Below are positions 1 through 45,059 of a DNA stretch of 45,059 nucleotides, in pieces (position 1 is the first letter of the stretch; the number at the start of each line of letters is the position of its first letter). A model generated the notes under the pieces. That model was not told the origin of the DNA. It saw nothing but the letters and a program-made list of their open reading frames with translations, and ran no database searches. The stretch comes from a virus: positions 1 through 45,059 of IMG/VR virus record IMGVR_UViG_3300010150_000036. One strand, given 5' to 3'. The translations under genes and the position numbers were made by a program.

Positions 1-61
1 GCCTAGGCAGCGCCCCTCTACCGACTACAATACAAGAGAACACAACACAGGACACAACAGC
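1..61 (+). promoter_or_regulatory. Putative promoter and leader of the first small gene
   Basis: A TACAAT hexamer at 26-31 resembles a bacterial sigma-70 -10 box and lies 30 bases before the ATG at 62. No convincing -35 TTGACA is present at the usual distance. The block (a CGCCCCTC run, then CTACAATACAAGAGAACACAAC) closely resembles the leader before the next gene (284-332), which is the main reason to treat it as a functional unit. A TAG at 4-6 could end a preceding gene, but too little sequence is present to say. AGGA at about 51-54 may serve as a ribosome binding site. Probably an early-type, host-polymerase promoter; this is inference. Confidence 0.4.
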
Positions 62-283
62 ATGAACGGTTGGGCAACTTACGAGACTTGGAACGCTGCT
101 CTTTGGATCGGCAACGACGAGATGATCTACCGCCACGCCAAAGAGAACAAGAATCTAGGGTATCGCAAGTGGGCGAAGCGATTCATCGATGAGTTCGGTG
201 AGTACATCACGGGCGACGGTGTGGCATGGTTGCACGACGACATCGACACCGATGAGATGGATGCGATGCTGGCAGAACTCTAA
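62..283 (+). CDS. Small phage protein with N-terminal W-x-T-x-ETWN motif, function unknown
   Basis: The 73-residue product begins with a pattern (W4, ETWN at 8-11, LW, ND) that I recognise from a family of short proteins common in phages, including cyanophages, to which no function is assigned. The rest is charged, with an acidic C-terminus rich in Asp and Glu and no signal peptide or membrane segment, so it is probably cytoplasmic. It stands alone behind its own TACAAT leader, and the next gene has a similar leader, which suggests a cluster of small, separately expressed host-takeover genes. Base composition is richer in G+C than the structural genes downstream. The family match is from memory of the motif. 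Confidence 0.8.
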   Translation: MNGWATYETWNAALWIGNDEMIYRHAKENKNLGYRKWAKRFIDEFGEYITGDGVAWLHDDIDTDEMDAMLAEL

Positions 284-332
284 GGGGTCGCCCCCTCCAT
301 GCTACAATATACAAGAACACAACCAACAGACC
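284..332 (+). promoter_or_regulatory. Repeat of the TACAAT leader before the second small gene
   Basis: TACAAT at 303-308 is followed by ATACAAGAACACAACC, nearly the same as the leader at 21-48, and is preceded by a CGCCCCCTCC run like the CGCCCCTC upstream of the first gene. The ATG at 333 lies 24 bases downstream. There is no clear -35 box and no Shine-Dalgarno sequence. The conservation of a C-rich block, a TACAAT box and an A/C-rich leader in two successive intergenic spaces suggests a repeated expression cassette. Confidence 0.4.
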
Positions 333-539
333 ATGCCTAACCCAGTCATCATCATTGCCACGCCTCAGAGCAGTGCAACCCAAGAGATCAGACTCTACCC
401 GTTCACCCGTCAATGCATGATCTTTTGGCAGTCGCCCCACTACAGCAACCACACAGTGAGACGCCGCGACATGCTGCGCCTCTTGGTTGATCTGAAGCAG
501 AGCGCAGGAGCATGGGTCAACAGATGTGCCCTCGCCTGA
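333..539 (+). CDS. Hypothetical 68-residue protein
   Basis: I do not recognise this product. The ATG at 333 was chosen because it follows the repeated TACAAT leader. The same frame is open further upstream, to 189, but that part overlaps the preceding gene and reads as its shadow. The product starts with a short hydrophobic strand (PVIIIAT at 4-10), has a central aromatic section and a basic patch (VRRRDMLR, about 42-49), and ends ALA. There are no membrane segments or known motifs. The codon pattern and high G+C match the gene before it. Expression from the leader is more certain than function. Confidence 0.55.
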   Translation: MPNPVIIIATPQSSATQEIRLYPFTRQCMIFWQSPHYSNHTVRRRDMLRLLVDLKQSAGAWVNRCALA

Positions 540-573
540 GGGACAGGGTGGGGGGACTGTATATTGCCCCCCC
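529..573 (+). terminator. Two adjacent inverted repeats at the end of the small-gene block
   Basis: A 5-bp stem with a 4-base loop (CCCTC at 529-533, GAGGG at 538-542) overlaps the stop codon of the preceding gene. A second palindrome follows at once: six G at 550-555 pair with C at 567-572 across an 11-base loop. Together they could end transcription from the small-gene promoters before the late genes. No T-run follows the G/C stem, so this is not a standard intrinsic terminator. The remaining bases to 643 show no gene. Confidence 0.3.
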
Positions 574-643
574 GTTGCCCCTTAGCGGCGGCCCTAGCGA
601 AAAACGCATAAGTCCCTAACCTACAAAAGTATCCAGACGAGCA

Positions 644-650
644 CTAAATA
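644..650 (+). promoter_or_regulatory. Candidate T4-like late promoter box (CTAAATA)
   Basis: CTAAATA is the variant of the T4 late -10 box (TATAAATA) reported for cyanophages, and the same word precedes the genes at 18855 and 32932 in this window. Late transcription would start about seven bases downstream, near 657, which is too close for translation from the TTG/ATG at 654-660. That favours the in-frame ATG at 708. It marks the change from the G+C-rich small genes to the AT-rich structural genes. Confidence 0.5.
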
Positions 651-707
651 TTTTTGAAAATGGTTTTTTTGAAACCTCCAAACCCAAAAAATTTTCCCAG
701 CAAAAAA

Positions 708-974
708 ATGGACAAAAAAGTTGATGTAGAATTTTTCAAAAACGCCTTAAATAACTTCGACGCATTCTGTGATGGATTTGAACGAGCAGCATCAGAGAGT
801 TTCCTCTCAAGAGACGCCCCAACCACCCTTGACGAGTACACCTCCAAGTATCGAAGAGTTACTCCTGAGGTTGTCCGAGAAGTTACTGAGCCTGGAGCAG
901 AGGATCTCGGCACTGGAACGCCCGACGCTAATGTACAAGCGCCCTGGATCGAGCAATCACGAGAAGATATCTGA
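708..974 (+). CDS. Hypothetical 88-residue protein overlapping the next frame
   Basis: This unrecognised product starts with a Lys/Asp-rich helix-like section (MDKKVDVEFFKNALNNFDAF) and becomes polar. I chose the ATG at 708 over the in-frame ATG at 660 and TTG at 654 because those sit almost on the late promoter box at 644-650 and encode a low-complexity Pro/Lys/Phe stretch. The frame overlaps the gene at 772-1047 by 203 bases in the +1 register. Its codons (GAC, ACC, TCC, AAG, GTT) look like those of neighbouring genes, so it may be genuinely translated. It could instead be a shadow of the second frame, or the two could be remains of one frameshifted gene. Confidence 0.45.
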   Translation: MDKKVDVEFFKNALNNFDAFCDGFERAASESFLSRDAPTTLDEYTSKYRRVTPEVVREVTEPGAEDLGTGTPDANVQAPWIEQSREDI

Positions 975-1047
975 GAGTTTAGATTTTCTTCATAATAATG
1001 TAGAAGGTATTAAGAAAGATTTACTAGTCATTGCAAGAACGGTATGA
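772..1047 (+). CDS. Small protein with predicted coiled coil, function unknown
   Basis: The 91-residue product has a Pro/Thr/Gln-rich N-terminus and then a leucine-heptad section at about 26-50 (IEELLLRLSEKLLSLEQRIS) that should form a coiled coil. A second helix-like section lies at about 65-88. GTG at 769 is an alternative start one codon upstream. The stop codon overlaps the next start as ATGA (1044-1047), which is typical of translational coupling and supports this frame. It overlaps the 708-974 frame for most of its length. Its place before a probable virion protein and the PAAR gene suggests a small tail-assembly or structural factor, but that is only context. Confidence 0.65.
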   Translation: MDLNEQHQRVSSQETPQPPLTSTPPSIEELLLRLSEKLLSLEQRISALERPTLMYKRPGSSNHEKISESLDFLHNNVEGIKKDLLVIARTV

Positions 1048-1934
1048 CATGTGTACGACCAACGATAACACCATCAGCACAGGTTTTAGTAACAGGTCCG
1101 ACGACATTTGAGTTACTCCCTAGTCCTGGGGTATTGCTGTACACAACACCTCCCAAGGTAAGGGAGGACAATCATCCATTAGTATATGAGACAATAAATG
1201 ATTTACTAACAATTGAGTGTGTTGCAACAGGGATTGCCCCACCAATACCACCAGGTGTACCCCATGTCATTTTGTCGATGACAATGAGTCCTGGGTTAGC
1301 AATTGGAAGTGGTCCTGGATGCACTATCATAACAAGCAATGGTGCTACAGATATACCTGAGATGCAACTCCCAGTATTTTCAGAACCGAATATAGTGTAT
1401 GGTACTGCATCATTTGGAAGTGGAGTACCTACTGCGGTATTACCGAAAGCACTGAGTGGATTTTACTCCGAGAAGTATTTTCATGATCAGGAGTATATTT
1501 TTGCGACTTATTATGGGACGCAAGCGCCGAATCGAGTGGATAAGTATACTTTAGTGGATCTTATTAATGGTAACAAGACTTTAACAAGAGAACAGTTTAA
1601 CCTGCTTCCAGAACAGGGTAGAATCGTTGCAGACATGTTTCCTGGTGCTGGCAGACCTGTACAGTTCTTAGGACTGTCTGTGGACGATTCTGAAGGGGTT
1701 GTGACGAGTGGTACAGAATACCTTGATAGTATAACGAATGAAGTAAGTGCATGGATCAAGTTTAAACCGAGTGAGATCTCGGTAATTCGTTATTATCTTA
1801 CATTAACTGTAACGACAAATTGTCCACCATTTGTGCATGTGTTTACTGGACATATCGATATTAATAACAACTGGGATCCTGCACAGCAAAGATTAGGGTA
1901 TTATCTAAATAAGGGTGTAGGCATCTTACCGTAA
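1044..1934 (+). CDS. Probable virion structural protein, family not recognised
   Basis: The 296-residue product is rich in Pro, Gly, Thr and Val with alternating hydrophobic residues, as in beta-structured tail proteins. It has no signal peptide or membrane helix. The C-terminal 70 residues (ITNEVSAWIKFKPSEI, then YYLTLTVTTNCPPF) read as a beta-sandwich. It starts in an ATGA overlap with the preceding gene and ends in a TAATG overlap with the PAAR gene, so the three are probably translated together. Adjacency to PAAR suggests a role at the central hub or spike, but I see no lysozyme motif or OB-fold signature that would make it gp5. Function unassigned. Confidence 0.75.
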   Translation: MTCVRPTITPSAQVLVTGPTTFELLPSPGVLLYTTPPKVREDNHPLVYETINDLLTIECVATGIAPPIPPGVPHVILSMTMSPGLAIGSGPGCTIITSNGATDIPEMQLPVFSEPNIVYGTASFGSGVPTAVLPKALSGFYSEKYFHDQEYIFATYYGTQAPNRVDKYTLVDLINGNKTLTREQFNLLPEQGRIVADMFPGAGRPVQFLGLSVDDSEGVVTSGTEYLDSITNEVSAWIKFKPSEISVIRYYLTLTVTTNCPPFVHVFTGHIDINNNWDPAQQRLGYYLNKGVGILP

Positions 1935-2245
1935 TGGCAGTACTAAAAGGCATGTCTCGTATTGGGGACATCACAACTGGACATGGTTGTTATCCTCCCA
2001 CGGTAGGAGTTGTACCTACTAATCCAACAGTGTATGTGAACGGAATTCCCGCACATAAACAAGGTGATCTAATGTTACCACATGATTGTAACGGAACTCC
2101 ACACTCTGATGTTGCGGCAATTGGGTCACTTACTGTTAAAATAAACGGAGTATCCGCAATGAGAATTGGTGATACTTTAACTCCAGGTGGAAAATTTGCT
2201 GAAGGTTCACATAATGTGTTCATAGGCGACAATCCTGTGGTATAA
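1934..2245 (+). CDS. PAAR-motif spike-tip protein
   Basis: The 103-residue product has the layout of PAAR proteins: a Gly-rich start with RIGD (9-12), a central VNGIPAHKQGD strand pair (35-45), and a C-terminal repeat of the same pattern (INGVSAMRIGD, 70-80). PAAR proteins form a small zinc-stabilised cone that caps the trimeric spike of contractile tails and sharpens it for membrane puncture; in T4 this is gp5.4. Candidate metal ligands are H17, H41, H50, C52 and H93. Length is typical of single-domain PAAR proteins. It lies just upstream of the wedge genes, as T4 gene 5.4 lies before gene 6. Confidence 0.93.
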   Translation: MAVLKGMSRIGDITTGHGCYPPTVGVVPTNPTVYVNGIPAHKQGDLMLPHDCNGTPHSDVAAIGSLTVKINGVSAMRIGDTLTPGGKFAEGSHNVFIGDNPVV

Positions 2246-2246
2246 T
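2241..2246 (+). promoter_or_regulatory. TATAAT box before the 49-residue basic gene
   Basis: A perfect TATAAT overlaps the stop codon of the PAAR gene and lies 23 bases before the ATG at 2270. It could serve the host polymerase as a -10 box. The next bases (ATAAAAG) also resemble a degenerate late box. No good -35 is visible, and AT-rich sequence gives such matches by chance. Confidence 0.25.
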
Positions 2247-2269
2247 ATAAAAGTCAAATCGTTTTAATT

Positions 2270-2419
2270 ATGGCAAGAAGTAAAGTTGGTCTCAGTGGCG
2301 TACAGTTTGTTGAAAGCAAACCCAAGAGAACAAGGCAAGGATCAGGGCAACACACTAAGTATGCAGCAACATCTCGTAATGGCGCTAAGAAGCGTTACAG
2401 GGGACAAGGTAGAGGATGA
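2270..2419 (+). CDS. Very basic 49-residue protein
   Basis: The product, beginning MARSKVGLSG and ending RYRGQGRG, has 13 Lys/Arg and only one acidic residue, with no hydrophobic segment. I recall similar short basic proteins in T4-like cyanophages at this place, without a function. The stop codon overlaps the next start as ATGA (2416-2419), so the gene is probably coupled to the 221-residue gene. The charge suggests binding to nucleic acid or to an acidic protein surface; this is inference. The frame is supported by the clean coupling and by the absence of another reading across 2270-2415. Confidence 0.75.
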   Translation: MARSKVGLSGVQFVESKPKRTRQGSGQHTKYAATSRNGAKKRYRGQGRG

Positions 2420-3081
2420 ATTTAATTTGCAATCTTCCTGCAGAGAAAGTTTGGGTTCGTAGGGAATACTTACGAGATCACCAAGACGGACATGGGGAGT
2501 TTGTAGAAGGCGTCTGGGTTGCTGCTAAAAGCATACCTGGGCGTGCTTTTTACTTTGAGACATACTTGCCCACATATGGAGCAATGTACGACAAACTCCC
2601 CATTAGTGCGTTTGTACGATCCCCCGAAACCCCAGTCATAGACATGAGTTTGGAGAATCTACAATTCTGGAATTGCATGGATTATGGTGTCATGGCAATC
2701 AACAAAGGATTTGTCTCATCTATGGACTGTGAGGTCTTCACTAGAGATCATGGTCTCATGAAGGGACAATACTTGTTTACACTTGATAACTACCATGCAA
2801 ATCCAGATGTAATAGACAACAATGTAAGTGAAGTGCCACAAGAGCACAAATCACATAATTGTATCGCATTGAACAATGGTCAGTATGCATTGTATCCTAA
2901 TAACAGGATGCGTCTGTATGACCTCTCTATCACCCCTGAAGAACCCAAGTTCCCCGACTTTAAAGTATCTACCATAGAATACCAAGTAGAGTCAGGAACG
3001 GACTGGGGACGCCTAGGAGACACTGACGATTATTTTTGGCGAACTCGCAATGAAAAAGAAAACATTGATAACAGTAATTGA
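2416..3081 (+). CDS. Conserved marine-phage protein of unknown function
   Basis: This 221-residue product has the composition of a soluble globular protein: several Trp and Tyr (KVWVRREYL at 11-19, LQFWNCMDYG at about 82-91), a YLFTLDNYHA section and a C-terminal WGRLGDTDDYFW motif. I recall proteins with the same motifs as conserved hypotheticals in cyanophages and other marine phages, but no activity is known to me. It is coupled to the 49-residue gene upstream (ATGA), and its 3' end overlaps the oxygenase gene by 32 bases. That tight packing suggests one transcript. Compared with the fibre genes it lacks Gly/Thr-rich repeats, so it is unlikely to be a fibre. Confidence 0.8.
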   Translation: MNLICNLPAEKVWVRREYLRDHQDGHGEFVEGVWVAAKSIPGRAFYFETYLPTYGAMYDKLPISAFVRSPETPVIDMSLENLQFWNCMDYGVMAINKGFVSSMDCEVFTRDHGLMKGQYLFTLDNYHANPDVIDNNVSEVPQEHKSHNCIALNNGQYALYPNNRMRLYDLSITPEEPKFPDFKVSTIEYQVESGTDWGRLGDTDDYFWRTRNEKENIDNSN

Positions 3082-3595
3082 TGATTGCATCGCTGCAGGA
3101 TATCAAAACTTTATCGAAACAACCTTAGAGAACCCAGAGTTCCCTTGGTATTACAATTCTCAAATTTCAGTTCCTGGATCAAGTGATCCTAACACTGGAT
3201 TTTCTCATACAGCATTCAGGAACTATGAGAATGATAAAGCACAAAGTCGATACTTTGAAATTTTACTTCCTATATTGTTTCAAGGTATCGATCGATATAA
3301 GAAAGGACATGAGATAAAGGATGTATATCGTATTCGTCCTGCTATGTTTGTCAAGAACCAAAATGATGGCAATCATGTAGCACATATTGATCAACACTAC
3401 AAACATCATGTAATGTTGTATTATGTCAAGGATAGTGATGGTCCCACGCTATTCTTTGAGGATGATAAAGTTATTAAACAGATTCATCCAAAGAAGGGTA
3501 GGTGTGTTATATTTCCAGGAGAAATTTATCATGCATCATCATGTCCAAGACAAAATAATAATAGAGTTGTAATCAACTACAATTTTTTATTATAA
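3050..3595 (+). CDS. 2-oxoglutarate/Fe(II)-dependent oxygenase
   Basis: The 181-residue product shows the facial triad of this superfamily: H112-x-D114 (HVAHIDQHYK) and a distal His at 161 (GEIYHASS), followed by R172, placed to bind the 2-oxoglutarate carboxylate. The spacing and the double-stranded beta-helix-like strands (VMLYYV, TLFFE, RCVIFPG) fit a prolyl-hydroxylase-like fold. Such enzymes hydroxylate protein side chains, nucleic acids or small molecules; the substrate cannot be read here. They are frequent in cyanophage genomes, often inside the structural cluster, which suggests modification of a virion protein, but that is unproven. The start at 3050 overlaps the previous gene by 32 bases; a TTG near 3065 is an alternative. 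Confidence 0.9.
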   Translation: MKKKTLITVIDDCIAAGYQNFIETTLENPEFPWYYNSQISVPGSSDPNTGFSHTAFRNYENDKAQSRYFEILLPILFQGIDRYKKGHEIKDVYRIRPAMFVKNQNDGNHVAHIDQHYKHHVMLYYVKDSDGPTLFFEDDKVIKQIHPKKGRCVIFPGEIYHASSCPRQNNNRVVINYNFLL

Positions 3596-3638
3596 TTAGT
3601 ATTGAGTATCAAAATCATTTTTCACCATAGGATAGACA

Positions 3639-3812
3639 ATGGGCAACTCACAAACAGACAAAAGTCAAGACTTTATTAATTCTGGAATGACTCTTATCAC
3701 CGAAGTCGATAGTGATAAGTATCTTCGTAAATCAGGAAAGCGTAAAGAAGTAAAGGAAGGTGAACTCTTCGATAACGAACAAGAATGGGCGGATGGATTC
3801 TGTGGTAAGTGA
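3639..3812 (+). CDS. Small acidic/basic mixed protein, function unknown
   Basis: The frame encodes 57 residues starting MGNSQTDKSQ, with a charged centre (KYLRKSGKRKEVKEGE) and a Trp near the C-terminus (EQEWADGFCGK). The ATG at 3639 is the only reasonable start. A weak AGGATAG lies just upstream. I recall short proteins of this type directly before gene 25 in T4-like cyanophages, with no function. Its stop codon overlaps the late promoter box that serves gp25. No membrane segment or known motif is visible. The open frame and codon pattern support it, though it is short. Confidence 0.65.
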   Translation: MGNSQTDKSQDFINSGMTLITEVDSDKYLRKSGKRKEVKEGELFDNEQEWADGFCGK

Positions 3813-3818
3813 TAAATA
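3812..3818 (+). promoter_or_regulatory. Late promoter box (ATAAATA) before gp25
   Basis: ATAAATA, preceded by G rather than the T of the full T4 late consensus, overlaps the stop codon of the 57-residue gene. It lies 26 bases before the gp25 start at 3845. Late promoters in T4-like phages need only this -10 type element with the phage late sigma factor and sliding clamp. It would drive gp25, gp6 and the giant gene as one unit. Confidence 0.55.
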
Positions 3819-3838
3819 GAACTAGCTAAGTCTAGTTC
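3819..3838 (+). repeat. Perfect 7-bp palindrome in the gp25 leader
   Basis: GAACTAG at 3819-3825 pairs with CTAGTTC at 3832-3838 around a 6-base loop (CTAAGT). It begins directly after the late box and ends six bases before the gp25 ATG. Transcripts starting about seven bases after the box would begin inside the left arm, so only read-through RNA from upstream could form the full hairpin. Confidence 0.6.
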
Positions 3839-3844
3839 TGTGCC

Positions 3845-4237
3845 ATGCCTACTGTTCAGACATTCAAAGATTTGAGTGTCACTTTTAAGAAGCACCCTGT
3901 CAACGATGACCTAATTGTTGTCAGGGATAAGGCAGCTATTGCACAATCAATGAAGAATCTCTTGTTAACACAAAGAGGTGAAAGACCATTTCAACCTGAA
4001 CTTGGATGTGATATTGCATCAATCTTGTTTGAACCATTAGATTATGGTTCGGGAGTAGTTTTAAAGAGCGAAATTAAAAATGTTATCGTAAACTACGAAC
4101 CAAGAGTTGTAATCAATAAACTATTTTGTTTTCCTAATGAAGCTTTAAATGGTTACGAAGTTGAACTCTCTTATAGTATTATCGGCAGAGAAGATAGGCC
4201 AGTTACTGTTGAATTTTTCCTAGAGAGAACACGATAA
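3845..4237 (+). CDS. 25: Baseplate wedge subunit gp25
   Basis: The 130-residue product is close to the 132 residues of T4 gp25 and carries the family's core Glu-Pro-Arg motif at 85-87 (NYEPRV). Other family features are the N-terminal KKHPVNDDLIVVRDKAAIAQ section, LLLTQRGERPFQPELGCDI around 39-57, and the C-terminal beta strands. gp25 (TssE-like in type VI secretion) sits at the core of the wedge, contacts gp6 and gp53, and helps start sheath assembly. The gene follows a late promoter box and palindrome, and its stop codon directly abuts the gp6 start. I see nothing missing. Confidence 0.97.
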   Translation: MPTVQTFKDLSVTFKKHPVNDDLIVVRDKAAIAQSMKNLLLTQRGERPFQPELGCDIASILFEPLDYGSGVVLKSEIKNVIVNYEPRVVINKLFCFPNEALNGYEVELSYSIIGREDRPVTVEFFLERTR

Positions 4238-6040
4238 ATGCCATACGCACAGGTAGCTAATCTAGACTTTGAGGATATTAAGTCAAGTATCAAAGAATAT
4301 CTGAGATCAACCTCAGACTTCACTGATTATGACTTTGAAGGATCTGCTTTTGCAACCCTCATCGATGTATTGGCATATAATACTTACTATACCGCATTCA
4401 ATACCAACATGGTAGCGAATGAATTGTTTCTGGGCTCTGCAACATTAAGAGATAATGTTGTTTCAATTGCAAAGCAATTGGGGTATAGACCCAAATCAAT
4501 TACTGCACCTACAGCATATGTGTCGTTTACTGTTACTTACAATACGACCACATTAGACACCGAATTAATTCTAAAATCTGGTACAGGATTTATTACATCA
4601 TATGACAACAATCTCTATCAGTATGTTGCTGTCAAAGATGTCAAAGCACAAGTTATAAACAATTCAGCAACCTTTACTAATGTACCTGTCTTAGAAGGCA
4701 GTTATATTACAAACACTAGTGTAGTCAATACAGCGATTAAGAATCAGCGTTATGTTATTGACAATCCAGGTGTTGACACAAATACTATTACAGTAAAAGT
4801 ATATCAAGATGTTAACTCTACTGTCTTTGACGAGTTTCTTCTGATTGACAATATTTTAAACGCATCACCTACATCAAAGATCTATCACCTAGAAGAGGTT
4901 GAAGACGAGAGATATGAATTAGTCTTTGGTGATGGTGTTATTGGTAGAGCACTACAGAACGGTGAAAAGGTAGAAATTAGTTATCTAATTACTAATGGTC
5001 CTACTTCTAATGGTGTTAAATCATTCTCTTTCAATGGTAGGGTAGAAAATCCAAATGGTGTTTCCCCTTCATCTCCTGTAATCAGTATTGATACTTCTGC
5101 AACTGTTGCATCTGCTGGTGGTGAGAATATTGAGAATCTAGATAAGATTAAGTATACTGCTCCTAGAGCATATGCTGCACAAAATAGAGCAGTTACATCT
5201 AATGACTATGATGCTCTAATTCGTAACATCTATCCTGCAGTAAGTGATATCATTATTTTTGGTGGTGAAGATCAAGTACCACCTCAGTATGGTCGTGTCT
5301 TCATTGCAATTAAACCAGAAGATGCTGCATACTTAACAAGTATTACTAAGCAAGAAATTAAGAAAGAACTTAAGAAGTATAGCGTTGCTTCTATTGTTCC
5401 TGAGCTAGTTGATCCTTCTATCTTATATGTTGAGTTAACTAGTAAGATTTTTTACAACCGTAGTAAGACTAGCAATAAACCCGCACAAATTCAGTCTGAA
5501 GTTATTGGTGCAATTCAATCGTACATTGATACATCAAACACTGAAAAATTCAATGGTAAGTTTAGATATAGTAAATCTGTTGCTGTTATTGATAATACAG
5601 ATATTGCCATCAATTCAAACTTAACTTCTGTTACGATGAGAAAAGATTTCATTCCTCTCATCAACAGTACAACATTTTATGAGATTTGTTACCAAAATCA
5701 ATTTTTGGATGATGACGATCCCGTAGTTTCATCTTCGGGTTTTGTTGTTACTGAATATCCCAATTATACCGTCTATTTGGAAGACAAGTTAGGCAAAATC
5801 GTCCTATATAGGATAGACTCTGCTACTGGTCAAAAAGTAGTCTTGAACGACTTTGTGGGCACAGTAGATTATGAAAAAGGTGAAATTAAAATGAATGATC
5901 TAACGATCATTAAAGGGTCTTTTGTTGACAACAGAATTCAATTAAGAGTTCTACCTAAACAGAATGATATTATTGCTTCAAGAGAAGTGTATCTTGATGT
6001 TGATATTGCAAATAGTAGTTTTATTGCTTACGCAGAGTAA
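4238..6040 (+). CDS. 6: Baseplate wedge subunit gp6 (J-like)
   Basis: The 600-residue product matches the gp6/baseplate J-like pattern. An N-terminal NLDFEDIKSSIKEYLRS helix is followed by LIDVLAYNTYYTAFNTNMVA and LRDNVVSIAKQLGYRP, a signature of the family. A beta-rich middle contains FGDGVIGRAL, and a later part has TAPRAYAAQNRAVTSNDYDA. T4 gp6 is 660 residues. gp6 forms the inner ring that joins wedges around the hub and contracts during infection. The ATG directly follows the gp25 stop, and the gene ends five bases before the giant gene, so the three are certainly one translation unit. Confidence 0.96.
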   Translation: MPYAQVANLDFEDIKSSIKEYLRSTSDFTDYDFEGSAFATLIDVLAYNTYYTAFNTNMVANELFLGSATLRDNVVSIAKQLGYRPKSITAPTAYVSFTVTYNTTTLDTELILKSGTGFITSYDNNLYQYVAVKDVKAQVINNSATFTNVPVLEGSYITNTSVVNTAIKNQRYVIDNPGVDTNTITVKVYQDVNSTVFDEFLLIDNILNASPTSKIYHLEEVEDERYELVFGDGVIGRALQNGEKVEISYLITNGPTSNGVKSFSFNGRVENPNGVSPSSPVISIDTSATVASAGGENIENLDKIKYTAPRAYAAQNRAVTSNDYDALIRNIYPAVSDIIIFGGEDQVPPQYGRVFIAIKPEDAAYLTSITKQEIKKELKKYSVASIVPELVDPSILYVELTSKIFYNRSKTSNKPAQIQSEVIGAIQSYIDTSNTEKFNGKFRYSKSVAVIDNTDIAINSNLTSVTMRKDFIPLINSTTFYEICYQNQFLDDDDPVVSSSGFVVTEYPNYTVYLEDKLGKIVLYRIDSATGQKVVLNDFVGTVDYEKGEIKMNDLTIIKGSFVDNRIQLRVLPKQNDIIASREVYLDVDIANSSFIAYAE

Positions 6041-6045
6041 TATAG

Positions 6046-9000
6046 ATGGCGGTTACAAAGAGATCAATTTCAACTCTGATTGAGACCCAACTCCCAGAGT
6101 TTATCAATACTGAGTACGAATTATTTGGTAAGTTTCTTACCAGATATTACGAGAGCCTTGAAATTCAAGGTGGTCCTTTAGATATTGCTAATAATTTAGA
6201 TGTCTACACAAACATTGATTATTACGAAAATAATCTGCTGAAACAAAGCACAACTGTTACTAGTAACCATACTGCTTCTGAGACTACTATTACTGTAGAT
6301 GATGCTACTTCGTTTCCAGAAGAGAATGGATATATTAAGATCGGGAATGAGATCTGCTTTTATAAAACTAGAACGGACAATTCTTTTACTAATGTTACCA
6401 GAGGTGTAACTGGAAACACAAAACTTGGTGACTTATATTCTACCACTGAATATGTAACTAGTCAAGCATCCCCCCACTCTGGTGGAGAACTAGTACAGAA
6501 TATCAGTAACTTATTTTTATATGCTTTTGTTAAGAACTTTGAGGAGCAGTATCTATCATCATTCCCAGAGAAATATCTTAAGAATGCTGTAGATAAAAGA
6601 ACTCTCATTAAAAACATCGGTCAGTTTTATAGATCGAAAGGTACTGAGCAGTCAATTCAATTCTTGTTCAATACTGTTGTAGAAGGTGGTGTTGACAATA
6701 GACCTACCGTATACAATCCATCTGATTTTACATACAAGTCTTCTAACTCTGATTGGACACAGGGTTATGCACTTCGTATCAAAGTATTGTCTGGTGATGT
6801 AAAATCACTGGTTGGAAAAGTAATTACACAAGAAGCATCTGATAGATATGGGTTTGCTTCTGCTACAGTTGATAATGTAAAATTTGATTCTAAAATAGAT
6901 GGCGAAGATACTTACAATCTTTTCCTTGCTACAGAAACATTAAATGGTTCTTTTGAGATTACAACCAAAACAGAATTGACACAGCAGATTTCTTCTGCTG
7001 CAGTTTCTGGTGATAGAGTTAATGTGGTATCCACTTTAGGATGGAAGGGCACTGGTTCTTTACTAATTGGAAATGAAACTTTTACATTTTTAGACAAAAA
7101 TGTAACTCAATTTACTATTAATACTAGAGATCAGGCAACTACACACACTGTAGGAACTCCAGTATATGATCCAATTGTAATTGGTAACTCTGATGTTACT
7201 ATGTTAGTATTTGGATTAGTATATAATCTATTACCGTCTAACCCACAACCATATGCTTCGGTTGGTGATAAAATTGAAGTATCCAATCCAGGTTTTGAAA
7301 CACAAGATACTAAAATTGTTTCTTCATCTGGTTTAAGATGGCGTCTGTCTCAAGCAAATGCAAAACCAACATCTCCAACAAATTCCACATATACTAACGG
7401 TCTTTCTAACCTTTCTACTGATATATCTGCTATATTCGCGGATGACCAATTCTATTATATTGCTTCTTCTGGATACCCATCATACGATATACTTGAAAAT
7501 GTAACTTCTATTCCAGGCAATCTTGCAGATCAAAAGATTCTCAAGTTAATCAGAAAAGAATCTATTAATACTACTGAAGTATATAAGTCACCAACAAATG
7601 ATTTTGGTATCTTTGTTAATGGCGTTAGAGCATATGGACACAAAGATACTGAAGAGATTTATTTTGGTAGATTAGAAGAAATTAAAGTTCTCACTCAAGG
7701 AATTACTTATAAGAATCCACCCGTTGTTCTTGTTAATGGTGTACCTGGCAGAGCAATTTCTAAACTAGCAGGACAGTTTGTAGAATCAGTCGAAATTATA
7801 GAACCAGGACTTTATGGTACTGTTCCATCTATTGAATTGATTTCTGGTAGAAATGCTATTGTTAAAGCAACTATCACTGGTGGACAAGTAACGGATATAC
7901 AGATCGATAATCCTGGAGAGTTCTATTCAACTCCTCCTTTAGTTGTCATTAGAGACAAAGCAGGTCAAGGTAGGTTAGCAGAATGGACAGCAGAAATTAC
8001 TGACGGAAAACTTGTAGGATTTACTCAAATTAATGGTGGTTCTTTTTACACTCAAGAAAATATTGATGTAGAAATTATTCCTATTGGTTCTGGAGCAACT
8101 GCAGTTGCACAGATCACAACATGGACTAAAGATAGGGTTAAGAATTTAAATTCTAGTTTAGATGATAATAATGGTTTTGTATTTTTGAATCGTAATAATG
8201 CACTTGAGTATGGTTATGCCCATGTTGCTAACCCCAAGTCATTGAGAGTTTTATTAAATGATAATCTAGATTCATTAGACCAAGAACCTACAACTAAGAC
8301 TCACTCACCTATCCTAGGGTTTGCATATGATGGTAATCCTATCTACGGACCTTTTGGATATACAGATCCTCTAGATTCTGTTAGTGATATCACTAGAATG
8401 ACCAGTAGTTATGGTCTTAGAACTGATAGACAGTTCGGTCCTACTGCTGGACAATATACACTAGGAACGTTTACACAAGATTATGAGTATAGACATAAGT
8501 CTGGTTCTTTGGATCAAAATAATGGTAGATTCTGTGTAACTCCTGATTTTCCAGAAGGAACATATGCATACTTCTTGACAATCAAAGAGGATCAAACACC
8601 AGTATTCCCATATATCATTGGCGAAAATTTTTATTCTCTTCCTGTAGACTCTAATTATAATTCAAACCTCGACCAAACAAATATCTCTAGAAATGTTGAA
8701 AGATTATTCACGCCTGGTCTATCATCTAATGGTGGTGGTTTTAACGGTGTCGTACAAGATCTAGAGTCTGGTAGTATTGATAGTGTTGAAGTAGTAGAAT
8801 CGACAGGAGCATTTTCTGTAGGGTCTCAATTAGTATTTGATAATACTGGAACAGAAGGTAACAATGCAGAAGCATCTGTATCATCTATTAATGGAAAAAC
8901 TGTTTCTAGTTTAGAAAGTTTTGAAAACAAAGCAGCAAAATTAACAATTACTATTCCTTCTTATGTGTTTGAAAGTGACAAATTGAGGCAACCTTCTTCT

Positions 9001-12000
9001 GGTGCGTTTGGAACTATCGTTGGCACTATTAGAAATGATAATACAATTTTAGTTAAAGATGTTAATGGTCAATTTAATAATACTGCAGCATTTGCAACTG
9101 ATATTAAAGTTTTAAGATTAACCCTTGACAAACCATCATCATACAACCAAGGTTCTATTATATCACTAACTGATGGTATTGTGACTACCAATGCATCTGG
9201 TGAAGTTTTAGAAAGTATATCTGATGGAAATACAGTTCTTGTTAAAGTATTAAGTGGAACATTCCAAACACAAGATGTTTTAGATAATTTCCTCAAGAGT
9301 GATAATTTATCAGATACTTCTGGTTCTAAAATTGACAATATTGATTATCTAAGCGATGGATTGATTCCATTTGATATTGATGACAATATCGGACTAATCA
9401 CAACAACAGAAGATCACAATCTTGGAGTTGGTGATAATATTAATGTTTCTGTTAATCCAAATGATGCTTCTAAGACTAGAACTTATTATGTCAGAAAAAG
9501 AATTTATCAGGAAATTGAGTTACAAACTCCAGTATATGACACCAATGTAGACTACGATGGATTGGGTAGACTTCTAATTGTAAATGCTGGTCTACTATAT
9601 CCAGTTGGAACATATACTAATGTTCCCATAAGTGGTGGTAGTGGTAGTGATGGAAAAGCAATTATTGTTGTTAGTCCACTAAATTCAGGAGATGCTACTG
9701 GTTATGTCTCTAGTGTACAACTTCAAAATGGTGGTTCTGGTTATAAGAGAGGAGATATTCTCTCTGTTGAAGATTCCGACTTAAACAGATCTACAGGATC
9801 TTCTACTCAAAGAGTAAAGTTTTTTGTTGATCATGTTGGTGTATCTAATGAAGCAACAACCATTGATGTTGTCAGTGCTGCTGATTATGCAAATAATGAT
9901 CTTCTTCTAATTAATGACGAAATTGTAAAAGTTGTATCTATTATCAACAACCAGGTTGGTAATGATACTTTATCTGTAGAACGAGCACAAGAAGGAACAA
10001 TTGCAGTAGATCATTATGACAATGCTCCTGTATCACTTTACAATGCAGGATACAATTTAAGTAGCACCTATACAGTAAATGGTAGTGAAACTATCATCTA
10101 TGATAGAAGTACACAAAAACTATTAGTAATCTATCCTTCTTCACAATCATTAAGTTCTTTACAACCAATTACAACACAAACAAGTTTCTTTGATGAAAGC
10201 ACTCCAAAGAAATTTGTAAAAGTTGTTAATGCTACAACACCAGAAAATAGATTTGAATTTAAGTTAGATCCATCAATGAGTATCTTTGGCACAGATGCTC
10301 CAAATCCGTTTGTGTCTGAATGGACTGTTAATCCAATTATTGAAGTACAAGAAGGATATCGTTATCTGTTTGATACTTCAGATTCATCTTTGACTGGTTC
10401 TCATTTAGACTTTAGTCCTAGTGGCAATTATAACATAATTGCAATTGAAAAGAAAGAGTCTACAGTTTCACAAGGTAATGCTGGATCTTTTGTTGACATG
10501 AAATTTGGATTTGGTTCTAGAATCTCAACAAACACATATACAGAAACCAAGCAATCAAATTTCTCAAATTATTTTTATTTTGATAGAAATGGAAACATTG
10601 CAAATAATGGTTCGTATTTGAGAGTTACAAGAGATCCTCTTTCTGGACCTAACATTGTAAATTTTGTATCACCAAAATCATTCTCATATTCTTTATCGTC
10701 ACATCCACAGTGGGATGGATCAGGAACTATTAGTTACACAACTGATGGACAGTTTGCTGTTGGGTCTATTGATAAAGTATCAGTTCAGAATATTGGAGCA
10801 AACTATAAAAAAGTTCCAATCGTTCTTGGTGCATATCCGAGCACCAAAAAAGTTGCAAGTGCAACAGTAAATTTTGACAGTACATTTAAAACCATCACAA
10901 GTGTCACAGTTGATAATACTGGAGACCATTATCAAAATCCAAAAGTTGTCATCTTAGAGGGTGATGGTAAGAATGCTGAGTTTGGCATTACATCTAGAGA
11001 TGGAAAAATTTTAGATATAATTGTAAAAAATCCTGGAAAAGGATATACGAAAGCACCCATTATTACAATAGTCGAATCTGACATAAAACTATTTGTAAGG
11101 GGTAGTAGAGTTGGTCTACCTAAGAATATAAAAATCGTTAAAAATGGAAGTTCTTTCCATAATGATAAAACTATTATTCCTGAGTATACTGGCAGTTATG
11201 TTTTAGCAGTAAAAGATTACACAAGTAACTTTCTTAAAGGAGAAAGTATAACACAAACAGTTAATGGTCAAGAAGTATTCTCTGCTATTGTTAGTGAATG
11301 GAGAGAAGGTTCAAATCTTCTTAAAATTTCAAACATTAATGGCAAACTTAGAAATGGTGTTTCTTTAGTAAGCAAGATTTCTAAGCAAACAGTAAACTTC
11401 CATCAAACATTCGTAACTCCATTTACTGTAGATGTAAAACCATATTCTGATAATACTGGAAGTTTCATTTCAGATAAAGGTAGAATTGGTAATGCAAATC
11501 AAAGAATCACGGATTCTTTCTTTTATCAAGATTACTCTTATGTTGTTAAGTCTAGATCTGCTATTGATGCATGGAGAGACTTAGTTAAAGAAACAACACA
11601 CCCTGCAGGATTTAAATTATTTGGTGAAGTAATTATTGATCCTAAAATTGAGGCACCTAATGGTATTGAGATGCCTGCAGAAATGCCAAATGCAAATCAT
11701 TTCTCTATCATTGAATTATGGGATCCAACAAAAAATAAAATTACTGTTGAGAGCACGAAGAGAACATTAACACAAACTATCATATCGACAGAAGATTATC
11801 GTTCTATTAGAGGTCCTGGTTCTGTTGATGTAAACGAGTTTGATTTACAAACATTAAGAGCAAGAGAATTATCCTTAGTTCAAGATGCAATTGATCCAAG
11901 TCCTTTCGATGGAACATTTAATGCTGATGGTCAGTTAGTAGGCACAAAAACATTTACATTATATAATAGTGGAACACCATACTCACCATATAGCACAGAA

Positions 12001-15000
12001 AATGTAATTGTAACATTAGATGGTGTTATTCAAGAACCAGGAGTTTCATTTACTATTTCAGGAAATCAAATTACTTTTGCAGCACCGCCATTAGGAGCAG
12101 ATGTTGTAAATGGACAAGAAACTCCTGCACAAAAAGTTTTAATTAGAAATGTAGAATTTAAAGATAATGTTTACAACGAAAAACATTTTAGAAAAATTAG
12201 AAACTTTTATCAAAGAGAAGGAACTTGGATTGATGCTGCTAACCAAATTGATTTAAATACTGATTTCATGGTTTCCGAAACTATCGGATATTTTGAAAAC
12301 AAGTATGGTTATGCAATTCAAGATGGGTCTATTCCATGGACTGCTATCGAGCAAAAGTTCACCGCAGACATGAGAAGATATTGTGATGCTTTACAACATG
12401 ATTTAAGATTTGGTGGTAATATTAAATCTAAAGATTTTTCTGACTTATTTAAAACTAAGTATAATGGACAAAAAACAGAATTTAACGATGCATTGCAATA
12501 TCTTGTTAGGTTGTCAAAGTTAGCGACAAGAAACTGGGATTGGATTGCAGTAGATGTTTCATATACTGCGGGCAGTGATATTATCACAATTAAAAATACA
12601 GATAATGTTATACTTGGTGCATATGTAAGTTCTGGTGATGCATTCCCATTAAGTTCTGGTATTAGAGTAACAGAAATTATTTCTGATACTCAAGTAAGAG
12701 TATCTGGACAAGCGTTGGCAACTAGCGCCACGGCACCAGCTGGTGCTGCTGGTCCTGGTATCACTTATTTGAGTGGCACACAATCTGGTGGCACCACAAC
12801 TCTGCCTACAGCAACTGGTGCTGTTACTTCACCAAATTCTTATACTATTCCTCCTGGTTCAACATTAGCAGTACCACAAATTTTTAGTGGTCTCAATCAA
12901 GTAACATTCTCACTAAGTGGAATTAATAATGGAACATATTATGATGCATCAAATCTAATTGAGAAGAACAAAGGTTATATTCTCGATTATGTTACTGGAT
13001 GGGCTGCTGCAAACCATCCATCTAAAACTGTCTACCCTAAGGAAGTCAATCTTTTAGTAGATAACATCGTTTTCCATCTTCGTTTTGGTGGTAATCGAAA
13101 ACTAGTAGAACAGGCAGAAAGATTATTTGTTACTTCTGGAACATTTGCTATCGATCAAGCAAAGTTAATTCTGACTGATTTGTGTGTTAAGGCAATGCGT
13201 CAAATCTTGCCTGGAACAACACCGTTCACAAATATTCAACCATTTACAGATTCTGAAGTTATTACGGATTCTCAAACTCCACTATGTGCAGAAGTAGAAT
13301 CTACGCTGAATACTTATTATGAAATTACAGAAGAAATTTTAGAAATTGGTCCCAATGTTATTGATCCTACACAAGTAAATCCACCTAAGACTGGTTACTT
13401 TGCTACTAGTCAAAGTGTTTATACAAACTATAACATATTACCAGATGTAGAACTAGTTAATAAAGAATGTGAAGATGTAGTTTCTGCTTTAACTGTTTAT
13501 GCAGGCATCATGAAAGATGCTATGATCAATGGAATAGTTACACCTCCAACTCTACCTGATTTTATTGATGGTGAAACTACAGACTTTGAACTGTATTGGG
13601 ATGATGATGGTTCTGCTGTGTCTCTAACTGAGACAGATGAGACATTATTAGTTGCTCTGAACGGTGTTATCCAAAGAACAAAGCATACTGCAAATGAACC
13701 AGCATTTGATTCTTACTTTGTAGATACATCTGTAGTACCAAACATAATTAAGTTCAGTACTCCTCCTATCTGGGACCAAGATCTAGGTGCTAGAACTATT
13801 CTAGAACCAACACAAGTAGAAAAATTCTTTGCAGTCAATGTTGGTAATCAGAAACGATATACTATCGATACTGCTAATATTGATGGCGAAACTGAAGGAC
13901 CACATCAAATTGTTAGTATTGCAGAAGATACTATTCTCAATATTGATGATGAAAGATTCTTATTAGTAATCTTAAATGGTGTTATTCAAAAGCGTGGTAT
14001 TGCAAATAGTGGTTCTTATGATGTAGTTGGTTCTGTAATTACTTTTGCAACACCAATAAGAATAGAAGATGTTGTTGACATTCGTCTTTTCTATGGTAGA
14101 GATATCGAACCAACCGTAAATATTCACAATTTTGTTGTTAATGGATATTTGTATCCAAAACAAATTACAATTGTAGGTACAGATGCTGGTAGTAATTTCA
14201 ATAATTTTGTCGTTAATAGTGATTATGCACTAACAACATATGAAAATTTCTATCTATATCAAGAAGATTCAAGTAATGTTTATCCTATAGGTAAAGTATA
14301 CGATTGGGAAATTGTAAATGCAAATACTTTAATACTAAGAGTATACACCAATACTGTGGATTTTGATCCTAGTAGAGCACTCTATGCAAAAACTTTAGGA
14401 GCATTTGAATCAGTATTACATACATTTGATCCAAGTGTTACTATTAGTATTTCTTCTCTTGATTCTCAACTTGTAAAAATTGACAGATCTTATTTCAAAG
14501 GAGATATAAGAAAATCAAATGATCTAGTACAGAGGAAAGGATTCTTTGGATTAAATCCTGGAGATAAAATTAAAGTGGATGGAGAATCTACTTACAGAAC
14601 TATCAAGTCCACACCAGGAAAAGTAGATACTAAAGATTATAGAAGCAACTCAGATGCTGCTAACTCCATATATGGTTCTTTTGGAATTACTAGATATAAT
14701 GAAACCACTTTTGGTGAAGGATTAAGTGTTGAGTCAGAAATTGCTAATGGTTCCGTTAGTAAACTTATTTGGAATGAAAGACAAGTAAGAGAAGATGTTC
14801 AAAATATTTCTTCTCATACTATTACAAATGCAACATACGATCCAGCAACAGGAATATTTGTAGGAACTATTCCCAATCATGGATTTTTATCACAGCAATT
14901 TCTTAAATTTAAGAACAATTCTGTAGTATTTACATGTGATTTAGACAATAATGCTACGGAAAAATCTTACCCCAGAGAAGGTTCTGATCCGTTTGCTAAT

Positions 15001-16932
15001 ACATGGATTCTTATTGAGTCTGTTACTACAAATACATTTACTATCAATGTTGGTATTTCTAGCGATACCAGTGCTCATACTTTTGTAACATCTACTCCTG
15101 GTGGATTACTCAGGGGAACTGAAATTCTTTATAGATTTTTCAGACCCACTGCATACAACTATTATATCCCACCAAATATTGAGTTTATTCCTAAAAACTC
15201 TAATGGTGGTGGTGCTAGAGCAAGAGTTGTTACAAGCAAAGGAGAAATTATTGGTGTACAACTATTATCAGGAGGATCTGGATACACAGAAGCACCTATT
15301 GTTGTTGTAACACGCAAATATAATGTTATCAAGCAAGATGATATTAAAGTATCTCTTGTAAAATTAAATGTACAATCGATTGTAAGTCAGTCACTGACAA
15401 TCAGTAGCTTTATCTCTGCAATTGAACTACCACCACCAGAACAAGCACTTATTTCTACTATTGTTCTGAGATCTCCATCTAGTTCATCTGATATCCTGGA
15501 AATGGATATTGAGCCAGATCCAATTGTCGATGGAAATGCAATGCCAGAGGGTGAAACTCAACCTGGCATGGGTAATATTGCATACATCGAACCAGATCCA
15601 GTCATCGATGCATTGAATCTCAGAGATTCTGATAGAGATATTATTAGAATCGTTGCTGTAAGAGCAGAAGACATTGTATCATTTAGTGCTTTACAGACTA
15701 ATAGAGTTGCAACAGCAATTGTACAACTTGAAGTTGATAACTCTAGAATTACATCTACTAATTCTTCTACTGCTCCTGGTGGATATCTACAAGCACCTGC
15801 CAATATTGGTGACAGTATTGTTTATATTAGCAATACTGGTAGATTCTCAACTAACGGAAAACTACTTGTCGGTAATGAAGTTGTTCGTTATCTTAGAAAG
15901 ACTGAGGACAGATTCCTTAGTGTCACAAGAGGACTTGATAATACACTTGAAAGTAGTTGGCCTGCAGGAACATTTGTTCGCGAAATTGATGATTATGTAA
16001 GCGTTGCATTTGGTGGTGTTCAATCCTTCGTCAGTGAGACCAGTGTTCTATCTGGTGTTACATCAGGCAGATCAGAAAGACTAACTCAATCCCAATCACA
16101 GTCTATAATTGCATCTTCGTCTACTGTATCACTACAAAAAACAGCAATTATTCAAGTTGAGAGTGGCATCATTTCTATTTCTGATGTCAAGTTCTTCAGA
16201 CAAACACAGACTACTTCCGAGAGTTCTGAACCAACTACAATTCAATCGGTAAGTATTGCCGCGTTGAATCAAGTACAAGTAGAAACTAATTCTGTTATCT
16301 TGGGTAGTGCAATTAGAGAACTTCTTTTCTTTACACCTCCTGGTGGTTTTGTAGATTACTTCCAAGAATCAATCTTCTTTACTAATCCTGTCCCAACTAG
16401 ATTAAATGGAGATGTCACTCTTGTAACTAGAAATGTTACTTTAAGAGACGGATCTTTTATTGAAATTAGAAATATTCGCGAAGACGAACAAGCAAATTAT
16501 ATTGGTAATTACAATATCGGAAACCTCGGTGCAAACATTTCTAGTTGGAATTATGTTTCCAAGGATGAGGGTGTAATACCTTCCAGTGGAGTGAGTATTG
16601 GGGAATTTGAAAGACTATTTGCTAGTATGACTATAAAAGATTTTGAATTGAGAGGATACTCTAACTACACTCTAACGGGTGATAAGTTCTCCCTTGGTAT
16701 TCCAACTACAAATAATCCAGTTACTATTACATCTTCTACTGGTACGATTGGAGCAGTTATCGTAGTTCAGAATACAACATACTTCCCAAGCGCGGGATAT
16801 TTGTTTACCAGTGGTGGATCTGTCATTCAATACACGGACAAGACTGCTACTGAGTTTACTGGTTGTACTTTGTATAGCGGTCTAAATAATATCTCTAATG
16901 GTGAGGAAATTATTCCTTTTACAATCTCGTAA
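6046..16932 (+). CDS. Giant 3628-residue modular baseplate protein at the gp7 position
   Basis: T4 has gene 7 (1032 residues) between 6 and 8, so I infer a gp7-like wedge role; I cannot show sequence homology. The N-terminus (MAVTKRSISTLIETQLPEFI) and the helical NIGQFYRSKGTEQSIQFLF section (about 190-210) match large cyanophage structural proteins as I recall them. Then follow G-x-GY beta repeats (about 540-680), a YHYH-like domain (about 754-867, FAYDGNPIYGPFGY), and a cupredoxin-like relic (about 1440-1560). Next come two helical units ending in RFGGN (about 2105-2125 and 2300-2360), several LNGVIQ modules and an HGF/FTC module (about 2922-3020). An IGNE-type module recurs five times, once near each end. 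A single uninterrupted frame of 10.9 kb with coupled starts supports one polypeptide. Confidence 0.9.
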   Translation: MAVTKRSISTLIETQLPEFINTEYELFGKFLTRYYESLEIQGGPLDIANNLDVYTNIDYYENNLLKQSTTVTSNHTASETTITVDDATSFPEENGYIKIGNEICFYKTRTDNSFTNVTRGVTGNTKLGDLYSTTEYVTSQASPHSGGELVQNISNLFLYAFVKNFEEQYLSSFPEKYLKNAVDKRTLIKNIGQFYRSKGTEQSIQFLFNTVVEGGVDNRPTVYNPSDFTYKSSNSDWTQGYALRIKVLSGDVKSLVGKVITQEASDRYGFASATVDNVKFDSKIDGEDTYNLFLATETLNGSFEITTKTELTQQISSAAVSGDRVNVVSTLGWKGTGSLLIGNETFTFLDKNVTQFTINTRDQATTHTVGTPVYDPIVIGNSDVTMLVFGLVYNLLPSNPQPYASVGDKIEVSNPGFETQDTKIVSSSGLRWRLSQANAKPTSPTNSTYTNGLSNLSTDISAIFADDQFYYIASSGYPSYDILENVTSIPGNLADQKILKLIRKESINTTEVYKSPTNDFGIFVNGVRAYGHKDTEEIYFGRLEEIKVLTQGITYKNPPVVLVNGVPGRAISKLAGQFVESVEIIEPGLYGTVPSIELISGRNAIVKATITGGQVTDIQIDNPGEFYSTPPLVVIRDKAGQGRLAEWTAEITDGKLVGFTQINGGSFYTQENIDVEIIPIGSGATAVAQITTWTKDRVKNLNSSLDDNNGFVFLNRNNALEYGYAHVANPKSLRVLLNDNLDSLDQEPTTKTHSPILGFAYDGNPIYGPFGYTDPLDSVSDITRMTSSYGLRTDRQFGPTAGQYTLGTFTQDYEYRHKSGSLDQNNGRFCVTPDFPEGTYAYFLTIKEDQTPVFPYIIGENFYSLPVDSNYNSNLDQTNISRNVERLFTPGLSSNGGGFNGVVQDLESGSIDSVEVVESTGAFSVGSQLVFDNTGTEGNNAEASVSSINGKTVSSLESFENKAAKLTITIPSYVFESDKLRQPSSGAFGTIVGTIRNDNTILVKDVNGQFNNTAAFATDIKVLRLTLDKPSSYNQGSIISLTDGIVTTNASGEVLESISDGNTVLVKVLSGTFQTQDVLDNFLKSDNLSDTSGSKIDNIDYLSDGLIPFDIDDNIGLITTTEDHNLGVGDNINVSVNPNDASKTRTYYVRKRIYQEIELQTPVYDTNVDYDGLGRLLIVNAGLLYPVGTYTNVPISGGSGSDGKAIIVVSPLNSGDATGYVSSVQLQNGGSGYKRGDILSVEDSDLNRSTGSSTQRVKFFVDHVGVSNEATTIDVVSAADYANNDLLLINDEIVKVVSIINNQVGNDTLSVERAQEGTIAVDHYDNAPVSLYNAGYNLSSTYTVNGSETIIYDRSTQKLLVIYPSSQSLSSLQPITTQTSFFDESTPKKFVKVVNATTPENRFEFKLDPSMSIFGTDAPNPFVSEWTVNPIIEVQEGYRYLFDTSDSSLTGSHLDFSPSGNYNIIAIEKKESTVSQGNAGSFVDMKFGFGSRISTNTYTETKQSNFSNYFYFDRNGNIANNGSYLRVTRDPLSGPNIVNFVSPKSFSYSLSSHPQWDGSGTISYTTDGQFAVGSIDKVSVQNIGANYKKVPIVLGAYPSTKKVASATVNFDSTFKTITSVTVDNTGDHYQNPKVVILEGDGKNAEFGITSRDGKILDIIVKNPGKGYTKAPIITIVESDIKLFVRGSRVGLPKNIKIVKNGSSFHNDKTIIPEYTGSYVLAVKDYTSNFLKGESITQTVNGQEVFSAIVSEWREGSNLLKISNINGKLRNGVSLVSKISKQTVNFHQTFVTPFTVDVKPYSDNTGSFISDKGRIGNANQRITDSFFYQDYSYVVKSRSAIDAWRDLVKETTHPAGFKLFGEVIIDPKIEAPNGIEMPAEMPNANHFSIIELWDPTKNKITVESTKRTLTQTIISTEDYRSIRGPGSVDVNEFDLQTLRARELSLVQDAIDPSPFDGTFNADGQLVGTKTFTLYNSGTPYSPYSTENVIVTLDGVIQEPGVSFTISGNQITFAAPPLGADVVNGQETPAQKVLIRNVEFKDNVYNEKHFRKIRNFYQREGTWIDAANQIDLNTDFMVSETIGYFENKYGYAIQDGSIPWTAIEQKFTADMRRYCDALQHDLRFGGNIKSKDFSDLFKTKYNGQKTEFNDALQYLVRLSKLATRNWDWIAVDVSYTAGSDIITIKNTDNVILGAYVSSGDAFPLSSGIRVTEIISDTQVRVSGQALATSATAPAGAAGPGITYLSGTQSGGTTTLPTATGAVTSPNSYTIPPGSTLAVPQIFSGLNQVTFSLSGINNGTYYDASNLIEKNKGYILDYVTGWAAANHPSKTVYPKEVNLLVDNIVFHLRFGGNRKLVEQAERLFVTSGTFAIDQAKLILTDLCVKAMRQILPGTTPFTNIQPFTDSEVITDSQTPLCAEVESTLNTYYEITEEILEIGPNVIDPTQVNPPKTGYFATSQSVYTNYNILPDVELVNKECEDVVSALTVYAGIMKDAMINGIVTPPTLPDFIDGETTDFELYWDDDGSAVSLTETDETLLVALNGVIQRTKHTANEPAFDSYFVDTSVVPNIIKFSTPPIWDQDLGARTILEPTQVEKFFAVNVGNQKRYTIDTANIDGETEGPHQIVSIAEDTILNIDDERFLLVILNGVIQKRGIANSGSYDVVGSVITFATPIRIEDVVDIRLFYGRDIEPTVNIHNFVVNGYLYPKQITIVGTDAGSNFNNFVVNSDYALTTYENFYLYQEDSSNVYPIGKVYDWEIVNANTLILRVYTNTVDFDPSRALYAKTLGAFESVLHTFDPSVTISISSLDSQLVKIDRSYFKGDIRKSNDLVQRKGFFGLNPGDKIKVDGESTYRTIKSTPGKVDTKDYRSNSDAANSIYGSFGITRYNETTFGEGLSVESEIANGSVSKLIWNERQVREDVQNISSHTITNATYDPATGIFVGTIPNHGFLSQQFLKFKNNSVVFTCDLDNNATEKSYPREGSDPFANTWILIESVTTNTFTINVGISSDTSAHTFVTSTPGGLLRGTEILYRFFRPTAYNYYIPPNIEFIPKNSNGGGARARVVTSKGEIIGVQLLSGGSGYTEAPIVVVTRKYNVIKQDDIKVSLVKLNVQSIVSQSLTISSFISAIELPPPEQALISTIVLRSPSSSSDILEMDIEPDPIVDGNAMPEGETQPGMGNIAYIEPDPVIDALNLRDSDRDIIRIVAVRAEDIVSFSALQTNRVATAIVQLEVDNSRITSTNSSTAPGGYLQAPANIGDSIVYISNTGRFSTNGKLLVGNEVVRYLRKTEDRFLSVTRGLDNTLESSWPAGTFVREIDDYVSVAFGGVQSFVSETSVLSGVTSGRSERLTQSQSQSIIASSSTVSLQKTAIIQVESGIISISDVKFFRQTQTTSESSEPTTIQSVSIAALNQVQVETNSVILGSAIRELLFFTPPGGFVDYFQESIFFTNPVPTRLNGDVTLVTRNVTLRDGSFIEIRNIREDEQANYIGNYNIGNLGANISSWNYVSKDEGVIPSSGVSIGEFERLFASMTIKDFELRGYSNYTLTGDKFSLGIPTTNNPVTITSSTGTIGAVIVVQNTTYFPSAGYLFTSGGSVIQYTDKTATEFTGCTLYSGLNNISNGEEIIPFTIS
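8305..8645 (+). other. YHYH-like domain within the giant protein
   Basis: Residues about 754-867 carry the order typical of phage YHYH domains: GFAYDGNPIYGPFGY, a Gly/Arg-rich link, GRFCVTPDFPEGTYAYFLT and a PVFPYIIG end. The naming YHYH motif itself is altered here to YEYRH. The domain's role is not known to me; it recurs in large tail proteins of marine phages. Confidence 0.75.
14809..15105 (+). repeat. HGF/FTC beta module in the giant protein
   Basis: About 99 residues with the pattern ATYDPATG, NHGF, VVFTCDLDNNATEKSYPREG, then TNTFTINVG and AHTFV. The same pattern appears at least four times in tandem and once alone in the fibre protein starting at 32932. The match is clear in protein and weaker in DNA, so the modules were exchanged or duplicated long ago. 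Confidence 0.85.
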
Positions 16933-16945
16933 ATAATTGCATAAA

Positions 16946-16953
16946 TATAAATA
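16946..16953 (+). promoter_or_regulatory. Exact T4 late promoter consensus before gp8
   Basis: TATAAATA, the full T4 late -10 consensus, lies in a longer ATAAATATAAATAA run at 16941-16954 in the short gap between the giant gene and gp8. The gp8 ATG is 33 bases downstream. The overlapping ATAAATA at 16941-16947 gives a second possible register. Confidence 0.7.
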
Positions 16954-16986
16954 ACTCAGGCACAATAAAATCGGAACAGAAAACCA

Positions 16987-18795
16987 ATGGCTGCTATTAT
17001 CTCAGATAAATTTAGAATTTTTAATGCGAAGCAATTCTTAGAATCGCTTAGTGAAGGCGCAAACGATAATAGCGCCGATCGCACCAGACTTTACTTTTTC
17101 GTAGGTCGTCCTCAGGCATGGAATGTCTATGTAGAATCATTTTCTACAGCAGGTGGATCACTTACAGTAGGCAACGAACTCTATGCTGGTGCTAACTACG
17201 GCACTGCTACCTGGAGAGCAACTATTCAAGCGGTATACTCAAATTCAGTTCTCCTTAGTGGAGTCTTTGGATCTAGCGGAACTGCTTCTGCTCCTGCTCT
17301 AGGAAGCACACTAAAAGAATATGATGGTTCTGCTGATACAGGTGTTACCACAAAATCGGGTGTTTATCGTTACGCTACGGAAGATGCACCCCCACTTCCA
17401 CTAGACAACCAGACAGAAAAGTTTTCTGTCTATGATGATATTATTGCAGCTAAAAGAGTTACATCTGCAAATGCACGCGCAGTTATCCGTCGTTATAACT
17501 GGGATACAGTTGCAAATCCTAAGTATGACATGTGGAAACCTGATTACTCTGCTACTCCAGGTGGCGGTGGTCAAGTCGGTAAGCAAACTGCTTTAGGATT
17601 TGATGCTATTGGTGATGCCAAGTATTATGTAATGAACTCTTCATATGAAGTGTTTAAGTGTTTATATAACGGACAAAATATTGCCAACCCAACTGGACAG
17701 AATGGAACTGTAGAACCAAATACATCTGCCGCTGGATATGATTCTGGAACTGGAATCTTTACCGAACCATCTGGTGCAGGTTATGTTTGGAAGTATATGT
17801 TCACACTTCCTACAGATGATGTCCTGAAGTTCCTTTCTTCAGACTTCATGCCAATTACTCTTCCTACAGAGTCTACTAGAACTGCTACTGCTGCATTAGC
17901 AGTTGCTGGTTCTATTGATGTTGCTCTAGTAGAAGATGCTGGTAGTAACATGCCTGCTTCTCAAACTCTATTCACCTCAATTAAAGGTGATGGAACAGGT
18001 GGTGTTTTACAAATTACCACAACTGCTGGTGGCGCAATTGATACCGTAAGCGTTGCAGCTCGTGGATCTGGTTACACTTATGCCAACATTGCTGTTGGAA
18101 ATGGTAATCTGTTTAGTGATCAAGGTTTGACTAGTGCAGTTGGTTCTGCTGGTGCAATCGCTTCTGTAGAAGTAGTCCTTCCCCCTAAAGGTGGTCACGG
18201 TGCAGATGCTGACTTAGAACTTAATGCTAAGCGTATTATGACGAATATTCGTCTAACCTATGCTGAAGGTTCGGGTGACTTCCCTGTAGATAACGATTTC
18301 CGTAGAATTGGTCTTGTTACAGATCCTTACAACTATGGAACTACTACAGAAGCAACTGATTCTACTCTAAACGGTTTGTTTGCTGTTAAGATTACTGGAT
18401 CAACTGCCGATTACATCGTTGACGAAGCAATCAGTCAAATTCGTGGTGATGGTAATATCGCTAAAGGTCAAGTTGTATCTTGGACTTTAGATAGTGGATC
18501 ATCTACTGATGGTATTCTTAAGTATTACCAGTCTCCTGATCAGCATCTTCATGAAGGTCAAGTATATCCATTTGAAGCAAATGGTTCTGTAGATGTTACT
18601 GGTGCTTCTTCTGCTGCTGATGGTAATGTAGATACTACATACAACGGTTCTTTAGAAGGCGTTCCTTTAACCAATGGACTTGGTACTCCACAAATTGCTA
18701 ACAATTCTGGAGACATCATTTATATTGAGAACCGTCGTCTTATCACTCGTGCTCCTGACCAAATTGAAGATATTAAACTTGTAATTGAGTTCTGA
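16987..18795 (+). CDS. 8: Baseplate wedge subunit gp8
   Basis: The 602-residue product begins ISDKFRIFNAKQFLESL and has LYFFVGRPQAW (about 35-45), a PPLPLD turn (about 134) and a DDIIAAKRVTSANARAVIRR section. It then has YDMWKPDY, EVFKCLYNGQN and GYVWKYMFTLP. These are the landmarks of the gp8 family. gp8 dimers join gp7, gp10 and gp6 in the T4 wedge. T4 gp8 has 334 residues, so this copy is nearly twice as long; the extra part, after about residue 300, contains the fibre-like GSGYTYANIAVGNG beta repeat. An exact late promoter box precedes it. Expression is expected late, together with the other wedge genes. Confidence 0.93.
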   Translation: MAAIISDKFRIFNAKQFLESLSEGANDNSADRTRLYFFVGRPQAWNVYVESFSTAGGSLTVGNELYAGANYGTATWRATIQAVYSNSVLLSGVFGSSGTASAPALGSTLKEYDGSADTGVTTKSGVYRYATEDAPPLPLDNQTEKFSVYDDIIAAKRVTSANARAVIRRYNWDTVANPKYDMWKPDYSATPGGGGQVGKQTALGFDAIGDAKYYVMNSSYEVFKCLYNGQNIANPTGQNGTVEPNTSAAGYDSGTGIFTEPSGAGYVWKYMFTLPTDDVLKFLSSDFMPITLPTESTRTATAALAVAGSIDVALVEDAGSNMPASQTLFTSIKGDGTGGVLQITTTAGGAIDTVSVAARGSGYTYANIAVGNGNLFSDQGLTSAVGSAGAIASVEVVLPPKGGHGADADLELNAKRIMTNIRLTYAEGSGDFPVDNDFRRIGLVTDPYNYGTTTEATDSTLNGLFAVKITGSTADYIVDEAISQIRGDGNIAKGQVVSWTLDSGSSTDGILKYYQSPDQHLHEGQVYPFEANGSVDVTGASSAADGNVDTTYNGSLEGVPLTNGLGTPQIANNSGDIIYIENRRLITRAPDQIEDIKLVIEF

Positions 18796-18811
18796 TACTT
18801 GTATTACTTCG

Positions 18812-18818
18812 CTAAATA
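18812..18818 (+). promoter_or_regulatory. Late promoter box CTAAATA flanked by inverted repeat
   Basis: CTAAATA lies in the 59-base gap after gp8, 36 bases before the next ATG. It sits inside a short inverted repeat, CTTCG at 18807-18811 and CGAAG at 18825-18829. The stem is short and may be chance. Confidence 0.5.
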
Positions 18819-18845
18819 CTTTAACGAAGATGTTAGTATTACTGG

Positions 18846-18849
18846 CGGA
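18846..18849 (+). promoter_or_regulatory. Shine-Dalgarno GGAG before the DUF4815-type gene
   Basis: GGAG lies five bases before the ATG at 18855. It is one of the few clear ribosome binding sites in the window, and it fixes this start. Confidence 0.6.
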
Positions 18850-18854
18850 GTACG

Positions 18855-21800
18855 ATGCCACAAAAGACCAACCTGAATGTATCTCCTTACTACGAGGATT
18901 TTGACGACAATAAGAATTTTTATAAAATTCTATTTCGTCCAGGATACTCGATTCAAGGAAGAGAACTAACCCAAGTTCAATCAATCCTACAAAACCAAAT
19001 TGAAAGTTTCGGTAAGAATACTTTCAAACAAGGTGAGTTGGTTGTCCCTGGAGAGGTTGGTCTCAACAACAGATTAGATTACGTAAAACTGTCTTCTGTT
19101 TCCGAAGTAGCGGTAAACGAGGACGGTTCTGTTGTATTCAGAAAGTACGATATTTCACAGATTGTCGGTAGACAACTTAAAGGATTAACTTCTGGAGTCA
19201 TTGCTAATTTAGTAGCAATTCAGAAATCTACTACAACTAGTGCAGATACTCTATTTGTTAATTACCTTTCTAGTGGTAATGCAGGAAATGAAAACACCTT
19301 TAGACAAGGTGAGACACTAGAGGTAGTTAATGGTGTTAATACGCCACTATTAGTAGTTGGAACTGATGGAAGCGTTCTACCAACTACTGTTACAGTAACT
19401 GATACAGATACCAATATACAAACTGTACTTGCAAGTCCTGCTATGGGATTTGCTTCTGCTGTTAAAGTTGAAGAAGGTGTGTATTTTGTTAATGGATTCT
19501 TTGTAAGAAATGACGAAGAACTATTCATCATTGATCCATATTATAATGCACCATCTGCAAGTATTGGATTTAAGATTGAAGAAAAAATTGTAACACCAGA
19601 AGAAGACCCAACTTTATATGATAATGCAATCGGTTCTTCCAACTATTCTGCTCCTGGAGCACATAGACTCAACATTGAGTTAAAATTAGAAAAATATAAT
19701 TTAGAAGAAACTACAGATAAGAACTTCATTAAAATTCTTACTGTAAAAAATGGTATTATTCAAAAACAAATTAAAGCAGTAGAATATTCTTTAATTGAAA
19801 ATACCCTAGCAAAAAGAACATACGAAGAGTCTGGTGATTATGTTGTAGATCGTTTTGATACTGAAGCAAGAGAGTATTATCAAAAAGACGGTAACAATGG
19901 AATCTATGCAGAGGATGAAAATGGTCTTGTAAATGGACTAAGCATCCAAGATGCTTCACAAAAAATGATCGTCAGTGTCGGTCCTGGTAAAGCATATATC
20001 AAGGGATACGAAATTGTCAATAAAGAAACTAAAGATATTGTAGTCAACAAAGCAAGAGAAACTGTTGATGCTGAAAATATTACACTAAAGACTTCTGGTC
20101 TTCCAACATATCCTATTACTAATGTATATGGATCTGTACCTTTTAATGCAGATGGTTCTGACTTAACTGCATATCCAGATTTAGAACTGTATAGAAATTA
20201 TAATGACGGTACTATCGGTCAGAACATTTCATTTATTGGATCTTCTACAAAAGATCCAAATAGAACTGGTGTAGAGACAAAATCTACTGTTGATAGAAGA
20301 GGAACTCTCTATACAGATAATCAAGCTATCAAAACTATTGTAATAGATATCACTAAGAGCAATCTTATTGATAAAATTAATACTAGCAATACATTATCAT
20401 TTGATGATTGCTGCGATGCAAATGGAAATATCTATGTAGTATTCACTTATTCTGGTGGATCTCCAGAAACATTTAAATCATTTAAACTGATTGGTTTCTC
20501 TGTTAAGTATAGACCAGATATTCTTGGAGCAAAACGATATGCTGAACTAACAGTTCTTGGAAGTAAAGATGAAATTATTGGATTACTTAAAGAATATGAC
20601 GAAGTTGACGGAGCACTTTATAGAAAAATTTTCTTAAGTACTGATACTTCTAATCCAAGTCTAGATCCAGATGAAGTTCTTGGATATGTTGTAGATTACA
20701 GTGAGCATGTAACCCCCCTTATTGGTGTTGCAAAACCATCCAACTTTACATTCAAAGAGAATGGATTTGGTTTCAATCCAGATACTGATACTGTAATCTC
20801 CAAAGGAAAACTGTCAGGAGGACAGTCTGCATATAATGCTATTTTTGGATTGGGATATTTTGGTCCCACATTCTACACTAAAATCGTCCTAGACGCTTCT
20901 ATAGCGACTGGACAATTCTCCAAAGGCAAATATATATTTGGTGTAACTAGTGGTGCTTATGGAGTCATTGAAGGCGCTTCTGGGTCTTCTTTTACTACAT
21001 CAAACGAGTTACTAATCACAACACTATCTGGTAAGTTTAAACCAGGAGAAGTAATTAGAGAAGAAGCAGATAGTTTAGGTGGAACTAATTCTGCAAGAAT
21101 TGCAATCAACAATACGATTTCGCACTTTATTGTTAAGTTCAGAAGCACTGGTTATGCTGCTGGATCTGGTATTACCATTAATGGTGTAACATTTGATACA
21201 TCTAAAGTAGATGTCAACATGAACATTGATGGTAAAGTGTATAACATTCTTATCAAGAATAGAGATGCATTCACTCAAACATATTCACAACCACCTAATG
21301 TATTAGTTGAAGTTGGTAGTTCTAATGTAACAGCAACTGCAAAGGTTGAAGCAGTCTTGTTTAGAAATACTGTCACGACATACACACCAGAAGATGTTAA
21401 ATCTTTTGGTTGTGCTTTTGGTTCTGGTGGAAGTAACAAATTTACTGCCGACCTTGAGACAGCAAAGAGTCCATATGCAAAACTAACTCCTGTTACAGAT
21501 TTCACATTTACGGGAACAGAAGGACTGAAATTCTTATCATGTAATGGATTCAATGGAGATACAACAGTCTTCCTCAAAGCAGGAGATTATGTACAATTTA
21601 CTGGTGATGATGGTTTTACAGAAAAGGCAATGGTCCTTTATGCGACCAAACCAGAAGGAACTCTTAAATCCAGAATCTACCTAGACACTGCATTGCCATC
21701 TGATGTATCTAATGGTTCTGTTGTTAAAATTGGTGCCATTATTGAAAATGGAAGTAAAGGATCTTTAGTTTATCCAACAGGTGGTAGTCAAGTATCTTCA

Positions 21801-24800
21801 ATCTCACAAGGTACTGATGATTCTAAAATTAGTTTCTTCTACAGAAAAGACTTCATTACAGAATCTTCTGGAAGTGGTGGAAACATTACATTTACTGCAC
21901 AACTACCATTTGGTACACAAAGATTTGCTGAATTCTCAAAAGAAAATTTTGTAATGACAGTTCTTGATGCAGGAACTGCTACTAAGGTTTCTAAGGGTGA
22001 TGTCATTTATCTGACAGAAAATGATATTGTTAAGTCTAGCACAACTGATGTTACTAGTGGATTGAATGCTGGTAGCGTACAAGTTTCTTTACCAAACGAA
22101 TTTTTTGGAACATCTGCCGAACCATTCCCTAAACTTAAGTTAAGTGCAACTTTAGAATTAAGTAAAGCAAGACCTAGAATTAAAACATCTGTCAGAAATA
22201 AGAGAATCTTAATTAAATCTGTTGGCGATAGAGTTGTTCCAATAAGAGGAGAAGATTTTGATTCCGAGGATACTTCAGTAGCAACATATTCTGATATCTA
22301 CAAACTTAAGTATGTTTTTGAAGGAACATCTTCTGCCCCTCCTGTTATCGATACTGCTGGTAATTTAGTTACTGGTATTGATGTAACTGAAAGATTTACA
22401 TTTGATAATGGTCAGAGAGATACTTATTATGATGTTTCTAGAATTATCTTAAGACCAGGATTTGATGCTCCTGTTGGACAACTAGTGGTTGCCTTCGATT
22501 ACTTTGAGCATTCACAAGGAGATTTCTGTACAGTTGATAGTTACCTTCATGAGGCAGGTGTAACATTAGATGAAATTCCATCCTTTAATTCTGCCGTTTA
22601 TGGAATTGTATCTTTAAAGAATGTATTCGACTTTAGACCCAAAGTTGATTCTACATCAATTATCACTGGTTTCCAAGATCAATCATCCAGAGAAGTTATC
22701 ACTAGAAGTTTTATTGGTAGTGGTGGTGTTGCTTCTGTTATACCTGCTCCAGATAAAAATATTGAATTCACATTTAAGTTTACTCAAACAGAATTCTTGA
22801 ATAGAATTGATGGTGTTTACTTAAACAAAAAAGGTGAGTTTGTTCTCAAAGAAGGTAATTCTTCACAGAACCCAACCAAACCAGAACTTATTGATGATGC
22901 AATCCCACTATATTACTATTATATTCCAGCATTTACCACCAGTAGTAAAGATGTAAGAATTACTCCTGTTGATAACCGTCGTTACACAATGCGTGACATC
23001 GGTAAATTAGAGAAGCGTATTGAGCGTCTTGAATACTATACCACACTCAGTATATTAGAGCAGCAAGCTCTAAACATGCAGATTAAAGATTCCATTGGTT
23101 TAGACAGATTCAAGACTGGTTTTGTTGTAGACAATTTTGAAACTCATCGTATCGGTCAGATTTCTTCTGATGACTATAAGTGTTCTATTGACACCCAACA
23201 GTCTGTAATGAGAGCACCCAATAAGGAAGATTCTTTTGGGTTAGAAGAAATTAATAACACAGATGATCAAAGATTTGTTGATGGTTATGTGAGAACTGGT
23301 GATATTGTAACACTACCATATTCAGAACTAAAAGTTCTTGGAAATAGTTTTGCAACTAAGACAATCAATCCTAATCCATTTGTAGCTCTACAATATGTTG
23401 GTGATGGATCACTATCTCCTGAAATTGATTCATGGTATGACCAGACTGTAGAACCACTTATTGTTGATAACAACACTGGTTTGTATTCAATCTTTATTGC
23501 TAAAGATGACACGACAGAGACATTCTCTAGTATTTTTAATTCTTTTGCAATTAACTGGGTTGGTACATCTGGTACATTTGGAAGCATTACTTCACTTGGA
23601 ACTACAAACACAGAACAATCTGGAGCACAAGTTACTGTAGCAGCAACTGCTAGCAGTTCTAATGTAAGTCCTGATAATAATGAAATTGGCAAAGGACTCA
23701 CTAGTGACTCTGATGAGAAAAGTTCTGTTGCAACTTCACTGAAATTTTATGCAAGATCAACACCAGTCAAGTTTATTGTTAATAGACTGAAACCATTCAC
23801 TAGAGTGTATCCTTTCTTAGATGGTATTGATATTTCTAGATGGGTCAATGCAGACTCTAGATATAGTGGAATTGCTGGCAACTCTTTAATTGGTTTCAAT
23901 TCTCCTATTACAACTGATGAAAATGGAAATGCTAGTGGTTTAATATTAATTCCTGCTGGTTATCCACCAACAGAAAATGCAGCATGGACAAATGATGTGA
24001 AGACGGTTGCGTATGACTTTACAAAACCAATTGTAAGAGTTCCAACTGGTATTAAGACAATTAGATTTACATCAAGTTCATCGAATGCTGCTAAAGATAC
24101 AGTAGATACATATACAGATTTTAAATTCTATGCTACTGGAAAACTACCACAAAATCCATCGAGCATCACATCCACATCACCTGCATTCTTTAAGGCAAAT
24201 GAAGGTGTGCAAAAAATTGATAGTGTTACTGATGTAGAATTCAAACCAAATCCTCTTGCACAAACATTTAGTATTGATTCATTTGATGGTGGATTATTTG
24301 TAACCAGTGTTGATTTATATTTCAATGCGAAGAGTGATAATATTCCAATTAGAGCATACATCACAAATACAGAAGCAGAAAAACCTGCCAAGCATATTCT
24401 TCCAGGTGCTGCAGCAACTATCAACCCAGAAACAAAAATTCGTGTATTTGCAAACGGAACTACAACACTTACTATTGGAGAATCTATTGTAGGTGCAACA
24501 TCTGCATGTAGTGGACCTTTACTGAAAGTATTAGATTCTACTAATATTGAGGTATCTTCTTCTGCAAATGGCAAAGTGATTCTGTCTAACGATCAGGTTT
24601 ACACATTAGTTTTATCTAATCATAATGGTAGAGAATTTAGACAAAATGAAACATTGATTATTGAATCGGTAACTCTGTTTAATAACACATCCAATACACA
24701 ACTTTCTTTAACTGTTGCTAAAGATTCAGGAACTGTTTCTAGTTTAAATGTTACTAGTACTGGTGGTGGTTATGAATCCGCCTTCTTAACATTCGAGAGT

Positions 24801-27026
24801 CCTCAACTTTCTGGAGGAAGTCAAGCAAGTGGATCTGTTAAGATCTCTGGAGGTAGAATTTATAATGCTGATGTAGCACTAGGAGGTTCTGGATATACTG
24901 CTCCTCCTGCAATTGTTGTTAAGGGAGTTGGACAAGCAGCATCAGGTGCTGTAATTACTGCAAATATTACAATTGATAATCCTGCAGTTAAGATGGGTAT
25001 TGCTGTTGATACTGGTGAAGTAACTAATTCAACAACTCCAACTAAATTTAAATTTAAGAATCCAGTATATCTACAAAATGATGTAAGTTATGCATTAGTT
25101 GTTGAGACAGATTCCACTGAGTATAAACTCTGGGCATCAAGACTTGGTGAAACCGAAATCGTTACCAGTTCTCCTGTTACAACTCAACCGCTTTTGGGTT
25201 CTGTCTATAAAGCACAGAACACTGATAACTGGACAGAAGATCTATTTGAAGATCTTAAGTTCAATTTATATCGTGCAGAATTTGATACTACTAAATTTGC
25301 AAGTCTAAAAGTATCAAATAAATCATTAGCATTAGAAAAACTTCAATTAAATCCAATAGAAACAAGTGGAGTTTCTGATCAAAATGCAACAGCGGAACTA
25401 TTCAAACTCAACAATAAGTATGTAAAAATTTACCACAAAAACCATGGTTTTGAAGATAGTGGAAAGTCTTATGTTTTCTTCAGTGGAGCAGACGGTGTTG
25501 GAGGAGTTTCTAATACTCAATTAAATACAACACTATTCCAAATTAAAAACTCTGGTGTTGATACTTATAATATTATAAATGAAACAACAGCTGCTTCTAG
25601 CACCAAAGGTGGTGGTAGTTTAGTTCTTGCTTCACACAATAGAAAGTTTGAAAGATTATACCCAAGAGTAAATTATCTATCATTCAGTAAAACTACTATT
25701 GAGTCTACAGTAAAAACAACAAATATTATTCCTGTTGATTCTAACACCAATGTATATACATCGTATTCACAAACTGGTTATGAAAAAACTTTCCTGAATG
25801 AAATTCAGTATTTTACAAATCAAAAAATTATTGCATCTGGTATCAACCAAGTAATGAATAATTTAAATAATTCTCTAGAATATAAGATTGATTTTAAATC
25901 TGATGTTTCTTACTTATCACCTGCATTTGACCTTTCTTCTGCTTCTGTAATTACTTCTTCAAATAGAATTGAAAAAGGTGATGGAGATGAAGCAAGATAC
26001 GGAAGAAGGGACCAGGTACTTAAACTTAAAGAAGTTTATGAATTTTCAACAGGATCTTTAGTGGGAGGTAGTATTGATATTGGTGATTCTATCGAGGGAT
26101 CTAACTCTAAAGCAAAAGGTATCGTTGTTAATACAAAAACTGTAAGCGGTAGTCCAGTTATTACTGCTAGAATTTCTACTGTAAATCCTTTTGTTAAAGG
26201 AGATACATTAGCAATTTCTGGAGAATCAATTACTCCATCAATTATTACAGATCCAATTAAAATCCAATTTGGCGGAACTGCTGGTCCAAAAATTATTGCT
26301 AATGGTGCATCCATCAAAGCTAGAAATGTTGGTTTAACTAGTACATTTGATGCCAAGATTGAAGGTAAAGTTACATTCTTTGATATTAAAAATCAAATTA
26401 TTACAGTTAAGAATGATAAGAAACCTTTTGGTTCAACAACATTTACTCAAAATATTTCAGAAGCATCACTTACAGAACCACAGGTTGCAAGATCTGGTTC
26501 TGGTGTAGAGGACATTTTCCGTGTTGGAGACATCATTCAATACACAGGACAAGATGAGGATGAAAAACCATATTGGGAAGTTAAAGAATTAACTTATACG
26601 GATGGTATTGATTATTCACCAGAAAATAATTTCTCGAATAGTTCTTCTATTGCAAAATATGTAACGAAAGAAATTTCTATTGGTAATCCTGGAACATCTA
26701 TTAATGTTAAATTGACAGCAAACATTAAAGATGTAGATGATATTCAAGTTTTATTCAGATATAAAGAATCTTCTAGTCAAGAATCTTTCGATATTATTGA
26801 ATATCAATTCTTTAATGAAAATGGATCTCCAGACTTCCCCTCAATTGCAACATCTACAAATACTATATCCAGTGTTGTTGAGAAGCAAGAATCTTATCAA
26901 GAATTAGAATATAGTATAGCAGATTTACCAGAATTTTCTTCTTTTGGAATTAAAATTGTTATGAAATCTGACAACCCCTCATATGTTCCAAAAATTCAAG
27001 ATATGAGAGCTGTTGCTTCTTATTAA
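18855..27026 (+). CDS. DUF4815-type 2723-residue baseplate/tail structural protein
   Basis: The first 80 residues (KTNLNVSPYYEDFD, FYKILFRPGYSIQGREL, VQSILQNQIESFG) match the DUF4815 family of phage structural proteins. Following the N-terminal region are beta modules, then a conserved section at about 1373-1410 (RRYTMRDIGKLEKRIERLEY) that should form a coiled coil and trimerise. Next are FARVYPF-like sections (KPFTRVYPFLDGIDISRWV) and G-x-GY repeats. The C-terminus (IKIVMKSDNP, VPKIQDMRAVASY) resembles the end of other cyanophage structural proteins. Position after gp8 corresponds to T4 genes 9/10, so a role linking wedge to fibres is likely but inferred. A GGAG site and late box precede it; the next gene begins nine bases after its stop. 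Confidence 0.9.
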   Translation: MPQKTNLNVSPYYEDFDDNKNFYKILFRPGYSIQGRELTQVQSILQNQIESFGKNTFKQGELVVPGEVGLNNRLDYVKLSSVSEVAVNEDGSVVFRKYDISQIVGRQLKGLTSGVIANLVAIQKSTTTSADTLFVNYLSSGNAGNENTFRQGETLEVVNGVNTPLLVVGTDGSVLPTTVTVTDTDTNIQTVLASPAMGFASAVKVEEGVYFVNGFFVRNDEELFIIDPYYNAPSASIGFKIEEKIVTPEEDPTLYDNAIGSSNYSAPGAHRLNIELKLEKYNLEETTDKNFIKILTVKNGIIQKQIKAVEYSLIENTLAKRTYEESGDYVVDRFDTEAREYYQKDGNNGIYAEDENGLVNGLSIQDASQKMIVSVGPGKAYIKGYEIVNKETKDIVVNKARETVDAENITLKTSGLPTYPITNVYGSVPFNADGSDLTAYPDLELYRNYNDGTIGQNISFIGSSTKDPNRTGVETKSTVDRRGTLYTDNQAIKTIVIDITKSNLIDKINTSNTLSFDDCCDANGNIYVVFTYSGGSPETFKSFKLIGFSVKYRPDILGAKRYAELTVLGSKDEIIGLLKEYDEVDGALYRKIFLSTDTSNPSLDPDEVLGYVVDYSEHVTPLIGVAKPSNFTFKENGFGFNPDTDTVISKGKLSGGQSAYNAIFGLGYFGPTFYTKIVLDASIATGQFSKGKYIFGVTSGAYGVIEGASGSSFTTSNELLITTLSGKFKPGEVIREEADSLGGTNSARIAINNTISHFIVKFRSTGYAAGSGITINGVTFDTSKVDVNMNIDGKVYNILIKNRDAFTQTYSQPPNVLVEVGSSNVTATAKVEAVLFRNTVTTYTPEDVKSFGCAFGSGGSNKFTADLETAKSPYAKLTPVTDFTFTGTEGLKFLSCNGFNGDTTVFLKAGDYVQFTGDDGFTEKAMVLYATKPEGTLKSRIYLDTALPSDVSNGSVVKIGAIIENGSKGSLVYPTGGSQVSSISQGTDDSKISFFYRKDFITESSGSGGNITFTAQLPFGTQRFAEFSKENFVMTVLDAGTATKVSKGDVIYLTENDIVKSSTTDVTSGLNAGSVQVSLPNEFFGTSAEPFPKLKLSATLELSKARPRIKTSVRNKRILIKSVGDRVVPIRGEDFDSEDTSVATYSDIYKLKYVFEGTSSAPPVIDTAGNLVTGIDVTERFTFDNGQRDTYYDVSRIILRPGFDAPVGQLVVAFDYFEHSQGDFCTVDSYLHEAGVTLDEIPSFNSAVYGIVSLKNVFDFRPKVDSTSIITGFQDQSSREVITRSFIGSGGVASVIPAPDKNIEFTFKFTQTEFLNRIDGVYLNKKGEFVLKEGNSSQNPTKPELIDDAIPLYYYYIPAFTTSSKDVRITPVDNRRYTMRDIGKLEKRIERLEYYTTLSILEQQALNMQIKDSIGLDRFKTGFVVDNFETHRIGQISSDDYKCSIDTQQSVMRAPNKEDSFGLEEINNTDDQRFVDGYVRTGDIVTLPYSELKVLGNSFATKTINPNPFVALQYVGDGSLSPEIDSWYDQTVEPLIVDNNTGLYSIFIAKDDTTETFSSIFNSFAINWVGTSGTFGSITSLGTTNTEQSGAQVTVAATASSSNVSPDNNEIGKGLTSDSDEKSSVATSLKFYARSTPVKFIVNRLKPFTRVYPFLDGIDISRWVNADSRYSGIAGNSLIGFNSPITTDENGNASGLILIPAGYPPTENAAWTNDVKTVAYDFTKPIVRVPTGIKTIRFTSSSSNAAKDTVDTYTDFKFYATGKLPQNPSSITSTSPAFFKANEGVQKIDSVTDVEFKPNPLAQTFSIDSFDGGLFVTSVDLYFNAKSDNIPIRAYITNTEAEKPAKHILPGAAATINPETKIRVFANGTTTLTIGESIVGATSACSGPLLKVLDSTNIEVSSSANGKVILSNDQVYTLVLSNHNGREFRQNETLIIESVTLFNNTSNTQLSLTVAKDSGTVSSLNVTSTGGGYESAFLTFESPQLSGGSQASGSVKISGGRIYNADVALGGSGYTAPPAIVVKGVGQAASGAVITANITIDNPAVKMGIAVDTGEVTNSTTPTKFKFKNPVYLQNDVSYALVVETDSTEYKLWASRLGETEIVTSSPVTTQPLLGSVYKAQNTDNWTEDLFEDLKFNLYRAEFDTTKFASLKVSNKSLALEKLQLNPIETSGVSDQNATAELFKLNNKYVKIYHKNHGFEDSGKSYVFFSGADGVGGVSNTQLNTTLFQIKNSGVDTYNIINETTAASSTKGGGSLVLASHNRKFERLYPRVNYLSFSKTTIESTVKTTNIIPVDSNTNVYTSYSQTGYEKTFLNEIQYFTNQKIIASGINQVMNNLNNSLEYKIDFKSDVSYLSPAFDLSSASVITSSNRIEKGDGDEARYGRRDQVLKLKEVYEFSTGSLVGGSIDIGDSIEGSNSKAKGIVVNTKTVSGSPVITARISTVNPFVKGDTLAISGESITPSIITDPIKIQFGGTAGPKIIANGASIKARNVGLTSTFDAKIEGKVTFFDIKNQIITVKNDKKPFGSTTFTQNISEASLTEPQVARSGSGVEDIFRVGDIIQYTGQDEDEKPYWEVKELTYTDGIDYSPENNFSNSSSIAKYVTKEISIGNPGTSINVKLTANIKDVDDIQVLFRYKESSSQESFDIIEYQFFNENGSPDFPSIATSTNTISSVVEKQESYQELEYSIADLPEFSSFGIKIVMKSDNPSYVPKIQDMRAVASY

Positions 27027-27035
27027 TTTCCGCGT

Positions 27036-27251
27036 ATGAGTTATATTAAAGTTAAGGGACATGACGGTCTTGTAAGAGACGAAAACACAGGTGCCATCAT
27101 TATTAATGACAATTCTGCCATTGAAGGTAGAAGAAAATCAAAACAGTTGAGTTCCGCGTTAGACGACATAAATACATTGAAGGATGAAGTATCTGAAATT
27201 AAGTCCCTTCTGCACGAGTTAATAAAAAATGCCAGCAATTCAAGTAGCTAG
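27036..27251 (+). CDS. Small protein with C-terminal coiled coil
   Basis: The 71-residue product has an N-terminal strand-like section (YIKVKGHDGLVRDENTGAII) and then a helix of heptad character (ALDDINTLKDEVSEIKSLLH, about 41-60), ending in a Ser/Asn tail. I recall homologues between the large structural genes of T4-like cyanophages. It starts nine bases after the DUF4815-type gene and overlaps the fibre gene by 23 bases, so translation of the three is probably coupled. A short coiled-coil protein here may join or chaperone trimeric fibre parts, but no function is established. Confidence 0.8.
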   Translation: MSYIKVKGHDGLVRDENTGAIIINDNSAIEGRRKSKQLSSALDDINTLKDEVSEIKSLLHELIKNASNSSS

Positions 27252-30200
27252 AACCGATACCTTTGAACAACAAAGGTTAAAAATTAATGAACTTGGTTCA
27301 AATTTGTTCAATGTTACTTCTGGTGGAAGTGATCTTGCCACAGGTAATTTAAAAATGGGTGACGGATCTATCAATGCTCCTTCACTAGCATTTGATAATG
27401 ACCAAACTTTAGGTCTCTACAGACCTCAAACTGGTGTCATTGCTTATGTTTCACAATCAAAACTACTATACGAGTTATCTGATAGTGGATTTTTAAGTTT
27501 TAGAAATTTTGTTTTCCGAAAAACGGAAATTAATGATAGTGGTATTGCTATCGCAACTACAGGGCAAAACTATGACCCTGGAACATACAACGAAATTTCT
27601 GTTATTGGTGGTACAGGAACTAGCGCAACTTTAAATATTACAGTTGGAGATTTTACAGGAACAGAAGTTTCTGGTACAAACTACACACCAGGAACATATT
27701 TCAGTCTTCCTATTGTTGGAGGAAACACTGCTACTAGAAGTTTTGTTGATTTCACAGTAGATAATATTGTAGTTAATATTGTTGGTGGATCTGGTTATAC
27801 AGATGGAACATATAATGGAGTTGCGGTAACAAATGTTTCTTCAAGTGGATCTAGTGCAACTGCTGACATTATTGTTAGTGGTGGTATTGCATATTCAGGA
27901 ACCATTTCAGGTGGTTCTGGATACACAGATGGAAATTACACACAAGGATTAAGAAACCAAGCAACACAAACATTCATAGTCACTGTTAGTGGCGGACCTG
28001 GATCATATGCATTTGTTATTGATAGTGTAACACAACCAGCACTTGCCCTTGAAGCAGCAAATACTTATAGATTTGATGTATCAGATGCTTCAAACTCTGG
28101 TCACAATTTATTCTTACAAGGTGCTGGTCAAGTTGGAACTCCTCCTGCAGGATTAACTTTAACTAATGTAGGTACTTCTGGTACACAAGGAGCATATGTT
28201 GATGTAATTGTAGAGAATGGTTATTCATTAACTTCTGCATCGTACAACTGCCTTGCTCACACTGGTGCTCAGATGGGTGCTGATATCACTTTCACTACAG
28301 GAACTCCTGGGGTGTATGGAAGTGGTGCAGTAGCAGATATTGTAATTAGTGGTGGAGCACTAACAGCACTTACTTTTGTTTCTCAGGGAACTGATTATAA
28401 AGCAACTGATGTTTTAGAAATTCCACCATTCACAGTTGGTGCTGGAACTGGTGCTGAATATCTAATTAATGGAGTTACACCAAATGGTTCAATTACTAGT
28501 GTAACATTTACTGACTCTGGTCAAGATTATTTACTTAATGACACACTGTCAGTTAACGCCGCAGATGTTGGTGGTACAGGTGCTGGAGCAGAATTTACAA
28601 TTACAACTAATCCTGGAAAGGTAAGTAATTTTGTATTTACAGCAGCTGCCACTGATTACCTAGCAAATGATGTTCTTACACTGGCAACAGAGCAAACTGG
28701 TGTTGCTGCTACTCTTGTAGGAGAAGACAGTGGTAATACAGTACCAGAACTTAGTTTCACTATTGCAGATGTATCAAACATTATTCCTGGTTCTGTAATA
28801 ACAGTTACTTCTGGATCTGGAGCACTTGGTGTAGGAACTACATTAGTACAAGGTATTGATTACGATACTAATGTAGTAACTATCGATAATAATCCAGCAA
28901 CATCTGGAGCAGTAGTATTAACATTCACACCTCCATATGGCAATCCGTCTACGCCATTTACATACACAGTTGATAGTGTTGGACCTATTGACTCAGTAAC
29001 CATTAGTAATGGAGGTGTTGGTTATTTTAATGGAGATATTTTAAGTGTATCGGGTACAGATTTAGTTCAACCAATTGTGTATCCAGTTACTGCGATTGGA
29101 TTACAAGAGTTAACATTTGCCAGTAATTCAGTTACTACAGGAACATTTACAACTTCACAAACCATCAAATTAAGAGATGGTACTCCAACAGCGACTACTA
29201 CTAGTAGTTCAACTCAATTAACTGCTAACTCTGTTGGACCATTAGCAGCAACATTAACCACTACTGTATCACAGATTACACTTTCTAGTACTGCTGGTAT
29301 TTCTGCTGGGTATATTGTAACTGCTACAGGAACTGGGCAGTTAGGAGCAAATATAACTGTATCTAGTGTTGATAGTGGCACACAATTAACTATATCTTCA
29401 AACCCAATTGCATCAGGTGCTGCAGATCTTACATTTACAGAAGATCTAACTCAAACATACACTGGTCTAGCAACCATAACCAACAGTGGAAGTGGTAATT
29501 CAGAAACGGTAACAGTCAGCAGAGATGCTCTTGGTAATGTTTCCAATGCCTTCCCAGATCAAGTTGGATTCTTTTATGCAATTGGAGAAACTCTAACTAT
29601 TGCTGGAAACTTAGTTGGTGGTGCAACACCAGCAGATGACATTACATTAACAATTGATAGTGTTACAGATATTACAGCAACTCAAGTTAGAGAAGTCAAT
29701 GAGAGTGCTGGATTTATTACTTCTATTGTTGTTGATGAAGGAAATTATTTTGATAATGGCATATTTGTTATTTCAGGATCTACATCTCCACAATATACTT
29801 CATTAACTGCTTCTGCTACGGGTGGAAGATTTGGTTATTTGATTGATGTCGGTGCTGGTCAAGTATTTAACCCAGACATATCACTTTTTGTTGGCAACAC
29901 TTACAAGTTTGATGTATCAGATGCTTCCATGTCTGGACATAGTTTCAGATTCTCGGAATTTCCAGGTGGTATTCATGGAAATGGATTTATTGACAATGTA
30001 TCATCTACACTAGTTGCAGGTAGTACATCAGTAACGGTTTCAGATAGTACTGGTATTGTACCAGGAATGCTAGTTACATTAGATAGTGGTAGTGCTACAT
30101 TACAAGCAGACACCAAAGTTGCTTCTGTCGTTGACGCTACAACAATTACATTTGACAAAGCACCAACAATTGGTGGTTCTGTTGTTATTGACTTTAGAGG

Positions 30201-32382
30201 ATATGCTTTTGAAGAAGGTGTATCAGAAAGTCCTGGAGAAATATCAATAAAGATTCTTTCTACAACACCAACATTATATTATTATTCTAATAATTCAGAT
30301 CCTGCATATGCAAGTGCTAGTGGTTCTCCTGGAAACGAAGCTTCAATAGCAATAGATCCAAATAATCCAAAAACATTTGGATCTGGATTTGCACTTGATG
30401 TTATTGCTGTAGGTTCTATTGACATCATTAAAGCAGATATTACAAATGGACAATTAACTACCAATAGTGTTAATGCAGTTACTGGTCAATATACTGATAT
30501 TACTGCTAGCAGTAATGTAAATGCCTCAGTAGTTAACACAACTAATGTAAATGCAACTGTGTTTGGAACTGGTACTGGTCTTACTATTTCTGGTGGTGCT
30601 ATTGCAATTAATGGTCCTGATATTAATATTGGATCTTCAATGAGTGTTGAAAATAGCACTGGAAATATCACAACTTCTGGTGTTATTAAATCTACACAGG
30701 AATTTAATTCCAACACAAAATTAACAATTGTAGATGCAACAATTGCCACTTTAGGAAGTGAAGATCTTTTACTGCAACCTGCTGCAAACCGTGTTGCTAA
30801 AACTTTAGGTGATACTGCTTTTGTAATTCCCTCTGGAAATACTGCTACAAGACCTGCATCACCAATCGCACAAGACGGTGCAATTAGATTTAACACACAA
30901 ACAAATCAATATGAAGGATATAGTGCATCATCTTCTTCGTGGTCTTCCCTAGGTGGGGTTCGTGACTTAGATGGCAACACATATATCCTAGCAGAAGCAT
31001 CTATTGGTGCAAATGATAACACATTATATTTTTACAATGATGGTGTTAATACAGCAAAAGTAACTCCATCATACTTAGACTTTTTTAGTGTTAAGAAAAT
31101 TCGTTCTAGTAATACACTTGCTCCTCTTTATGTTGAGTGGTCTGCCAATACTGTTGTAGCAGAAGGAGATTATTTAAAGCATAAGCAAAATGTTTATGAA
31201 GTTGCGGTTGGTGGTGCGGGTACTACAGCATCCACTGGAAATCAACCAACACATACTACAGGAACATCAGCAAATGGTACTACTCAGTTAACTTGGGTTG
31301 CTTCATCTATTGATTCATTAACTTTTGAAGAGATTACAGAAGTTAAAATTGGACCTACTGATAGTACATCATTAGTAGTCAATCAAAAGTTAAGGTTCTC
31401 TGAGAATACAATTTCGACAGATACCGATGATCTAATTCTACAACCAAATTCTGGTCAGAAAACAGTAATTAGTTCTACTAGTTCACTTGTACTACCTGTT
31501 GGTGATGTTAACCAGAAAGGAGCAGCAGTTCAAGGTTCTGTTCGATTTAATACTACTGATAGTCAGTTTGAAGGTTATGACGGAGCACAATGGGGTTCCC
31601 TTGGAGGAGTAAAAGACTCTGACCAAGATACTTTAATCAAAGCAGAAACTGCTCCTGGTTCAGATGAGGATACATTATTCTTCTTCAATGCAAATACAGA
31701 AACAGTAAGATTGTCAGTCAATGGACTTGAGTTTACGGGCATCGATACAATTAATGTTTCTGCTGCAGGTGTTCCTGGGGCAGAGACTTTAGCAATTAAT
31801 GCTGATACCATCACTCTAGATAATAATGCGACTACAATTGATAATACAGATTCCAATGTATCTTTTATCTTTACATCAAAGCAATTTTTAGATCTTGGTG
31901 TTTCTTCTGGTCTCAACAACGATCCTGTTATTAGACTAGATGATCAAGGAGATGTATTCTTGAATACTGGGTTTGGAACGGGTGTTTATAATGGAGTTAA
32001 AATTTTTGATGGAGACCTGAAAGAATTTGAACTTTCTGATTATAAAATTGTTACTGGTGATATTACCTTTACAAAAGGTACAGTAGATCAAGGAGCAATT
32101 ATTCTTTATGATCCATCTATTGCTATTGGATGCAAAGTAACTGTTGCAGCATTAAATACTACAACAGGTGATAAAGAACTTGTTGAGTATACTGTTATTG
32201 ATAATGGGACTGATATTTCGTTTACTGATTTTGGTAATGTCAAAACTGGAGCAGAACAATTCTCCTCCACATTTGATTTTAACGCCTCAAATAATATCAG
32301 ATTAAACTTGACTGCAGATAGTGGATTAACTACTGGAGATAATATTATTATCAGCACAACCGTAAACATCTATAAGAGATAA
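27229..32382 (+). CDS. 1717-residue tail-fibre protein with cupredoxin-like domains
   Basis: The N-terminus (MPAIQVARTDTFEQQRLKIN, then SLAFDNDQTLGLYR) is typical of large cyanophage fibre proteins. Beta modules with GGSGYTDG repeats follow. A cupredoxin-like domain at about 245-357 has H292, C341, H344 and M349. Three I-x-PG modules (about 508-567, 671-739, 925-991) follow, and a second cupredoxin-like domain (about 890-1035) has lost Cys and His. Two collar-like duplicates (about 1178-1265 and 1398-1488) each hold RFNT, EGY and SLGGV. The C-terminus is beta-rich and lacks a visible self-cleaving chaperone domain. Probably a trimeric, virion-exposed fibre or fibre connector. Three bases separate it from the next gene. 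Confidence 0.87.
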   Translation: MPAIQVARTDTFEQQRLKINELGSNLFNVTSGGSDLATGNLKMGDGSINAPSLAFDNDQTLGLYRPQTGVIAYVSQSKLLYELSDSGFLSFRNFVFRKTEINDSGIAIATTGQNYDPGTYNEISVIGGTGTSATLNITVGDFTGTEVSGTNYTPGTYFSLPIVGGNTATRSFVDFTVDNIVVNIVGGSGYTDGTYNGVAVTNVSSSGSSATADIIVSGGIAYSGTISGGSGYTDGNYTQGLRNQATQTFIVTVSGGPGSYAFVIDSVTQPALALEAANTYRFDVSDASNSGHNLFLQGAGQVGTPPAGLTLTNVGTSGTQGAYVDVIVENGYSLTSASYNCLAHTGAQMGADITFTTGTPGVYGSGAVADIVISGGALTALTFVSQGTDYKATDVLEIPPFTVGAGTGAEYLINGVTPNGSITSVTFTDSGQDYLLNDTLSVNAADVGGTGAGAEFTITTNPGKVSNFVFTAAATDYLANDVLTLATEQTGVAATLVGEDSGNTVPELSFTIADVSNIIPGSVITVTSGSGALGVGTTLVQGIDYDTNVVTIDNNPATSGAVVLTFTPPYGNPSTPFTYTVDSVGPIDSVTISNGGVGYFNGDILSVSGTDLVQPIVYPVTAIGLQELTFASNSVTTGTFTTSQTIKLRDGTPTATTTSSSTQLTANSVGPLAATLTTTVSQITLSSTAGISAGYIVTATGTGQLGANITVSSVDSGTQLTISSNPIASGAADLTFTEDLTQTYTGLATITNSGSGNSETVTVSRDALGNVSNAFPDQVGFFYAIGETLTIAGNLVGGATPADDITLTIDSVTDITATQVREVNESAGFITSIVVDEGNYFDNGIFVISGSTSPQYTSLTASATGGRFGYLIDVGAGQVFNPDISLFVGNTYKFDVSDASMSGHSFRFSEFPGGIHGNGFIDNVSSTLVAGSTSVTVSDSTGIVPGMLVTLDSGSATLQADTKVASVVDATTITFDKAPTIGGSVVIDFRGYAFEEGVSESPGEISIKILSTTPTLYYYSNNSDPAYASASGSPGNEASIAIDPNNPKTFGSGFALDVIAVGSIDIIKADITNGQLTTNSVNAVTGQYTDITASSNVNASVVNTTNVNATVFGTGTGLTISGGAIAINGPDINIGSSMSVENSTGNITTSGVIKSTQEFNSNTKLTIVDATIATLGSEDLLLQPAANRVAKTLGDTAFVIPSGNTATRPASPIAQDGAIRFNTQTNQYEGYSASSSSWSSLGGVRDLDGNTYILAEASIGANDNTLYFYNDGVNTAKVTPSYLDFFSVKKIRSSNTLAPLYVEWSANTVVAEGDYLKHKQNVYEVAVGGAGTTASTGNQPTHTTGTSANGTTQLTWVASSIDSLTFEEITEVKIGPTDSTSLVVNQKLRFSENTISTDTDDLILQPNSGQKTVISSTSSLVLPVGDVNQKGAAVQGSVRFNTTDSQFEGYDGAQWGSLGGVKDSDQDTLIKAETAPGSDEDTLFFFNANTETVRLSVNGLEFTGIDTINVSAAGVPGAETLAINADTITLDNNATTIDNTDSNVSFIFTSKQFLDLGVSSGLNNDPVIRLDDQGDVFLNTGFGTGVYNGVKIFDGDLKEFELSDYKIVTGDITFTKGTVDQGAIILYDPSIAIGCKVTVAALNTTTGDKELVEYTVIDNGTDISFTDFGNVKTGAEQFSSTFDFNASNNIRLNLTADSGLTTGDNIIISTTVNIYKR
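27961..28300 (+). other. Cupredoxin-like domain with plastocyanin-type ligand spacing
   Basis: The domain has TFIVTVSGG, TYRFDVSDASNSGHNLFLQ and then SYNCLAHTGAQMGADITF. The His at 292 (SGHNL), Cys at 341, His at 344 and Met at 349 reproduce the order of type-1 copper ligands; C-x2-H-x4-M is the plastocyanin spacing. Copper binding is inference. Confidence 0.65.
30760..31690 (+). repeat. Two diverged copies of a collar-like module in the fibre
   Basis: Copy one (about 30760-31020) and copy two (about 31420-31690) each run LLLQP/LILQP, a PSG/PVG turn, AIRFNT or SVRFNT, EGY, SLGGV-x-D and TLYFYN/TLFFFN. They are about a quarter-kilobase each, separated by a 400-base link with HKQNVYEVA. Similar short forms occur near the start of the genes at 43340 and 44233. 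Confidence 0.8.
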
Positions 32383-32384
32383 AA

Positions 32385-32885
32385 ATGGCATCAGTTAATA
32401 AAAATTTTGATTCTGTTGGTGGATTTTCGGTATCAGATAAAACTCTGATTAACGAACTGTATGATGTAAAGAATGCTAATTCTTTAGAAATTAAAAATAG
32501 TTTCTATGGAGATAGTAAAACATCCAATTATATTCTAAGAGGTCTCAACACCACCATTTTAGAATTGGATAATGTAGGAACTCAAATTCCAATAGAAGAT
32601 AGTACAGTAAGTTTTATTACTGGACACATTCTTGCGGTTAATCCCGCAGGATCTGTGTATAGTGCAAAAATAGAAAGCGCATTATATTGCAATGGTGTTG
32701 GAGCAACTACAGTGTTGTCCTCCATGCTTACTATTATTAAAGATGATATTCCAACAGGAGAAACCTGGGATATCGCACCTTTTGGTGGCACAAATCAGTT
32801 CAGTTATACTACTACTAGAGCAGGTACTGTAGAGAATATTAAATGGGCAGCATCCACTCAAGTTGTTAGTATTGAATGGGCTTGA
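32385..32885 (+). CDS. Small virion-type protein of 166 residues, family not recognised
   Basis: The product starts with a polar section (KNFDSVGGFSVSDKTLINEL) like the neck part of phage fibres, and ends in beta strands rich in Thr, Ser and aromatic residues (QFSYTTTRAGTVENIKW, VVSIEWA). It has one Cys (SALYCNGVG) and no membrane helix. The gene starts three bases after the 1717-residue fibre gene and ends just before a late promoter box. Its size and place suggest a connector or cap between two fibre proteins, but I cannot assign it to a T4 counterpart. gp11 or a short-fibre part are possible alternatives. Confidence 0.8.
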   Translation: MASVNKNFDSVGGFSVSDKTLINELYDVKNANSLEIKNSFYGDSKTSNYILRGLNTTILELDNVGTQIPIEDSTVSFITGHILAVNPAGSVYSAKIESALYCNGVGATTVLSSMLTIIKDDIPTGETWDIAPFGGTNQFSYTTTRAGTVENIKWAASTQVVSIEWA

Positions 32886-32887
32886 TG

Positions 32888-32894
32888 CTAAATA
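32888..32894 (+). promoter_or_regulatory. Late promoter box CTAAATA before the longest fibre gene
   Basis: CTAAATA follows the stop of the 166-residue gene by two bases and lies 37 bases before the ATG at 32932. An AGGA at about 32902 is too far from the start to act as a ribosome binding site. Confidence 0.5.
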
Positions 32895-32931
32895 ATAATT
32901 AGGAAAAAAGACAAACGGATACGACAGCACC

Positions 32932-35900
32932 ATGAGTTTTCATATTAATTCCGACAAAGAGAAAATTAGGGGCGTAAACCCTAAACTCATCGGTGATAAT
33001 GAACTAACAATTAGAGGTGGAACAGGTTCTAACGAAAGAGAAATTCTTAGAACCGAACTTGATGCGAATACGCAATTACCGCGTGTAGGTATCAATAGAA
33101 CGGGACAAAAAATTGATAAAATTACCGTAGATGTTGGGGGAACTGGATATACATCTACTCCAACTGTTACTATCGATGCACCACCAGCTGGTGGAGAACA
33201 GGCAACTGCTTCTGCTTTTATCTTTAACGGAAGAGTTACTACTATTGCTGTCAACAATCCTGGTAGTGGATATGCAGTTGCTCCTGGAATCACCATTAGT
33301 GATGGTGGCGGTCAAGGATCTACCGCATCTTCTACTCTTGATACTGTAGAGTTTGAACTTGATATTAATGGTGCTATTAGAACTTCTACTTCTATCATTT
33401 CAGATACGGCGAGAATTCTAAACCTGGATATTGAAAACTTCATTACTCCAGATCCCAACTTTAGGGCACCAAACCTAAAGACTTTCATGAACAACACAGG
33501 AACCCCATGGTCTCCTAATGTCATTGTTCAAAAAGACCTTTATAGATGGTTCGGTAATAATGTATACCAAGCAACCAATTCGGGACAAACTGGTCCTAAT
33601 GGTCCAGAGCATCTGGATGGTATTGAAATAAACGGGGAAGTTAATTTCAAACATATTGGTTTTAGAGTTGTTGACTCTAATAACTTTAAGTATGAAGAAA
33701 CTGGTGAATCTGGTATCTTTCCTCGTTCTATTACTCCTTTACTTGGTGATAGATCAGACAAGATTGCTACTACTGAATATGTTCTAAACCTAGCAACAAA
33801 TGATGTTGGTGGTAGAATCTATGTGTCTTCTCAAATTGGTTCTGATTTGAACGATGGTCGTTCTGCAGTTAGTCCAGTTAGAACAATTAAGAAAGCGGCA
33901 CAGCTTGCATGGGCAACACCTGGTGTTAAAGAAACACTTATTGTTTCTGGTGGTGATTATGTAGAAGATAATCCTATCTCTCTACCACCTGATGCATCTG
34001 TTGTTGGTGATAACTTGCGTCTGGTAATCATCAGACCTGCTAATCCCAAAAAGCATATTTTCAAATTTGGCGACAAGAACTATGTTACTGGTGTAACATA
34101 TAGAGACCAAATTGACTCTATTGGTGATTCTGTCGCAACTTGGGATTTTGCGATGGTCTTTGATGACAAGCAAAGAATTTATATTGATAATGAAGTTAAC
34201 GGAGATTTTGGTGTTGACTTCCCGATTGGTCATCAAATTTTTGGTCCAGAAGAATTCAATGTTACTTTTAGCAATAACACTGGTCTAACAGATCTTACTG
34301 CTGGAAGACTATTAAAAGGTGGTAACACTGGTGCAAGAGCTAGAGTTACCTCCGTATCTTTCAATAGCACTACTGGAAATGATGCATTTAAAAATGGTAA
34401 TGCTGATATTAAATTGCTAAGTGGTTCTTTTTTACAAGGTGAGGAATTTGAATATAATATTTCTGCTACCCCATCAGGAACTACGTATCCTTCTTTAACT
34501 TCAGCAACTGAAACAGATGGACAGAATTCTTTACTGTTTACTAGCAATCCAATTAATGAAATCTCCCCTGGTTTCTTTGTAAGATTAACTGCTTCTTCTG
34601 GTACTGCTAGTGGTCAAGTTATTTCTGGTGATTACGAAGTTGTTAGTGTTGGTACATCATCTCCATATAAAGTAACTTTTGCACCTATTTTAGCAACTAA
34701 TGGATGGTCATCAACTGGAGAATCTATAGCAATCACTTCAGGTGAAGAGATTACAGTTGTCACAAAAGAATTTGACTCAGTTGCAATTAAGTCAATTAGA
34801 GCAGAAGGAGAAGTTGTATCGGTTGACGAAGATACTACATCTACATTACCTATTTCTAGAATTGATTTTTCTTTACAAGGAGATCCTAGTATTGCTACTG
34901 GTGGTTTCCAATTTGGTCAGTTTGGAAATGCAGAAGATCTTGGTGGTCTCGTTTTCTACACAAACGCATTAGTTGGTAGAGACAATACACATGACTTCAA
35001 AGAAGGTCAAGAAATTTTAATTGAGGGTCTTCCAACTTCAGGTCCAGATTTATCTTACTTAAATGGCAAACAAAGAATTTACAAAGTTCTGGAAGATGCT
35101 GATGGTCGTTCTAGAAGATTTGTTATTCCGAAAAAAGTACCTGGCACAAATGATGCAAACTTCCAACCAGGATCTACTGCTGTAGTTAAGTCTTTCTCAA
35201 AATCAGTAACACTTTCTCTACTAAACTCACCAAATACATTCCCAGTTGCAACTCCTGTAGATAGAAGATTTCAGGATGCTTGTACTTTCCTTCGTAATAA
35301 CAGAGAGTTTATTGCTGATGAAGTTGTTGGTAAAATTAATGATCAATTTAAGACAGATCATTATTCAGTATTCAACATTGGTGGTACACCAACAGCACAA
35401 TTTACTCCAACTGATGTAACTTATAATCCTGCAACTGGTGATACTGTATTCACAGTAAACAATCATGGTCTTAGTGAAGGCGATGGTATCAGGATTACAG
35501 ATGAATCTATCGTATTTACATGTACGATGGATGGCAATAAAACTGAACATGCATTACCTGATACAGATCAGTATGCTAGTGGTAAGTCCTTACCAATTAC
35601 ATCAAAGACTGCAAATACATTCACCGTTAATGTAGGTGCATCTGGTCCTGATGTAGAGTTCACTCCATCTGGTGCTACTTACGATCCTGCTACTGGAGCA
35701 TTAGAACTAACTATTGGTTCTCATACACTAGATGTTGGCGAAGGAATTACGATTGATGATAATTCATTGAGCTTTACTTGTTCAATGGACAGTAACCAAA
35801 CTGTTAAGACATATCCTCGTCCAGGCATCGATCCATTTGCAGGTAGGTCTATGCCTATTACTGCAATTAGTGCAAATACAATCACAATCAATGCAGGTAT

Positions 35901-38900
35901 CTCTGGTCCCAATAAGCAGTTTACTCCAACTGATGCCGCATATGATGCTGCAACTGGCGACATGGTTCTTACAGTTGGACAACATGGTCTTGGAGTTGCA
36001 CGAAATGTAACTCTTCTTGATAGTTCCTTAACTTTCACATGCACCAAGGATGGAAACGCATCTCAGCATTCTTACCCCCGTCCTGGGGTTGACCCATATA
36101 ATGGTCAACAATCTATTGCTATCACCGCTGTTGGTTCAACACAACATACAGCAAGTGATGCCCCATATGATGCATCAACTGGTGTTGTAACTCTTACTGT
36201 TGCAAGCCACGGGTTTGCAAATGGGGATTATGTCAAGATTGCCGATGATTCATTAACATACACTTGTGATCTAGATGGTAATGTTGCTCAAAAATCATAT
36301 CCCCGTGCTGGATACGATTACCCATCAGGTCGCTGGTTGGAAATTAGTGGTGTAACTACAAATACTTTTGATATTAATGTAGGATCTTCTTCTTATACAG
36401 GTACTCACACATTTGTGAGTGCTGCAACAAATGGTATCGATCGTCAAGACGGAACATTTACAATCAATGTTGGTGCATCTCCTGTTGGTGAGCAATATGC
36501 ACACACATTCGTAAGTGCATCTGCAAATGCAGTTCAACATTCTCCACAATCACCACATAACTTTACTGGTGCAACTGCAAACGCGGTTAAGCATTTGCCA
36601 CAATCTGTACACACATTTGTAAGATCAGCAACAAATGCTCTATCTGTTGGTGGATCTAGTTTCGATATTTTCTTAGGACCATTAGATCATGTAAACACAT
36701 ATGTTAGTGGTGGTACAGTATCATTTAATGGCAGTACTGTTAATGTATCGAACTTTTTGTATGATACTGCAGTAACTGGCGTTGGAACTATAACAACTGC
36801 AACTCCTCTTGCTGGTCTTGCAGAAGATGATACTGTGAAACTAGCAGATCTGTTGATCTCTTGTGCTGCTGGTGAAAAACTATATCCTTCATATAGTTCT
36901 CCAACTTCAGGAAATAACACAGGAACTGATGGCGATGATCAATGCCGTCAAGATATCATTCACTTTGTCAATGCTGTTATTAGAGATTTAGAATTTGGAA
37001 CAAACTATAATGTAATTGATGCTGCTTCAAAATATATTATTGATGGTAAGATTGCATTTGTAGAAGATGAAATTGCTGAGAATATTCGCGCAATTGAATA
37101 TGCTAGAGAAATTTGTACCTATGCTATTAGAAATTGGAGAACAGGATTAGGAACTGTTGGAGAACCAATTTATTCACCACAGTATTCTGCTTTAACAAGG
37201 TACTTTGATGATACAGTAATTACAACTACTGCAGGAAGTCCTGCTTGTGCAAATGTTGTTGCTGCATTAGATACTCTTTCATTCCTATGGGTTGATATTA
37301 TTTCAAACAATGCATCTGGAACATATCTTGATGCAGCATATCTAATTGCAAGAAACAAAGATCTTATTGCAGACCAAGCATACCTTGATACAAAACAACA
37401 ATATCCATCACTAAATCTTTCTGATATTCATGAAAGAAAATGTCGTAGAGATATCAAAATTGTTCTTCGTGGTTTAATTAGAGACTTAGTACTTGGTGGA
37501 AACCATGGTATTGTATCTACTGCAGAATCATATTTCAGTGGAGTCACTTTAACTGGAATTCCAGAAGCTCAAAGAGCTGAAACTCGTTATGCATTTACTC
37601 GCGTAAAAGAGTACGCAATGGATGCAATGCGTAACTGGACTGATGGAACAGCGTTTGGTGTTACTCCATCTGGAGCAACTTATAATAGCACTAGTGGTCA
37701 AGTAACTGTAACCTTCACTGATCCTTCTGTAGCATTAACAACCAGTGATCGTATTGCTTTCTCTGAAGAAGCAATTACATTCAGTTGCAATAGTGGCAAC
37801 CACCCAAGTCCAGAAAGATTTGATTCTAACTTCGGAAAAAGTTATCAAATTCTCAGTGTAAGTTCTAATGGTGGTAATACTACCGCAACTGTTAATGTTG
37901 GTAATGCAGGATCTGCTTCTGGTGATGCACATACATTTGTAAGTGCCAAAGCAAATGGAACTATTTTAATCTATGATCCTGTAGCACTCACATCTCCAAT
38001 TCCTAAGTTTGAAGATTGGAATATTCTTCTATACACACCAACTCCACTGTGTGCTAATGTTGCATCTTCTATTACTACAGCGTTAGATTTATTTGATGAT
38101 ATCCTTGCTGGTAGTGTTCTTCCTGGTGCTACATCACAAACATTTGGAATACTATATGACAGCATTAATATCAGAGAAGAAGCAGATAGCATACTTACTG
38201 ATTTTAATAATGTTAAGGTAACTATTCGTGCTGACTACGATGACTATCCTATTATTGAAGCATCGCCATATACTCAGAATGCATCTGTTATCTCCTTCTT
38301 AGGTGGTGGCGGTGCTGAAATTGATGGTAATAAAGTTAAGCAACCTAACTGTCCCTTCCCTGGTCTTGAGTTGGACGGAACAGCATCGTTCCCTAATCAG
38401 GGTAAGTCGATGGTTGCTGCGGCATTCACGATTGTCTCCTTTGGTGGTACAGGATATAAAGTTATCAATGATGGTTATGTTCAGTTAGTTTCTGTCTTCG
38501 TTATCTTCTGTCAAGATGGTATTCTTTGTGAGACTGGAGGATATGCATCAGTTACAAACTCCGCTACCAACTTTGGTACATTTGCTTTAAGGGGAACAGG
38601 TTTCCGTGAAGAAGCGTATATATTTGACTCTGGTACTGGTGATCCAAATGCAGGAACTTATACAAGAGCAACAGTATCTCAGGTAACTTCCACTCCAACA
38701 GGAAGAACAAAACTAAGAATTACTAATTTAGGTAGAGAACCACTAGAGCACTATATTATTAAGTTTGATGATTTTACAAATACGAATACCGACATTGAAT
38801 ATTTTATTGATGTTGTAGAAGAAGTTACAGTCGGTCCTCCTTTCAGTGCTCTACTAACACTAGATGATGGTTCTGGTGGAGCAATGGATATGACTGACAA

Positions 38901-41900
38901 GTCTACTGGTCAGGCAGTTGCAACCAGTGTTCTTTTAGGAGAAGAGATTGCACTACACAGACCATCTATTGTTAACTCTTCTTCTCATACCTGGGAATTT
39001 GCTGGTTCGGGAAATGATTACAATGCCCTTCCAGAAAATGGTGGGGTTAAAATTGAAGCAAATGAACAGGTTTCTGAACAGTATGGTCGTGTATATGTTT
39101 CTGGTACTGATGAACTAGGCGACTTTAAAGTTGGTACATTCGCAAGAATTGAAAACAGAACTGGTAACATCACCTTCACGGGTACGGTTACCATCTCTGA
39201 AGTTGAATTCTTGAAACTAAAAGGTGGTGATGTTGTTGTTACTGGTTTCGATGCATCCAATACACTTGGTGGTGCTAACTCAACCAACTCTAAGTTACCT
39301 ACTCAAAAGGCAGTTAGAGATTACATTACTAACAACCTCGGTCCATATATTAACAAACCATTCTCAACCAACGCTGTTCCTAGAAACTTAGTTGAACTTA
39401 CTGACTCTGGTAAAATTTCAATTGACCAAATTCCTGCTTTAAGTCCATTCAGTGTATTCACTGTTGCAGACCAGGCAGAAAGAACTTCTATTGAAGGAGC
39501 ACTTGCTGGTGATATTGCAATTCAACAAGATACATCACAATCATTTATTCTTAATAACGATGTAGATAGTCTATTCCTCGGATTTTCTATAGATTCAAAC
39601 TTATCATTTACTATTGGTGATGTATTTACTGGTAGTTTGTCTAATGGTATTATCCAAGCAACAGAATATAGAGAAGGTGTTCTCTTCCAAATCAATATAT
39701 CGGATGGTGGTTCTGGATACACAAGTGCTCCAACAGTTTCAATTAGTGGTGGCAACCCTCAAGCTGGTGCTGTTCAAGCAGCTGCTACATGTACCATTGC
39801 TAATGGTCAAGTTGTTACAGTAACAATTCTTGCATTTAATGGTTATCTTGGTGGTTTTGGATATACAACTCAACCAACTATTACATTCTCCGCTGCTCCT
39901 GGTGGTGGCACTACAGCACAGGCGAATGCTTTAATTGAGAGTAGATTGTATGGAGATATTGTCAACAATATTAAAATTACAGACACTGATACTTTTGATG
40001 ATAGTATTCCTTCACCAAATACAAATACAGTTAATATTCAGAGAGTTGTTAATACATCCTCATTTGATAATAATAACTGGGTATCTCTATCGTCTAACCA
40101 AATTGCTGCATCTGATATCACATCTGGTGTTATTGAGACGGATAGACTTGCCGCAGGTGGATCTGCAAACTCCTTCTCATTCTTAAGAGGTGATTCTAAC
40201 TTTGCATTAGCAGTTCAATCACTTAAAGGTGCCGAAACAAGATACTTCGCTAAACTAAACAGTCAAGTATCTCAAGGTGCTAGTTCTTTCATCTTTGCAA
40301 CTAATTCGGATGCATTAGTTGGACATGAGGTTGTTGCTAGTGTAGCTGGTATTCAAGCAAATACAAATATCACTGGCGTACTTACAGTTGGCGGTTTAAC
40401 TACAGTTTCAATTAATAACCCAATAACTCAAGCAATTCCTAACGGAAGTATTATTGAATTTGAGCGTGGTACTTCTCCATTATCGTTTGAATCTACTTTT
40501 ACTCAAGGTAATTTCATCGATGAAGTTATTATTGTAAATGCTGGAACTGGATTTACTAATGGTCAGTATTTTGATGTTTCATTACTAGGTGGATCAGGAA
40601 CTGGATTAAAAGCAAACTTCAATGTTGTTGGAAATGAAATTATTGAAATCACTGTTACTGATGGTGGTTCTGGATACAATAATGACTTTACAGTTTCTAC
40701 TGCTCCAGTAGAACTTGGTACTGGATCCAATTTGGTACTAGAAGCAAAAATCTCAACAGTCAATAGACAGTATGCTAATGTTGCTTTAGATATTCAGCGT
40801 GTAAGTGAACTTACTATTTCTGCTGATTTGTATGGAACAGTTGGTGTTGCTAGATTTAAGAAATCTCAATTCAATATCGGTGAAGTTGGTAATGGTTCTG
40901 TAGAAATTAAAACTGGTCCAGATAGCGGACTTGACTCTGACTTACTAGATGGTCAGCAAGGTTCTTACTATACTAGTGCTACCAACTTATTCAGTGGAAC
41001 TGTTCCTTCAGATAGATTAGCAGGTTCATATAACATTAGTATTTCAGGTTCTTCTACTAACACTATTAGACTTGCTTCTGGTACTAATAACCCAACATCA
41101 AATCCATCACCAGATACTTTTGTTACTGGTGTAGTTTCAAACACACTATTCAATACTGCAGTTGGATTAAATGATGGTGGAACTAAGAGTATGGTTCTTT
41201 CCTTAAGACCCGCAGGAAGTGGATTCACATTTGATGGTGGTGTTAAGCAATTAGCATTTACCGACAATGACAATATGTGGTTGCGTGGTTCTGGTAGTGG
41301 TGTTGTAACATTTGGATCCTGGGCAAAAATTTGGACATCTTTAAATGATGGTGTTGGTTCTGGATTAGATGCTGACAGATTTGATAACAAGCAAGGAGTT
41401 TGGTATCAAAATGCTCTTAATATTAATTACGGAACTTTATCTGCTTCAAGACTTCCTGGATACATTGAACAAACATCTATCAGAGATAGTATCAAACTTA
41501 AGTCTTTCAATGGTGATCCCAAGTATAAAGTATATGTTTCTGGTCTAGTTTTAGATACATCATCAACAGGAACTTTTGCTCCTGGCAATTCAGTTAAATT
41601 GTATGATGTAAATGATCAAGCAGTTGCTGACTTTACAATTGATAATGAGATTACTAATAACGATCTTACTGATAACTTTAATGATTATACAATTCTAATT
41701 GGTAGACTTACTTCTGGTAACTTTGCTACAGCAATCAGAATTGGTACTGCAACCATTAATGTTGCATTCCATGATTTTACGATTGAAGATAGCAACACAA
41801 TTGAAGTTGCAAAATTAGAGAGTAATGGTGCTAACGCAGAGTTGTGTCTTGGAAGAAGTGATGGGTTCTCATCAACTCCTTCCATATTCTTTAAGTCATC

Positions 41901-43338
41901 TACATTAGCTGCTGCTAACTATAATGCTTCTATTGTTGCCAGTGGTGGTAACGCAACAGATGGTTCTGGTACATTAGATATTACAGTAGCTAACTCTGAT
42001 GCTGTTAACATTAATGGCAATAAAATTTGGAACGCTGGTAATATCACATTCCAGTCTACAAATGTTGTAAGCACTGCTGTTCTCCGTGACGCTTCTGGTA
42101 ATTTCTCTGCTGGAACTATTACCGCTGCTCTAACAGGTGCAGCATCGTCAAATGTCCTGAAAGCAGGCGATACCATGACTGGTTCGCTAAACCTAACAGG
42201 AAATAGTTCTAATCTCACAGTTGCTGGTATTGGTAACTTCAACCAGTCCTTGAATGTAACTGATGATTTAACAGTTGATTCTGCTAACAGTCTATTCAAA
42301 GTAGACACAACGAACCTAAGAGTTGGTATCAAGAATACTTCACCAGTATCTACATTCCATGTAGACGGTGACGGTAAAGTAACTCTAGAAGGAACTAATG
42401 CACAGGTTATCTACAGAAGATCTTCTGATGATGCAGATATCATTTATCAAGAATATGATGTTAGTGCATCCACATTCTATACATGGGCAAAAAACAAAGA
42501 TATCAACTTCTCCACATCTTCTACTAGTGGAAAGACAACAAATCATCTACACATTAATTCTACAGATGGTAAAGTTGGTGTTGGCACTGAGTCAACAAGT
42601 GTTACCGCATTGAATCAAGTTCCAGATTTACAAGTCTCAGGATTGCTCCATGCTACTGGATCTCTTGTTACTGGTCCTGTTGCAAATAATGCAACTGGAT
42701 CTGGATCTGTTACTTTCCTTGGTGGTGCAACTGGTGGTTCTGGAGCAAGAAACTTCATTGTTGGTGCTGGTCTAGCAGAAGGAGTGGGAGTCTTTGAGAT
42801 TACTGCTTCTGCTACTAATGGTGGTAAGGATTGGAAAAACCTTGGTACTGAAAAACCTGCTATTGCTGTTAGAGCAACTGACAACGCAGTTGCAATTAAT
42901 ACAGATGCATTTAGTGGAACAGACACAACAGTAACACCAAATGTTAATAGAACATATGCTTTAAATCTACAAGGTGATATTAACATTAATGGTTCTGTAT
43001 TCCAAGACAATGCAGAGTTTGTTACTTCTAGATGGACTGCATCTCCTAACCTAACTGACATCTATAGAGGATCTAAGGTTGGTATTAATTTCACTACTGC
43101 TGCTGATCCAAATTACGAGTTAGAAGTTAACGGTGGAATTGGAATGACGGGTCTGCTATATGTTAACGATGACCCACTGTGGTTAGACACATATGGCATT
43201 ATCAAAGTCAACAGACAGTTGCTTGATGAAGATGTAACTATTCCCGCAAATACCAATGCATCTAGTGCTGGACCACTGGTAATAAATACGAATAGAACAA
43301 TCACTATCACTGCAGGATCTTCCTGGTCAATTACTTAA
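32932..43338 (+). CDS. 3468-residue tail-fibre protein with tandem modules
   Basis: The N-terminus (MSFHINSDKEKIRGVNPKLI) is followed by GTGY/GSGY repeats. A section at about 293-400 (GRIYVSSQIGSDLNDGRS, TIKKAAQLAW) begins a pectin-lyase-like beta helix. A helical section at about 780-820 (FLRNNREFIADEV) precedes four tandem HGF/FTC modules (824-1165), a short His/Asn repeat array and more helices ending in RDLEFG and RDLVLGG. Later parts have KLPTQKAVRDYI, two LDGQQGSYY/DNKQGVWY modules, NGNKIWNAGNITF (about 3026-3040) and T4 gp37-like beta repeats to the end. No intramolecular chaperone is visible. Probably the long tail fibre or a major part of it, made late. Its stop is one base before the next ATG. 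Confidence 0.88.
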   Translation: MSFHINSDKEKIRGVNPKLIGDNELTIRGGTGSNEREILRTELDANTQLPRVGINRTGQKIDKITVDVGGTGYTSTPTVTIDAPPAGGEQATASAFIFNGRVTTIAVNNPGSGYAVAPGITISDGGGQGSTASSTLDTVEFELDINGAIRTSTSIISDTARILNLDIENFITPDPNFRAPNLKTFMNNTGTPWSPNVIVQKDLYRWFGNNVYQATNSGQTGPNGPEHLDGIEINGEVNFKHIGFRVVDSNNFKYEETGESGIFPRSITPLLGDRSDKIATTEYVLNLATNDVGGRIYVSSQIGSDLNDGRSAVSPVRTIKKAAQLAWATPGVKETLIVSGGDYVEDNPISLPPDASVVGDNLRLVIIRPANPKKHIFKFGDKNYVTGVTYRDQIDSIGDSVATWDFAMVFDDKQRIYIDNEVNGDFGVDFPIGHQIFGPEEFNVTFSNNTGLTDLTAGRLLKGGNTGARARVTSVSFNSTTGNDAFKNGNADIKLLSGSFLQGEEFEYNISATPSGTTYPSLTSATETDGQNSLLFTSNPINEISPGFFVRLTASSGTASGQVISGDYEVVSVGTSSPYKVTFAPILATNGWSSTGESIAITSGEEITVVTKEFDSVAIKSIRAEGEVVSVDEDTTSTLPISRIDFSLQGDPSIATGGFQFGQFGNAEDLGGLVFYTNALVGRDNTHDFKEGQEILIEGLPTSGPDLSYLNGKQRIYKVLEDADGRSRRFVIPKKVPGTNDANFQPGSTAVVKSFSKSVTLSLLNSPNTFPVATPVDRRFQDACTFLRNNREFIADEVVGKINDQFKTDHYSVFNIGGTPTAQFTPTDVTYNPATGDTVFTVNNHGLSEGDGIRITDESIVFTCTMDGNKTEHALPDTDQYASGKSLPITSKTANTFTVNVGASGPDVEFTPSGATYDPATGALELTIGSHTLDVGEGITIDDNSLSFTCSMDSNQTVKTYPRPGIDPFAGRSMPITAISANTITINAGISGPNKQFTPTDAAYDAATGDMVLTVGQHGLGVARNVTLLDSSLTFTCTKDGNASQHSYPRPGVDPYNGQQSIAITAVGSTQHTASDAPYDASTGVVTLTVASHGFANGDYVKIADDSLTYTCDLDGNVAQKSYPRAGYDYPSGRWLEISGVTTNTFDINVGSSSYTGTHTFVSAATNGIDRQDGTFTINVGASPVGEQYAHTFVSASANAVQHSPQSPHNFTGATANAVKHLPQSVHTFVRSATNALSVGGSSFDIFLGPLDHVNTYVSGGTVSFNGSTVNVSNFLYDTAVTGVGTITTATPLAGLAEDDTVKLADLLISCAAGEKLYPSYSSPTSGNNTGTDGDDQCRQDIIHFVNAVIRDLEFGTNYNVIDAASKYIIDGKIAFVEDEIAENIRAIEYAREICTYAIRNWRTGLGTVGEPIYSPQYSALTRYFDDTVITTTAGSPACANVVAALDTLSFLWVDIISNNASGTYLDAAYLIARNKDLIADQAYLDTKQQYPSLNLSDIHERKCRRDIKIVLRGLIRDLVLGGNHGIVSTAESYFSGVTLTGIPEAQRAETRYAFTRVKEYAMDAMRNWTDGTAFGVTPSGATYNSTSGQVTVTFTDPSVALTTSDRIAFSEEAITFSCNSGNHPSPERFDSNFGKSYQILSVSSNGGNTTATVNVGNAGSASGDAHTFVSAKANGTILIYDPVALTSPIPKFEDWNILLYTPTPLCANVASSITTALDLFDDILAGSVLPGATSQTFGILYDSINIREEADSILTDFNNVKVTIRADYDDYPIIEASPYTQNASVISFLGGGGAEIDGNKVKQPNCPFPGLELDGTASFPNQGKSMVAAAFTIVSFGGTGYKVINDGYVQLVSVFVIFCQDGILCETGGYASVTNSATNFGTFALRGTGFREEAYIFDSGTGDPNAGTYTRATVSQVTSTPTGRTKLRITNLGREPLEHYIIKFDDFTNTNTDIEYFIDVVEEVTVGPPFSALLTLDDGSGGAMDMTDKSTGQAVATSVLLGEEIALHRPSIVNSSSHTWEFAGSGNDYNALPENGGVKIEANEQVSEQYGRVYVSGTDELGDFKVGTFARIENRTGNITFTGTVTISEVEFLKLKGGDVVVTGFDASNTLGGANSTNSKLPTQKAVRDYITNNLGPYINKPFSTNAVPRNLVELTDSGKISIDQIPALSPFSVFTVADQAERTSIEGALAGDIAIQQDTSQSFILNNDVDSLFLGFSIDSNLSFTIGDVFTGSLSNGIIQATEYREGVLFQINISDGGSGYTSAPTVSISGGNPQAGAVQAAATCTIANGQVVTVTILAFNGYLGGFGYTTQPTITFSAAPGGGTTAQANALIESRLYGDIVNNIKITDTDTFDDSIPSPNTNTVNIQRVVNTSSFDNNNWVSLSSNQIAASDITSGVIETDRLAAGGSANSFSFLRGDSNFALAVQSLKGAETRYFAKLNSQVSQGASSFIFATNSDALVGHEVVASVAGIQANTNITGVLTVGGLTTVSINNPITQAIPNGSIIEFERGTSPLSFESTFTQGNFIDEVIIVNAGTGFTNGQYFDVSLLGGSGTGLKANFNVVGNEIIEITVTDGGSGYNNDFTVSTAPVELGTGSNLVLEAKISTVNRQYANVALDIQRVSELTISADLYGTVGVARFKKSQFNIGEVGNGSVEIKTGPDSGLDSDLLDGQQGSYYTSATNLFSGTVPSDRLAGSYNISISGSSTNTIRLASGTNNPTSNPSPDTFVTGVVSNTLFNTAVGLNDGGTKSMVLSLRPAGSGFTFDGGVKQLAFTDNDNMWLRGSGSGVVTFGSWAKIWTSLNDGVGSGLDADRFDNKQGVWYQNALNINYGTLSASRLPGYIEQTSIRDSIKLKSFNGDPKYKVYVSGLVLDTSSTGTFAPGNSVKLYDVNDQAVADFTIDNEITNNDLTDNFNDYTILIGRLTSGNFATAIRIGTATINVAFHDFTIEDSNTIEVAKLESNGANAELCLGRSDGFSSTPSIFFKSSTLAAANYNASIVASGGNATDGSGTLDITVANSDAVNINGNKIWNAGNITFQSTNVVSTAVLRDASGNFSAGTITAALTGAASSNVLKAGDTMTGSLNLTGNSSNLTVAGIGNFNQSLNVTDDLTVDSANSLFKVDTTNLRVGIKNTSPVSTFHVDGDGKVTLEGTNAQVIYRRSSDDADIIYQEYDVSASTFYTWAKNKDINFSTSSTSGKTTNHLHINSTDGKVGVGTESTSVTALNQVPDLQVSGLLHATGSLVTGPVANNATGSGSVTFLGGATGGSGARNFIVGAGLAEGVGVFEITASATNGGKDWKNLGTEKPAIAVRATDNAVAINTDAFSGTDTTVTPNVNRTYALNLQGDININGSVFQDNAEFVTSRWTASPNLTDIYRGSKVGINFTTAADPNYELEVNGGIGMTGLLYVNDDPLWLDTYGIIKVNRQLLDEDVTIPANTNASSAGPLVINTNRTITITAGSSWSIT
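33808..34120 (+). other. Pectin-lyase-like (DUF1565-type) beta-helix start
   Basis: GRIYVSSQIGSDLNDGRS followed by PVRTIKKAAQLAW and LIVSGGDYVEDNPISLP is the standard opening of right-handed parallel beta-helix repeats (a D-x-GS start, P-x-x-TI-x-x-A, then a G-x-Y turn). In phage fibres such helices form stiff shafts or bind and cut host glycans; no catalytic residues can be picked out here. Confidence 0.65.
35401..36430 (+). repeat. Four tandem HGF/FTC beta modules
   Basis: Units begin at 35401, 35659, 35920 and 36145, of 86, 87, 75 and about 94 residues. Each shows YD-x-ATG, a GxHG/HGL turn, a short D-x-S strand, FTC and a D-G/S-N section, and most have YPR-x-G and an NTFTVNVG-type end. 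The third unit lacks the end part. Units one and three share the 16-base start TTTACTCCAACTGATG. A fifth, more diverged copy lies at about 37660-37965. Confidence 0.88.
36403..36655 (+). repeat. Short His/Asn repeats after the tandem modules
   Basis: Four short units follow one another: THTFVSAATNG, AHTFVSASANAVQHSPQS, PHNFTGATANAVKHLPQS and VHTFVRSATNAL. They look like the tail strand of the preceding module copied without its body. The His spacing is regular, about every 18 residues. Confidence 0.75.
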
Positions 43339-43339
43339 A

Positions 43340-44197
43340 ATGGCAGACACTTCTAAATTGACGGTTGCAACCGTTCAAGCATTAACTGGTAATCAACTAG
43401 CAGTTAAAATTCCAGTAATCACAGGAGGAGACCCAGACCCATCATTGGGTGCTGGGCAACTCGCATATGTTGATGGTGCTCTTAGAGTTTTTAATGGATC
43501 TCAATGGCAAGGAATTGATGAAGGTGTTTCACCTGTTACTAATGGTTTATTATTCTGGGTTGATGCAGGTAATACAGAATCCTATCCTGGAAGTGGATCA
43601 ACTTGGTTTAACTTAGCAGGAACAGCAAGTAGTTCTATTGGAGACATAACATTACCATCTGGTTATACATACTTACCTGATAGTGGTGGATGTTTTCAGT
43701 TTAATGGAGATCAAGCATCTAGTGGTAACTATAGTGCTGGATCAAATGGCATGACAATGGAAATCGTTATGTATAACACTAATAGTGATACTACCTCAAC
43801 ATATGGTCGTATTATAGACTGGAACGATACTACTATGAGTTTCGGATCGTATGCTAGTAAGCAGCATAGATCATGGGTATGGGCAGGCGGTGGTCGTATG
43901 TCTGGTGAATATGCTATAAACTCTGATGCAACTGGATTCTTTGATAAGTGGAATCATACTGTCATGACTTATGATGGATCCACTGTTAAAGGATATTGGA
44001 ATGGTGGGCAGTCATTTAGTGTTGCTAAAACTGGAAATATGGAAACTGCAAATTCCCCCTTTACTATTGGTAATGGTGATGGTTATGCTTACTATGGAAA
44101 GATTGCAGTTGTTCGTGTTTACAATAGAGGACTAACACAAGCAGAAGTAAGTCAGAATTATAATTCATTGAAAAACAGATTCAACCTTGCTCTATAA
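43340..44197 (+). CDS. Tail-fibre tip protein with LamG-like lectin domain
   Basis: The 285-residue product has a short collar (about 35-60: GAGQLAYVDGALRVFNGSQW) and then a concanavalin-like jelly roll of the LamG/laminin-G3 type. Landmarks are GLLFWVDAGNTESYPG, FQFNGDQASSGNY, MTMEIVMYNTNS, WNHTVMTYDGSTVKGYWNGG and YYGKIAVVRVYNRGLTQAEV, the last being the standard end of this family. Such domains bind glycans, so a role in recognising host surface polysaccharide is likely. It starts one base after the 3468-residue fibre gene and ends over a late promoter box. The ligand cannot be read from sequence. Confidence 0.92.
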   Translation: MADTSKLTVATVQALTGNQLAVKIPVITGGDPDPSLGAGQLAYVDGALRVFNGSQWQGIDEGVSPVTNGLLFWVDAGNTESYPGSGSTWFNLAGTASSSIGDITLPSGYTYLPDSGGCFQFNGDQASSGNYSAGSNGMTMEIVMYNTNSDTTSTYGRIIDWNDTTMSFGSYASKQHRSWVWAGGGRMSGEYAINSDATGFFDKWNHTVMTYDGSTVKGYWNGGQSFSVAKTGNMETANSPFTIGNGDGYAYYGKIAVVRVYNRGLTQAEVSQNYNSLKNRFNLAL

Positions 44198-44200
44198 ATA
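44193..44200 (+). promoter_or_regulatory. Exact T4 late promoter consensus before the Gly-rich gene
   Basis: TATAAATA overlaps the stop codon of the LamG gene and is extended by a second AAATA. The ATG of the next gene is 33 bases downstream, the same distance as between the exact box and gp8. Confidence 0.7.
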
Positions 44201-44232
44201 AATACTAATAGGAAACCAATTTAGTTATTGAT

Positions 44233-45059
44233 ATGTCAACACTTAATGTAAATGCATTAAATATTACTGAGAAGTTAAAACTTCCAACATATACAACCAC
44301 TCAGAGAGATGCATTGACTCCAGAGGTTGGTTTGTTGATTTATAACAGTACAGAAGAAACTGTAGAAATCTATGACGGAACGGAATGGGGTGCTGCTACT
44401 GGACAACCATTAATACAATTCAGTAAAACATTTAATTATACTGGTCAGATACAATCATTTGTAGTTCCAGCAGAAACTGTAGAGGTTACTGCATATATAT
44501 GGGGTCCTGGTGGAGGTTCCGAAGCTGATACTAATACTAGAGGTGGTGCTGGTGGATACACTGCTGGAACAATTAATACAACTAATGGTGGAACTCTAAA
44601 AATTGTTGTTGGTGGGGGAGGTGGTCCTGGCACGCAGAACAATGGTTCTGGTGGCGGATACTCTGGTGTATTTACTAGTTCATGGGGTGGCACTAACGAA
44701 GGCACAGACCACGGTGCATCAATTCTAATTGCTGGTGGTGGTGGTGGTGCTGCTAACTCTTCCACTGGTTCTAACCATGGTGGTGGTGCTGGTGGTGGTC
44801 TCTCTGGACAAAAAGGTAATCCATCTGGTTCTGGTGGTAATGGAGGATCGCAAACAGGTGGTGGTTCATATTCTCAAACAGGTGGCGGATCTTGCACAGG
44901 TGGTACACAGTGTAGTGGTAATACTTTACGCGGTGGTGTAGCATGTGGTGGTGCTCAGACTGGTGCTGCAGTTGGTTGGCCAGGTAGGATTTATGGTGGA
45001 AACTGGGGATCTGCTGCTGGCGGTAATGGATGTAATGCTGGTGGCGGTGGTGCTGGTTA
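44233..45059 (+). CDS. Glycine-rich adhesin-like protein, 3' end outside window
   Basis: The frame is open from the ATG at 44233 to the end, about 275 residues, and continues beyond the window. The N-terminus (LNVNALNITEKLKLPTYTT, then GLLIYNSTEETVEIYDGTEW) is a fibre collar like those in the genes upstream. A beta section (FNYTGQIQSFVVPAETVEV) leads into a Gly-rich part from about residue 95 with runs such as AGGGGGAA and NHGGGAGGG and at least four Cys. Gly-rich sheets of this kind recall polyglycine-II adhesins such as gp38 of T-even phages (established for phage S16), which decide host range; also possible is the Gly-rich domain of many marine phage fibres. It is preceded by an exact late promoter box. 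Confidence 0.85.
   Translation, partial: MSTLNVNALNITEKLKLPTYTTTQRDALTPEVGLLIYNSTEETVEIYDGTEWGAATGQPLIQFSKTFNYTGQIQSFVVPAETVEVTAYIWGPGGGSEADTNTRGGAGGYTAGTINTTNGGTLKIVVGGGGGPGTQNNGSGGGYSGVFTSSWGGTNEGTDHGASILIAGGGGGAANSSTGSNHGGGAGGGLSGQKGNPSGSGGNGGSQTGGGSYSQTGGGSCTGGTQCSGNTLRGGVACGGAQTGAAVGWPGRIYGGNWGSAAGGNGCNAGGGGAG

What the first reader, a model, noticed from the sequence alone, without database searches (positions are those of the whole stretch)
28066..28290. Plastocyanin-type copper site signature inside a phage tail fibre
In the 1717-residue fibre protein, a cupredoxin-like section has H292, then C341-x2-H344-x4-M349. The C-x2-H-x4-M spacing and the upstream His are those of plastocyanin. 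Cupredoxin-like modules with a degraded site are, as I recall, common in marine phage fibres; the complete Cys-His-Met set is what stands out. If it binds copper, the virion of a phage of photosynthetic hosts would carry a metal-bound surface domain. Copper binding and any redox role are inference.
Basis: partly seen in the sequence, partly recalled or inferred. Interest (0 to 1): 0.72.

Follow-up and report, generated by a model that had tools for sequence, protein, structure and literature searches.

The report
Copper-site domain in cyanophage virion protein
A large structural protein of a marine cyanobacterium-infecting virus contains a small domain that looks like the blue copper protein plastocyanin, with all four copper-holding residues in place; hundreds of related marine viruses carry the same domain and most keep the site, so these virus particles may carry bound copper, which has not been tested in any paper found here.

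Summary
ORF 27229-32382 (1717 aa, T4-like cyanophage virion protein, phrog_6005) has H292, C341, H344 and M349, a C-x2-H-x4-M motif. The protein has only 2 Cys, 6 His and 6 Met, and shuffles give the motif at about 2e-5. AlphaFold2 with 65 natural relatives gives a confident all-beta sandwich (pLDDT 90, pTM 0.86). Its best PDB matches are copper cupredoxins, and the four residues sit at the canonical cupredoxin positions. Complete sites are the rule: 285 of about 296 compact modules found without using the ligands. The usual loop is amicyanin-like C-x2-H-x2-M (253 of 285); the plastocyanin spacing is confined to this phage and four near relatives. Phages of Pelagibacter and Methylophilales carry the domain too, so photosynthesis is not its common factor. 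A second module in the same protein keeps only H904. In 84 such second modules Cys/His never persist without the upstream His, and 37 have Glu for Met. Co-loss argues for one metal site under selection. Best reading: a virion cupredoxin family with a copper-type site, serving a structural or surface-binding role rather than plastocyanin-like electron transfer. Metal binding and function are untested.

The parts
27229..32382 (+). 1717-aa virion structural protein (phrog_6005) that carries the modules
   Evidence: orthologues in Sf-CH1b and other cyanophages
27973..28290 (+). module 1: compact cupredoxin domain, residues 249-354
   Evidence: HMM hit, E 2.3e-41 (the profile contains this sequence); AlphaFold2 pLDDT 90.1, pTM 0.86; Foldseek top hits are cupredoxins
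28102..28104 (+). H292, upstream His ligand, just before the strand at model residues 51-55
   Evidence: aligned to the plastocyanin ligand His
28249..28251 (+). C341, thiolate ligand, last residue of the strand at model residues 94-98
28258..28260 (+). H344, second His ligand in the ligand loop
28273..28275 (+). M349, axial Met ligand at the end of the ligand loop
   Evidence: column invariant in A3 though rows were not chosen for it
29806..30357 (+). module 2 (residues ~860-1043): cupredoxin-like copy, site lost in this phage (H904 kept; S1020 where the Cys would be)
   Evidence: HMM hit 6e-12; AlphaFold2 pLDDT 92.8, same strand order but no clear PDB match
29986..30198 (+). inserted all-beta segment of about 70 aa inside module 2 (residues ~920-990)
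   Evidence: strands at model residues 67-137
10309..10539 (+). degenerate third cupredoxin-like stretch in the 3628-aa baseplate-region protein; no ligands
   Evidence: search with A1, E 4e-9

Best explanation
Residues ~249-354 form a cupredoxin domain with an intact type-1-like metal site (H292, C341, H344, M349). It belongs to a large, apparently undescribed family of modules built into tail, baseplate and fibre proteins of marine phages. Shown by computation: the residues, the predicted fold, the placement of the ligands along the strands, and long-term conservation and joint loss of the ligand set. Inferred: that the site is filled with copper, from the host cell or from seawater after lysis. 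Most likely mechanism (inferred): bound metal ties the ligand loop to the sandwich, giving a rigid, exposed metal-capped tip that stabilises the virion module or makes contact with the host surface. A tuned electron-transfer role like that of plastocyanin is less likely, because ligand-loop length and even the axial ligand vary and because phages of non-photosynthetic hosts carry the module.
For: Fold: AlphaFold2 pLDDT 90.1, pTM 0.86, all-beta; H292 just before a strand, C341 at the end of a strand, H344/M349 in the following loop before the last strand. Foldseek against the PDB: Cu nitrite reductase 3.0e-4, then rusticyanins, multicopper oxidases, and further down an azurin carrying the plastocyanin loop CSPHQGAGM. 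Profile comparison with 27 PF00127 proteins: probability 90.6%, all four ligands aligned one to one; score 33.9 against a maximum of 17.5 in 120 shuffles. Conservation: with rows chosen for the first His and the Cys only, the H344 and M349 columns are still invariant. A search with the N-terminal half alone, which contains no ligand, found 285 complete compact modules against about 9 without; at ~60% clustering 72 of 81 are complete, 73 counting one with a longer loop. Ligand codons vary synonymously (CAT/CAC, TGT/TGC) while the residue is fixed (complete modules only). 271 of 285 modules have exactly one Cys, so a disulphide is not the reason. Coupling in module 2: Cys/His present in 49 copies, all with the upstream His; Cys/His pair absent in 35, of which only 11 keep it.
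Against: No metal measurement exists. Masking the four ligand columns drops the profile score to noise (16.1), so sequence homology to plastocyanins beyond the site is not shown. Foldseek TM-scores are moderate (about 0.55). The window module scores in no Pfam family. Fisher's p for co-loss (6e-13) ignores shared ancestry. No role is shown.
Confidence: 0.68

Rival explanations
1. The domain is only a building block. The four residues are kept for packing, and the virion copy carries no metal.
For: Second modules and distant modules persist without the ligands; phage fibres commonly recruit sandwich domains as spacers (general knowledge).
Against: If the residues served the fold they should be needed in all copies, but 24 of 84 second modules lose all of them; where kept they are kept as a set, and two His plus a single Cys and a Met at a loop tip are not typical packing residues.
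Confidence: 0.15
2. The site binds a metal other than copper (zinc, nickel, iron), or the Cys is used chemically as a reactive thiol.
For: Cupredoxin sites accept Zn and other ions in vitro (general knowledge); many second modules have Glu in place of Met, which would suit harder ions.
Against: Cys-His2-Met in a cupredoxin fold is the defining type-1 copper set; the invariant Met in module 1 favours copper.
Confidence: 0.12
3. The domain mimics plastocyanin and exchanges electrons with host photosynthetic or respiratory partners.
For: Plastocyanin-type loop spacing in this phage; host clade is Synechococcus; a ferredoxin gene is present in the window.
Against: Held inside a 1717-aa virion protein; loop length varies (x2, x3, x4); present in phages of Pelagibacter and Methylophilales and in bacterial surface-type proteins.
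Confidence: 0.04

Closest known systems
Plastocyanin (PF00127, PetE), including the cyanophage-encoded PetE
   Same: Order and spacing of ligands: H, then C-x2-H-x4-M; ligand loop before the last strand; profile alignment puts all four ligands together.
   Different: A free ~100-aa electron carrier; here an internal domain of a virion protein, with no significant sequence similarity outside the ligands and no PF00127 hit.
Amicyanin-type loops (C-x2-H-x2-M; spacing from general knowledge)
   Same: Loop of most members of the phage family (253 of 285).
   Different: The window copy itself has the longer x4 loop; host and context differ.
Rusticyanin and cupredoxin domains of Cu nitrite reductase and multicopper oxidases
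   Same: Best fold matches of the predicted structure.
   Different: 10-18% identity, TM-score about 0.5; different loops.
Iron-binding (HxH) phage tail fibres and the Trojan/Ferrojan Horse hypothesis (PMC11705849)
   Same: Idea of a metal-binding domain on a marine phage fibre.
   Different: HxH iron sites in a tail fibre, not a Cys-His2-Met site in a cupredoxin domain.

Membership tests
Cupredoxin fold superfamily | Cupredoxin beta-sandwich | tested here: met
   AlphaFold2 pLDDT 90.1, pTM 0.86 and cupredoxins as the top Foldseek matches; moderate TM-scores
Cupredoxin fold superfamily | His before a strand, Cys at the end of the penultimate strand, His and Met in the next loop | tested here: met
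   Positions on the model and one-to-one alignment with 27 PF00127 proteins; distances not measured
Type-1 (blue) copper proteins | Binds copper with the characteristic spectrum | not testable with these tools
   Needs the expressed protein
PF00127 Copper-bind (plastocyanin/azurin family) | Score above the family's curated cut-off | tested here: not met
   No hit for the window at E<=10; 8 of 66 relatives weakly, best 0.0037
Plastocyanin | Small free-standing exported electron carrier | tested here: not met
   Internal domain of a 1717-aa virion protein
Plastocyanin | Ligand spacing C-x2-H-x4-M with upstream His | tested here: met
   H292-C341 spacing of 49
Marine phage virion cupredoxin module (described here) | TYRFDxSDxS-type motif, H, then C-x2-H-x(2-4)-M | tested here: met

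The most novel reading that the evidence does not exclude
Marine phages of several host groups carry copper on their virions in a dedicated cupredoxin family. In the phrog_6005 proteins a paralogous second copy diversifies the site (Met to Glu, longer loops, or loss). The virions are thus copper ligands, and the metal matters for stability or host contact.
Probability: 0.45. Interest if true: 0.8.

Novelty: new variant of a known kind. Interest (0 to 1): 0.62.

Why it matters
No paper found in the open-access library reports a cupredoxin as part of a virion. If these abundant phages carry copper, virions become part of the copper budget of surface seawater and copper could affect infectivity. 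No Pfam model recognises the window module, so hundreds of phage proteins carry an essentially unannotated domain with a simple, testable prediction.

Tried and rejected
Chance motif: rejected. Disulphide role of the Cys: rejected, one Cys per module as a rule. Pfam and NCBIfam naming: no hit for the window. Direct PDB sequence search: plastocyanins only at E 0.3-0.7, with unrelated proteins ranking above them, so not used as proof. Profile comparison with ligand columns masked fell to noise, so homology beyond the site is not claimed. The module 2 structure search gave no clear PDB match, so 'fold kept, site lost' rests on sequence homology and strand order. That proteins losing the module 1 site keep Cys/His in module 2 (4 of 4) is too few to claim compensation. 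'Cellular' homologues in Prochlorococcus single-cell genomes: at least one contig (189,106 bp, L194 = L248) is also an IMG/VR record, so probably a cyanophage genome.

Full report
Check of the observation. With 2 Cys, 6 His and 6 Met in the protein, C-x2-H-x4-M is expected 2.4e-5 times and was seen in 4 of 200,000 shuffles. It is the only such motif in the seven large proteins of the window. The gene is phrog_6005, a virion structural protein, lying among baseplate and tail-fibre genes; the window is colinear with Synechococcus phage Sf-CH1b (81.5% over 24 kb).

Relatives. Tblastn found the module in 40 phage records with the window copy as query and in 354 with a commoner copy, nearly all marine cyanophages; the named others include phages of Pelagibacter and Methylophilales. 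All 17 relatives first read keep His, Cys, His and a Met, though the Met loop length varies. An HMM survey gave 185 complete modules among about 191 read through both halves.

Survey not selected on the ligands. To avoid choosing complete sites by their ligands, the N-terminal half alone (ending before the first His) was used in three further scans and in an HMM search; loci of the earlier, full-length scans were pooled with these. In compact modules the full set is present in 285; two more have a longer loop; about nine have lost it (with L259 and L453 reread). At about 60% clustering, 72 of 81 are complete. Loop lengths H-x2-M 253, x3 25, x4 5: the plastocyanin spacing is the exception, found here and in four near relatives. 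Ligand codons differ synonymously. The scans keep best-scoring loci, so the figure is for this family, not for the whole superfamily: among 12 weaker cyanophage-isolate hits about half the modules have lost the site.

Fold. AlphaFold2 on the window copy with 65 natural relatives gave pLDDT 90.1 and pTM 0.86. H292 precedes a strand, C341 ends the penultimate strand, and H344 and M349 lie in the loop before the last strand, the cupredoxin arrangement. Foldseek's first sixteen PDB matches are all copper cupredoxins or multicopper oxidases (best 3.0e-4, TM 0.55); only the first is below 0.001. Profile comparison with 27 PF00127 proteins aligned all four ligands well above shuffled controls, but the signal lies in the ligand columns. 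Fold and ligand order are therefore the case for a cupredoxin; common descent with plastocyanin is not shown.

The second copy. Residues ~860-1043 hold a second module with an inserted beta segment. In this phage it keeps H904 only. Across 84 second modules, 12 are His-Cys-His-Met, 37 have Glu for Met with a longer loop (C-x5/6-H-x2-E), 11 keep only the first His and 24 have lost all. Cys/His are never kept without the upstream His, which lies well over 100 residues away in sequence (49 of 49, against 11 of 35 when Cys/His are gone; p 6e-13 without correction for ancestry). This is what one shared metal site predicts, and it shows that the ligands are dispensable for keeping the module.

Mechanism. 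Shown: domain, site, selection. Inferred: copper occupancy (about 0.7) and a structural or surface-contact role (about 0.4). Variation in loop length and axial ligand, and spread to phages of non-photosynthetic hosts and to bacterial surface-type proteins, speak against tuned electron transfer.

Literature. Seven of the ten searches in the open-access library looked for a cupredoxin, plastocyanin-like or copper domain in a virion and found no report; the nearest idea is iron-binding tail fibres (PMC11705849). T4-like cyanophage virion proteomes were published for S-SM1 and others (PMC3037559), but detection of this protein was not checked. Subscription papers were not searchable.

Noticed in passing
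window 6046-16932: The 3628-aa baseplate-region protein carries a YHYH domain (PF14240, residues 688-848, E 3e-32). In phage Syn30 (L486) a YHYH-like stretch is flanked by an intact and a degraded cupredoxin module.
   Followed up: partly
window 2416-3081: Ferredoxin-type auxiliary gene (phrog_3704, E 5.6e-119).
   Followed up: no
L044, L281, L359 (second modules): Second modules with C-x6-H-x2-M and, in 37 copies of other loci, C-x5/6-H-x2-E: a possible natural Met-to-Glu axial variant.
   Followed up: partly
L177, L179, L191: The same module in surface-type proteins on marine bacterial contigs (SAR116, Bacteroidetes, betaproteobacterial MAG); phage origin of these contigs was not excluded.
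   Followed up: partly
L194 / L248 / L207: A 189,106-bp contig filed as a Prochlorococcus single-cell genome is also an IMG/VR record, so likely a cyanophage genome; it codes a PF00127 plastocyanin as well as the virion module.
   Followed up: partly
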